Shown one piece after another: positions 1-64,000 of a stretch of DNA of 64,000 nucleotides. The translations under genes were made by a program, and so were the position numbers. How positions within the stretch are numbered: position 1 is the first letter of the stretch; the number at the start of each line of letters is the position of its first letter. The notes beneath the pieces are model-generated. The model ran no database searches. It was not told the origin of the DNA and was given only the letters and a program-made list of their open reading frames with translations. The stretch is from assembly GCA_029204225.1 (NCBI GenBank), contig MU832220.1, forward strand, positions 1 to 64,000. Direction: 5' to 3'. Source of the DNA: Diphasiastrum complanatum. Its lineage: Eukaryota; Streptophyta; Lycopodiopsida; Lycopodiales; Lycopodiaceae.

Positions 1-439
1 AAAACATCCTTAAAAAAAATGTTGAAATATGCATACAAGGCAAGAGCCTAATCCCTCCAATTGAAAATGAGCTCAAAGAATGCATCAAGAGAGGTTAAAC
101 AGCACATAGTTCATTGATTTGTCAATGCAAGAAGGTATAATCCCTCGAGGACTCATGAGATGCTAAAGGACCCACGTGAGGTGTAGGATATTCTCAATTT
201 CTATTGTCTACTGTTTGAGACAGTTACATAAACAAGGGTCCATCATTTGAATAACAAACCCCCAAACTCTTGGGATTGATTCAGGCAATTTAATCACCAC
301 ACTCTACAAACGTCAAGGACCTCAAATCAACCTTGTAAGCATTAAAGAGAGTGCTATTGCAAAGATGCACCAATACTTTTATATAACTTTGTCCTATGCT
401 TATCAAAACTACATTATGATGATGTTAACAAGCAAGCAA

Positions 440-790
440 CCTCACTCACTTGACTTATGTGGTCTATTACTAAATGAGAAGGAAAGATATTTCAAAACGT
501 GAAGATTTCATGGAGCACGCTTTGCTTCTAAGAAGAAGCTATTTGCCAAAGGCCAAAAGAAAGACAAAGGTAACCCAACACATCGCAAGGTTCGAAGCAA
601 CAAATAAAAAAGTTGCAAGTCTCAGATCCAAAGTTCAAACTCCTCATCTACCCCAAGGATGATTCTCAATTACTTTGGAAAATACAAACACTCTGCTTTT
701 AAAGGCAAGAAGAAAACAACATGGTCAAGAGAAAGGATTCAAGAAGCAATTTGGCCACTTTGCACAACGAGTTGAAAGGGAGAGGGAAGA
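440..790 (+). pseudogene. Possible Ty1/copia Gag relic
   Basis: A lysine-rich stretch read across frames contains a leucine-rich piece resembling the 'LCGLLLNEKE' part of copia UBN2-type Gag. It is followed by a basic region and a run reading like FGKYKHSAFKGKKK. Frame changes and stops break it. No protease or integrase follows before 5 kb. The assignment rests on short motifs and general composition, so it is weak; it could be chance. Confidence 0.28.
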
Positions 791-2839
791 TGACACAAGG
801 CAAACTTGAGTGATTCTCTGATGTATTGAATATACATTGCACTTGTGGTGAATAATACATGGACTCTGTAGCTTCAAAAAATATGACTCCACAAAATTGT
901 GATTCGACACCTTTGAAACATTGAATGAAAATGGATCATAACATGAGTTTCTTTGATTCCTAGACAGATTGCAGAGCACACATTCTTTCAGGCTCCATAG
1001 TGGCCTAATTATGTTCTACATCAGTTTTGAGCAGAATCTTGGATTACTTGATGTAGCCAGCCTGCTTAAAGTAACCACAAGATACCATGGATGATAAGAA
1101 TAAGCTATGCACACGTGTCTTTTTCGTTATTCAAGAGGTAACGATGCATATTCAACTCATACAAGTCATCATGCATGTGTCCATGGATGGTGCAATCATC
1201 ATATGATTGCTTGGTCTATGGCAAAAATGATTGTTTTAGGTAATTTTTGACTAACTCATATGTTGGGTTGTGACACTCTCCTCTCTTTCACTCAAAAAAC
1301 ATTGATAATTACACAATGCACATTGCACACTTCCAAAAACAAAAATTTCTTATACCATACAGGTCCAAGGTAGGTAATCTGCTGATTTTGTAATTTGGAC
1401 CTTGAACAGGCGGGCAAACTCAGATCCCTGCCCTCCCCCACGTCCAGCCTGTTACATGCAAAAAACAAACCCTCAAACTCCGATAAACAACAAATTTATG
1501 GTTCTACAAAGACGAGTGCAGAAAAAGCTTATGCAATACTATCCTAATTATTACACCTTGCAAACATATCTACTCTTGCCCTTCCATCTGTGAAGGTTCC
1601 TATATAATGAACTTTGTAAGTTCCAAAAATGACGAGAAAAAAATTTGGCATTATTTGCACCATTGATGACTTTGAGTTTGCATAAACCTCATAGAACCAT
1701 ATGACAGAGATAACGAAAGTTCTAACCATGACAAGCCTCATAATCAGATACAAATTTTCATCTAGAATGTCAAACATGGGGTAAACAAATAATGACATGC
1801 AAGTATCATGAAACTTGTACTCCCTTTTCTTGAACCAATAATACTTTACAACCAAAAACAGAAGTAAATGTAAAGCTTCAGGTTTCAGGGATTAAAATAT
1901 AGAAGGGAAAGGGACAAGTCACAAATTCTACAATTATGGAAGGTTTTTTGAGTTCAAAATAGGTATTGATGACCTTCAAAATGGAATTAAAGCATATCAG
2001 CTACTATCACCCAAAAATAACATGCTCAGGCTAAATCCTTAAAAAATATGGAAGATTGAACCTGATCTTGACATCAATTGCGCAAAATCATCGTCATTTA
2101 CTTGTGTTTGAAAACCAGAGTTTCTGCAAAAACGACCAGATTTGAGGCATTTTCTGCCTTTGCATATTGGCTATTCTTGACTCTTATGCCTGAAGAAAAT
2201 TAAAACCAAGATCAGACACGTGTACGGTGAGAAAATGCAACCAGTTTCTCAATTCCTGCAGAGGTGGTGTGAAAATGTTCAAGTAGGCAAGTGAAAGAAG
2301 CAGCAGCATTTTTGGCAATAGTGGCACTTATGAACCATAGGGACAATGAAAATTCACATTGCATCATGAGAAAGGTAGCATCTGGCACATGGGTGTACAT
2401 CGCGGTTGTATCCATTTAGCCTAATCGGCAGAATTCTTGAAAAATAGATATCTGCATGACTAGAGGTCAATCAGAGCTCCCTTAAAAGTAATCATCTTTT
2501 GGGTTTACAAGATACTTCTAACAGATGATTGGAACCAAGGATACATTAATGGTCAACTAGGCTCATCTAAATACATTCATTTCTGGTACAGATAAAGTTA
2601 TTATAAATCTGGATTCTATTAAAGAAGAAGTATGCCAATTCATGCTCTCTCTTGTATACCCCCTCATATGGCTGATTGGATTCAAATTCGTGACCTCAGA
2701 TGGAGGACAGAATGTCTTCACCAAATGCAACTTATTGGAGGACGAACTTCTCCTGTTTATGCAACCTTTTTCTGTATAAACTTTCTCAAATACTCAAAAA
2801 AATAGCTAACACATAGACAAGCTTAAAGGGCAATCTTAC
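791..2839. other. Unassigned, mostly non-coding
   Basis: I see no recognisable domain, LTR end or RNA gene here. Open frames of 60-100 codons exist on the minus strand (1544-1855, 2212-2415) but show no family features. The segment lies downstream of the IQM-like exons on the minus strand, so 3' exons of that gene would be expected here. I searched for its conserved C-terminal motifs by eye and did not find them. Confidence 0.4.
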
Positions 2840-3625
2840 CAGTAGAAGAATGGCTGATGAGTTTCACTCTCCAGCCATACATCGTAGTAAAGGTGTAGAT
2901 TGTGACCATAACGATGTTTGGGATCAATCTGTACGTATACGGCCATCAAACTCACATGATACATGAGTATAATCATATAAGAACAGCTAATACCGTCACA
3001 CTGATGATATTCTTGATACTCTTGAAACACTTCTGAATTTTATAGACTAGTACGAGAAGCCTCAACTACCTACAAGGAGTTGCATCAAACAGAAAAAGGA
3101 AGACACTTTAATTCAGGTTAAATCAGATCTGTCCGAGTGTAACCAATGGCATGATGCATAAAACATTTATCAATCTAATCCAGGGAAAACAGTAGATTAC
3201 CACTTCAAGCCAATGCTCGGCAACAAGTTTTCTCGCCTTCTCATCTTTAGATAAACCATGGCCTACCTGTAATCGCAAATGAAATGCACAAACCAAAACT
3301 TTTGTCAGCAAAGCACAAACTCTATCAATTTTAAAGTGTTTAAAGGGTCTGTGGGATACTCCTCCTTAATAAAAGAGGCAACCTCAAAACTCATTTCCAG
3401 CACAACAATGTGGACGACCTAAAGATGATTATCTAAAATGTGAAATGAAACCTAATCTCTATAGCCCAAAAGCCAGGATGAATCCATAAAGTGGAAACTG
3501 GACTGAACACCTTAGAAGCCTTCGTTTTCAACTGTGCCCAGCGAGCAGCAGCTGTTTGATGCTTGTCATCGGTACAGAACTGCTCTGAAGTTTCTCTAAA
3601 TGTTGCTCCTTCGTTTAAATTCCAC
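2840..3625 (-). CDS. IQM-type calmodulin-binding protein, three internal exons (partial)
   Basis: Three minus-strand exons match consecutive conserved blocks of plant IQM (IQ-motif-containing, calmodulin-binding) proteins. Exon a is 3511-3625 (tail [15 protein letters not shown]). Exon b is 3201-3266, exactly 22 codons ([14 protein letters not shown]...HWLEV). Exon c is 2840-2928 ([18 protein letters not shown], ending in QPFFYW). Exons b and c have AG acceptors and all three have GT donors, and the frames join in phase. The spacing from the first Trp of exon a to ARW (29 residues) equals that in family members as I recall them. IQM proteins are plant-specific Ca/calmodulin-responsive factors. 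The N-terminal IQ motif exon and the C-terminal exons were not found, so this may be a gene fragment, a pseudogene, or a gene with long introns. The segment before ARW is divergent. Confidence 0.7.
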
Positions 3626-5028
3626 CTAAATGCTTATTAAAATCTAATTTTCTCAACAGCGTACGATAATGCAGATGCACCAAAATAGAATTCAATATTG
3701 ATCAGTCTGATTGAGGGCGGAGGTCCACGTTAGCTGCACTTTTAACCCAACCTGGTTAGATAAATGGCGCATCAGAGCCCCAATTGCCGTTGAACGTTTC
3801 AGTTAGGACTAACATGAAACATCGATCCCCCACTTGCCTTGGTATGTTATCTTCCTCAAATTCAGTTTCATTGATTTTCACCTGATGCTTGTCAATTCAC
3901 TCATTTCGGCATACAGGAGCATTATTGCTTTTCCCCTGATGCTTGTACTTGCATTCATTTCAGCACATAAGTGAGCGCAGTTTAAATGCAGCGTTATTGT
4001 GGCATTGAACATGTGGACGATGGAACTTTGACTTCCACAAAAAAGCAAGAACAGACTGAGATGATAAGCATTGCGACTGAAATCAAGGGGCTTGACAAGC
4101 ATAGAAGGAAATCCGTTAGCTAACCATGCTGTTTGAGTTCGGTTAGTGAGCACCAAAAAATACACCATTCAGTAAGTGCTAATTGAACGTGCAAACTCAA
4201 ATAATTTTCTTGACAACGAGTGGGGCACCAATTCACTTGGTTAAGTGCTAGTTACCTAATGGGATGCTGCTCCAGCAAATGACTCCGCCCTTAAGATGAA
4301 AATAGCTGAACTTCTATACCAGTTATTCAGAAAGTTAAGTTATTTGATGATTGAAATGACTAAGGCGACTGTTCGTAATATAGTTCTGTTTCAACAAAAT
4401 GTAGCCAATACTTTCTAAAAAATTCTCGTATGTGCATATACGGGTAATCACGAAAGTGATATCTGTGACCTCAACTGCGTCTAAGACCCTGACCAGCAAA
4501 AAATCACGTTAGAGCTAGAATTTGATGCCGTGTGAACGTCGGGCAGCTGAACAATAGCAATTCTCTATAGGAGATTGAAGCAGTACACACATTGACAATT
4601 GCGCTATAAAGAGATTCTTTGGCTTTTACATTACAAACATGCCCTCTTGCTAGTTACAAGTCTCTCAAAACTCGCGCTTCTGTGCCTCATTCAAACCAGT
4701 CCAGAGCTACAGCCTTCGCTAAGAAAATGGTACAATTCTAGCAGTTGTCAAAGCTAAAAAATATGACATATCATTCAGAATCTCACCGCAAACTATAAAG
4801 TTTAATCAGTACACATCTATTGGTAGTATGAGCACAAAAATCTGCTACAATATAACAACCCAGCACGTAAAAATAAAGCAAGCCGATCTGAAGGCCCCAG
4901 GGCTTTGGGCCTCCCCTACACAATGCCATTGTGCGAAGGTGGACACCGACTTGCCGTATGGTACGACCGCACGCGTGAACTAGTTTTTTTTTTTATGCAT
5001 TTATAATGCAAATTTTTTTACATTTGTG
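3626..5028. other. Unassigned spacer upstream of the IQM-like exons
   Basis: Upstream exons of the IQM-like gene would lie here on the minus strand, but I could not identify an IQ motif. It contains the imperfect duplication at 3875-3978. A short GC-rich patch at about 4890-4980 stands out from the AT-rich surroundings. No other feature is supported. Confidence 0.35.
3875..3978. repeat. Imperfect tandem duplication, about 50 bp x 2
   Basis: Two adjacent units each begin TTTTC(A/C)CCTGATGCTTGT and continue with a CATTTC-rich segment. Units are about 3875-3928 and 3929-3978. They differ at several positions. Confidence 0.6.
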
Positions 5029-5087
5029 GTGGAATGTGCATGTGGATAGCCAATGATGGGCTGCCACATTGCACATGCACATTCCAC
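5029..5087. repeat. Inverted repeat / hairpin
   Basis: The left arm GTGGAATGTGCATGT (5029-5043) is matched by its reverse complement ACATGCACATTCCAC at the right end (to 5087). The imperfect pairing continues inward and the loop is short. It sits next to a purine-rich stretch (5091-5140) and just upstream of a copia relic. It could be a small foldback element or the end of one. Confidence 0.6.
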
Positions 5088-5238
5088 CGCAGAGAGAGGA
5101 AAGAGAACGCACATTCCGTAGAGAGAGGAGAGGGGTCCTAACCCTAAGGAGGCAAAAAAACTTTAAGTCTTCAAAAGCCTGGATGATGCTTTTTCTTTTT
5201 CAGACTTAAAGCTTTGAGTGATGAACTAGCATGCATTA

Positions 5239-5556
5239 GTGAAAGCATTAAGGATGTGGAGCTTGTTCACGTTCTTCTTAATGGCTTTTTGCTATTCAAA
5301 AGACATTGCTAAGTATGGATGCTTGGAAGAGGTCTTGGTGGCTGAAGAGTTTAGACTCCAAGCAAGAGGAGGATCATCTTCTACATCTCAAGTTGGAGAG
5401 GAGGAAGCTATGTTCTCAAAAGACAACTTCAAGGGAAAAGGCCAAAGGAAATGGTCAAAAGAGAAAGATCAAGGTGAGCCTTCTACTTTTGTTGGCAAGA
5501 AGAAAGATAGATCCAAGCGAAAATGTTTCTATTGTGGAGGAGAGAGATCAAGGTGA
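5239..5556 (+). pseudogene. copia-1 Gag C-terminal part with zinc knuckle
   Basis: Upstream, across a frameshift, the text reads like the typical copia Gag segment ELACI...ELVHVLLNG. The open frame continues into a lysine-rich linker and ends in CFYCGG, the start of a CCHC knuckle. The rest of the knuckle is lost to a frameshift. Gag would package the element RNA; this copy cannot make a full protein. Confidence 0.7.
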
Positions 5557-5635
5557 GAAGCAAACCAATCTAACTCTTGAGTGCAGATGGTGTTGATGAA
5601 CAAAATTCAACTTATAGGCTAATCATGGAGATATT

Positions 5636-5796
5636 GATTCTTGGCGGATTGATAGTGGAGCTACATCACATATGACATATCATGAGGAGTATTATTCATC
5701 ATTGATGGCATTTGAAGGTGACAAGAAGGTGATCTACATGGCCAATGATGATGAGTGTGCAATCAAAGGGATTGGCACAATTCCTATTTCCCTCTG
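5636..5796 (+). pseudogene. copia-1 protease fragment
   Basis: The segment reads DSWRIDSGATSHM, the copia aspartic protease active-site context with catalytic Asp in DSGA. It continues to a GIGTIPIS motif typical of the domain's second half. A stop follows at about 5797. Upstream and downstream frames do not join. Confidence 0.8.
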
Positions 5797-5939
5797 CTGA
5801 TAGGAATGTGAATTTGAAGGATATTTTGTCAATTCCATCTGATCAAGGAGGAGGATGAATTGATTGCAAAAGGACAGAAGAAAGATAACTTCTTCAAACT
5901 TGATTCTTGTGTTGTTGCTAACCAACTCAGATGTATGGA

Positions 5940-6600
5940 AACAGAGCAATTGTCAATGCAAGAGGTATGTCACAAGAGATTGGGACATCTCAACTAAATG
6001 TTCTTTATCAAAGTCACGTAGGTTACCTTACAAGAGATCTACATCAAGGTCAAGTAAGCCTTTTCAAATTGTGCATTCGGATATTCAAGGTGTTAATACA
6101 ATTACCAATGGAGGTGCTAAGATGTATGCGACTTTTATTGATGATTTTAGTATATTTTGTTGGGTGTATCTACTAAAGAGCAAAGATGAGGTGTTTGATG
6201 TCTTTGTCAAGTTCAAGATTGCAAGGGAGTTCCAACTTTCTACAAAGATCAAGTGCTTGATGAGTGACAATGGTGGTGAGTACATGTCTACCAAGAGTCA
6301 AAGCATTTTGTGATGAAAATGGGATCAAGAGGGAGTACACAAGCCCAAGGACACCACAATAAAATGGAGTGGCCAAGAGGAAGAATAGAACCTTATGTGA
6401 AGCAGCCAAATCCATGAGGTTAGGTGAAAATATTCCTAAATCCTTTTGAGGTCAAGCTTTGTTGTGTGCTGATTTTCTATGCAATAGATGGCCGAGTGTG
6501 GTATTGGATGGTAAAACCTCTTTTGAGGTCTTGTTTGGTAGGAAGCCGAGTGTCAAGTTTTTCCAAACTTTTGGATGCATTGGCTATATCAACACTTGAT
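5940..6600 (+). pseudogene. copia-1 pre-integrase and integrase relic
   Basis: A broken RLGHLN motif of the GAG-pre-integrase zinc region lies at about 5960. The integrase core follows, with the first catalytic Asp in the HSDIQG context (6080-6082) and the second in DNGGEY (GAC at 6266). Then comes the C-terminal copia motif FEVLFGRKPSVKFFQTFGC near 6515-6575. Frames change at about 6312 and 6430, and stops interrupt the third catalytic region, so no active integrase can be made. Confidence 0.82.
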
Positions 6601-6984
6601 GATAGGACAAAAGAGGATCCATCTTCAAAGAAAGGTATATTTGTTAATTATAGTGAGGTGAGCAAGGCTTAGAAATTTTATATTCCTTCAACTAAGAAAG
6701 TGGTTACTGGAAGAGATGTCATTTTTTATGAGGGAAACTTTCCAAAAGTTTCTTCAAGTGGTGGTGTGGATCTCGGATCTAACATTCTTGATGTTGATGA
6801 CATTGATGATACTTTGGATGTTGATGTTGAAGATCCTAAGTTCAAATTAAAAGCCAAGAAGGACATCAAGGCAAAGGCAACAACCTTTGAGGCTCACTTA
6901 TGATGAAAAAGGTAAGCAAGTTGTTGGTGGTACAAACTGTGCCTTCCTAATATCTTTTTATGAACCTACATGTGTAGGAAGACA

Positions 6985-7362
6985 AAAAGAGGAGTGGATC
7001 CAAGCAATGGATTTTGAGTATCAAGCTCTTATGAAGAATGACACATGGATATTGGTGGAACTTCCAAAGGACAAGAAGGCTATTGGATGCAAGTGGATTT
7101 TCAAAGTGACGACAAACCAAGATGGATCAATCAACAAGTACAAGGCAAGGTTGGTGGCAAAAGGGCAAGCTCAATAGTATGGAATTGACTATGATGAGAC
7201 CTTTTCACCGATGGCAAAGATGGTAAGCATTCAGGTCATCACATCTCTTACAATACTCTTTGGATGGGATCTATGGCAATTGGATATCACAAATGCATCT
7301 TGAGGAGGAGGTGGTTATGGAGCAAATGAGGGCTACATTTAACATGGCAAGCCTAATCATAT
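6985..7362 (+). pseudogene. copia-1 reverse transcriptase, N-terminal half
   Basis: The text reads EEWIQAMDFEYQAL..., then KKAIGCKWIFKVTTNQDGS and KARLVAKG, the standard start of copia reverse transcriptase. A TAG at 7175 falls where Gln is usual (GYAQQYGIDYDETF context). The region through GWDLWQLDITNAS is recognisable, with a small deletion at about 7305, and it ends near the GKPNH motif. The palm with YxDD is absent. Confidence 0.85.
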
Positions 7363-7699
7363 GCAGACTTTACTGGAGATCAAATGAATAGAAAATCCAT
7401 AAGTGATCATGCTATTTTCATAGGTGATGGAGCTATCTCATGGATTTCAAAGAAACAAGCAACAATCTCATTATCTTCTAGTGAGGCCGAGTACAAAGCC
7501 TTGACTTCATGCACAAAGGAGATGCTTTGGACCAAAAGTATGGTAATGAATTTTCACTTGCTGGATTTTTCAGAGAGTCCAATCATCTTTTGAGATAACC
7601 TTTCAGCCCAAATATTGGCAAGGAATCCTATTTTTCATGCAAGGAGCAAGCATATTAAAGTGGCTTATCATATACCATGTCAAAATTTGGTGGTGTAAC
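7363..7699 (+). pseudogene. copia-1 RNase H
   Basis: It begins YADFTGDQMNRKS, where copia RNase H starts with the conserved YADxxGD. It continues through ISWISKKQATISLSSSEAEY, the most conserved block, and SKHIKVAYHI. This copy is open to a TAA at 7697 apart from a stop near 7592. It is fused directly to the RT N-terminal half by an internal deletion. Confidence 0.85.
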
Positions 7700-7735
7700 A
7701 AAAACAAGTACTAACACAAGAGTAGAATGTAATAT

Positions 7736-7793
7736 TGTTGGAGGGTTTGTGGATCCCAAGGCAACCCTAACCCTAGTTAATAAGTGAGAGGGG
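7736..7793 (+). repeat. G1 5' LTR, first piece
   Basis: It matches the start of the 3' LTR at 12096 (TGTTGGAGGG, then CCCAAGGCAACCC and AAGTGAGAGG). It is preceded directly by the target duplication AATAT. Confidence 0.8.
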
Positions 7794-7856
7794 TTGTGGA
7801 AATCTGCAAAATTGGACCAAGAATGGATCCTAAAATGATCCACAAGAGTGATTGGA

Positions 7857-8552
7857 TGTGAAAATTCAAACATATGGGAATGCCCTAAAGTGTGTGATTG
7901 ATCTCCTAAGCAAGCTTGTGCACTTGTCAATGGACTCTAGATTGATTAACAAGATCTAGATCAAGAAACCAAGGCACAGAGGGAAAGATGGATGCATTTG
8001 TTGATGACCAAAGTTCATACACATGAAAGGAAGTGCTTCTTGACAAAACTAAGCTCCTCGGGTAGAGAGAGAATAGAGCTAATTCAACTCGTGTAGAGAG
8101 AGAAGATTAGACAAGCAAATCTCACCAACAAAGGTTTGACTCAGAAACTCAACTTAGATTAATGAAGGGAATGAAAGTACATATAGAAACTTGTGGAGAT
8201 CCATGCTTGATTCTTATTAGACCCCTTAAACATAGCCTCTCTAACCCTATTGGATGAGTGATTAATCATCTCTAACTTTCGATTGGACCCTTCCAACAAA
8301 TCTCTCACTTATGATTGGACCCTTTGACTTTTGCCAGCACATTGACTTGATCACTCATCAAATTACATCTGTCACATGTGTCACTACCTGTAGTTTGCAT
8401 CACAATCTAGTTTTTGCCAAATTGAGGATTTACATGTGGAATTGACTATTTTGACTTCTATGCCAATTTTGACCATATCGAACTTCTACACCAAGATGCT
8501 TGAAACTAAATCTTTATAATACCCCTAAAGTCAACATGACTAAACTATTTTT
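7857..8552 (-). repeat. F1 3' LTR, truncated
   Basis: It is highly similar to 9580-10394 over its length, including the TCGGGTAGAGAGAGAATAGA block and the end ATTTTCACA. It lacks the first part of the LTR, where Gag sequence joins at about 8552. Confidence 0.85.
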
Positions 8553-8553
8553 T

Positions 8554-8825
8554 GTGTCCCAAGCCTCCTTGGATGTGGTACATGAGCCAATATCACACAA
8601 CAATTCATTTAAAGCATTTATCTTTATGATATGTAGAGCCATCCTAGCTCTCCTTTTGTACTTTTGGACCTCTTGGAGCCCTTGATGCTCCTCCTCAAGT
8701 CCTAGCACAATCTTCATCACATCTTGGAGCACCAAAATGGACTCCATTCTAGCCTTCCAAATAGAATAGTTGGAGGTAGATAGTCTCTCACTAGATTCCA
8801 ATAGAAAGAAACCCATAGATGCCAT
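8554..8825 (-). pseudogene. Family F Gag, N-terminal fragment
   Basis: It opens with MASMGFFLLESSERLSTSNY and continues RMESILVLQDVM, matching the Gag starts at 21305 and 51944. The frame reaches KEAWDT and then runs into LTR sequence. The Gag N-terminal domain (UBN2 type) is therefore cut at about residue 90. The start ATG is placed as in the other two copies. Confidence 0.8.
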
Positions 8826-9563
8826 GTAATAGTGAAGACTCCTTGTGATTTAGACTATAAAATGTTGCTTCTCTCTCACTATAGGGTCCTTGAAAGGTGT
8901 ACTACCAACTCCTACGCAATATCTTGCAACAAAATGTGAGACGGATCTCACTAGATCTACCAATCTCTCTCAAACTAGATCAACCTCTTATCAATTGATG
9001 GAGTATAGGCAAAGTTTGGGTCAAACTATCTTTGGCACATGTGAAACACTCCTAGAATCCACAAATCACTCAAATACAAGCCAATTGTATGAAAGAAAGT
9101 GGTTGTGACCTCAAAATGATGACTAGATCTCAAATAGATGACATTGGCAAGCCTCTTGTTGAATTTTTAAGAACTAGCAAGATATGATCAGACCAAATGT
9201 GTCCACACAGGTCTAGGTGCCCTACCTAACCCTCTTCAAACGCTTATAACTTTTGATTGGCTCTACCAAATGGATTGAAACAAATTGCTACAAAAACTAG
9301 ATAAAACTGCTTTCAAATAAACTATCTAGCACCAAATCTAGATCTAACTTGGAAGAGAACTTTCCAAATGAATTTGGATGTACTTCACATGTGCCTAAGC
9401 AGGGAATTTAGTACAGTACCTGAAATGATTCAATCATTATGATAATGAACCCTCTTGATCCAAATTTCCTTGAGATAGCATGGGAGATGCAATCAAGACT
9501 CTCTAGATCTTGATTTTCATTAAATTTTTGAAACTATGGATGATAGATGCATCAAATACTTAG
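8826..9563 (-). other. F1 untranslated leader
   Basis: Non-coding sequence between the primer site and Gag ATG. It is collinear with the leaders at 20687-21304 and 52839-53601 (shared blocks include CTCCATCAATTGAT and GGGCACC). It contains several CACATGTG-type palindromes. Confidence 0.75.
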
Positions 9564-9579
9564 GTAGGCTTTGATACCA
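9564..9579 (-). other. F1 primer-binding site (tRNA-iMet)
   Basis: On the minus strand, TGGTATCAAAGCC directly follows the LTR end. TGGTATCAGAGC is complementary to the 3' end of plant initiator tRNA-Met; one base differs here. Confidence 0.85.
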
Positions 9580-10394
9580 TGTGAAAACTCACACATATGG
9601 AAATGCCCTAATGTGTGTGATTGATCTCCTAAGCAAGCTTGTGCACTTGTCAATGGATTCTAGATTGATTTCCAAGATCTAGATCAACAAGAAACCAAGG
9701 CATAGGGGCAAAGATGGATGCATTTGTTGATGACCAAAGTTCATACACATGAAAGTAAGTGCTTCTTGAAGAAACTAAGTAAAATTAAGCTCCTCTCCGC
9801 GGGTAGAGAGAGAATAGAGCTAATTCAACTAATGTAGAGAGAGAAGATTAGACAAGCAAATCTCACCAGCAAAGGTTTGACTCAAAAACTCAACTTAGAT
9901 TAATGAAGGGTATGAAAGTACATATAGAAACTTGTGGAGGTCCATGCTTGATTCTTATTAGACCCCTTAAACATAGCCTCTCTAACCCTATTGGATGAGT
10001 GATTCATCATCTCTAACTTTTGATTGGACCCTTCCAACAAATCTCTCACTTATAATTGGACCCTTTGACTTTTGCCAACACATTGACTTGATCACTCATC
10101 AAATTACATCTACACATGTGTCACAAGCCTAACTACCTATAATTTGCACCACAATCTAGTTTTGGCCAAATTGAGGCTTTACATGTGGAATTGACCATTT
10201 TGACTTCTATGCCAATTTTGACCCTATCAAACTTCTACACCCTTGAAACAAAATCTTTATAATACCCCTAAAGTTAACATGACTAAACTATTTTTACTGT
10301 TTCTACATGTGGGGACATGCTCCACACATGTGATATTTTCTCACAAACTAAAAACACCAAAAGTATCCAAGATAGATTTTGACAATTTTTCACA
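9580..10394 (-). repeat. F1 5' LTR
   Basis: About 815 bp with TGTGAAAA...TTTTCACA ends. It is followed by the primer site on its minus-strand 3' side. It is a full-length reference for family F in this window, together with the solo copy at 60243. Confidence 0.85.
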
Positions 10395-11076
10395 TAAGTC
10401 ACCCGATGATCACATAGTTATTTGATTAGTTACAAGTTAATAAAAAGACTTTAGGCCTTTTTGCGAGACTTTTAATGTCGCAAGCCTAAAAGTCAAGTTA
10501 GTGAATAAAGTTGGGACTCCCACCAAAATTGGCTCAAATTCAAATTGGTTCCCTCCAATTATTGAATGGGTTCCCACTCTTTTTTTAGTTTGAATAGTAG
10601 GAAGGTAGAAATGGGCCAATAGGATTTTGAGGCCCAAACCCTCCTCTCTACTATAAATAGGGGCAAACTCGAGTTGCTCCTCATATTCTCTCTTCAAGCG
10701 ATAGAGCCTCTTATGGAATGGATAGGAAATGTCCTTGCTCGTCTTCTTTCTTCCTCCAATTCTCATGCTTTGTTTGGATTTATCAATTGTTGGATTTGCT
10801 AGTTGTTGGAATTTATCTTTATTACACTTTTTGTGAGAGAGAAAGGGAGAGAGAGAAAGAGTAAGCTATTTTCATTGTGGATTTAGGATTAATGGTTGTA
10901 GTTTGGTAGTGTTCATGGATGATAGAGTTAGATGTGGATCTTCCATTCATGCTAAAATATGAGATTTGCTATTGCTCTTACGGGATCGAACCTCCGCGGG
11001 ACGACTAACTTCATCTCCTTCATGCTTGTCTGCTTGGATCTTGGGTTGAGGCTAGGAAGGAAATAGCCCCAGTACA
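10395..11076 (+). repeat. G1 5' LTR, second piece
   Basis: It resumes the LTR from ACCCGATGATCACATAG and runs to the terminal TACA at 11076. It is collinear with 12178-12853, including the TATA box and a GAGAGAGAAAGAG tract at about 10840-10862. Confidence 0.85.
10651..10660 (+). promoter_or_regulatory. TATA box in G1 5' LTR
   Basis: CTATAAATAGGGG lies mid-LTR and is conserved in the 3' LTR at 12420. The position suits a U3/R boundary promoter. Confidence 0.6.
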
Positions 11077-11080
11077 ATTT

Positions 11081-11098
11081 TGGAGCCGTTGCCGGGGA
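11081..11098 (+). other. G1 primer-binding site (tRNA-Asp type)
   Basis: TGGAGCCGTTGCCGGGGA begins 4 bases after the LTR end. It differs at one position from TGGCGCCGTTGCCGGGGA, the complement of the plant tRNA-Asp 3' end used by many Ty3/gypsy Tat/Athila-like elements. Confidence 0.8.
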
Positions 11099-11264
11099 GC
11101 TACGCCAATTTTTCAGTTTACAACATGTTCGTTGGATGGTTAGCTTGCATTTAGGCATCTTGGTCTTGGCATGCTAGGGTTAGCTTTGCATTATGGATGT
11201 GATTTGTGAGAGTTATGTCCAAAAACGTTCAAAAAATGAGTGGTGACTGTATTTTCTATTTTTT

Positions 11265-11870
11265 TTAATTTTTTTTGCTCTATTTGATTCAATTTTTGCC
11301 CAGACTTCTATTCTTTGTAAATTAAATTTGAATAAATAACATTGTAGAGCAATGAAAGGCTTTCTAGCCATATAATTTTTTCTGAATTCTGTTCAATATT
11401 AGGCAAGTTACAAAGTTTTGAAGTTGAAAACAAAATTCTGTAAACTTGTCAAAAACCAGAAATTCTGTTTTTTTTATTTTTTGCTTCTTTTTTGTTCAAT
11501 TTCCGCCCAATTTTCTATGCCTTGTGATTCAATCCGAATAACTACAACTATAAAGCATTGAAAGCGTTTTCTAGTCATATAGCTTTTTTGGGATTTCGTT
11601 CAATATTGAGCAAGTTACAAATTTTTGAAGTTGGCCACAAAATTCTGTAAACTTGTCAAAAACCATAAACTTCTAGATTTTTTTATTTTTCTGCCATGTT
11701 TGATTCATTTTTTGCCCAACCTTCTGGTCTCTATCATTCTATCTGAATAGCAAGAGTTGTAGAGCATTTAAAGCCTTTTTGAAAATATAATTTTTTTTCC
11801 ATTTCGTTCGGTATTGAGGAAGTTACAGATTTTTTAAAATGTCAAAAAAAAAAAATTCTGTAACCTTGTC
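11265..11870 (+). repeat. Three tandem units of about 200 bp in G1 interior
   Basis: Units at about 11265-11465, 11466-11680 and 11681-11870 share the order: T-rich start, TTTGCCCA, a TGTAGAGCA..GAAAG block, CATATA, TTCGTTCAATATTGAG, AAGTTACA and TTCTGTAAACTTGTC. They have diverged by substitutions and small indels. Copy G3 has two such units. Confidence 0.8.
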
Positions 11871-11885
11871 CTGTTAGCTTCAACG

Positions 11886-12032
11886 ATGTTATTGCTAGCA
11901 GGTGCACCTATCTACAAGGATCAACATCAACAAGCATTATCTTGGGATCTTTTTTTGGATGGTGTCGACTACCCATTTGTCAATGAACAAGGTTATCATG
12001 AATGGCCACTGGACCCATATGGCTATTATTGA
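11886..12032 (+). CDS. Short conserved peptide frame at the 3' end of G1 interior
   Basis: A 48-codon frame ends in ALSWDLFLDGVDY, FVNEQGYHEWPLDPYGYY and a TGA. The same C-terminal sequence with few changes ends a 65-codon frame in the independent copy G3 (24426-24623, minus). Both sit just before the polypurine tract. Conservation of residues over a non-coding background suggests it was, or is, translated, perhaps as the tail of a larger ancestral protein. I do not recognise the family. The start codon is uncertain because similarity to G3 begins a few codons upstream, beyond a stop. Confidence 0.55.
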   Translation: MLLLAGAPIYKDQHQQALSWDLFLDGVDYPFVNEQGYHEWPLDPYGYY

Positions 12033-12083
12033 AAATTTGCATTCAAGCTTCGAGGTTGTTGTCGTGGGACTGCCACCGATTTT

Positions 12084-12095
12084 GGTGGGGGGTAC
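12084..12095 (+). other. G1 polypurine tract
   Basis: GGTGGGGGGTAC directly precedes the 3' LTR start TGTTGG. The same tract, GGTGGGGGATAC or close to it, precedes the LTR in the minus-strand copies at 24217 and 46789. Confidence 0.8.
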
Positions 12096-12853
12096 TGTTG
12101 GAGGGTTTTCGGATCCCAAGGCAACCCTAACCCTAGATAATAAGTGAGAGGGATTTGGCACCCTGCGTGTGTAAGTCCAACCCGATGATCACATAGTTAT
12201 TTGATTAGTTACAAGTTAATAAAAAAAATTTAGGCCTTTTTGCGGGACTTTTAATGTCGCAGGCCTAAAAGTCAAGTTAGTGAATAAAGTTGGAGCTCCC
12301 ACCAAATTCAAATTGGTTCCCTCCAATTATTGATTGGGTCCCCACTCTTTTTTAAGTTTGAATAGTTAGGAAGGTAGAAATGGGCCAATAAGATTTTGAG
12401 GCCAAGACCCTCCTCTCTACTATAAATAGGGGCAAACTCGAGTTGCTCCTCATGTTCTCTCTTCATTTCAATACAAGCGGTAGAGTCTCTTATGGAATGG
12501 ATAGGAAATGTCCTTGCTCTTCTTCTTTCCTTCTCCATCTCTCATGCTTTCTTTGGATTTATCAATTGCTGGATTTGCTAGTTGTTGGAATTTATCTTTA
12601 TTATGCTTTTTGTGAGAGAGAAAGATAGAGAGAGAAAGAGTAAGCTATCTTCATTGTGTATTTAGGATTAATGGTTGTAGTTTTAATTGGTAGTGTTAAT
12701 GGATGATAGAGTTAGATGTGAATCTTCCATTCATGCTGTAATCTGAGATATGTTATCGCTCTCATGGGATCGAGAACCTCCGTGTGACGACTAACCTCAT
12801 CTCCCTAATGCTTGCTTGCTTGGATCTTGGGTTAAGGAAATAGCCCCCCTACA
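12096..12853 (+). repeat. G1 3' LTR
   Basis: 758 bp, TGTTGGAGGG to TACA, followed by target duplication AATAT. It is collinear with the two-part 5' LTR. Confidence 0.88.
12420..12429 (+). promoter_or_regulatory. TATA box in G1 3' LTR
   Basis: CTATAAATAGGGG at the position equivalent to 10651. Confidence 0.55.
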
Positions 12854-12858
12854 AATAT

Positions 12859-13425
12859 CTTGATGTAAATCGAACAATCGGTTCTAAAGATAGAGGTCCA
12901 AGAAAAAAAATCTGGATCAAGATACTAGTAGTGAAAACTTACAACAGACAATTGTGGATCAGAAGTGTGTCAGTGTAGCAGCAAGAATCAAGATGTAATG
13001 TAGTCTGTAATAATGCACAAATGAACAACAATAGTTGGTGTGTGGACAAAATTGCACTCTTTGATTAATCAAAAATAGAGTAGATGAGCGTGAAGCTATG
13101 CGCTGGTCTGTGAGGCGCAGAAATACAGAGCTTCAGATGCTTGATCGTTGCTACATGGATTCTCACTTACGTCTGAAAAACAATCAGATCACTAACTAGT
13201 AAAGATGCAGACTTTATTCTAGATTCATTTGACTTGTTGATGATTGCAGTCGGTACTTGAAAGTATAAATTTGAATCTACCTAATTTACTAGAGTTGTCC
13301 TATAGTAGGTAGCCATCATTTTAAATAGTAAATCTATCTACAAGTAGGTGGACTGTTAGTATGTTGTCCTTGGAGTTGACTCACAATACATGGATCGACT
13401 TTTACATGTATCAAATTTGAACTGA
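12859..13425. other. Unassigned sequence after G1
   Basis: This is the far side of the G1 target site, so it should continue the DNA that ends at 7735. I see no domain or repeat in it. Confidence 0.4.
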
Positions 13426-13429
13426 CTTG

Positions 13430-13615
13430 ATGAGAGAGTCAAGAAGTCGATAGATTTGAGTTAGTCGAGAGTCGATGAAGTCAAGTGTCGAGTGAGTCGG
13501 TGGAGTCGATTATCGAGTGGAGTTTCGAGTGATTCGAGTGTCAATGGAGTCGAGTAAGTCGAATGAGTTGATGTTGAAGTTAAAGTCGATGGAGTCGGAC
13601 TTCGACAAATTTCAA
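13430..13615. repeat. Degenerate GTCGA-rich minisatellite
   Basis: The motif GAGTCGA and close variants (GTCGATG, GTCGAGTG, GATTCGAGT) recur about every 8-14 bases for roughly 180 bp, without a strict period. Confidence 0.7.
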
Positions 13616-13654
13616 GATGCTCATTATTGAGTGGATCTAATCTTGAGCATTAAA

Positions 13655-14068
13655 ATCCAACACGCCAATGGTGGAGAGAATATCTCTACTACACTCAAGG
13701 AGTAATGCCAAAGCCAAGACATCTCATCACTCCCTATTTGACTTAGTTCAATGGGTTAGCCAAGAGGAAGAATCATACACTGGTCGAGTCAACCAAATTT
13801 ATGTTGGCACACATCATTAACAAAGAGTTTCTGGGCTGAATTTGTTTCCAATGCAGCCGACATCCAAAACAGATGCTCGACCAAGGCCCTCTCAAGTAGA
13901 ACACCCCATGGTTTGGACAGGATCTAAGCCTTTAGTAAAAAACCTACGAGTATTCGGTTGCATCGCCTACGCGCAGATCTCGAAGGAGACAAGGAAAAAA
14001 TGCGACTTCCAGTCTAAAGACCATCCTGATCGGTTCAAAAATAAGGACTCCTTGAAGTGCCTCCAAAC
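13655..14068 (+). pseudogene. Copia integrase fragment
   Basis: In shifting frames it reads NGGENISTT, then RKNHTLVESTKFMLAH, QNRCSTK and KTILIG. These are the second half of copia integrase from the DNGGEY region to the domain's C-terminus. It is clearly related to 59060-59862, which extends further both ways. Numerous stops and frameshifts make it non-functional. Confidence 0.75.
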
Positions 14069-14153
14069 TTGGAAGCTCCTCCTTGATTGCATAGGATTGG
14101 AAAATGCTTTCAAACTCATCTTTTCAATCCATTAAGTATGACTTGAACTAATT

Positions 14154-14846
14154 TGTGAAAAATAGTCAAAAATCTATCTTGGTTATTTCATGACTTTATG
14201 TTTGTGAGCACATTTCACATGTGTGGAGAATGTTCCCACGTGTGTAAAAGAGGTCAAAATAGTTTATAATGTTGACTTTAGGGGTGTCATAAAGTTTTAT
14301 GGTCAAGCATCTAGGTGTCATAAGTGGATAGAGCCAATTTGGCCTTTGTCGGTAAAAAGTCAAGTACACTTGGTTTTAGTTGATTTGACCAAAATTCAAA
14401 GATGACAAACTTGAGCTAGTTAGGTTGCTTACACATGTCTAGTTTAGGTTCGTTGAGTGATGCTCCCTATGTGGTGACAAAAGTCTCAAAGGGTCCAATC
14501 ATAAGAGAGATTGTTGGAAGGGTCCAATCAAAATCAAGCGATGTTGCATCACACACTTTTGATTTCTATCAAAATTCCAAATGAGTTTTTGAGTCAATTT
14601 GGAGATCTATCAAAATTGTGTGTATTTCCTTCTCTCTCTACCGAGAGCAAAAGTGGTTCTTTCTCTTTTTACCCGAGGAGAGGAGCTTGTTTTGCCTTAG
14701 TTTTTTATGAAGCTTTTCTACACGCGTGAAACACCTTTGGTTATGAATGTATGCATGTAGATTTGCCTCTTTTCCTTAAAATTTGACATTGATCTTGGAT
14801 ATCCATAAATAGCAAATTCCCTAATGTGTGAAATTGAAAATTCACA
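14154..14846 (+). repeat. Family F LTR, plus orientation
   Basis: It begins TGTGAAAAATAGTC and contains the family blocks CTCTACCGAGAG, ACCCGAGGAGAGGAGC and ACGCGTGAAACACC. The 3' end is rearranged (AATTCACATGTGTGC, then repeated AATGTGTGAAATT), and no primer site follows, so it is a solo or broken LTR. Confidence 0.7.
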
Positions 14847-15347
14847 TGTGTGCAAATTTCGTAATGTGTGAAATTAGAGCATGTATGGACCCAAAATAGC
14901 AGCACCTTGCTCTCTTCTATTACTGATGAAAATTACATAGGAGTTTTTTTCTTATAGAAGCTTGTGGGTTTCGCTTTCCACATTTGCTTATGGGACAAGA
15001 CATTTCAAGACTCAAAATACAATGCAAGTCCCTTTCTGGAAGCTTGACTTTGACTTTTACTTAACTTTTTAGTCTAAGTTTAAATCTTAAGATTTGCCAA
15101 AATTGTTTTCTTGCCCCTAGTAACTAATGGCACCACAAGTTGGACTTACACTCGTAGGATGCCAAACTAGGGCCTAATGTCATTATCTGATGGGTTTATA
15201 AACACAAGATGCCATACTTGGGCCACTAATCTAACAAGAATTATTATTTACAAAGAACTTTCCATTATAAGGCACCACTTTCCTAAATTACCCTGGGCTT
15301 TATTGAGATGCCCCTAGAAGTTAGCCTGGTTTGTCCAGCCCATGGTA
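14847..15347. other. Unassigned spacer
   Basis: No domain seen. A short piece near 15133 (TTGGACTTACAC..AGGATGCCAAA) resembles the reverse complement of the early part of the G LTR, so a diverged G LTR scrap is possible. Confidence 0.35.
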
Positions 15348-15814
15348 CTAGGAATCACCAGCCAATTGGGATGGGCATTGATATCTTGCACTTTTGGCCA
15401 TGGCTCTCTTCGTGGAATTTCGAGGGGGTCCATGCGTAGGTACCTGGGAATTTTGAAGTATTTTGTCAGGGCCGTTTTGTCGTCCTTAAAGAGGAAGTTG
15501 TGCCATGTGGGTTGTGGTGCCAGCTATTCAATGATTTGCTTTTCACAGCCCTTGATATTGGCGGTAGAGGACGACAAAACATAGCCTCCCTACATCTGAT
15601 CTTCTGGGTATTTGGCCTCGAATTCTTGGATAGACTCTTCTAGAGTCTTGGGCCGTTTGAAGGTCTGCTTGGCACTGATGGTGGCTTTACTGTCTCCGGT
15701 GTCTTTTTCCATTAACTTGTCTTGAGAGGGGACTTCATGTGAGGTACCAGCCCCCAATGATTCTTCAACAGGTACATTCAGCAACTCAATAGTGAATGAG
15801 GTATCAAACTCCAT
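15348..15814 (-). pseudogene. Unnamed retroelement protein, copy 2 (partial)
   Basis: The minus-strand frame from MEFDTSFTIEL to a TAG is open except for one TAG at about 15590. It aligns with the 306-codon frame at 46839-47756: shared landmarks are FKRP followed by an acidic helix, a GG(Y/W) start, W then a basic/acidic (F)-x-K-D/T-x stretch, and LRxDPxx(I/V)P. Copy 2 ends early relative to copy 1. Copy 1 lies between a gypsy protease and the LTR of a G-family element, which suggests this is also retroelement coding DNA. I do not recognise a named domain. Confidence 0.5.
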
Positions 15815-16098
15815 GGCGGCCTAGGTTAAAGCTTGGGTGCTTCATTAGAGGAGTTCTCAATATCAAAAAGACCCTTTAAGGAATGCCATGTAGGATATAG
15901 AAAAATATCAAAATAAAAAAAAACAATATTGTTTATTTGCTTGCCCACACCACTCCCAAGGCCTCCCCAACTCCCAATGATCTTGTCTGAAACCACCTCG
16001 TCTCGTAGCAAAATCATCTATTATGAGAGCATCCTGCAATAGGAAATATGTTAGCAAAAACACATTCAGTGATTAAAAACATTCTAATGCAAGGAAGT

Positions 16099-16700
16099 TT
16101 AAACACGTACACATTCTTCATCATCAGCAGCAACTAGATCAAGATGATCAATATAATGACCACGTACTGAAGTGGAATTATCAGTGAAATGCATTAATGA
16201 TGGACGAGGGAAGCCCATCTGGAATTGAAATGCCTTGAATTCTTCATCGGATGGTCTGCCTCGCCCATCCTCAGCTATATTTGATATAGTCTTAGTCAGG
16301 CATTCTTCATCGGTCATAAGTCCCTCCTCATCATCAAAATCAATACCAGCAACATGGTCATCTGTTTCAAAATCTACAAAGTCAGAGAATTCAAAAATTG
16401 TGCCAAATAATAAACATAGAACCTCGTCTTCACGACAGTAAAAAATCTACATAAATCAACAGTAGAAAATATACATCGTCATTAATATAATATACAGACA
16501 AATTGAAAAGACATTTTGACTCCTTTATAGGGTTGGATTCATCATCAGATGTATTTTGGCCAATAAAAAAATCCCGGAGAACATCAGTATTTACATCAAC
16601 AAAGTCACTTTCCTTATCAGGAGTGTCGATCAGAAAGTGACTGATATCCTTAATAGTTGACTGAACAGAGGATGATGCAATAGAAACTTTCTCATCATCT
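16099..16700 (-). CDS. Unrecognised acidic coding pieces in the TIR element
   Basis: Minus-strand frames read IPDDEKVSIASSSVQST and DVLRDFFIGQ in one block (about 16515-16700). After a likely intron they read DDHVAGIDFDDEEGLMTDEE and further to about 16099, where the frame ends near a possible donor. The composition (D/E/S-rich, low repeat) looks like spliced gene coding rather than noise. No family recognised. Confidence 0.35.
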
Positions 16701-16793
16701 GGAATCTGAACTAACAGGTATTATAATGTAATTGTTTCATTCTAATTCATTCTGTTTCATAATTGATTTCTTGTGTGCTGAATTATTTTGCAG

Positions 16794-17066
16794 TCATTTC
16801 AGCAAAATTATTCATTCAGCTATGGGTGGTACACATTATACAATGCAAAGTTATTTTTTGAGTGGTTCAACCTTCAGCAAGATGTTGATATTTCTAAGGT
16901 AATAAATTATGTTTATTCTTATTTTGGAATCATGATTAGTTTTCTATTTTGTTGATGTTTTTGGCCATTACTAATACATGAATGTTCTATTTTGCAATTT
17001 ACACTTCTTGAGTACACATCAAGGCAGGTGTACAGATTTAGACAAGAAATTATCTTGAGTATATAG
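16794..17066 (+). CDS. Two exon-like pieces in the TIR element, plus strand
   Basis: Exon 16794-16898 is 35 codons exactly, from an AG acceptor after a T-rich tract to a GT donor (contains YGWYTLYNAKLFFEWFNL). A second piece, 17028-17066, begins after GCAG and reads VYRFRQEIILSI to a TAG. Phase is kept if they are joined. The aromatic-rich sequence is not one I can place. Confidence 0.35.
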
Positions 17067-17527
17067 GCTAGGGCAAGGCTTCAGCCTCCCGTTATTGATG
17101 ATGGTGTAAAGGATGATGTAGTTTTACTAAATTAAGATCAGAACATATATAGATAGCATAGAACAAAAATATGTATAGAATTCATAGAAAAATATACATT
17201 GATATATCAAATGCTGCTCCAGTTTATGAATTTGGGAACACAAAATACATGTACTGATGCCCAACTTGGGCTTTCATTTATTGAATTAAAGAGTATATAC
17301 ACAAATTTTTACTAAAGTTTATTTGAAACTATTGTTCTCCCACAATGGTGATTGTTGTAGGTAGATCTTTGCAGCACGTTATCAGCTCCTGTCTTTTTCG
17401 CATCTGTGACATGGCAAATATTGGTGAATGTGCAAATGTAAATGATGAAATTTTCTATTATTTTGTTCTATTTTGAAATGGCAATAAACATAAAGTATCA
17501 TAATCTAAAGAGCTTTAATAATGAAAA

Positions 17528-18019
17528 TCACCTATGATTGTTGTAGAGTGCATCTGTTTTGATATACTTACAATTACATTTTTGATGATCATGAGGATTG
17601 ATATCATGTACTTTGATTTCTGAATGCATATATACATGTTGTACTAAGACTTCTGATATAGATTGACCTCCCGGGGTAGTCTTAAACTCCATATATTTTG
17701 CTTTCCAATAAGATTTGTAAGTCATTTTTGCTCTTTTCTTTTGTCGAAAATTGTCCTTTGATGATGGATGCAGCAATACCCATGAGTTCTTCATATATTT
17801 TGTTGGCTTCCAGTTATCAGCTTCATCTTTCTCACTGTAAAGAATCACAGACTCAATTGTGGATCTGGGTCTCCTTGCCATTGCTATTTTCAAAGCCTGG
17901 GCGCCAAAAATCTCTTTGATATGATATTTAATTTCAATTTTTTGTATCAAATTTAATCTAATGTGAATGCCAACATAATCACAGTTACTGCGTATACCAT
18001 ATTTTATGTAACTGTACAT
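17528..18019 (-). CDS. Unrecognised 163-codon frame in the TIR element
   Basis: An open minus-strand frame contains RRPRSTIESVILYSEKDE, a WKPTKYMKNSWVLLHPSS segment and a C-terminal CNCKYIKTDAL. The last codons run into AG|GTGATTTTC, a possible splice donor. It starts close to the right inverted repeat. It resembles real coding in composition but has no motif that I can tie to a family. It could be a captured gene piece or part of an unfamiliar transposase. Confidence 0.4.
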   Translation of the reverse strand: MYSYIKYGIRSNCDYVGIHIRLNLIQKIEIKYHIKEIFGAQALKIAMARRPRSTIESVILYSEKDEADNWKPTKYMKNSWVLLHPSSKDNFRQKKRAKMTYKSYWKAKYMEFKTTPGGQSISEVLVQHVYMHSEIKVHDINPHDHQKCNCKYIKTDALYNNHR

Positions 18020-18399
18020 ACTATATTTCTACAATTGTAGCTAGTATAGTTAGAAAATTTCATTATACTAACCAGCATAGTCAAGTATTTAACTTGAGGT
18101 ATTGACATCGGACATATTAGCACATGTCGGACAGCAAGAAGAAACCAATGGGATACGTCCATGCTGCCCAGACACAAATTTCAAAGTTTTCTATATTGCA
18201 TTTTTATTTTTTAGTTAATTTGAACTACGTTGCGTAGATTTCAAATCTGTGCATTTTGATTGGGCCTGGTGACGGTCGAAACTAAAGAAAAATAAATAAA
18301 AGTATCTTTACAAAGGGCCTTTTTGATATTGAGAACTCCTCGGTTCAGGTGGGATCCCTTGATCTTGCACTGATTATGCTTGACTGGTTGTGGCCGACG

Positions 18400-19090
18400 G
18401 CTGCGTGTCTTGAGAAATGGCTGAAAGACCCTGTGTTGCTAGTCTAGTTGTTTTTCCAGCTTGGCCTCAAAGTCCTGCAGCAGCTTCTTATGCGTTTGCA
18501 ATTTTGCAATGACTTCATTGTATTTAACTATGGGAACGGGACTGGTGTACCCGACATTGGCGGCATTGCAAGATAAAAGATGATTGTTTGCTGGTGCTCT
18601 ACGCACTTATTCTGCCAAGCCTTAATCGCCTTTTCTTTAATTTGTTGTCCGCATGCACATCCACATCATCAAGAGGGATTTCCATATCCGATGCCAGTGG
18701 AATTGGCACACTTGTTGGTGAAGCACCCGTAGTTGTGCTTGTTGCAATGGGTTGCTCTTGGGCTTGCTCTGCTGGGTGTGCCCCCTTATCATAGATGTCT
18801 AGGGGGGTGAGACCAATGGGATATGTCGTATTGTATCGGTTATCTGACTCCTTTTGCTAAAATAGTGATCTTTGCCCCCCTTATCTTGTTGCGTTCATTG
18901 CAAGTTGGTCTTTTGCCCCCTTGTCATCTCCTGCCACTTCTCTGCTTGACGATCCAATTTCTTTTAGTATGGGAGGCAAGGGAGGAAGTGTGAAGGAGGG
19001 CTTCTTCTTGAGCAACTCATGTAAGTAGTTGCTCTTTCTAGGCATGTTGGAGGAGGTTGGAGGTGCCTGGGGGGTCTCGCCCATGAGCAT
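18400..19090 (-). pseudogene. Proline-rich retroelement-like coding relic
   Basis: The minus strand reads MLMGETPQAPPTSS and LHELLKKKPSFTLPPLPP. Then come a stop, a segment with PIPLASDMEIPLDDVDVH, and after a frame break a helical KYNEVIAKLQTHKKLLQDFE. It abuts the TIR element. The order (P/S-rich linker, then a helix) resembles the start of the unnamed protein at 47756, but the alignment is too loose to be sure. Confidence 0.35.
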
Positions 19091-20390
19091 CTACCCTAGT
19101 TGTGATGCAAACTCCTTGGGGGGCAAGCTGGATTATTGGGCCGGTCCTGCTTCTTGCGTCCGTTTGAGGAGCTCACTCGTCAATCATAATTCCTCTGATC
19201 CTTCTTCTATACTCAATAATAAGAGAATGTGAATAATACTATTCTTAGAAGACACATGAGTCGTTCTAAAAAGTCCTTTCCATAAGGAAAGTTCCAGACT
19301 TATCCAACTCATTTATGATGCCTTTATTTCTCAAAATTTTCTTACACAAGTCATGACACATAGTGTCATTCCAAAGTTAAGGTTCAATCTAGAATACATC
19401 TAGATTCCATTAATCTTAAGTTCTAATCTAGAATAGCTTAAGATTCACCGAAATTTCTTTACGAGGAGTTTTGACTTTTGGCTTCCATCTACTATCCAAC
19501 TCCTCCTGAGATTCTGGGATAGCATTCCATCCTTTTCTAATCGAGAAAAGGTTAAGGCCAAAAGTTTTCATGTATTCTATGCACAAAAACCCTCTAAATG
19601 AATTCAAAAATGACTCATAAAGGTTGCGACTTATAAGCAATACATATCATCAACAATATCCATAAATAAGGTTATATTATTGATTCAAACAACTAACTCT
19701 GAAGTAGCCCTCCTGACTCTATTAGTTGTATCGGATTTAGAAAATATTTGAATGTCTAGGTGTGGATCCAAAAACACCACATTCAGTCTGATTCTAAATC
19801 TATCCTAGGTCAATAAGTTGAGAAATCACTATTACCTAGCGAGAAACTATCTTTATACAATGCTCATCAATATGCCTATGTTTTACCGACTAATTTATGC
19901 ATGCATATAAACTCAGTCCAAGGAATACATTGTAGATCCACAAGATTAAAACTTGTGCAAAGAAATTATGATTTGACAATGATTCTTTACATAGCATATC
20001 TCAAGAAATCACATGAAATCAGGCTAGCTAGTATTGAGAAATTCACTATTACATTCTTTGAATAACGAAATAAATTTAAGGGTTTTTGGTTTTGTAAATT
20101 TGAGATATCTTGAAGGGGTCATGACTGATATCTCAAATTTTTGACAAAACACCCTCTTGTGAGCAATAGCATCATTTTCGATTTACGGCCGTACTATGGT
20201 CAACCCGATCCAGTTAGTTTCAGACCTTTGTTTTGGAATCCCCTGCGTCCCATACCACATGTTCGTCCTCCGTGAAATTTCTTCACCTTCTGATCCATAC
20301 ATCCAAAAAATCAATTTTTTTTTCTTTTTTGGAACTATTCAAATGACTTCTGAGCAAATTTAGAATTCACTTCAACATAATCTCAGACTT
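19091..20390. other. Unassigned spacer
   Basis: No domain, LTR end or repeat that I can identify. A small frame at 19428-19640 (minus) shows no family features. A local repetition occurs at 19387-19440 (AATCTAGAAT with ATCTAGATT). Confidence 0.35.
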
Positions 20391-21600
20391 TTTTTGCTTG
20401 TTTTGCCTTATCTCTCTAGATGAGCCCAAAAGTGGTATTTTCTCTCTCTACCCGAGGAGAGGAGCTTGTTGGGACTTAGTTTATTTCATGAAGTCTTCGA
20501 CACATGTGAAACACCTTTTGGTAATAAATGAATGCATGTAGAATGGTCATTTTGCCTTAGATCTTGTCATTGATCTTGGATTTTCATCAATAGGTGATCT
20601 ATAATGCATGAGCCAAGCTTAGGAGATCAATTTGACCATTAGGGAGTTCGCACACGTGTGAATTTTCACATGGTATCAGAGCCTACCTATGTATTTGATG
20701 CATCTATCATCCGAAGTTTTCAAATTTTCATGAAAATCTAGATCTAGAGTGTGTTGATTGCATCTCCCATGCTATCTAAGGGATTTTTGGATCAAGAGGG
20801 TTCATTATCATAAGGATTGAATCGTTTCTGGTACTGTATAGAAATCCCTGCTCAGACACGTGTGAAGGACAACCAAATTTAGTTTGGTGGTTCTCTTCCA
20901 TGTTAGATCTAGGGCACCCAACCTGGTTGGGCACGTTTACTTTTGTCTCTATAATGATTGTTTGATCAAAAATTCAAGAAGAGGCTTGCCAATCCCATCT
21001 ATTTGAGATCTAGTCATCATTTGAGGTCATAGCCACATTTTTTCTTACAATTCCATTGTATTAGAGAGATTTGTGGATTCTTTGAGTGTTTCACACATGC
21101 CAAAGACAATTTGACCCAAACTTTGCCTATACTCCATCAATTGATGAGAGGTTGATCTAGTTTGAGATTTGTAAAGCTAGTGAGATCCATCTCACATTTA
21201 TTGCAAGATCTTGCATAGGAGTTGGTAGTACACCTTCATTGGATCCTATAGTAAGAGAGAAGCAATACTTTATTGTCTAATTCACAAAAAGTATTTACTA
21301 TTTCATGGCATCTGAGGGTTTCTTCCTATTGGAATCTAGTGAGAGACTATCTACCTCCAACTATTCTATTTTGAAGGTTAGAATGGAGTCAATCTCGATA
21401 CTTCAAGATGTGATGGACATTGTACTTGGGATTGAGGAGGAGCCTCAAGTCCTCCAAGAAGTACAAAAATATAAGAAGAGAGTTGGGATGGCTCTCCACT
21501 ATATCAAGATGAATGTCTCTAATGAGATTTTGAGAGAGATTGGTGCTTGTACTTTGGCCAAGGATGCTTGGGATACTCTCAAAGCAATCTATGAGGTATC
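20391..21600 (+). mobile_element. Family F element F2, 5' end only
   Basis: The last 280 bp of an F LTR (to TTTTCACA at 20670), primer site 20671-20686, leader, and Gag start at 21305. At about 21598 the sequence switches to a minus-strand F leader (F3), giving a head-to-head arrangement. Confidence 0.8.
20671..20686 (+). other. F2 primer-binding site (tRNA-iMet)
   Basis: TGGTATCAGAGCC directly follows the LTR end, an exact match to the initiator tRNA-Met complement at its first 12 bases. Confidence 0.88.
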
Positions 21601-21706
21601 TAGCTTCACTTCAAGAATAGAGCACAACAAGACTTTGATCCACCTTCTAGGAACATGTGCAGAGCTCAAAGAAATCACAAGAGACTCAAATCTACTTGAT
21701 TTGTAA
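21305..21706 (+). pseudogene. Family F Gag N-terminal part
   Basis: It opens MASEGFFLLESSERLSTSNY and runs open through RMESISILQDVMDIVLG and ALHYIKMNVSNEILREIG to DAWDTLKAIYE. From about residue 98 it is unrelated antisense leader sequence. It is collinear with the Gag at 51944 and 51769 and with 8825. Gag residues 1-97 of the UBN2-type region are intact; the rest is lost. Confidence 0.82.
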
Positions 21707-22645
21707 TTATCTATGTGGCTTTGGATACAAAATCACACCTAGATTGCACTAGACAAGATTGGCAAGCTATAACATGAGTTTTTTTTATCAAACAAGCTAT
21801 ATGTGAGTCAAACTTGATGTGTCTCCAACCAGGTTAGGTGCCCTACCTACCTTGATTCAAATGGCTATAACTCTTGATCCAAAAATCCCTATGATAGAAA
21901 TTGAGATGCAACCACACTCTCCAAAACTAGATTTCAAGCCAAAATCACATCACACTTGATAGATGCAAATCAATCTTAGGTAGGCTCTAATACCATGTGT
22001 ATTTTTCACACCTGTGAGGACTTCTCAAACAATGTGAATGATCAATACAAGCATACTAGCTCAAAAATGTAAGGTGAAAGCACTTTACACATGCATCCAT
22101 CAACAACCATTCATCACACATAATGAAAGGACACTTTGGATGAAAAAAATTAAGTATAGATTTGGCTTGCTCTTGGATAGAGAAAGAGAGTTCAACAAAA
22201 AACTCTCAATTAGAAAAGGAATGTAAAACAAAAACTAAGTGTTGGAGATTGCTACATCAAGATCTTGCTATAAAAAACTAATTATGAACTCACCCTCACT
22301 CACACTCATAGTAGCTCGAGATCCAAGAGTATTGACATAAAGAAAAATGATAGGACCTCTAAACACACCATCTCTTACTATGATTGGACCTCCTACATGC
22401 CACCTCTTACAATGATTGGACCATTTTGGTGCACCTCACTTCATGATTGGCCCAAATTGACAAATTATATTAAGAGATGCTATGTCACTCATCCTCTAGC
22501 ATCAAGCCAAGTGTAACTAGCCTACACTACCATGAGCTAATCCACTTTTGGAATTGGCCTCTTCAAATATTTACAAGTATACAATGAGTGGTTTTGAAAG
22601 AGGACCCCCAAACCTCAAGATAGATTTCACACTCCTCCTTAAAAG
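21600..22645 (-). mobile_element. Family F element F3, LTR with primer site and leader, inverted
   Basis: On the minus strand: purine-rich AAGGAGGAG (22632-22645), LTR 22631 to 21996 (TGTGAAAT...AATACACA), primer site 21995 to 21980 (TGGTATTAGAGCC), then leader to about 21600. An LTR with a polypurine tract on one side and a primer site on the other is what is left when two elements share one LTR, or after recombination. Confidence 0.7.
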
Positions 22646-22800
22646 AATCTATCTAATTTAACTCACACTTAGACTCCTTAGCATAGAGCTTTGTCTACCT
22701 TACAATATCTAAGACCATATGCAAATGCATTTCATGCTCCACCAGAGTCTTGTTATAGATCAAAATTTTGTCCAAAAATATCACCGAAAATTGCAGAACA
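22646..22800 (-). pseudogene. Ty3/gypsy reverse transcriptase fragment
   Basis: The minus strand reads VIFLDKILIYNKTLVEHEMH, then LHMVLDIVR, a stop, TKLYAKESKCEL. This is the gypsy RT segment that normally contains the active site (Y-x-DD-I-L) and the following helix-plus-SKCEF motif. The second active-site Asp is replaced by Lys. Only about 50 codons remain, joined to a copia-type LTR. Confidence 0.75.
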
Positions 22801-22833
22801 CCTCGACAGACAAGTCTCAGTGCTACTAACAAA

Positions 22834-23308
22834 GTGTACAATTTAATCGACAAAGGCTAAAAAATCGAATTTCAAAGAATCGACATTTATTAATTTAAAT
22901 CAAACAATGATGATTCAATCTTTATTCATTTGACATTAACTTATTCAACCTTTATTCTTGTTCGATAGATGAACGAATTCGAAAGATAAACTGTCAAACC
23001 TTGAAACGAAATGTAATTGTATATCAACCATTTTTAATGATTAGATCAACTATCTATAGGAGGAAGAAGGCCATGCGACCTATCATGTGACAATATAAAT
23101 AGTTGTACACTTACTCATTGTAACAAGATAGACAAACAGAAGCAGATAGAAGAATCTAGATCAATACATTGATTTTTACTTCATTGATGTTTTATACTTA
23201 TCTGTTCTGATTATCTGAAATTGTCTATCACGCTCATACACATGTTTAGTTCTGCACATTTCATTTTATCGCATTATCTGAAGAAAAATCCCCAGTGTTT
23301 TTCCTACA
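22834..23308 (+). other. Possible solo LTR of unknown family
   Basis: A TATA-like ATATAAATAG at about 23093 is followed by an LTR-R-like segment and an end CCTACA at 23308. A TGTACAA start at 22834 would give TG...CA ends. No second copy is present in the window, so boundaries are guesses. Confidence 0.25.
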
Positions 23309-23495
23309 TAAATTTTTCTAGATAAAGACAAAGAATATCGTTCAACGTCTATTGGAATGTTGATGGGCATTACTTACACCAAAATGGTAAAACTAAAAAA
23401 TTGTGTTGGCATTACCTAGAATGAAAACCTGTTTTAGAAACATTTCCCTCATGGATTCTAGTTTGATGATGCTCCGATCTAAAGTCCAATTTGGT

Positions 23496-23822
23496 TGTTG
23501 GAGGGTTTGCGGATATCGAGACAACTCAATTAGACTATTCATTTATTAGCAATTAATAAGTGAAAGGGATTTGGCACCCTGTGTGTATAAGTCCAACCTA
23601 GTGGTCACATTGTTATTTGATCAAATAAATAACAATAAAGAGGCTTTAAGGCTATTTACGCAAGTAAATAAGTTCAAAGACATCAAGTTAGTGATTGGAG
23701 GGTCTTTCCCACCAAATATTTGAATTTGAAAGTAAAGGGAGGTAGGAAATTAGGTCTACCTCTTAACTATAAAACGAGACCATTTTCTTTGTATTGCAGA
23801 TCCAATCTTGCTAATCTAAAGC

Positions 23823-23910
<88 letters not shown>

Positions 23911-24031
23911 TCCATCTCTCTTGATATTTTTCTCTTTTCTCACATAGGTTCACTCTCCATACATCTTGCCAAGAGGTTGAAGGTGAGGTCTTGCTCCCTT
24001 GGGAACGCAACTACTACAAGTCATGACAGGC
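23496..24031 (+). repeat. G-family LTR (G2), plus orientation
   Basis: It starts TGTTGGAGGGTTTGCGG and contains GGGATTTGGCACCCTG, a TATA box TATAAAA (23768), a long CT tract, and the downstream block TTCACTCTCCATACATCTTG shared with G3. The final bases after ATGACAGG are missing, so the 3' end is truncated. It differs enough from G1 to be a subfamily. Confidence 0.75.
23826..23907. repeat. (CT)n microsatellite within the G2 LTR
   Basis: About 40 uninterrupted CT units starting some 50 bp downstream of the LTR TATA box. G1 LTRs have a short GAGAGAGA-type tract in a comparable downstream region but no long CT run. Confidence 0.9.
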
Positions 24032-24425
24032 GGATATTCTCACCACTCTGAACTTATTTACTCGCTCCTCTTTATTGTTATTTATTTGATCAAATAACAA
24101 TGTGATCACTAGATTAGACTTACACACATCGGGTGCCAAATCCCTCTCACTTATTAACTGCAAATAAATGAATAATCTAATTAGGGTTGTTTTGATATCC
24201 ACAAACCCTCCAACAGTATCTCCCACCAAAATTGGTGACGATCCCATGACACCTACCTCAATTCTTGAATCCCGCAGAATGTTGTGGTGACAAAGTTGAG
24301 AAAATGTGATTATTTAGTTGCGAAATAAAATTATCACTACAAGAAAAGCGTAGATATTGATTCACTTATGTAAAACCTAATGTTTTATTTGTTGATGATT
24401 AGCAAGACTTGGACTTGCAAGATTT

Positions 24426-24623
24426 TCAATAATAACCATATGGGTCTAGTGGCCATTCATGATAACCTTGTTCATTGACAAATGAGTAGTCATCACCATC
24501 CAAAAAAGAACCCCAAGATAATGCTTGTTGATTTTGATCCTCGTAGATAGGTGCAGCTGCTAGCAATGACCTTGTTGAAGCTAATGACAAGGTTACAGTT
24601 TTTTTTTTTTTTGACAAGTTCAA
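24426..24623 (-). CDS. Conserved peptide frame of G3
   Basis: A 65-codon frame whose last 45 codons match the G1 frame: LA.APIY.DQ.QQALSW, FLDGDDY, FVNEQGYHEWPLDPYGYY, stop. The N-terminal lysine run comes from a poly(T) tract on the plus strand and is probably not part of an original protein. Function unknown. Position before the polypurine tract is the same as in G1. Confidence 0.5.
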   Translation of the reverse strand: MNLSKKKKTVTLSLASTRSLLAAAPIYEDQNQQALSWGSFLDGDDYSFVNEQGYHEWPLDPYGYY

Positions 24624-25005
24624 AAATTTGTAACTTGCTCAATACTTAACAAAATGAAAAAACAATTACGTCTCCAAAAAGCTCTTTCAATGCTCTATAA
24701 TTGTACCTATTGAAACTGAATTACATAGAATAGAAATTTGGGCAAGAAATGAATCAAACAGGGCAGAAAACTTAAAACAAATTTCTGGTTTTTGACAAGT
24801 TTACAAAATTTTGTTGCCAACTTCAAAAAAATTTAATTTGCTCAATACTCAACAAAATGAAAAAAAAAAAAAAAAAAATCCCTTTCAATGCTCTACAACT
24901 CTGCCTATTCAAATCGAATTATAAAGAATTGAAAGTTGGGCAAAAAATGAATGAAACTGGACAAAAAAATAGAAAAACAAAAAATATAGTCCCCACTCAT
25001 TTTTT
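24600..25005 (-). repeat. Two tandem units of about 200 bp in G3 interior
   Basis: Units at about 24600-24795 and 24796-25005 match the G1 tandem units (AACTTGCTCAATACT, CAATGCTCTA, TTGGGCAA, TTTTTGACAAGTTTACAAAAT blocks on the plus strand). G3 has two units where G1 has three. Confidence 0.75.
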
Positions 25006-25146
25006 TGAACGTTTTTGGACATAACTCTCACAAATCACATCCATAATCCAAAACTAACCCTAGCATGCCAAAACCAAGATGCCTAAATGCATTCTAGCCA
25101 CAAAATATGAAAGAGAATGCTAACAAACAAGATGAGAGTGCATTGC

Positions 25147-25164
25147 TCCCTGACAACAGTGTCA
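25147..25164 (-). other. G3 primer-binding site, decayed tRNA-Asp type
   Basis: TGACACTGTTGTCAGGGA lies 4 bases after the LTR end, the same spacing as G1. It differs from the tRNA-Asp complement TGGCGCCGTTGCCGGGGA at five positions, all C-to-T or G-to-A. Confidence 0.7.
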
Positions 25165-25306
25165 AAATTGTAGGGTGCTCTTGCCTGTCATGACTTGTAG
25201 TAGTTGAGTTCCCAAGGGAACAAGACCTCACCTTCAACCTGTTAGCAAGATGTATGGGAGTGAACTTGTGTGAGAGAAGAGAGTGAACTTGTGTGAGAGA
25301 AGAGAG

Positions 25307-25868
25307 TGTCATGTGCTACATGTAATTAGCCCATGAGCTTACTAATGAATTACCAAATATAGCCATGGAGCTAAATAAGACTAGAAGTAGCCATTAGGAT
25401 TGTTAATAAAGAGGCTCGAACAACCTCGCTATATTTGTGAATAGCGGACTTGTAATAATGGTTGTAAGGCCCAAATTAGCCAAATCAGCCCCCAAACTCA
25501 TAGTAGAAGCAAAAATGACCACTACAAATAGCCGAGGTCATACTAAATTTGGAGGCTATTATTCATTTTTCATAATTTTGAACTCTATGTGTTCTCTTGT
25601 GTTCTTGAAGCTTCTCGTTGAGAGCTTTCTTGAATGGTTTGTGGTTCATGTGCCTAAAGTCACATGAGAGCTATGATCATGCTATAGAATCAGGCCCCTA
25701 TCCTTTAAATGATCTCCATTCCTTAATAATGGAACCTTACTTTGCCTAATTTGGTGAAGTTTTGCTACTTTTATCTACTTTCTTGATTTTTGACTAGTTT
25801 TCTTGGTTTCTTGTATTTCCATTGTGTGAATGGATTAGATGTGTTAATGCTAAGGTTGGTACATGACA
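25307..25868 (+). repeat. 5' LTR of Ty3/gypsy element D
   Basis: 562 bp with perfect 8-bp terminal inverted repeats TGTCATGT...ACATGACA. A tRNA-iMet primer site follows. It sits inside the 5' LTR of G3, so D is the younger insertion. The left flank is GAGAG; no matching duplication was found on the right. Confidence 0.85.
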
Positions 25869-25872
25869 ATTT

Positions 25873-25884
25873 TGGTATCAAAGC
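25873..25884 (+). other. Element D primer-binding site
   Basis: TGGTATCAAAGC starts 4 bases after the LTR end; one mismatch to the initiator tRNA-Met complement. Confidence 0.82.
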
Positions 25885-26454
25885 ATTAGATCCTTTTCCC
25901 ATTAGATTTGGTGGTCTTCTTTAAGTTTTAGTGGTTTTTTCTTGACTAGTTTTTTGGTTTTCAGTTCCAACAAGATTTGATTCAAATTTTGACCATTTAA
26001 TCTTCATTTCTTGTGAATTTTCTTATTGTAGATCAATAGATCTTTCTTTTGGCTTCTTGGAGGTACTGATATTTTTCTAATTTGGAGCTATAATGACCAA
26101 GTTATGGCCATTTTTGTGATTTCACTTCAATTTTAATTAGTAGTAGTGGAGTATGTTCTTTTTCCATTTTTGGTTGTACTTTTGGCAGAATTTTTCTTGA
26201 CTGTAATTTCATAGGACTATAGATATCAGAATCTGACTCAATTTTCAGCCAATTTGATTGAGAATTGACAAAGTTATGGCAATTCTTGTGAGAAAGGTCA
26301 AATCCCATATTTGATAGGATTTTTGGGAGAGAAGAACTTCAACAATTCATTGTTGAAGTTTTGTCCCTTTGGTAAATTTTTTTTCAAATTTTTCATTTTA
26401 AAGAGTTCGAAAAAAAAAATTTAGATCCAGACTGTCAGAACCACAACGCCCAAC

Positions 26455-26710
26455 CAGATTCGATGAGGGGCCATATTTACATCCGATGTTCTCTCTCAGA
26501 TCCGACGGGCACCTAATTAACACGACGGACCCTCTTCCTCACAACTCTCCCACGACTTACATCCGACACTCTTCCCCCTCTCACTCTCCTACATCCGACG
26601 TTTTCCCCTCGTGGCCCCTCCCTACCCTCTACTTCATTCTCATCCGACGTTCTCCTATTTGCTCCTGTTTTAATCCGACACACATGACCCACGACCTACA
26701 TCCGAAGCGC
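26455..26710. repeat. Degenerate ATCCGACG repeats in the D leader
   Basis: The motif (A)CATCCGAC(G/A) or ATCCGACG recurs at least eight times at irregular spacing in a C-rich stretch. The leader of element B holds a comparable array built on CTC(A/G)ACCGACG. Confidence 0.65.
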
Positions 26711-27245
26711 TACTCTCTTCTTTTTTCTCTCTTTAGACCCTCTCTCTCCTCTTGCGCGTCTGTCTCTCTCTCTCCTTTCTCAATTTTCTCTCTATTGCGT
26801 GAGGCCATCGCCTCTCCCATCTTTGGAATATTTCTAAAATATTCCTTGATTCTCTCCTCCACCATATTCCCTGATTCCCTCCTCCAGTGCCCAGCAACCG
26901 AGCCCTCTTGTACCCGCCAAAGAAAAAAAAAATTCTGAGTTTTTCTATTATATTTTGCGGTAGTTATTTTTATGAGCACACAAATGCTCCATGGATTCCA
27001 AGCTTTATATAATCCAATCTGTACTTTTTTTTTTCTCTAGAGGCCCCCTTCCCCAAGTTCTTCTAGTTTACATTTTAAACCCCCATATCTTTTTTGTTTG
27101 ACGTCGAAATTTAGTACAACAAGAACAAAAAGTGCACAGTTCTGAGCTGAGTATAGTAGCTGTATTTCTGTAATCATTATATTATTTTTATTTTTTTCAC
27201 CCCCCCTCTTCCCTAAGTACAATGGTTTTTTTTAACAACCACTAA

Positions 27246-28510
27246 ACAAAATGCAATAGCATTTCGACAATTCCAAGAACAAAATGCAACAACATTTCGA
27301 CAATTCCAAGAACGAATGCTAGCAATGATGAAAATGTTGGTATCTCAAAAATTGGATATTAATCCTAATGTGGAAAAGACTTATGTTAGTCTTCCATCGT
27401 CTTGATAGCCTCGACATCAGATAATCCAGGGCAAGTCAGTTATCACACTCATCAAGAGACGATCATAGCATTAAGAAATATCAAGGAAAAGCAGATAGCA
27501 ACTGATGACCAACCATTTTTAGGCCAACCATCTAAACATGATGCATTACCAACATCAATTGAGACTATATTCCGACATATTGTTCTGCATCCATTTAGTG
27601 ATGTTGCTCAAGATCCACAACAATGGGCACTACAAGAGTCATACAACAAACTACCACCTCACTATAGAAATGTTGTAAATTTGAATACTCACATGAGTAT
27701 TATAGACACGTGCAAAAGAATAAGATGGTTTAGGAGGGATGGTAATGATTTTACAGATAAAATCCTCATGCCTAACTTCAGTGGGAACACAAACACTATA
27801 GAGGTGGAAGAATGGTTACACAAATTTGATAAATATTTCCAGTTATTCTCGAGGATTGACCAGGCAAAAATTGTAGTATGCTTCGCTACACTTCGAGAGT
27901 CTAGCTTATGTTTGATGGAAGAAAGTCGAGGCTGATCCGCATGTTCAACCGACAATCTACAATTGAATGCAGTTCAAGCAGTTATGTACTAAGGTTTCCT
28001 TTAATCCTTTTTAGGAGAAAATGTTCTTCCAGCGTTGGTGTTCAATTCAGCAAACGGGCTCAATTCAAGATTATAATCATGGATTTTGACAGTTGACACT
28101 CAAGGTCAAACTGGATGAGAGTGCCCATTTACATCAATATGTTCATGGGTTATAAACACAAATTGGAGCTGATGTGGAAGCAGCCATATGTACAACTTTA
28201 GAGTCAGCTATGCAACAGCTAAACAATTCCAGAAATAGGGGATTACTACAATCAACACATCTTATAACATATTTGGGACTCCAAAGTCTCAATCTGATGA
28301 CCAAAAGGATCTCTTTGCTAAATGGAATTTGACGAATCAGAATGTGGAAAGCATGGCTTTATCAAATATAATAGAGTTTCAAAATGAAATCAAGATCTCT
28401 CATAAAGAAGCGGTGCATAAGGCAACAACACCAGATGCAGAGCCTAGAGAAGGATGCATCAGGAATTGGTTAGCCTACCCGACCAAGGTAGATACTGAGA
28501 AAGAAGACTA
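27246..28510 (+). pseudogene. Element D Gag relic
   Basis: It starts within a doubled 35-bp segment (CATTTCGACAATTCCAAGAA, 27260-27312). The longest open part (27402-27935) contains ILMPNFSGNTNTIEVEEWLH and KFDKYFQLF, the typical entry into the retrotransposon Gag domain (P-x-F-x-G...W...F...YF). It ends at a TGA where the Gag helices would continue. Downstream pieces to 28510 carry on in other frames. No intact Gag is possible. Confidence 0.72.
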
Positions 28511-28719
28511 TTGAATGGCTTTGCTTGGATCTTGTCAACCCATACATGATGCAACTTGAGGAAATCATGTGTTTCGTCCATTTCTTCTTCAGTATCTTAT
28601 CAAACCTATGGGATCAGTTTGTAGATCTTGATAATGCATGTGTCATGTCCCTTGCAAGGCCATCACTGAAGTGAATACCGTTATAAAAAAAAATAGTAGA
28701 ACTCTTAGCAAAAGAGATG

Positions 28720-29330
28720 AGACTTGATATGACGTTAAGGCTAAGCATAAGAAAGCTAAATCTAGCACCAATGTTTGGTGTATCGCTTGTGAAAAAAGAA
28801 CACTGTAAAACTAATTGTCCTAATTTATGGATTAGCTATATAGGAAAAGAACTATTCCTTTGTCCAATCACTAACCATGAGGAGGTAGCATATACTACTG
28901 TTCCTCCTAACCAAAAGAATTTAACACCAAACCCATGCACAAGCCAACAATACACTATTCTGCATAGAGGAGGGACGCGAGACTTTAGGCTCGTGTTATA
29001 GTTGCAGAGCATCCACTCATTATTCGTCTGATTTTCCCGAACCCAGGAGGTTTGTAGGATATATACCACTTTATGCTAACTACAAGGGCGAAGGACATGT
29101 AACTGCAGAGTGTCCTCAACCACAACAACCGTGGTCTAAACCACGGTTTGTAAATTCACCAAGGGAAGATGAGCCTCGAACATCTAAGTCTAATCCTGAT
29201 ATGGTAGTCCAGGGAATAAAAGTAGAATCAGAGATACTAGAAGACCAAGACCAGCATTGGCCCGATTTAGAGTTAGATGTAAATAAAGTTACAACTAGAA
29301 GTAGGAAAAATATACCGACTCTTTGAAATC
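28720..29330 (+). pseudogene. Element D Gag C-terminus and protease linker relic
   Basis: Cys/His-containing pieces in shifting frames (CIACEKRT, then CKTNCPNLW) look like broken zinc knuckles. A following charged linker reads VTTRSRKNIPTL. No clear protease active site is seen. At about 29505 the sequence jumps into RNase H, so protease and reverse transcriptase are deleted. Confidence 0.5.
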
Positions 29331-29504
29331 AGAAGAAAATTAAGAAGGTAAAAAATGCGAATTCTGTGAAAAGCGTGAAAAACGTGACAAACAAGACATA
29401 GACTACAGAATAGGCCACAATAATTGCTCATAATAAAGATCTAAACTTTGATCGGTCAGATGAAAATTATTATGAAGCGGATATCAATTCAAATGCCATT
29501 AGCA

Positions 29505-29695
29505 ACATCTGAGAAAAATGACTTCGCTATAGAGCGAGAAGCCTTAGGCATGATTAACTCTGTTAAAAAGTTTAGGCATTACCTTTTAGGTTATCCTTTC
29601 ATTTTCCATGTAGATCATTATGCACTTAAGCATGTAGTGAATAAGCTCGATCTCTCAAGTAGAATTGCTTGTTGTTAGATGAATTTGACTACCAA
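29505..29695 (+). pseudogene. Element D RNase H fragment (Ty3/gypsy)
   Basis: It reads SEKNDFAIEREALGMINSVK, KFRHYLLGYPFIFHVDHYAL and VVNKLDLSSRIA, the standard gypsy RT-RNase H connection and the first part of RNase H. It starts abruptly at a deletion joint near 29505. A short shifted stretch (LLDEFDYQVEL, then HQTAD) follows to about 29740. Confidence 0.82.
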
Positions 29696-29964
29696 GTAGA
29701 ACTAAAAAGAGCTAAGGATCACCAAACTGCCGATTAAATTTCACGTCTTCACACTAAAGATCAACTAGAACCAATTTCAAATGAGTTTTTGGATGAGCAC
29801 ATAATGCACATCCAGGCAGAATCTTCTATATATACAGGTATCATTAATTTTTTGTAGGATAAAATATATCATGATCATTTTAATAAATAGCCAAAACCGG
29901 TTTTTCTTGAAAAAGTAGGACCATAAACAATTATAGACAAGGTTTTATATAAATTAGGGTCAGA

Positions 29965-31060
29965 TGGTCATCTTCGTCGTTGTTTAGAACCATCGAAGTC
30001 ATCACTGTAATCCGAGCGTTACATGAAGAAGATTCGAAGGGACATTATGCTCTTAGAAAATCCACTATTAAAATTTTGAATGCCACGTATTGGTGGCCTA
30101 CCATTTATAGAGATGTTAAATCTTTTATCCAAAAATGTGACGCATGCCAAAGGATGGGGAAACCCAGCTTCGCAACTCACTGCACTTACACCTATTATTC
30201 CCTTAGCATGTTTTGAGAAATGTGAAATAGATTTTGTAGGACCAATTAAATCAACCACTTGTAGAACCCGAGATGTTACATACTTGTTGCAATGGACTAC
30301 ACTTCCAAAATGGTAGAAGCCGAAGCTACTGCCAAAAACGATGGTAAAACAGTAGCAAAGTTTTTGTTCCAAAACATTATCACTCGCTATGGTCATCCCT
30401 TAGAATTAGTTAGTGATAGGGAATCCATTTCCTCAACCAAACCACTGTTATCATATTTTTCCATCACCCACAGACAAACCACACCATATAATCCCAAAGC
30501 CAACGGACTTACAAAGAGGGCCAACATAATTTTGTGTAAAATTTTGACAAGATAACAGAAACACATTCTTTTGATTGGGACCAAAAACCTCCATCAGTCT
30601 TATGGGCATATCGTACTACCAAAAACATTACAACCAAGCAGACTCCGTATTATCTGCTATATGGAATGTAGCCCATACTACCCATCGAGTTTGAAGTTCC
30701 AACATTCCACCTTATTAATGAGGAACATCTGGATGAGAACAATAGCCTCCAAGAGCGGATGATAGCTTTAACTCAGTTGGAGGAGGATTGCCATTTAGCC
30801 TTGATCGAAACTGAATGGGTGTAGAATAAAAGAAAAGAAAATTTTGATCAATTCATTAAAAAGATCAAAATTAGACGAGGAGACTACGTGCTTCTGTATG
30901 ATAACAGACACATGTTGTTTCCAGAAAAACTACACACTGGATGGATGGGACCTTATAAGGTCATAGGAAGTTTTTAATAATGGAAAGTTGATGTCGAGGG
31001 ACATTTTCTCGATACTAGAGTAAATGGATCAAGGGTGAAGCGATACTATGACTGATTTCC
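29965..31060 (+). pseudogene. Element D integrase (Ty3/gypsy)
   Basis: The HHCC zinc region is present (GHYALRKSTIKILNATYWWP, then CDACQRMGKPS). The core has the first Asp at 30230-30232 (EIDFVGPI), the second at 30415-30417 (SDRES), and the third position is AAG, Lys, at 30514-30516 instead of Glu. The C-terminal domain reads RRGDYVLLYDN and ends near VNGSRVKRYYD. Frames change at about 30200, 30290 and 30560 and several stops occur. The Lys at the third catalytic position alone would block activity. Confidence 0.85.
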
Positions 31061-31788
31061 GAGCAAAATGAACGAGTTGAGCTTTGTGACTTTTGCGAAA
31101 AATGTGAAAGTGTGACATTATTCGTATTCATTGTTCCATACGTACCATACGCTAGTTCCAATTCTCATGAACCCCAAAAAAATGCAACAATATTTATATT
31201 CGTATTTTTTTCGGAGGCTGCTATTTGTCGAAAACCAAGACAACTTTCACATTCAAACTTTTCACAGTTGCCAGTATGCGAAAAATGCGACATTTTTTGA
31301 AATTTGCTTTTCTTAGTTATTTTTGCCTCAAGATTTTTGCAAAAAGCCTGACACTTGTGTGGAACTACTATTCTCGTATTTTGACCACTTTGTTTTTTCC
31401 GAAAATGCCGACACTTGTGTGGATACTTCTATTTTCACTTTATTGCTATTTTGCCTGCTGCAAGAAAAGAGAAAAAGCTGACAAGTGGGCAAAGATAACA
31501 CATAACGATTGTTTTCACCAGACTGTGTAAATTCTTATTTTTAGCCTCCGAAACTCAAGTTTCTGAGTTCGACTTTTGCAAACTATGCGAAACATTTGCT
31601 TTAATTTGTTTTATTTACATTTAAATTTTTATTAGGTCTATTTCATTTTATTTTTAAGTTTGTACCTTTAACATATGAAGGACACTTCCAATTAATAATT
31701 GTCAAGTCCACCGATATATCATTAACACCATAAACACTTCAAACACTTCTGCTTTTTTGTCCTCTCTCTCACTCTTTCTTTTGTTTTT
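31061..31788. other. D spacer between pol and the 3' ORF
   Basis: Non-coding, rich in GCGAAAAATG(T/C)GA-like words. An imperfect direct repeat at about 31340-31440 carries (G/C)CCTGACACTTGTGTGGA-type units twice. Confidence 0.5.
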
Positions 31789-32374
31789 TTGATCGTTACG
31801 CTATTGCTCTCATTACGATCAGACACTTTGATAACTACCATCGCTAGTATCCTTGCATTCCAAACCATTGCAATGGTTGCTAGCAATACCATAGTTTTCA
31901 AAACCCACCCAAAACCAGTACTACTGGTTTTGCAACCTTTTGCTGCTAATGCTAGAATCAAAGGATTGCTTCAATTTGTTCCTTCGGTTGTTTTATCAAA
32001 ATTATGCCATGAGTTGATTCAAAATTTAGGCAAAACCAAAGATGGACATATCTGTACCATAGTTTGGAATGTGCCTATAATCATCACAGAAGAATTTTAC
32101 TATCATGTGTTAGGCTTATCGACAAATGGTACCATCCCTACTACCAAGCCTGATTACATTACACGTAGTAGAGTTGTTCAGGAGGGAGCACTTTGAGAAG
32201 AGGGGGTATAAGTTGTGTTATATCCAAAACCCCAATCTTAAAAGCTTCGTCCGCTTTGCCCTTGCTTCTATATTCTTACTTGAGCAAGAGTATACCATCT
32301 CCATCACAAACTTGGGATACTTGCTCAAAGCCCTTGATGGAGAGCGATTGCCTTTGGATGAATTGCTTTTAAGC
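31789..32374 (+). pseudogene. Element D 3' ORF, first part (split by element B)
   Basis: An open frame to 32196 contains PSVVLSKLCHELIQNLG, WNVPIIITEEFYYHVLGLS and TNGTIPTTKPDY. After a frameshift near 32180 it continues FEKRGYKLCYIQNPN, FALASIFLLEQEY and LGYLLKALDGERLPLDELLL. The pattern resembles the plant 'putative transposon protein' domain seen in the extra 3' ORFs of some Athila/Tat-like gypsy elements. Element B inserted at 32370-32374; coding-like sequence resumes at 39558. Confidence 0.6.
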
Positions 32375-33543
32375 TGTTGGCTGAATCTGACGAATCCCCA
32401 AGATACTCGGACAGAGCAACTCAAGAGCACCTCTCACCTTAGACCGAGTAGGTCTCTCAGAAGATGAGACGAACGAAGACTGAGAGCCGAGTATGAGAGC
32501 CGAGAAATACTAGTAGCAAGAACTGTGTAAGCCTCATGGTGAATCCTGAAAGATGGAATGACCATGTAGGAACTAGTATTTCTAGGCAAATGTAATAAAT
32601 GCAAGTAGGCCTCTCTTAAAGAAAGTAGAGTGAGCCACCTTTTGATGGTGACCTCTAGTGAAAAGCATTATTCCACTTGTAATTTGTGAAATGTGGAAAT
32701 TCCACTAGGATGCCACCTAAGGAGCTCTCTTGCTTATTTAAGAGACTCCCTCTTTGTGAAGAGGAGATTTTTGTGTATTGTATCAACTCCATGCTGAAAT
32801 GAGAAGAGCCTCCATGAGTTAGATGCATCCATTGAGCTCCTTGATCATGATGGTTTTCTTGAGTGATGCCCCTATGATCATGCCCTTCCATTCATGTTGT
32901 GTGTGGTTGTGGATCTAGAGTGGATTAGTTTTCTTGTTTTCCTAGTTGTGGATTAGTTTTCATTTCTTGTTGTGAATTAATGTAGGAATCAGCATTCAAG
33001 TAAGCTAAATAGGCTAGAAATGTGGCATTAATCTTGCATATCCTCTAAATTCTAGTTCTTGATGTTCTTGGGATGTCCAAGAACCAAAAGACTGGTTGGT
33101 TTCTTGATTCTTGGACTTCTAACATGTTGTAGATTAGTTATTGTTTCTTGTTTTGTCAATTTATGCAAGTACAGTAGTGTTTAGGATCTGATTTCAATTC
33201 ATTTTGCAGCAAAGTAGAAGTAGAAATCCATCGTTGTTCAACTGAGCATTAACGTAGATCATTTGTTGAACGCATTGGCTTGCATTTTGGTTGATTATGC
33301 ATGTGCATCAAGTTCAAGAGAGACCCATCCGGATGTCCTCTGACAGGTAGGAAAATACTACAATGATTATCAGCCCCTTCTGCCTAATCTGGGCCTTAAA
33401 ACAAAAAATATAATCTCAATAATTTCCCATAGTCTTTGCTGACAGGCAGAATACCAAGCTGTTAAAGTTGTAAAACAAGCAGCAAAAGAAGTAACGAAAC
33501 AAAGAACTAGTTAACAGATTCTAAGACAGAGAATCTTTCAACA
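32375..33543 (+). repeat. Element B 5' LTR
   Basis: 1169 bp, TGTTGGCTGA to TTTCAACA, with TGTTG/CAACA termini. It is nearly identical to the 3' LTR. It carries a 13-bp tandem copy (AGTATGAGAGCCG, about 32490) that the 3' LTR lacks, and scattered substitutions. Confidence 0.92.
32735..32742 (+). promoter_or_regulatory. TATA-like box in element B LTR
   Basis: TATTTAAG about 360 bp into the LTR, conserved in the 3' LTR. Plausible U3 promoter position; not proven. Confidence 0.4.
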
Positions 33544-33544
33544 T

Positions 33545-33565
33545 TTGTCGCTCGTTGCCGCTTGT
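33545..33565 (+). other. Element B primer-site candidate
   Basis: TGTCGCTCGTTGCCGC follows the LTR by about 2 bases. With one extra base it resembles the tRNA-Asp complement (TGGCGCCGTTGCC). The match is partial. Confidence 0.45.
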
Positions 33566-33889
33566 ACTAACACACATCATTTATCCATGTAGCTACAACA
33601 GTCAATGCTCAGATCTCTGCAACTGTTATCTAAATATTTTAAACGTTCTAAGTTCCTCCAGACCTACTCATAATAATTACAAAATGACTTAACTATTCCG
33701 ATCACCACCACACCTACATTTGAAACCGTCCTGACCACACATCAACAATCTCACGACCTGCACCAACCCTCATCAGATCTGAAACAACTCATCTAACTCC
33801 CACACACACATCTCCTACATTTCTCCCAGATAGACCTACATGCTCCCTCCCTACAAAACCACAGTGCTTCAGCCGCCCCGTCACGCTCC

Positions 33890-34440
33890 ATTCCCTTTAA
33901 ATCTCAACTGACGCTTTTTCAAGTCTCAACCGACGCTTTCCTTCATATCTCAACCAATGCTTTCCCTCAAATCTCAACCGACGCTTTCTTTCAAATCTCA
34001 ACCGACGCTTTCTTCAAATCTCAACCGACGCTTTCTTCAAATCTCAACCGACACTTTCCTTCAAATCTCGGCCGACGTTTCCTTCAAATCTCAACTGACG
34101 CTTTCCTTCAAATCTCAACCGACGCTTTCCTTCAAATCTCAACTGACGCTTTCTTCAAATCTCAATTGACAAATCTCAATTGACGTTTTTTTTCAGATCT
34201 CGACCAATGGGTTCGCGTCAGATCTCGACCGACGGGTTCGCATTAGATCTCGACCGACGGGTTGTCGGTCAGATCTCGACCGACGTGTTTCCGTCAGATC
34301 TCGACCGACAGGTTCCCGTCAGATCTCGATCGACGGGTTTTTGATTAGATCTCGACCGACGAAAGCGATCAAATCTCGACCGACGGTTTTGGGTCCAATC
34401 TCGACCGATGGGGTTCCTCACCATCTCAACCGACCACCTC
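33890..34440 (+). repeat. Tandem minisatellite of about 22 bp in the B leader
   Basis: Roughly two dozen units built on CAAATCTCAACCGACGCTTT, changing at about 34190 to CAGATCTCGACCGACGGGTT. Unit length varies by a few bases. A short open frame (33957-34169) is only a translation of the repeat. Confidence 0.85.
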
Positions 34441-34719
34441 CATGCCAGACCACAGAACTTTCAAACGACACCTCTGATTGGCATTTCGACTGAACCACCA
34501 TCTCTCCAAAGCCTTAGAGGCTGGAAAAAAAAAAAAAAGGGCATGAACACCAAAAAAATTTCAAAAATCAACACCCATGCCAATATAAAGCCCTTTTCAT
34601 ACTGAGTCTTTACCTTCACTTCCTTCAATACCCTAAAAAAATTAATAATAATAATCCAAAAAAAAAACCAAAAATTCTAAAAAATCCAAAAATACCAGAA
34701 ACACATACCCAACACAAAA

Positions 34720-36090
34720 ATGACACAACAATACCTAATGGCCGACAATACAAATCCTGAAATCCCAGAAGATTATCCATACGAGATCAGGTCCCCTGTA
34801 ACTAAACAAATCAGACGTCATAGGTTCTACCGAATGTGGGCCCAAATACACGAGCCATCCACAAACCCATTCGAGAGACAAGATCCTGATAGAGCTGAGT
34901 CTTCACGAGCATGAGTCTATTCTTATGGTGTTGACCCCTCCCAGGCCAGAACCAACCTTAATGGTGCTTCTGCTACCCACGGTGCTCATCTTGAAAGATG
35001 TATACCTAAGTTAGATCTACCAAAGTTTGACGGTAGTTCGGACCCTCAAAGATTTTTGCAAATCTTTGAGAATGCATGTGATGTGTATGGCAAAACATCT
35101 CCCGCTGCTATGGTCCAATTGTTTTCAATGACTATGATCACTAAAGCACGTGATTGGTTTTTCAACCTTGATCGTGAAGAAAAGACAGACTGGTCAATTT
35201 TAAAAGAGTCCTTTGTCAAGCGTTTTAAGTCCTTTCGCTTGATCGAGAGCCCTTTTTTCAATTTGAGTAACATCAAAATGACAAAAGGTGAATGCGTACA
35301 AGACTATATCGAGCGTTTCAAACGCCTCAAAAGTCAAGTACAAGAACAGCCCTTCGAACAGATGCTCATCATCTGGTTCTTAGTCGGCCTTCCAAGATGG
35401 ATTAGACGCGAGCTTAAATCCAATGATGAATATATGAGCCTAAAGCTAGCTATGTCTGATGTCATCAAAGAAGAAGATGAGGGATCAAATGTTGACAAAT
35501 CCAGAGAAAGAAGAGCACCACGTGCTCCTGTCCATGAGTCGAAGCCGATCAAGGACACCCAAGATCAGCTTTGGAAATCACAGCTGGAGTTGCTTAATAA
35601 GCAACACCAACTTCAACTAGAAAAACTCACCAATGAGTTTCAAACTACCATGAAGTCTATCCAAAGCAGTATGCTTGGTCAGCCAAACACTACACAGGTA
35701 CCTTATAAACAAAAACCGATATGGTGCCCACACTGCCGAGCTACACATCCTGCTGATGCTTGTCCTTCATATCGGCCTATCCAAGCACATACAGTTCAAC
35801 AATATGAAGAACAATCATCACATTCTGGAAATGCCTTGACTTATCATGAATATCCACCTGAAAGTCCAAAACCATTAGCCTTACAAGATGACTATGCTAT
35901 TATACAAGGGCCATTGCACACCAGATGTTTCATCTATGGTAAAACTGGCCATTTCATGGCTGATTGTCCAAGCAAGACCAAGTACCATGCTGAGTGTCCT
36001 GACTGTATCAAAAAACACAGTTTCAAAGACTATCTGAAACAACCAACTAAGATCCTACCCGCCCGTCACGTCAGTTATGAATCACGATAG
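34720..36090 (+). CDS. Element B Gag (one in-frame TGA)
   Basis: The frame begins MTQQYLMADNTNPEIPEDYP at 34720 and stays in frame to 36090, about 456 codons, broken only by TGA at 34912-34914. The Retrotrans_gag-type domain follows (LPKFDGSSDPQRFLQIFE, then WFFNLDREEKTDWSILKESF). A helical Q/K-rich segment and Cys-rich motifs come next: WCPHC, and a knuckle CFIYGKTGHFMADC whose second Cys is Tyr (TAT at 35935-35937). Gag would form particles. The stop and the lost knuckle Cys suggest decay, but the remaining 344-codon frame is intact. Upstream context AAAATG supports this start. Confidence 0.82.
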
Positions 36091-38382
36091 GATCCTCACG
36101 ACAACAACATGAACACCATGGCAACCAACAGTTAAACCTGCTGCTCAATCGAGAAGTTTCTTGCAAACTTCTATATTATCTCACAATACACCAGCTCCAT
36201 AATGCAAAAAGACACTAATATGAAATGTCAAAAGAAAGTGAAATCGATATTCCGTCATCTGCTACAATGTCCAACCAGAGCAACCTCCATAGGAAATTGA
36301 CAGTTTTTCTCCCCTTCTACAACCTCAAATCTATTTGTCTTTCCATATGCTGATAAGATTTCCAAGGTGCAAATACACAATAAATCTAGGATTTGGAAAT
36401 CCAAATAGAGATTCGGTTCTGAATCTCTTGTTTAAAGAGGTCCTGAGGACATAGTACCTCAACCATACCTGCATCTCAAACTATATCTTACATCATCTGC
36501 TATCACTGATGGTAGATTTTAGTCTCACCAACCCTGCCTTGTTTTGACAAGGGCATGTCAGAGTAAGTATTATTACTCTACAAAACAAAATGAATATTGC
36601 AATTGTCAAGTTACATTATCAATGTTGATGAATGCCAGTTTTGTTCGACAAGTGCTATACAGTTCTCACTCTCTGTAACGTTTGTTTATTTCCTTGTTTC
36701 TCTTCACCTATTTTGTGTGATTGATTTTTGCATGAGAAATAGCTACTGCACGAGAGTCTTCCATAGAGCATCTCATGAACACATTTTCATTCATCTATCC
36801 ATCTTCAAATCACCTTGTATAGTAGTTTAGAATTTTTGAGAAATTTGAGAAGTACATATCACGTCCGAGTTGATTCCTACATCTCATTTCCATATTCATC
36901 TTTGAGTCAACTACAGCAAGAGCGAAACAAATTTAGTTAAAATTTGTTCAATCTTTAGTCCAGTCCCATGTTCAACGTGTTTCAACTACGTGTTCCACAC
37001 GCCTATCCAATCTTGAACATGAACAGTTACCAGCAACAACATCCCCACGAACATATTTTTTTTTGGGGACGAGAGAGTGGATCTACTTAGATCCACTGGA
37101 GTAGTTACGCTACCAGCAAACACCAGCAAGATCGACAGCCAAGGTCACAAACCCAAAGTCGACAATGACAAGGCTAAGAAGACAGATGGGTAATCCAAAG
37201 CGACTCGATCAGAAGAAGTATCCCAGTCAAGACGAAGATCCTTTAGAAAAAGAAAACACAAGCATTGGGAAATCAGTCTCCTTCTTCAACTAACCTCTTG
37301 CCATACTTCTGCGCCCATTCTCATGCCTATCGTTCACCACATCTACCGTTGTCACCACCACCCTTCCTTCCACATGTCTGTTTATTATCAATTCATTGTT
37401 CTTCTGAGAAATTTACAGTTTTGACAGTCTTACCGAAGCAGTTGATGGATCATTGCAAGTGTCTTGCGGAGACTAACTGCCACCTACAATGGATGATCAG
37501 CCAAAAGAAGACCTACAAAAGAGCTAGAAGACATCAAAAATTAAGCAAAGAAGCTGAGGAGGAAAGGACAAAACTTAAGCAACAGATGCGTCAGATCAAC
37601 CTTGATCAAAAGAAACTCTCTGGAGCAATGGTAGTTGAATCCCCTCACATGAAGCCCAAAGAGATCCAAAAATAATGGATCAAAAGAAAGAGCTGTAGAA
37701 AAAAAGAAAGATAAAGACAACCGTGAACCTGCAAATAAAGTGAGCTCCTCACCCAGCAAGTGGTGGTCAAAGCTCAACATTGCAAGGGTCCAAGGCTGCA
37801 ACTGTAGACCTATCAGTGCCTTCATCCTTCCACCAGGCCTTCATCATGTTTCCTTACCGTTACCAAACCGTCCATCCAAAACTGTTTCTACCACCAAATT
37901 TTTGATGAATGAGTCCATTCCCTTGAGACTGATAATCGAAATTTGTGCAACCTGCAAATCGAAGATTTTTCTTAAGGCTGGGACTTCGACTGAGCGAAGA
38001 ACTACGGAGACACCTAGAAGCAAATGGAGGATACAGACCTCCTAGAAGTTAGAAGTTGCCAAGAAACCAAAGCTGAAACTATCAATGACAGATACAAGTG
38101 GTAAGAAAGAAGACACGCAAGAAGCATTCATGCATGCAGAGTTGTGAAGCTGCTGAGAGCTCTCCAAATTTTGAGAATGTCAACCCATTACAGCAGTAAG
38201 ACATTCTGGTTAAATTGCGACAATTTGCAAAAACAGTTTTTAATAAAGACTGACAACGATAAACACTTGGTTTTATGCAAGCGAACGAGGATCTACGCTT
38301 TTCCAATTGCCGATCGAAGACGCCAATGCAGACGCAGAGCGACATCGTCCAATATGAGTTGCAGTGGGACCTGCAACACATT
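36091..38382. other. Element B region without pol
   Basis: About 2.3 kb where protease, reverse transcriptase and integrase would be expected; I find none. A lysine/glutamate-rich frame at 37265-37675 (contains RRHQKLSKEAEEERTKLKQQ) could be a coiled-coil relic of a 3' ORF. A small frame near 38275 ends IVQYELQWDLQHIRGG. Neither is recognised. Confidence 0.5.
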
Positions 38383-38395
38383 AGGGGTGGAATGA
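38383..38395 (+). other. Element B polypurine tract
   Basis: AGGGGTGGAATGA directly precedes the 3' LTR. Confidence 0.75.
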
Positions 38396-39552
38396 TGTTG
38401 GCTGATTCTGATGAATCCCCAAGATACTCGGATAGAGCAACTCAAGAGCACCTCTCACCTTAGACCGAGGAGGTCTCTGAGAAGACGAGACAAACGAAGA
38501 CTGAGAGCCGAGAAATACTAGTAGCAAGAACTGTGTAAGCCTCATGGTGAATCCTGAAAGATGGAATGACCATGTAGGAACTAGTATTTCTAGGCAAATA
38601 TAATAAATGCAAATAGACCCCTCTTAAAGAAAGTAGAGTGATCCACCTTTTGATGGTGACCTCTAGTGGAGAGCATTATTCCACTTGTAATTTGTGAAAT
38701 GTGAAAATTACACTAGGATGCCACCTAAGGAGCTCTCTTGCTTATTTAAGAGACTCCCTCTTTGTGACGAGGAGCTTTTTGTGTATTGTATCAACTCCAT
38801 GCTGAAATGAGAAGAGCCTCCATGAGTTAGATGCATCCATTGAGCTCCTTGATCATGATGGTTTTCTTGAGTGATGTCCCTATAATCATGCACTTTCATT
38901 CATGTTGTATGTGGTTGTGGATTCAGAGTGGATTAGTTTTCTTGTTTTCCTAGTTGTGGATTAGTTTTCATTTCTTGTTGTGAATTAATGTAGGAATCAG
39001 CATTCAAGTAAACTAAATAGGCTAGAAATGTGGCATAGATCTTGCATATCCTCTAACATTCTAGTTCTTGATGTTCTTGGGATGTCCAAGAATCAAAAGA
39101 CTGGTTGGTTTCTTGATTCTTGGACTTCTAACATGCTGTAGATTAGTTTTTGTTTCTTGTTTTGTCAATTTATGCAAGTATAGTAGTGCTTAGGATCTGA
39201 TTTCAGTTCATTTTGTAGCAAAGGAGAAGTAGAAATCCATCGTTGTTCAACTAAGCAGTAACATAGATCATTTGTTGAATGCATTGGCTTGCATTTTGGT
39301 TGATTATGCATGTGCATTTAGTTCAAGAGAGACCCATCCGGATGTCCTCTGACAGGAAGGACAATACTACAATGATTATCAACCCCTTCTGCCTAATCTA
39401 GGCCTTAAAACAAGAAAGATAATCTCAAGAAGTGCCCACAGTCTTTGCTGACAGGGAGAATACCAAGCTGTTAAAGCTGTAAAACAAGCAGCAAAAGAAG
39501 TAATGAAACAAAGAACTAGTTAACAGATTCTAAGACAGAGAATTTTTCAACA
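38396..39552 (+). repeat. Element B 3' LTR
   Basis: 1157 bp, TGTTGGCTGATTC to TTTTTCAACA, followed by duplication TAAGC. Confidence 0.92.
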
Positions 39553-39557
39553 TAAGC

Positions 39558-41296
39558 AATTATGTAAATTAATCAGAGATAAGCAATTTTCCAAACTAGG
39601 CTTGCAATCTGAAATATTATGTATGCATGCTAGAGTCCTGTCTGTACAAGAAGATATCAAGATAGCTCCAGTGCAGCAGGGAGTAGTTCCATCCATCGAA
39701 GAAGCTGATTCACAGATGCAGACTTCAAAGGCAACATCCACTGAAGTAGCGGCATCATCATCAACCTAGAAGAATGCTAGTTCCACGAAGGCATCATCAT
39801 CTTCATCTCAAACTAAACCAGACGACAATGTCCAAGAGACGGAGAGTTGATTTCAAGATACACAACAAATAGAAACTGAATAGCAGCAAGACATCCAACA
39901 GACCGAAGCACAGCCACAGTAGCAAGATGTCACTTTATATCCTGATAGAAAAAGAGAGCAAAGAATGAAAAATGAAGCTAAATCTATAATTTTGGATGAT
40001 GACATGTTCAAGCAAGTCTTCGACCAATTATTGCCAGATACTCAAGACTCCATTCGCCACATGGTCACACTAGAAAAAGTTTCAAAGAAGTTGGGCACTA
40101 AGTTTACAACAGCTCATCTGAACTAGCACAAAAAGACCAGAAGCTGATCGAAGCTAATGCTGAGTTGTCCAAAAAGAGCAAAGAACTCGAAGAAGCTCAT
40201 ATTGAGCTGACAAAGAAAGATACATCCCTAGAAAAAGCCAAAGATACATTCAATGTAACTCTAGAAGTGTTGGAAGAGATGTAAGTCCAATCAAATCAAT
40301 TGAAAAATGAGAACATGCTACTCAAGCAGCGAGTTCAGACACTCCAATGTTTGTTGTAGCAAGAGTGACACACCTGAAGTGTCCTCCAAAGTCCAATGAA
40401 GCCCTACAAGAACAGCTAAGAGCTGTTACAGCTGAGAAAGACAAAGCCAAACCCAACCATAACGAGATCGGGCTCATTGTCTAGCCTTTGCAGAATTCAA
40501 TTGAGATGTTGAAGGTAGGTAATGCCATCTATAAGAAGCAGACAAAAGAAGCCATCTTGTGGCAGATAACTGCTGAAACTACACTAGGAGCCTGTGTTTC
40601 CCATGAGAAGTATAGAATCTATCCAGTAGCATGGAAGGGTTTCCAAAAAAACATCATCAAATTCTTCTAGTTTAAGTATTTACAACCATAGATGGAGGAA
40701 TATGAAAAATTAAAAGAAGAACTAGAGGAGGCCAAGTACAACGTGAGCCAAAAAATCCAGATTATTGAAGAAGAATCAGTGCCAAAGTTAAGACAAAGCC
40801 ATACAAGTGACAAAATTCTTTGTGCAGGAAGAGGACATAAACACTCAAACTCTACCCTTGGCAAAGAAGGATCTGTCTGTTTAGACTGATGCCGATGCTG
40901 CAGACAAATTGCCACTCACTGTTGCAGTTACTCCATAGCCGAAGGAAGCACCGACAATTAACTCTTTTCCTACCACCCTTGTATAGTCCAGAACTCCAGT
41001 GGAGATTATATTACCTTTTCTTACCTAGACTTTTTGGATACACCAAAGAGCATAAGGAAAGTCCTTGGACTTATACCAATCTCTACTATTTGTGGGCCAA
41101 ACTAACAAACCACCAAAAAGGCATATTAGCCCTGGCATTTGTACAAAACAAGTTCAATTTCCAACTTGAGCACATCAATCTGATTACAGGATGTTTATCT
41201 GTGTACATTCTTGAGTACTTTAAACAAACTGAAAACAATATTTCACTTGCTCTAGACGAGCATGTGAATAAAAATAAGTATTGTGAATACTTTTGA
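39558..41296 (+). pseudogene. Element D 3' ORF, second part
   Basis: Coding-like sequence resumes after the B target duplication: QLCKLIRDKQFSKLG, a Ser/Thr/Gln-rich linker, and YPDRKREQRMKNEAKS. A long heptad-like region follows (SKKSKELEEAHIELTKKDTS and KNENMLLKQRVQTLQ), then a C-terminal part with YTKEHKESPWTYTNLYYLW. Stops and frameshifts are frequent. Predicted coiled coils in the 3' ORF of a gypsy element are unusual but fit an accessory structural protein. Its function is unknown. Confidence 0.5.
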
Positions 41297-41308
41297 TGAT
41301 TATGGAAT

Positions 41309-41346
41309 TGTCATGTACTTTTAGTACATCCATGCTTATACATGCA
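41309..41346 (+). repeat. 38-bp LTR-start fragment
   Basis: TGTCATGTACTTTTAGTACA and the next 18 bases are identical to the start of the LTR at 45414. After 41346 the sequence is unrelated. No polypurine tract precedes it. Confidence 0.75.
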
Positions 41347-42245
41347 ATAGAACTTTGGGTTCAGTTCAAGATAGTAATCTAAAATTTATTTACCAGTAGC
41401 TGAGGATGATTATCAATACCCTTTTGATATGCCTTCTATCTTTGCTTACCTAATGATCTTGATCTTTAACATAAGTCAAAATTTTAGATTAGTGATTTGA
41501 AAATCTAAATCTGTTTACTCTAGTGATTTGAGAATGTATGTGTTTCACAAGCATTCTTATGGAGTAGATTATTCCACTTAATATGGAGAGTTCATTTTTC
41601 TTATAGATTATATAACATGTAAGTGATTGCGTACGATTTTCAATCTAGATCTCCAATTGTTAGGTAGAGATATAAATCTATTGAGATTGGATTATTGCTA
41701 TTTTCTTGCATGAGATGCTAGAAATAGAGACAAATAACTCAAGAGAGTATTTGGGGTACTCAAAGTTGAGTTAAAATCATTTGAATAAATTGTTATACCC
41801 AGAATTTTGGATGTTCTAGAGTATCTATACCAGGAAGCATTTATGAATTTTCTACAAAACATTGTGGATAGTTTTGGACTATAATTGTTAGTTTTTTTAA
41901 TTTTTCATTTTTGATCTCTAGTATTAGGTAACAATTCACCCATTGTTTCTTAGAAACTGAGTTTACATGAAGGTGATGTTACTAATGTGGAGACAATCAA
42001 ACTCATTTGGAAATTTGTCGCTTAGTGTACTTTTCAACCCTAAGATTACACTCCAAAGCATAGATAGACAATTGAAAATTTGTTCTATCTCAAATTTGAA
42101 GTTAAACTAAGGATATTGATTTTTTTAGAAAATTGGTTTTTGATTTTCTTTTCTATTTTGAGGATAGAACTTGTTTAAGGAGAGAACAATGTTAAATCTC
42201 ATATCTTATACAAGGGATTTGGCAAATCCTAGAGTACTCTGCTTA
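41347..42245. other. Unassigned AT-rich spacer
   Basis: No domain or repeat recognised. Confidence 0.35.
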
Positions 42246-42434
42246 CATATTAGTGGTGTAGAGATTATAAGTGGGTACTCTGCCTTGCCTAGTGATGAAG
42301 TGGTCCTCCAGCTAGATAGGGGAGATAGCTCCTAAAAGCAATCGTTGGATTCGATTGATCATTGGTCACTTTCAAATTTTGAATATGGTTGATCAACTAA
42401 TCGATTAGGCTTGAGATTCATGCAGCCTAATTTG
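42246..42434 (-). repeat. Dispersed repeat shared with 55258-55412
   Basis: On the minus strand it reads ATTAGGCTGCATGAATCTC, AAGCCTAATCGATTAGTTGA, CGAATCCAACGA and CTAGGCAAGGCAGA, matching the plus-strand copy at 55258 with substitutions and indels. It begins exactly where copia E coding sequence stops. It could be an LTR end or a small element. Confidence 0.6.
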
Positions 42435-44072
42435 GTACCTATCCAAACTTCGAATGGCATTTTGTCTGAGAGACCTTTAGTAGGACGTTTGTTCTAAATA
42501 TAAGTTGCTGTTGAAACAGCTTCAACCCAGAAGGACTTTGGAAGTGTTAGATGTGATAACATGCACTTTGCTTATTCGACTAAGGTTCTGTTCTTTCTCT
42601 CAGCAAAACCATTCGACTGAGGCGAATAGGAGGTAATGTATTGTTGCTCAATGTCATTGTTAAGGCCAATACTCCTTGAATTCGGTGGAGATATATTCCC
42701 CCCATTATCTGACCTCAATGCTTTGATTCTTTTACCAGTCTGATTTTCTACGTGCTCTTTGAATTGTCTAAACTTGATGAAAGCCTCTGATTTCTGCTTA
42801 ATGAAAAACGGTTGTTCTTATAGAGAATTCGTCAATAAAAGTGATGAAATACTTTGCATCTAATAATGAAGGAGTTTGCATAGATCCACAAATATCTCAA
42901 TGAACAACATTTAACAGACCTTTTGTTGCATGCCTATGGCTTGATCCAAAAGGAATCCTAGTCTGCTTTTCAAGGATGCAGCTATGACAGATAGGGAGAT
43001 CGACTTTACCAGAAGGATAGTCGAGATCAAGAGCCATGGATTGTCTGGACATGTTCAAAATAGATGCATAATTCAAGTGTCCTAAGTGATGATGCCATAG
43101 TAATGCTTTATTGACAAGAATAGAGGTTTTCAAGGCTTGACTAGATTCAGAATAACAATCTGCCAATCTATATAGGTATTCTTGCCTCTTTTCGAGTGCA
43201 AGGATCTATTTACTCCTATTAGTAATTTTGCATTGATCAGATTCAAATTCTACCTTATGACCTAAATCTATAATTCTACTTACTGATAACAGAGTTGTAG
43301 AGAGTTTAGGAACATATAAAACTTTTGACAGTATCTTGAATTGATCATGCTGGAATCACAATCTTATAGTACCTTCACCATCAATAGTGTGAGTGTTATT
43401 GTCACCAAGATGAACAAATTTCTTTGTGCTATAAGGCGTATAGGAGTTGAAAATCTCACATTGATTGGTCACATGTTGAGTAGTTCCAGAGTCCAGAAAC
43501 CAAGAATCGTCCAAAAATGCGCCTTGGTCTTTGACCATAAATGCACCTGTGTCCACTTTGACATGGGGAGATGATGTAATTGTATTTTCTTGTTGATCAA
43601 ATTGCTTGGCTGTGTTCTTTGCTTTGAGAATTCAGCAATCCTGGATCTCATGGTCATTGCGCTTGCAATATCTTCTTTTTCGACTGTGGATTTGATGATT
43701 GTGCTTGACTTTGAGTTGGCTTCTGATTCGTTGTAGCCTTCTTGGAGCTTTTCTGCTTCTATCGTATTGAGCCTTTGTTGATGTATAGAGCTTGAGATGA
43801 GGAAGTAGACGAAACATCCTGACTTCTTCGGTTGTCTTCTTGTAGCAACATAGTGATGACTCTAGTAAGAGCTAAATCTGAGTGCGTCGTGATGATCATC
43901 ACCTAGTTCTCATATGTAGAGGGTAGACTTGACAATAGTGTCATGATTGTGTCTTGATCGTCTATGACTAATCCAACAATGGCCATTTGTTGCAAGAGAT
44001 TCTTAAACTGGTTAATGTGACTTTAAAGAGAATCACCATTTGACATCTTGAGTGTGAAAATTTTCCTTTGTA
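42435..44072 (-). mobile_element. Copia relic E (Gag to integrase), minus strand
   Basis: From 44072 downward: Gag (MSNGDSL, INQFKNLLQQMA, LLSSLPSTYEN), a broken knuckle (RRYCKRNDHEIQDC), protease (DSWFLDSGTTQHVTNQ near 43500), pre-integrase (LWHHHLGHLNYASIL, CHSCILEKQTRIPF near 43000-43100), and integrase (AKYFITFIDEFS, GEYIST) ending near MPFEVWIGTKLG at about 42440. Many stops and frameshifts occur. Reverse transcriptase is absent. It is a different copia lineage from F and copia-1, judging by its protease motif. Confidence 0.82.
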
Positions 44073-44073
44073 G

Positions 44074-44420
44074 GATAAGAAAGCTATTGGATGCAAATGG
44101 ATTTTCAAGGTGAAGACAAACCAAGATGGATCTATCAAACAAGTACAAGGCAAGGTTGGTAGCAAAATGATATGCTCAACAAGGGATTGACAATGATGAG
44201 ACCTTTGCACCCATGGCAAAGATGGTAAGCATTCGAGTCATCATCTCACTTGCTACACTTTATGGATGGGATCTATGGCAAATGGACATTTCAAATGCAT
44301 TCTTGAATGGTGATCTTGAGGAGGAAGTGTATATGGAGCAACCCGAGAGCTACCTTTCATCAACAAAGCCAAATCATGTTTGTCTATTACAAAAGAGCTT
44401 GTATGGCCTTCAACAAGCAA
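44074..44420 (+). pseudogene. Copia reverse transcriptase fragment, plus strand
   Basis: It reads KKAIGCKWIFKVKTNQDGS, frameshifts, then MAKMVSIRVIISLATLYGWD, LWQMDISNAFLNGDLEEEVY and LLQKSLYGLQQA. This is the RT N-terminal half, closely related to copia-1 at 6985-7362 but without its 12-bp deletion. It abuts the antisense Gag of copia E at 44073 and ends abruptly at about 44420. Confidence 0.83.
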
Positions 44421-45401
44421 ATGAGACAAGATCGGCAAGGTGATAAGGTGAAATGTGAAAGATTGTTTGCTAGCCTATTTGGTGGGCAAAACAAAATTAT
44501 GGGAGCGGATCAAAGATGTATGAGCCATATACATCGTTCCAATTACAATTTCCATAACAGAATGTACAGCTAACCAAGATGTCCGAAGAATTGACATGGA
44601 CAAGGAAAACATGTATTACAGAGTCATATTGAATATCCAGTTAGACTTGAAAATGACAGGAGAACGTTGGAACAACGAGTGCAACATGAGAAGAACTAGA
44701 ACAACTATCAACAATGGGAAAGCATGTTCAGCAAATAGATCAACCAACTATATCAATGGCTATTGGTTTCCCATTGAGTTCACAAGAAATGGCCAACCAA
44801 GATTTATGTAGTGCTATGGAATGTACACAGGATCGGCAACATAAATGTAATTTCCAATTTGAATCGAACAAGACAATTCTAAATGCGAGCACAATGTCAA
44901 TGCAAGGACACCAAAAATCAACTGAGGATAACGAAGATGATGCAGAGGATAATGAGAACAATATTCTTGTTTTCAATATTGATTTTCAATTTAGCAGTAC
45001 AAAGTTGAAGCATTTGGATTGAACGAAAAAGTGACTACCCAACAACATGACAAAATCTTCAGACTAGCACAGCCAGATGCGATGCTAAAATATGATCCTA
45101 AAGAAATTGGATATATCATCCAATTTGTATGATGCCGAAGAAACAGACAAAAGAGGATACTACAATTTGGTTGTCAAAAAACAATATGGTGTTTCATCCA
45201 TCTCTTCTTCGATCATCATTTTGTTCTTCATGGGAACAAGGATTACAATCTGAAGCTAGCAAAATAGATTCAATTTGACAACTTTGGATCTGTAATGAAG
45301 CAGTAATTTTTCTACAATGACACATCCTCAATCATGACTACTTAACCGAGGCAATCAAGCTAATCAGACAAGCATTTTCATTTTTGAGGACAAAAACGTT
45401 T
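44421..45401. other. Interior sequence upstream of an LTR, unassigned
   Basis: Overlapping short frames occur, the longest 44714-45022 (contains EDNEDDAEDNENN, acidic). No retroelement domain recognised. Because it leads into a polypurine tract and LTR it should be the 3' interior of that element. Confidence 0.4.
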
Positions 45402-45413
45402 AAGTAGGGGGAG
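45402..45413 (+). other. Polypurine tract
   Basis: AAGTAGGGGGAG directly before the LTR at 45414. Confidence 0.75.
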
Positions 45414-45948
45414 TGTCATGTACTTTTAGTACATCCATGCTTATACATGCAAGATAATATCAATGTAAGCTTTGTAGGCCCAAAAGGAGCGATTAGCCTT
45501 AAGAGGAAGGCAGTTCCCTCTTTAGGCCCTCCAAAGTAATTAATAAGGATTATGGGCCAACAAGGGCCCAATGTAGTTTAAATAATACTTAACAAGGGCT
45601 AACTACCCCTCAAGATAGTTATGTTTACTTAAGTAAGAGCATTGTCTATATCTAGGCAAGAGACATCATTTTGTGAATCTTTTGGCTCATTTGCAACTGA
45701 GAGCTTCTAGCTTCCTTGTGAATGTGAGCCATAGGGATCTCTATTGCTAGGTTTCATGTGCCCTATCCACATAAATCAATGTTCCATTTCCATTGATTGT
45801 ACTTTTTCTTTCATTGCTAATGTGATTCCATTGAGATCTCCATAATTCTAGCTTTCTATTGATATGCTATCATGAATGTCTTGTTATCTTCTTGCTTCTA
45901 GCTTTACTTCATTGTTATTGCTATTAGTTTGGAATTTGGCTCATGACA
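45414..45948 (+). repeat. 3' LTR of an unassigned Ty3/gypsy-like element
   Basis: 535 bp, TGTCATG...CATGACA, preceded by a polypurine tract. The termini resemble the D LTR, but the body does not align, so I treat it as a separate family. The right flank is AGAAT. Confidence 0.75.
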
Positions 45949-46040
45949 AGAATTACATCAAGCTCGGGACTTATTTCTGTTTCAATTACTAATCTACCTT
46001 ACTTCCATAATCCATGAGAAATATACACAGATTGGGAATC

Positions 46041-46788
46041 TGTAGTGAGTTTCTTTCCTTGCCTAATCTGAATCCAAGATCTAGTCAATCTAGCATCATA
46101 AAGACGGAGTTAGTTGTCACGCGTAGGTTTGTTCCCATGAGAGCGATAGTTTTAGTTCAGATTTCAGCATGAATGGAAGATCCAAACTCTAACTCTACAT
46201 CCATAAACCCTATTCTTTAACACTACGATCCATTAACTCTACGATCCACAACAAAGATAGCTTACACTTCCTCTCTCTCTCTTTCTCTCTCATAAAAAGT
46301 ATAATAACATGCATATAACAATCAGATCCAACAATTAGCAAAATCCAAAGAAAGCATGAGAGATGGAGAAGGAAAGAAGAAGAGCAAGGACATTCATCAA
46401 CCCATTTCTGAAGAGAACCAATCTGCTTTATTGAAATGAGGAAATGAACATGAGGAGCAACTCGAGTTGGTCCCTTCTTATGGTAGAGAAGAGGACCCTG
46501 GCCTTTGAATCCTATTGGTCCATTCTTGCCTCTCTTTTTATTCAAATTAAAAAAAGTGTGAGAACCATCAAAATTGGAGGGAAACCCAACTTTATTCACT
46601 AACTTGACATTTAGGCCCTGCGACATTTAAAGTCCCACAAAAAAGCCTAAATTCCTTTTATTGACTTTTAACTAATCAATCAAATAACTATGTGATCATT
46701 GGGTTGGACTTACACACGCAGGGTGCCAAATTCCTCTCACTTATTAACTAGGGTTAGGGTTGCCTTGGGATCTGCAAACCCTCCAAAA
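46041..46788 (-). repeat. G-family 3' LTR (G4)
   Basis: It is collinear with the G1 LTR from TTTTGGAGGG (46788, first T of TG kept, G changed) to a CTACA end at 46041. The TATA box has decayed (CCATAAGAAGGG). The polypurine tract lies on its minus-strand upstream side, so it is the 3' LTR of the element at 46789-48562. Confidence 0.82.
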
Positions 46789-46805
46789 GTATCCCCCACC
46801 AAAAC
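46789..46805 (-). other. G4 polypurine tract
   Basis: On the minus strand CAGTTTTGGTGGGGGATAC directly precedes the LTR; the same tract as G1. Confidence 0.75.
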
Positions 46806-46838
46806 TGGTGCCGGTCCCATAACACTTGCAATATGCAG

Positions 46839-47756
46839 TTATGGGAGACTTTTATTGGCTTCGCGCCGAATCTTGATTAAATGGTGTTGCACCTTCTCCA
46901 TAAAATCAAGGCGTGCAGTATTAAAATTCAAATTGTGTGGCAGAAAACAACGGTGGGCTCCGGCAATCCACTTTCAGGTTGTCCATAATGTGAAGCGTAA
47001 TTCCCAGGAGCCTCCCATCATTGCTGCACGAAAATATAACCGAACAACCGGCAACTGATCTTTGATTTGCTCTGAGGCCATCGACTTATTTGGATCGAAT
47101 GCCAAAGGAGGGAGCCAATCATCCCATCTGGTTGCCACTGACGCCAACAGAGCTAGATCTTTAGCAAACATTGCCGATTGTCACACCGTTGGATCTGGAG
47201 AGTGGGCATATTCTCTCTGATAGGCTTGTAAGGCACGGTGGAAATCCATTGAGATTGTCCAGCTATAGGGTTGATGGATGATTGGCCAATTGGACATATG
47301 GATGGTAATATTGTCCATAGCCAATCCCAAATCTTTCCATTTATTCCTTCGCGACATTGGCACATAGTAGGGATCTCCCCGCAATTGGCGAGGGCTGGTG
47401 ACGTAACTCCTAATTGATTCCGGAGTTTTTTCAAAAACAATGATTCTCCATTGCGGCTGCTCTCCCAATGTAGGTATTTTGTCCAATTCTTTGCCGGTCT
47501 CGATCTCAGAGGTCTTAAACTTCAGATCCCATCCACCACGCGAGGACTCATGTAGGTTTTGCTTTAATAAGGTTTGGATCTGGTCCTCGACGCTGATGGG
47601 CCTTTTGAATAGAGGTGTGGTCCTTGATGAGGATGGACCTGCTTGTACTACCGGTAGGATTGGCAGTTGTTTTGCTATATCTGGAGCTCCATTCGGCACA
47701 TTTAATGGAAACGTGATTGGTGTATCCAAAGTTGATCTAACAAGGAAATCTCGCAC
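46839..47756 (-). CDS. Unnamed retroelement protein, copy 1 (two in-frame TGA)
   Basis: A single frame of 306 codons runs from MRDFLVRSTLDTPITFPLN to a TAA, 50 bp before the polypurine tract. It is interrupted only by two TGA codons, after SPDPTV and after FTLWTT. Landmarks: P-rich start, FKRPISVEDQIQ, QPQWRIIVFEKTPESI, RQLRGDPYYVP, then NWPIIHQPYSWTISMDFHRA and TRWDDWLPPLAF. It is Trp- and Pro-rich with no zinc knuckle and no polymerase or nuclease motif that I recognise. It lies downstream of the protease relic of the same element, in the place of an extra 3' ORF. Copy 2 is at 15348-15814. Confidence 0.6.
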
Positions 47757-47959
47757 AAATCTGATTGATTATCTTGTTGACACATATATCATGTTGTACA
47801 GTCAATCGTTGCAAGAGATTCATTCCAATTGACAGTATCTATTTGAGAATCGTAATGAACTCCCAATTTTTTTGCTGGTCAATCACAAGTGTAATCCGTT
47901 GTTGACGAATTGTCATCCTCTTTTTGAACCACTGGTTTGATAGTCCATGTTGTAGGATC

Positions 47960-48562
47960 AACTTTATCTACACGTTAACGATTTTTTAAAGTGATTTTTC
48001 CAATATCCCAGTTATGAATTACTTGGGCAACTCTTAACCATGGACATCCCAGTAGAACTCGGTAGACATTTGGTGCTTCTGGTAAGTCCATCACTATGAA
48101 AGTAATGACGAACTATACTCTCACAATTCTGACAAGTATATCTTCCACCATTCTTCATGGACAAACTGTCATTTGATCAGCTAGCTTAATAGAAAAAATA
48201 GCAGACTTAATCTTTGTAAGGCCCCATTTTGCACATAACTTTGTAGAGATCAGGTAACTCTTGAACCGCCATCTATCATGGCTGCTTCTTTAGGAAATTG
48301 TCTATGCTGTATCGGTAGAGTGATATTCTTTCCACTTTCCCAAGCAGCTCCAACATGGAGTACTTCGTTAAATTCTTCAAATCCAGCACAAAAAAGTGAC
48401 TCCTGATGGACTTTTGGTTCTTCTTAATCTAACTTTTGTGCTAAGACTTCTTTTGCTTTTGGAACTAACTTCATGAACTCCCCTAATGAGATATTGATCT
48501 TGCTAGACAAAATGTTCATGAGCAGTTCTGTTTGCGATGCTTCCGATTCAATCATCTTGAAG
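47960..48562 (-). pseudogene. G4 Gag-end and retropepsin relic (Ty3/gypsy type)
   Basis: The minus strand reads SEASQTELLMNILSSKINIS and LGEFMKLVPKAKEVLA, the pre-protease segment common in plant gypsy elements. It continues with AAMIDGGS, the retropepsin active site with catalytic Asp. After a frameshift come VNLISTKLCAKWGL and MDLPEAPNVYRVLLGCPWLR, the flap-distal LLGxPWL motif. Two more stops occur. The 5' side is cut at 48563 by the family F element H. No RT or integrase lies between the protease and the unnamed protein, so pol was deleted. Confidence 0.72.
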
Positions 48563-49285
48563 GGATCAAAAAACCAAGACATAGAGGCAAAGATGGATGC
48601 AATTGTTGATGACCAAAGTTCATACACATGAAAGGAAAAGCTTCTTGAAAAAACTAAGAAAAATTAAGCTCCTCTCCTCGGGTAGAGTGAGAATAGAGCT
48701 AATTTCAACTCGTGTAGAGAGAGAAGATTCAACAAGCAAATCTCACCAACAAGGTTTGACTCAAAAGCTCAACTTAGATTATGATTGAAAAGAGAAGTAC
48801 ATATAGAACTCATGGAGATCCCTCCTTGCATGCTATTGGACCCCTAATCATAGCCTCTTCAATTCTATTGGACCCCTAATCATAGCCTCTTTAGTTCTAT
48901 TGGACCCCTCTTGAAGATCTTTTAATTCCTATTGGACCCCTTGACAAGGCCAACACTTTGACTTCATCACTCATCAAATTACATTATCACAAGTGTCAAA
49001 ACCCTATTCACATGCCTATCTAGCTCAAGATTGCATCACAACTCACTTTTGGCTCAATAGAGACATTATTGTGGATTTTGCCAATTTGCCATCTATGCCA
49101 ATTTTTGGCCCTATCACAATTCTACACAAAGAAGCTTGACATAAACACTTATGATACCTCTAAAGTGAACATCATAAACTATTTTTGACTTTTTCTACAT
49201 GTGGGAACATGCTCCACACATGTGATCTTTTCCTCACAAACTAAAAGACACAAAACGACCAAGATAGATTTTGACAATTTTCACA
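48563..49285 (-). repeat. Element H 3' LTR, truncated
   Basis: It starts TGTGAAAATTGTC (49285) after the polypurine tract and is collinear with 53618-54384. It stops at 48563 about 130 bp before the expected end, where G4 sequence begins. Confidence 0.82.
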
Positions 49286-49300
49286 CTCCTCAAAAACTAG
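49286..49300 (-). other. Element H polypurine tract
   Basis: On the minus strand TTTTTGAGGAG precedes the LTR start. Confidence 0.65.
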
Positions 49301-49368
49301 CTTGGTAACATCAAGGAGTTTGTGAAACTTTTTGAGTAAATCCTTTTGTATGTAGATGAAGTAAAAAA

Positions 49369-50301
49369 CTAGCAAAAGGATCTATCATAGCAGCACCTCA
49401 CTAGATCCATAATAAGATCTCTTTGGTAGAAATCTCTTGCCAATATCTTTAAAGAGTGCTCCACCAATATGCCACTATGATCATGTGCTTCCTCCATGCT
49501 TGATGATGGTCTTTGATTTGAAAGCTCCACCATAAATAGAGAAATATGAGGCTTACAAGCCTCATAAGGATCATAGAGATCAAGATCATAAGATGTGAAA
49601 ACATGATGATCATCAAGATTATGCTTTCTAGCTTGACTAGTCCACATACAATGAACTATATCCATGATGGATCTAATCTTGATATCAAATGAAATCGTGA
49701 TCTTCTTGAGGCTAGATACTTGCTCGAGTATGTAAGTGTCCTCTTTGGAGGCTTCACTTAATCTCAAGAGACGTTTACAATATGCCTCAAAACATGTGAA
49801 GACATGATTTTTCAAATTTTGAGCAACAAGCTCAATCGTGCTCTTACTAAATCCAAGAGCATACTTTCGATAACACAATCTCTTGCTTTCAAAGAACTTT
49901 GGAAACATATCTAAGCCTTTCAAGACAAGAAATATTTCCATATAATAGGCACCATACAGAAATAGTACCTCTCTTGAACTTTGAGATGTAGAAATCTCAA
50001 TAAAGCAAGATAGTGCATCAAGAAATGGAAGAGAAGCATAAGTCAGAATGTTAAAGTGGATACCACATGATAATTGCCTCTCTTTACCATAAAAGATGAG
50101 CCATAAGGACTTGGCTATCCATCTTGAAAATCCCCTTGAAATCATATGTTGAGGAGGCTCCTCTTCAAACCTCGACCCCTTCACATCTTGATAATCTTCA
50201 ATAGATATGAATTGAGATGCATCTTGAGATGTCTTGAGCTTGGTCCCTTCCAAGGTTGAATGTAGATCTTCATAAAATATGACTTCTTTGCTCTCAATCA
50301 C
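49369..50301 (-). CDS. Intact 310-codon ORF of unknown origin in element H
   Basis: The first 18 residues (MIESKEVIFYEDLHSTLE) are the copia segment that links integrase to reverse transcriptase. From about residue 50 the sequence departs from any copia domain: SRGFSRWIAKSLWLIFYGKE, IEISTSQSSREVLFLYGAYY, LVAQNLKNHVFTCFEAYCKR, then SYDLDLYDPYEACKPHISLF, ending CCYDRSFC. Neither the RT blocks (GCKWIFK, LDV..AFL, YxDD) nor RNase H (SSxEAEY) are present. It is rich in aromatic residues, Cys and predicted helices, with no stop or frameshift for more than 900 bp, unlike the decayed Gag beside it. Capture of a host gene piece or of another element is the simplest idea. I cannot name a function. Confidence 0.6.
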   Translation of the reverse strand: MIESKEVIFYEDLHSTLEGTKLKTSQDASQFISIEDYQDVKGSRFEEEPPQHMISRGFSRWIAKSLWLIFYGKERQLSCGIHFNILTYASLPFLDALSCFIEISTSQSSREVLFLYGAYYMEIFLVLKGLDMFPKFFESKRLCYRKYALGFSKSTIELVAQNLKNHVFTCFEAYCKRLLRLSEASKEDTYILEQVSSLKKITISFDIKIRSIMDIVHCMWTSQARKHNLDDHHVFTSYDLDLYDPYEACKPHISLFMVELSNQRPSSSMEEAHDHSGILVEHSLKILARDFYQRDLIMDLVRCCYDRSFC

Positions 50302-51944
50302 TTTTTAAATAGAGAGTATAATAGCTTTATAGGCTTCCTTGGTGGATAAGCATCCAACCATGATCCATGAACTTGGGCATCCATCCTCCTTTGAAGGGAA
50401 AATGTGCAAAGCAAGAACCTCCATAGACACTAAGGTAATCATCCTTAGGCTTCTTGAATAATACTTCATATGGTGTATTTCCTCCGAGAGCTCCATCACT
50501 CCTCAAAGCTTTAATCTTCAATAAGAATTCCATTTCAACATATGCTTTGAATAATAGGAAATAATCATGCACCATAAATCTTGAAGAAAGAAGAAATGTG
50601 CATGTTGTGTGATCATCCTCCTTTGAAGACTTGGATGCATAAGAAACATCAAGAGATTTTGCACTCTCTCTTGTGTTCAATTTGTAGATGCCTTCATGTC
50701 TAGATCCACATGCAAGGATCTCACCATCCTTCTTGATCACACAATTGTTAGTATGGAAATTGACATCAAGGCCACCATCAAGTAATTTGCCAACACTTAT
50801 AAGATTCTTTGTAATCTTGAGAACAAAAAGAACCTCTTGAAAAGATAGAACTTTTGATGATGCAAGCTTCAAGGGAATGGTCCCTACTCCTTCAATTTTG
50901 CACTCTTGATCACTTGCAATATATATGGACTTCTTGACTCCTCCATAAGGCATAATAGTTGAAAAGGAATCCTTGGAGCTACACATATGTGAAGATGCTC
51001 CACTATCAATATACCAAGAGTCATCCATCTTGAAGGTGGAATAGGAGAATTTCGATGCCATACGTGAGCATTCTCCATCACTTGCAATAAAGTCTTTTTT
51101 CTTACGAGAGATGTTGGCTTGCTTGAATTGATTTTTCTTCTTGAAGCAATTGATGGCATAGTGGCTTTTCTTGCCACAAAAGAAGCAATTAACATCTTTT
51201 TTCTTCTTCTTTGAAGTAGAATATTGAGAGGAATCATCATCCTCTTCATCTTGGTCTTTTGCTTTGTCCCTAGAGAAGTGTTGGTGTTGCTTCTTGCTCC
51301 TCTCTTTGTGCTTGGCAAATAAAACTTTGTCTTCACCACTATGATTGAGTGACAGTTTGTCCATCCTTAATAGCTTGTTCTCATGCCTTGATTCTTCAGC
51401 CATTAGCACTCCATGCAAAGCCTCCAAAGTAGGTAGCTCCTCCTTGATGATATAGGATTGGACAAGGTTCTCATACTCATCTCTTAGGCCATTAAGTAGG
51501 ACTTGGACTAGCTCACTTTGATTTACGGATCCTCCAATACAAGCAAGCTCCCTATGAGTATCTTTCACTCTCAGCACATAATTAGTGGCACTCTCATCAC
51601 TCTTTTGAGAACTTTGGAAGATTTGATTTCTAAGAGTGAGGAGCCTAGAGGTATTTTTGGCTTCATAAATAGCTTTGAGAGTATCCCAAGCTTGCTTGGC
51701 CGAGTTGCAGTCACCAATCTCTCTCAAAATCTCATTAGAGACATTCATCTTGATATAATGGAGAGCCATCCTAGCTCTCTTCTTATACTTTGGTACTCCT
51801 TGAAGGACTTGAGGCTCCTGTCCATCCCAACAATATCCATCACATCTTGGAGTGTTAGAATAGACTCCATCCTCAACTTCAAAATAGAATAATTAAAGTG
51901 GATCGCCTTTCACTAGGTTCCAATAGATAAGAACCCATAGATGC
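50302..51944 (-). pseudogene. Element H Gag-protease polyprotein with integrase scraps
   Basis: The Gag start (MASMGSYLLE) is at 51944, with frameshifts near 51890 and 51770. From 51769 a 480-codon frame is open. It holds the Gag core (EAKNTSRLLTLRNQIFQ), a perfect CCHC knuckle (CFFCGKKSHYAINC near 51144-51187), protease (DSWYIDSGASSHM near 50990-51027), and a pre-integrase region without the HLGH motif. The integrase core is deleted at KALRSDG, which joins directly to NTPYEVLFKKPKDDYL. The frame ends at 50327; a frameshift leads to the next ORF. Gag and protease might still be made, but integrase could not. Confidence 0.82.
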
Positions 51945-53601
51945 CATGTAATAGTAAAGGCTCCTTGTGAATTGGACAATACTGTTGAAAATTGTCACTT
52001 CTCACTTGTCATTTTTTATTGTAAATAAAGATTATTCATGAGTACAATGTTCATGATCTGATTTCACACATGTGGAGCCTGTTCCCAGGTGTGAAAGAAA
52101 GTACTTTTTATACTTGTAAATATCTACTTTGATTTTGTATCAATCAAGTTAAGTGTGAACATGATATGACTAGTTTTTAGTCAAGTTGACTAGTCACCTA
52201 GAAATTAGCTTATCCTTGCATGTGCATGAGTAAATGCTCCCACATGGCAAGTGGATGTTCACACATGTGTATAGAGTTCTAGAAGATAAGAGTTGACAAG
52301 TTTCCTTAGATCCTATTTTGTAGGGAATATTCCTATATTTTAGGAGACTAGCTCTTTGGATTTTAGCCATATTCTAGAAGCTCAACTTTGGATAAGGATC
52401 AAGGATGGATCGAATGGATAGATTTGAGTGATGTGGCACTCTTCACACGTGTGAAGACCTGTTGGACTGTACCAGACTCGTGAATGTACTTTATGGATCA
52501 TCATTTTGCTAATGAGATTGATGAGACTTTTGCATTCTACACTTTTGTGAGATTTGTTAGTCAATAGAATTGTGATTTTATTGAATGATTGCTATCAAGA
52601 ACCAATGTACTTGTTGTTTCAGGTGCAGGCCGTACATTGGACAGTACTCCACACGTGTGAGGCCGCTCTCACTTGTTTATGAAGATTTGATCCATTGCTC
52701 TTGCTTAAATCTAAGTGTAGTGAATCTAGATCAAGATTTGAAGTGTGGAACTTGATAGATCCATTGATTAAGTAACCAATAACTCTCTATGATTGTTAAG
52801 TACAATCATTAATGTCCTTTAAATTGAAATTTTATCAAATAAAATGTTGCTTCTCACTCACTATAGGATCCTTGAAAGGTGTACCACCAACTCCTATGCA
52901 AGATCTTGCAACAAAGTGAGATATGGACCTCACTAGCTTTTCCAATCTCTCTTAATCTAGATCACTCTCACATCAATTGATGACGTATGGGCTAAGTTTG
53001 GATCAAGCTATCTTTGGCACGTGTGAAGCACTCCAAGAATCCACAAATCACTCAAATACAAGCCAATTGTATAAAAGAATGTGGCTATGACCTCAAATTG
53101 ATAACTAGATCTCAAGAAAGTGTGATTGGCAAGCCTAAAAGTGAGATTTTTGATCAAACAAGCATAAGAGAGTCATAAATAAAAGTGTCCAACTAGGTTG
53201 GGTGCCCTACCCACCTTGATTCAATTGACTATAACTTTTGATTGGGAGATCCCATGACTATGAAATCGATTCCTACACAAACTAGACTCAAATATCTTTC
53301 AAACTAGCTATGATTTGGCTCACACATAGAAGAGAACCATGAAACTGAATTGTGTTGTCCTTCACACATGTCTGAGTAGGAAAATCCATACAATATCATA
53401 AATGATTCAATCCTTGTGATTATGAACCATTTTAATCAAAAATTGCTTGAGATAGCATGGGAGATGCAAATTAGTCTCTCTAGATCTAGATTTTCAAGAA
53501 GTTTTTGAAACTTTGGATGAAACATCATACAAAGGGAGGAAATTCAAGGGAATGCCTTTGCTTTTGATGAGAAGCAGCAAATTTTCAAGGGCAAGAAGAA
53601 C
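51945..53601 (-). other. Element H leader, with insertion 51983-52838
   Basis: The leader matches F1 and F2 on both sides of an 856-bp segment that they lack. The insert begins TGTTGAAAATTGTCAC and ends near AATTTTATC, and contains several CACATGTG or CACACGTGTG palindromes. No clear target duplication or TG...CA ends; it may be a solo LTR of another copia family. Confidence 0.6.
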
Positions 53602-53617
53602 GTAGGCTCTGATACCA
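53602..53617 (-). other. Element H primer-binding site (tRNA-iMet)
   Basis: Minus-strand TGGTATCAGAGCC directly after the LTR end; exact initiator tRNA-Met complement over its first 12 bases. Confidence 0.88.
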
Positions 53618-54384
53618 TGTGAAATTTCAAACATGTGGAAATGTCCTAAAGTGTGTGATTGATCTCCTAAGCAAGCTTGTGTACTTGTTGATTGATTCTA
53701 GATTGATTTCCAAGATCTAGATCAAAAACCCAAGACATAGAGGCAAAGATGGATGCAATTGTTGATGACCAAAGTTCATACACATGAAAGAAAAAGCTTC
53801 TTGAAAAAACTAAGGAAAAGCTTCTTGAAAAATCTAAGGAAAATTAGGCTCCTCTCCTCGGGTAGAGAGAGAATAGAGCTATTTCCAACTCGTGTATAGA
53901 GAGAAGATTCAATAAGCAAATCTCACCAACAAGGTTTGACTCAAAAGCTCAAGTTAAATTATGATTGGAAAGAGAAGTACACATAGAACTCATGGAGATC
54001 CCTCCTTGCATGCTATTGGACCCCTAATCATAACCTCTTCAATTCTATTGGACCCCTAATCATAGCCTCTTTAGTCCTATTGGACTCCTCTTGAAGATCT
54101 CTTAATTCCTATTGGACCCCTGTACCAAGGCTAACACTTTGACTTCATCAATCATCAAATTACATTATCACAAGTGTCAAAACCCTATTCACATGCCTAT
54201 GTAGCTCGAGATTGCATCGCAACTCACTTTTGGCTCATTAATAGAGGCATTACATGTGAATTTTGCCAATTTGCCATCTATGCCAAATTTTGGCCCTATC
54301 ACAATTCTACACACAGAAGCTTGACATAAAAACTTATGAAACCCCTAAAGTGAACATCATAAACTATTTTTGACTTTTTCTACA
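53618..54384 (-). repeat. Element H 5' LTR, outer end missing
   Basis: It is collinear with 48563-49285 and with F1. It ends at TTTCTACA (54384), about 90 bp short of the expected LTR start. Confidence 0.82.
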
Positions 54385-55175
<791 letters not shown>

Positions 55176-55257
55176 AAGTACTAATCATTGTCCAATTTTT
55201 CATCTCAGAGTCTCTCTTTCTCGTACTACTGGCATAGTGGAAAGCTGGAGATCAAGC

Positions 55258-55412
55258 AATTAGGCTGCATGAATCTCAAGCCTAATCGATTAGTTGATCA
55301 ACCATATTCAGAATTCGAAAGCGAGTGATGAATCGAATCCAACGACTGCTTTTTGCTCTTCATCACCAGGCAAGGCAGACTCACGTATAATCTCTGCACC
55401 ACTAATATCATA
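55258..55412 (+). repeat. Dispersed repeat shared with 42246-42434
   Basis: It starts ATTAGGCTGCATGAATCTC and includes CCAGGCAAGGCAGACTCACG. It is the opposite orientation of the copy at 42246. Confidence 0.6.
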
Positions 55413-55461
55413 TTTTTGCAAAAGGGTTTAAAAATGGCTTCCAATTTTTTTATCAGCTTAG

Positions 55462-55464
<3 letters not shown>

Positions 55465-55536
<72 letters not shown>
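55465..55536. repeat. (CT)n microsatellite
   Basis: About 36 CT units, about 340 bp upstream of the Dof exon. It is complementary to the (GA)n tract 292 bp away. Confidence 0.92.
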
Positions 55537-55540
<4 letters not shown>

Positions 55541-55875
55541 GTAGATAAAGCACATAATATTCACCATTCATCGCACATAATACACAGGACATTCGTCTTT
55601 GAAGTTTCAGGTTGTAATCAACGAAAAACCTCTTCAGTGGACTTCATCTTACAGCTCATAAGATTGAATATCTCTATATGTAGCTCTATCGTTAGTGCTA
55701 ACCTAAAAAAGAAATTAATTATCCTAATTTCTAATAAGCGCGCGGTAATTTATCTCTTTTGCATGATTTTTCTTGTTGCATGATTTTGCTGCCTCTCACA
55801 AAGATAGAAGGAACGACTGCATCTCTCTCTCTCTCTGCATAGTACACTTATTACAAAGCATGTTTTGCGTGACAG

Positions 55876-56715
55876 GAGGTGATTCATATTTTGCACAAGC
55901 AGCTACCTCCAGATTATATGCAGTTTACACTCGAGTTTGGTGATAATCTCTCTCATTCGTTGAATTCTCAGTGACCATTTGAAGGTGAAGAAGTCAAGTG
56001 CCCCCATTGTGATTCTGTGAATACAAAGTTTCGCTTTTTAAACAATAATAAAGAGAATCAACAGAGATACAAGTGCACAAATTGCGGTCTCAAGTTCACA
56101 AAGGGTGGGAAGGTAAGAAAAAGAAGTAAGCAATTGGACCAAGAAGAAGAAACAGTCATGTCATTGACTCAAAATACTACACAAGGAATAGAATCTGATG
56201 GATTCTCTAGTCAAAGACCTTTGGAAGAGGGCGAAGAAATTAGTTGCTTGCATTGTGGCTCCATGAATACCAAATTCCGATATTTCAACAACAAAAAACG
56301 AAGCCAAGAGAGATATCTGTGCAAAACATGTCATAAAACCTTTACGCGTGGTGGGAGCAGGAGCACTAGGAAGGTATCAAGGCAACCAGCTCCATCCTCT
56401 ATTAATGAAGCATGTGGTGACTATAACATCAACTTCCACATCCCAGCACTAGTAGCGGTTGACAGTGACGACGATTTCACATATAAAGAAGATGCAAAGT
56501 TGGCTGAAGATTGGACGAGATGCTTCAATGATGAGATTCCAAATGCTGGTCAATCAAGTTTTTCAAGTCTTCTTGGGATTACCACAGGATGTGATCAAAC
56601 ACCTGCTACTGGAAGTTTGAATATGGAAGAGGATCAAAATCCAATGCATGTTGAAAGCCTTGAAGCGACTGAATTCCCAGTTGCAGATTTGGAAGGACTT
56701 TTTAAACAACGTTGA
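55876..56715 (+). pseudogene. Double-Dof zinc-finger protein gene (likely pseudogene)
   Basis: The frame contains two Dof fingers, each with the exact CX2CX21CX2C spacing. Finger 1 (55999-56085) has CPHCDSVNTKFRFLNNN and CTNC. Finger 2 (56245-56331) has CLHCGSMNTKFRYFNN and CKTC. Each is followed by (T/K)(K/R)GG as in Dof DNA-binding domains, and each is preceded by the same SQ(R/stop)P..EGEE lead-in, so one arose by duplication of the other. Dof proteins are plant transcription factors binding AAAG; one finger is the rule. An AG acceptor at 55874-55875 opens a frame EVIHILHKQLPPDYM. An in-frame TGA at 55972 falls where the second repeat has Arg (CGA). Downstream of the stop at 56713, another frame continues coherently (WQLTAEDLENLDFLLKDLFE) to TAG at 56804, suggesting a frameshift in the T/A run near 56700. 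A 5' exon was not found. Confidence 0.8.
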
Positions 56716-57125
56716 AGATTGGCAGCTCACAGCTGAAGATTTGGAGAACCTGGACTTTCTATTGAAAGATTTATTCGAGAATCAAGGTCCAAATTATACC
56801 ACATAGCAAACAGTGAGAACATAGCTCCTCTTTCAATATCAACATTATCGTTTATAAGAATGTTGCTTAGTTGCCAATGATGCAATTCATAAAAGCTTTT
56901 TATAGTGTTGATGATGTTTTGTAATCATGGATTGATTAAGTAAAATTGCAATACATATTTAAACAACTCAATCTTTCCATAAATGCCTTCATTGTGAGAG
57001 TATAGAAAATCTAGTTTTCATGTTACTTCTATGGTTCCATATAGAGAGTGGCATGGCTCTTCAACGTACACAACATTTAAGATGGATATGAAACTCATGG
57101 ACTCACAATTTAACAAAACACATTC

Positions 57126-57243
57126 TACCTTCCAAGTTATGCTTCTTGGTTTCCAAGGGGAGGCTCGAACCTGGGACCAAAGAAACTTTGGATGCCAAGC
57201 TAACCAGTTGAGCCAACCCCGTTGGGTTACCTTCCAAGTTATG
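57126..57243 (-). mobile_element. tRNA-derived SINE with 16-bp target duplication
   Basis: The body, 57142-57227 (86 bp), reads on the minus strand GGGTTGGCTCAACTGGTTAG (Pol III A-box region) and, about 32 bases on, GGTTCGAGCC (B box). It is flanked by identical copies of TACCTTCCAAGTTATG at 57126-57141 and 57228-57243. The tRNA-like part is almost the whole element; no poly(A) is clear. A decayed tRNA gene is excluded by the long duplication and the lack of a foldable acceptor stem. Confidence 0.82.
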
Positions 57244-58730
57244 AAATGATAGTACTTCAAACACTCCAAACACTTCATTACTCCATGTTATGAAATAATA
57301 GTAGTTATATCACAACATTATAATAGCAGAACAAAATGTCAAGAATCTAAGTTAATGTATTTAAATTAATGTCACACATATTGAGATTATTAGTGTGAAT
57401 TGAGTTTGAAACAAAACTATCTCATCCCAAAAATGACCAAAACTGCACATTTCTAGATCTCATCTACAAATGAGCACCAAGAGGAGATAATTCATGTGCT
57501 ATGTCAAATTTTAAGTTCCTTCTCAAAACCTTAATTAAATATTGTGGATGGGTTGAAATTAGTCTCTCCAACAGCCCTCCAATAATTTAATTGGTATTTG
57601 GCTACAATCATATATAATCCAATTTGGCTCATATGACACATTCCAAGTTCGATTGCCTACTCGACAACATGTGAATGTCGGGTTGAGACCAATGTTTGGC
57701 ATAGGCGTGATACCTAGACACATTTCAGGTATGTGACCTAAAACCATGCGCTTGTTATTTACTTAAGTTTTCATAGAGTATGGATACAACAGGTGGAAAA
57801 GTCACTGGCATTGTTGTGATAGATGATTTGGTCAAAGAGACCACTTGGCCATGCATGGTTTTCCTTGACTTGGAATGTTGTTGGGTGGGCACTTGGCTGA
57901 TTGCTTATCAAACATTTTGGTCGAAGAGACCAGTTGGCCCTACTGTAACATGGCTTTTTTTGAATTGGAAGGTGTTAAGGGATTGAATTATCAAACATTT
58001 TGGTAGGGGAGGTTGGAAGTTCTTGTGCAAGTTTGAGAGCCTTTATGATTCAAGTGATTCAGAAAATGTGGTTGGATATGAACAAGGGCCTTGTTGGATC
58101 TAGTATTAATAGTTAGTGTACTCTTCATGATGTCTGTAAAAAATTGACTCACGAACACTCTTAGTGTCTCATGCTTTTTGTTATGCGTTTCAGCTGATTA
58201 TTATATCTTCTACATTGACAATTTAGATAATTAAATACGATCCATTTGTTAACAATGTCTATTTGTCATTGCAGATCGTACAATGTATGCACATGCTTCT
58301 ACTAAGATAATCAGATTAGATCAAAGGACATAAATATTATGGTTCTCAATTATTTGTGCTCATTCAATGTAGATTAGACCAAATGTTAAAGTATATTATG
58401 ACAATCATAGAGGTCTCCATTATTTTTGATATTAAAGTCATCGTTTATTTATAGCTTTGTATCAACACTAATGAATTTGCAAAATTTAATAGCGTACCTT
58501 TTAGACAATTTTTTACTTGTCCATAATAGCATATTATAATTTATTGTTCACTGTATACTAGTTTATTTGAACCTCATATTTTTTGAACCTCATATTTTTC
58601 TCAACACTTGATATTAGAGCAAGTTATATTTATATTATCTGAATAATATAAGTTGAAAACAATTATATTTGATTCTTGATAAAACGACATATGATTTCTA
58701 CTAGTAAGTCTATCTCTATGATTGACAAAT
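57244..58730. other. Unassigned spacer with a local imperfect repeat
   Basis: About 57815-58005 carries two or three imperfect units with ATTTGGTC(A/G)AAGAGACCA(C/G)TTGGCC and ATCAAACATTTTGGT. Each unit has an inner palindrome GGTC..AGAGACC. No coding assignment. Confidence 0.45.
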
Positions 58731-58734
58731 CAGA

Positions 58735-58935
58735 TTTTTTTAATTATCATATGTGAAAATTTGAAATGAAAGTCATATCACAAACGAATGTAGTAATGGT
58801 GAAAAAACTAAACCTTGGGTGGATGCTCAAGCAATCACCAAGTGTAAACAAGAAAATGGCATTTAAATATTCAAGATTATCAAATTTGGCATTTAAGCTG
58901 AACCCAAACATTGAAAGAGGCTGGGGATGCTTTGA
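58735..58935 (+). pseudogene. Copia Gag N-terminal scrap
   Basis: It reads FNYHMWKFEMKVISQTN, frameshifts, then GEKTKPWVDAQAI, matching the start of many copia Gags (N-Y-x-x-W...M). Stops and frame changes follow. Short, so only moderately sure. Confidence 0.5.
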
Positions 58936-58946
58936 GTAATCTCTAT

Positions 58947-59045
58947 TGTTGAATTTCACACGTGTGGGATAGCTCAAAAGTGTGATTGTGATCTCCTAAT
59001 ACGCAGTGATTGCACATAGATCATACATAGATTGAAAACCTTTTA
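58947..59045 (-). repeat. Family F LTR end fragment
   Basis: GAATTTCACACGTGTGGGAT..AGTGTGATTGTGATCTCCTAA corresponds to the last 100 bp of the F LTR on the minus strand. Confidence 0.6.
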
Positions 59046-59059
59046 GATCAAGCCATCAA

Positions 59060-59862
59060 CATTTTGCTAGAAGATTGTTGGATATTGTACATACAAACAT
59101 TTGTGGCCCAATGCAGAATCCTTTATTGAAGGATGCAAAGTCAATTATCACCTTCATTGATGAATTTTCCAGAAGGACGATGGTGTACTTTATCAAGAAG
59201 AAATCCGAAGCTTTCAACTGCTCCAAAATCTTCAAGGAGCTTGCAAAGAAAAAACACTAGTAAGAAGATCAAAGCCCCGAGGTCCAACAATGGTGGATAA
59301 TATATATCTACTAAATTCAAGGAGTACTGCCAGAGCCAAGGCATTGAGAAATAGTTTATCAATTCCTATTCGCCTCAGTCAAACAGCTTAGTTGAGAGGA
59401 AGAATCGTACCCTGGTCAAGTCAGCCAAATGCATGCTGGGACACACATCATTTCCAAAGAGCTTCTGGGCTGAAGTTGTTTCCACTGCAGCTTACATCCA
59501 GAACAGATGTTTGACTAAGACCCTCTCAAGCAAAACACCCCATGAGGTTTGGACATGATCTAAACCTTCATTGAAGAACCCACGAGTATTTGGTTGCATC
59601 GCCTTCATGTAGATCCCAAAGGAGACAAGGAAAAATTCAACTTCCAAAGTCTAAAGACCATCCTGATCGGTTATATCTCCTCCGACAATACCTATAAGTT
59701 ATACGACCTCGATACCCAACATATATTATTCAGCAAGAATATAATTTGTTTCGAGGATCAGTTCATCAACTTCAAAGGCAAAGGTAAAGTTTACTTTCAT
59801 AAAAAATATCATTTCTATACCACAGTCGGTTCTCTTTCAAAAACTATTGAAAAAATCACATA
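59060..59862 (+). pseudogene. Copia integrase relic
   Basis: It reads LLDIVHTNICGPMQNP and DAKSIITFIDEFSRRTMVYF (first catalytic region). Across stops it continues NNGG, KNRTLVKSAKCMLG and KSFWAEVVSTAAYIQNRCL. An open 89-codon frame (59594-59863) then holds KTILIGYISSDNTYKLYDLD, the linker after integrase. It is the same family as the fragment at 13655-14068. Confidence 0.8.
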
Positions 59863-60237
59863 AACCAGTCTGATGTCTTATATTCAAGAAATTACTAAGA
59901 AGTAAATGATTAATTAAGAAAGTGAGAAATATATTTGAGAGCTTCTAATTTTGTAAATAATGAGATACCACATTGGGATCTAGATTAAACCTCAAAATTT
60001 TTCAAAATACCCCACATTTGATTAATGGTTTTCTTTTCCCATATTGCGACTAGGTACTAAAATATTCCAATGATCATTAGATCTCTACATTCCTAGAATT
60101 TTCATTCCAAAATTATTGATGTCTCATACCACCAGCTCTTCCTTCCAAAAAACCCTTAACTATCTCATCTGATATTCTAGAGATCCACTGATCATCTAGA
60201 TGTCCTATAATCCATATAGGATAAAATCCTAACTACG
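59863..60237. other. Unassigned spacer
   Basis: No feature recognised between the copia relic and the solo LTR. Confidence 0.4.
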
Positions 60238-60242
60238 AAATA

Positions 60243-61069
60243 TGTGAAAATTCACACATGTGGGAATGTCCTAATGTGTGAAACTGATCTCCTAAGCTTG
60301 GCTCATGCACTATAGATCACCTATTGATTGAAATCCAAGATCAATGACAAGGTCTAAGGCAAAAAGACCATTCTACATGCATTCATTCATTACCAAAAGG
60401 TGTTTCACACGTGTGGAAGACTTCATGAAATAAGCTAAGTCCCAACAAGCTCCTCTCCTCGGGTAGAGAGAGAAAATACCACTTCTGGGCTCATCTAGAG
60501 AGAGAAGGCAATACAAGCAAAATTGGAAAATCTCCAAATTGACTCAAAAACTCATAGATCTCTCTTACATTAATGAAGGGAATGAAAGTACATATAGAAA
60601 CTCATGGAGATCCAAGCTTAATTTCTATTGGACCCCTTAAACATAGTCTCTCTAATCCTATTGGATGTGTGATGCAACATCCCTCACTTTTGATTGGACT
60701 CTTCCAACACATCTCTCTTTTATGATTGGACCCTTTGACTTTTGCCACCACATAGGGTGCATCACTCATCAAACCTAAAATTGACATGTGTAAGCAACCT
60801 AACTAGCTTGAGTTACATCACAATTGAATTTTGGCCTAATCGTGACAAAACATATGTACTTGACCATTTGACGTCTAAACCAAAATCGACCCTATCACCT
60901 AGTGACACCAAGATGTTTGACTAGAAATCTTTATGATACCTCTAAAGTCAACATTATAAACTGTTTCTAGCTATTTTACACATGTGGGAACATGCTCCAC
61001 ACATGTAAAATGTAGTCACAAACATAAAATCATAAAATAATCAAGATAGATTTTTGACAATTTTTCAAA
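60243..61069 (-). repeat. Solo LTR of family F with 5-bp duplication
   Basis: A full-length F LTR: TGTGAAAATTC at 60243 and GACAATTTTTCAAA at 61069, where CACA has become CAAA. It is flanked by AAATA on both sides (60238-60242, 61070-61074). No interior is attached, so it fits LTR-LTR recombination. Confidence 0.82.
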
Positions 61070-61074
61070 AAATA

Positions 61075-62144
61075 CATTTCCCGATCACACTTACCACTCT
61101 TCCTCCCCCCTTAAGATTTTCAGTCCCCTGAAGATCTATTTCAGCTAAGGTACACATAAGACGTAACAACATTAGTAAATGTTTAAACTTAATTATTGTA
61201 GGAAAAAGTTTGAAACAATTTCACTTCTATCCTATAATTGGGTTGAATTACTGATATACAAACATTTTCTAGTATGAAAAACAATACTAGTCTGATTTTC
61301 TGCATATAATTCACCATAGGATTTAATCGAAAATTACTTTTGATTAGTTCCTAGCAATTACAGATTTTACCAATAAAATTGGACTGTTTTTTTTTTTTTT
61401 TATTGACTAGTTTTGCATTCCTCCATTAATATTGACAAAAACTATCCAAACTCGGAATATGAAATTACATGAATGGAACTCCTATCAATAGGATTTCAAT
61501 AACTCTTAATCTATATCCAATCAGATTTCACGGTCAGGATAAAGAGTACTATAACCACTCATTTTGTCTGGTTGTTTCATATTATTTGACAATTTTAAAT
61601 TGAATTTTGACGAGTATCTTGCACAAATGTTCACTTGACCTATTTCTAGCGATGTACCAATTAGAAATCTATCAGACAAGCAACCAATTTCAAATTTTAA
61701 CCAAATATGAAATTCAACAAAAAAAAATCCAATATTAACTTTCAACTTGGGAGCACCTTACTCCAAAAGTTAAAATATCATACAGTAAAAATGTTGGCAA
61801 ATTCATTGCTGTTCCTTTTGTCAATTTAAAATAATCTATTTCTAGAAAATATTGTAGCTTTAGTGAAAACACTGTGACTAACTCTAACTGATAAATTCAG
61901 TATAGTCAATTCACTAATCCAAACATATTCCATAGATAACAAAAAATTGACCAAAATTTTGATTTTTAAAAAAAAACTCAATTTTTTGTTCATTTTACAT
62001 TATTCAAAAAAATTCTAGCCTCACAAGGATATTAGCTACTTTCGGGTTACGTCTAGTATGACATGGAATAACTAACAACTTGATTTATTGGAATATCATG
62101 TATCCAAGACTAGGAAGATACTGAATCTTATGTACTGGTCATGG
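61075..62144. other. Unassigned AT-rich spacer
   Basis: No domain, LTR end or RNA recognised. Confidence 0.4.
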
Positions 62145-62154
62145 ACATGACAGT

Positions 62155-62340
62155 AGGCACATTGAAATTCGATATCACTATGTAAGGAGTAAGATTCTTG
62201 ATAGAGAGGTAGGCGTAATGTACTATAAGATGCAAAACATGATCACGGTTTTGTTTACCAAGGCTTTCAGAATTGATGCACATGCCAAATTTTGTGCATT
62301 GCTTAGTCTAAAGATCAAGACATTCATGGATCCAGATTAA
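62155..62340 (+). pseudogene. Copia RNase H C-terminal tail
   Basis: A 61-codon open run reads RHIEIRYHYVRSKILDREVG, then MQNMITVLFTKAFRIDAHAK and CALLSLKI, ending TAA. It matches the last segment of copia pol (KHIxIRYHxVR...DxxTKAL). The sequence AGAGG|TGTTGGA follows at 62343-62354, as in copia polypurine tract and 3' LTR starts. The part upstream is missing. Confidence 0.72.
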
Positions 62341-63384
62341 GAAGAGGTGTTGGATTTATTCCTCTACTTCCTAAATCCCAAGTTAAACTAGTTCCATTTA
62401 TATTGCTACAGCTATACACGCATTGTCGCACACAGTTTGCAAATATACTCTATTATCGAAGACATGTAAGAATGCAAGAGAATGGCAGTCCGACTTGTGG
62501 GAGTTGGCCGATTTATTGGGGAAACCCGACTTGGCCGGCTTATCTGGGAGTCCGACTTATCGACTCAACCAACTATCGTTGGGGACCATCAAACGACTAT
62601 CTTGATTATCGACAACAGTACGCTGGACTCCGAATAGTCGAAGCCTTCTCATGTCCACTTCATGTACTGTGCAACTACTTGGACAATGACAGCAGCAACC
62701 ATGATGTATTCTAGATGGCGCAACGGCTCCATGCCATCCTCTTGTACATACATCTGCACAAATGTAAATTGTATATAGTTGATCTTTGTAATCAATTAAT
62801 TATGCATACTAATGCCAATTAATGCTAGAAGAGAGAGGCTCATTCTAAATATGCTCGAGCGCACATAGATGCCGAGATGATAGCCTATAAGAGATAGACA
62901 TAGTAGATGCTTTCAAACATTGATTCCTTCTTTTTCGACTAATTGTCAAAATAAGCTCATAGTTGTTATGGATCATAGTTAGCTTTGTGAACACACTGTT
63001 TTGTGCTCACCAACATCATCTGACTTGTATTTCCATACATTCAATCTGAATAAATTACTGTCTGATTTTGCGTTCATTTTTTTTTTAAGTGTTGCATGCT
63101 GTTCGCTTTTTGTCTGACTCTCTAACTGTTTTGTCTGATTGTCTGCTCTTATACTTCCGCAATCAAGGTTTGTTTTGTGTCGCCTACTGTTGTAGTAGTG
63201 CACGCACTGAGAAAATTAGTTGACTAGTGCCTTTGCATAGTAGTAGAATCGTTCTGATCCAATAGTTCAACCTGCCTGTCCGATCCATGACTTTTTTTTA
63301 TAAAAATTGAAGATTCATAATTCATGTGAATTCATAAAAAAAGGCTCCTCTACCATTTCCTTTTTCAAAAGATCTCGTGTTTGT
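62341..63384. other. Possible copia 3' LTR and spacer
   Basis: An LTR may start at 62348 (TGTTGGATTTATT) just after the pol stop; the other end is uncertain (AAACA near 62918 is one option). No second copy is in the window. Nothing else is seen. Confidence 0.3.
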
Positions 63385-63760
63385 CTAGAATACAATGTGA
63401 AACATACACTTATAAGTGGAAGAGAATCTATATATATTAAGATCATTACCCAGTTGGTTTTCAAACATATATGTTAGACTTCTCATATTGAGATGTCCTA
63501 ACCTCTAATACCATAGAATATTAGCATTCTCATATGAGATATGGGAATTCATGGCTTGAGCCTTGTATGAAGAATCATGTCTAAGTCTATAAAAATAACC
63601 ATGTCTCATGCCTTTGGAAAGAACTTAATCATTATTGTCTAGAATTTGACATTCCTTCTCAATGAATTGGATTGTATGTCCTAGATTAGCAATCTTATTG
63701 ATAGATGATAATTTTTGGTTACTCCTGTTGGAAAGAGGAAAGTGAAATGAGTCGGTTCCA
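63385..63760 (-). pseudogene. Copia protease-end and pre-integrase relic
   Basis: The minus strand reads NYHLSINKIANLGHTIQFIE, KGMRHGYFYRL and, across a stop, RLGHLNMRSL with a following MFENQLG. This is the end of the copia protease region and the GAG-pre-integrase HLGH motif. Stops and frameshifts are present. It is oriented opposite to the RNase H tail at 62155. Confidence 0.65.
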
Positions 63761-64000
63761 TAAGTCGAAGATTGTAAGTGACCTATCGAGCGTAGTAGAA
63801 TAAGCCTTCTTTCTTAATGCATGACTTTGCCTATCAATATTGAACAAAGCTATAATGATAGAAGTCACGTTCAATTTTTTAGCAGCCATCTTTGAAATCG
63901 TTAGCACTAAAGTGATTTTGTAGCCAAAAAATGATGTATTGAATATTGCAGTGCTGATGCATTCAACAAGACAAACGAAACAATAGGAGATATATCTTAC

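Follow-up and report, generated by a model that had tools for sequence, protein, structure and literature searches.

Introduction

Dof proteins are named for 'DNA binding with one finger'. According to the available part of a review (PMC9897228), ordinary Dof domains bind AAAG, their affinity reportedly rises a hundredfold if there are two sites, and a Trp residue is important for DNA binding. A 2024 survey (PMC10842470) lists 16 genes that carry two or more Dof domains, found in mosses (Ceratodon, Physcomitrella) and angiosperms (Aquilegia, Actinidia, Rhododendron), and calls them unreported and possibly artefacts; lycophytes are not named in that list in the sections available. The Dofs of the lycophyte Diphasiastrum complanatum have been counted in PMC13161181, and a term search of the accessible text of that paper, PMC9370771 and PMC11281171 returned no mention of two-finger proteins. 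A described two-Dof family was likewise not found in the open-licence literature, which was judged mostly by title. A preliminary description of the locus reported here had noted no well-described two-Dof family in land plants, in agreement with what is available of the survey.

The window analysed here is a stretch of 64,000 nucleotides from D. complanatum, lying on an 81,658 bp contig (C702) of a 1.745 Gb assembly of 5176 contigs. Twelve sampled contigs numbered up to C23 range from 42 to 102 Mb, and C104 measures 0.14 Mb. Among solved structures, a chalcone-synthase-like frame of this assembly has 3awj as its first match and 6dx8 as its second, enzymes of Huperzia and Selaginella, in keeping with a lycophyte. 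The locus is probably a decayed copy from a family of transcription factor-like proteins that carry two short Dof zinc ribbons.

Results

The two-finger locus and its surroundings

The features of the locus are given in Table 1. Its two fingers begin at 55999 and 56245 and share one open frame; as previously described, each has the CX2CX21CX2C pattern, with complete zinc ligands, and each exceeds the Pfam PF02701 cut-off of 26.6 bits (57.2 and 58.9 bits singly, 101.1 bits combined). Judged from the stop frequency of the window, only 0.002 stop-free runs of at least 246 codons would be expected per 64 kb over six frames. The similar lead-ins noted earlier are also there, EGEEVKC before finger 1 and EGEEISC before finger 2. 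No other frame in the 64-kb window matched either finger when the fingers were used as queries, and tRNA and Rfam searches of the window at gathering cut-offs gave nothing.

Table 1. Features of the two-finger locus, numbered from the first nucleotide of the window.
Feature	Position	Strand	Remarks
Degenerate N-terminal lead with in-frame ATG	55918..55971	+	LSHSLN; LSLSLN in L008-type and C17-type relatives
In-frame TGA stop	55972..55974	+	between ATG and finger 1; common to near-identical copies L002 and L003
Two-finger open frame	55975..56715	+	246 codons plus stop; finger 1 not preceded by an ATG
Finger 1, short Dof domain	55990..56121	+	four-Cys core 55999-56085; matches the 59-position profile from 3 to 46
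Acidic linker	56122..56235	+	internal Met 56158-56160, potential start of a one-finger product
Finger 2, short Dof domain	56236..56358	+	four-Cys core 56245-56331; matches the 59-position profile from 3 to 43
C-terminal region in the finger frame	56359..56715	+	homologous to relatives until a frame break near the end
End of C-terminal homology, in a different frame only	56699..56806	+	reads FLNNVEDWQLTAEDLENLDFLLKDLFENQGPNYTT, then stop

The same locus had been taken for a single polypeptide spanning 55876-56806, and this has to be given up. The TGA interrupts the lead-in between the upstream ATG and finger 1, the finger frame terminates at 56713-56715, and the stretch from there to 56806 is open in another frame only. 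The 56699-56806 stretch is near-identical in L008, a relative on another contig (see below), where it extends for 12 more residues.

An LTR retrotransposon adjoins the locus at 48564-54384, with direct repeats (48564-49199 and 53720-54384) that are 91% identical and enclose minus-strand frames that look Copia-like by eye. A short repeat at 55258-55408, just 5' of the locus, has an inverted copy at 42247-42432 inside a decayed Copia-like region, the two being 91% identical over the first 99 bp. This segment (ATG reading MNRIQRLLFALHHQ…) was considered as an upstream first exon and rejected as repeat DNA, given its recurrence in the Copia-like region at 42.3 kb. Further upstream, direct repeats of about 1.17 kb and 94% identity (32375-33544 and 38396-39553) surround a frame at 34915-36087 that is gag-like by eye, which likely makes up a second LTR element; within it lie two adjoining tandem arrays (33894-34434) with units of 24-25 bp, encoding a repeated short peptide. 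Upstream of the gene, a run of pure GA (55068-55172, 52.5 copies) and one of pure TC (55465-55536, 36 copies) could pair into a long hairpin, and GA or CT runs also lie upstream in the three relatives inspected.

The fingers are short Dof domains

Of the 59 profile positions, the match of finger 1 reaches no further than 46 and that of finger 2 no further than 43, so both lack the C-terminal part of a canonical Dof domain. Ten canonical Dofs from this genome have 31 invariant columns in common, of which the window fingers retain 17 and 16. Phe replaces the conserved Trp in each finger, and the columns for Val, Pro and Gly that follow GG are lost. The window fingers belong to a divergent 'short' Dof subgroup and are not canonical Dofs: the zinc ligands are kept, the Trp and the C-terminal part of the domain are lost, and the shortened match had gone unnoticed in the earlier description.

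A sequence search of solved structures finds the CDF1 Dof domain (8xuf), and the same entry, CDF1 Dof on a palindrome, is the best PDB match of a fold model of finger 2 (Foldseek probability 1.00, E 0.0027), although this is a weak model (pLDDT 64.6) built with finger 1 as the sole other alignment row. A model of the whole 246-residue frame (pLDDT 53.5) was too poor for use.

A single-finger Dof on C23 (L047, at 18585208) has the Trp and no GGG tail, and falls beside the short Dofs on a long tree branch. It may be a transitional form.

Two-finger genes elsewhere in the genome

With the 246-residue frame as query, 88 matches were obtained in the organism's own genome, and the Dof profile gave 97, every one above the cut-off. 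Pairing by hand of neighbouring profile matches no more than 300 bp apart yielded 21 two-finger loci: 13 on C17, six on C5, and one each on C702 and C3025. Since the assembly may include haplotype copies, this number should not be equated with that of separate genes. Both fingers share one open frame at 20 loci, and at the remaining one a TAG lies between them. The window locus is 99.8% identical to the C3025 copy and 98.7% identical to the copy at 1.29 Mb on C5; two-finger frames of the diverged C17 and C5 lineages show 53-78% protein identity to it over both fingers.

When one C17 frame was used as query, six of the 13 C17 loci aligned over 317 residues free of stops, and in all six the 317 codons are open from an ATG. 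These frames hold more than one Dof domain in a single gene. Two further C17 loci align over the full 317 residues with one stop apiece, and five over only 187-192 residues. The intact C17 layout consists of M-DLSLSLN, finger 1, a linker, finger 2 and an acidic leucine-rich tail, the two four-Cys cores being 61 residues apart. Of the 18 single-frame loci examined, 9 have both an ATG and an LxLxL motif ahead of finger 1, and the other nine have neither. Zinc ligands are complete in both fingers of 17 of these 18 frames; the exception, L049, has the ATG and LxLxL and has lost a finger-1 Cys. The LxLxL motif is also present in the seven L008-type copies described below and is lost in the window. 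Two truncated C17 copies (17443711 and 17603976) have decayed tail pieces (17450393 and 17610653) about 6.7 kb downstream, as if the gene had been split by an insertion.

The extent of shared sequence fits a spread of copies by segmental or tandem duplication. On C17, L058 and L059 have 5.15 kb in common at 98.8% identity, and L057 matches them piecewise (0.1-1.8 kb, 93-100%). Within each C5 type, most compared pairs have 2.7-3.1 kb in common at about 99%, and L008 and L016 just 0.5 kb at 93%. No relatives were confirmed among the viral contigs and prokaryote genome contigs searched, as expected of a plant gene.

That the two-finger frame is an assembly artefact, or two pseudogenes lying side by side, is scarcely credible. 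C702 is an 81.7-kb contig, and the near-identity of its locus to those on C3025 and C5 means that it may be a haplotype duplicate. However, two-finger frames recur in the diverged C17 and C5 lineages, and the fingers group by position across both (see below). A homologue spanning both fingers, the lack of which the preliminary description had named as grounds for dismissal, is found among the 21 loci of the same genome, and its test consequently does not refute a two-finger family. Together the data indicate that two-finger Dof proteins are a real, old gene family in this genome.

Decay of the window copy and the C5 lineage

Stops and frame breaks make it most likely that the window copy is a decayed gene. 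The same TGA is found in the window, in L002 (C3025) and in L003 (C5 at 1.29 Mb). The five copies at 15-16.7 Mb on C5 include four with stops in the lead; in the fifth (L015) the frame becomes open immediately ahead of finger 1 and no earlier. A stop within finger 1 is found in the seven L008-type copies (six at 11 Mb on C5, one on C1807), all of which keep the lead. In L018 (C17) the stop falls immediately before finger 1; it and the window TGA at 55972 are equally far from the finger, though the two copies belong to separate lineages. None of L001-L016, the C5-lineage copies from C702, C3025, C5 and C1807, has a start followed by both fingers intact in one frame; L016 is absent from the survey of leads and stops, as the anchor did not find it. 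Among the copies examined, the intact-looking two-finger genes lie on C17.

The window gene could be alive if an upstream exon were spliced in before finger 1, leaving the TGA in an intron and a two-finger protein being made. The 246-codon frame is still open, and stops just 5' of finger 1 with open fingers, as seen in the window, in the copies at 15-16.7 Mb on C5 and in L018, would be expected in these three copy types if the lead were non-coding. We consider this improbable, as the best acceptor-like site found by eye, TTCTCAG just before 55972, keeps the TGA in frame, and the next AG is without a pyrimidine tract. Moreover, half of the 18 two-finger copies examined have an uninterrupted lead with an ATG, and the C-terminus of the window copy is also frame-broken.

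A one-finger protein might alternatively start at the Met at 56158, which sits between the fingers; an ATG occurs at the same distance, 29 codons ahead of finger 2, in L008-L014. The seven L008-type copies could do likewise, and they retain an open frame of 293 codons with finger 2 and the tail. This reading too is unlikely, given the frame break in the tail of the window copy and the roughly 99% identity of L008 to three sister copies compared with it, out of six, by which the open frames may merely reflect youth. Decay remains the preferred reading: the window copy has lost its two-finger frame with a start, and could make no more than a one-finger protein beginning at the internal Met.

Constraint on the fingers

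To estimate dN/dS, the Nei-Gojobori method was applied with bootstrap intervals, and the window frame was compared with one C17 frame over 226 codons; the comparisons include copies that are already broken, and the ratios may therefore be inflated. Window against C17 gave 0.53 (0.36-0.77) for the whole frame, with finger 1 at 0.32 (0.12-1.08) and finger 2 at 0.35 (0.14-0.78), and L008 against C17 gave 0.65 (0.46-0.90) for the whole and 0.36 (0.16-0.84) for finger 2. These values support, but do not prove, purifying selection on both fingers after their duplication. The claim is weakened by the finger 1 interval reaching 1.08 and by the copy at 15.24 Mb on C5, which against C17 gave 0.65 (0.47-0.93) for the whole and finger values of 0.69 and 0.56 with intervals exceeding 1. 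Between the window and this C5 copy the ratio was 0.74 (0.51-1.2), with 1.18 in the C-terminal region, and between the window and L008 it was 0.87. Near-identical C17 pairs gave 0.83 and 0.70 with wide intervals, and present-day selection is thus unproved.

Origin and age of the finger pair

The two window fingers are identical at 24 of 44 residues, with saturated synonymous sites (pS 0.75) and a lower dN of 0.37, which fits an old duplication under constraint. A finger tree was built from 33 rows and 47 columns, identical fingers being entered once; L002, L027-L030 and L048 were excluded because they repeat other loci, and L008 and L016 are represented without their broken finger 1. In this tree, for which the program warned that columns were few and that long branches meet, the finger 1 rows come together (support 94/90), as do the finger 2 rows (67/72), and short Dofs separate from canonical Dofs (98/94). 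Grouping of fingers by gene is rejected (p-AU 0.0023 for C17 and 0.0055 for C5), these groups having been chosen after the tree was viewed. Since the fingers group by position, their duplication most likely predates the split between the C17 lineage and the C5 lineage, which includes the window.

The preliminary description held that the domain was duplicated within the gene. This is plausible, as fingers 1 and 2 are sisters in the best tree (67/73), but trees that join either finger to single-finger short Dofs are not rejected (p-AU 0.24 and 0.29). The two-finger gene might instead have arisen by fusion of neighbouring single-finger short-Dof genes, which we regard as unlikely, though clearly less so than the alternatives on the status of the window copy. 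Such genes occur at 77.64-77.83 Mb on C4 as adjacent pairs about 890 bp apart, and the unrejected groupings would accommodate a fusion; the union of the two fingers in the best tree and the lead-in common to both argue against it. Within this C4 cluster (L031-L035) the paired genes lie on the same strand, with similar starts and ends. It is possible that the cluster is the source or the sister of the two-finger genes.

Discussion

A tentative scheme can be drawn for the family as a whole: Dofs that lacked the Trp and the tail may have become paired, founding a family, clustered on two chromosomes, whose members would read DNA in a bipartite manner and carry a repression motif at the N-terminus. 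Each ribbon would fold like the CDF1 Dof domain and bind DNA, and the tethered pair would read two half-sites at once, for which ordinary Dofs would use two molecules, so that the affinity gain from two sites would be obtained inside one molecule. The EAR motif, LxLxL, recruits a corepressor. The N-terminal LxLxL of the two-finger proteins would be an EAR-type repressor motif suited to such recruitment, whereas their acidic tail looks more like that of an activator. The missing Trp is the main objection to paired-site binding; with Phe in its place and only 16-17 of the 31 invariant columns kept, DNA binding may be altered or lost. If the scheme is true, a Dof-derived family breaks the one-finger rule, and one molecule may read two spaced half-sites.

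The conserved finger positions, the old duplication and the signs of constraint suggest that a two-finger layout can persist. The intact-looking C17 genes allow a test of whether tethering two Dof ribbons alters site recognition, and the family offers a view of what remains possible for a Dof ribbon that lacks the Trp and the tail.

Comparison with known Dof systems

Canonical Dofs (PF02701; CDF, PAPL and other groups) are homologous to the window fingers by Pfam, and by sequence and fold to CDF1 (8xuf). They have the same CX2CX21CX2C ribbon with the core TKF, NN, Q and T positions. They differ in having one finger and a Trp, where the two-finger family has two fingers and a Phe, and in this genome they carry an RNVPVGGG or RNVPVGAG tail after the finger that is missing from the two-finger family. 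The single-finger Dof at 18.585 Mb on C23 has lost the tail as the two-finger genes have, but keeps the Trp. The single-finger short Dofs of C4 have the same tail loss, Phe for Trp and a basic stretch following GG; each of their open frames holds one finger instead of two.

The multi-Dof genes of PMC10842470 likewise have more than one Dof domain per gene and are functionally uncharacterised in the text available. There all domains of one gene are said to cluster together, whereas in the lycophyte family the fingers cluster by position and clustering by gene is rejected. The presence of a two-finger family in another lineage argues against an artefact as the explanation of those moss and angiosperm genes.
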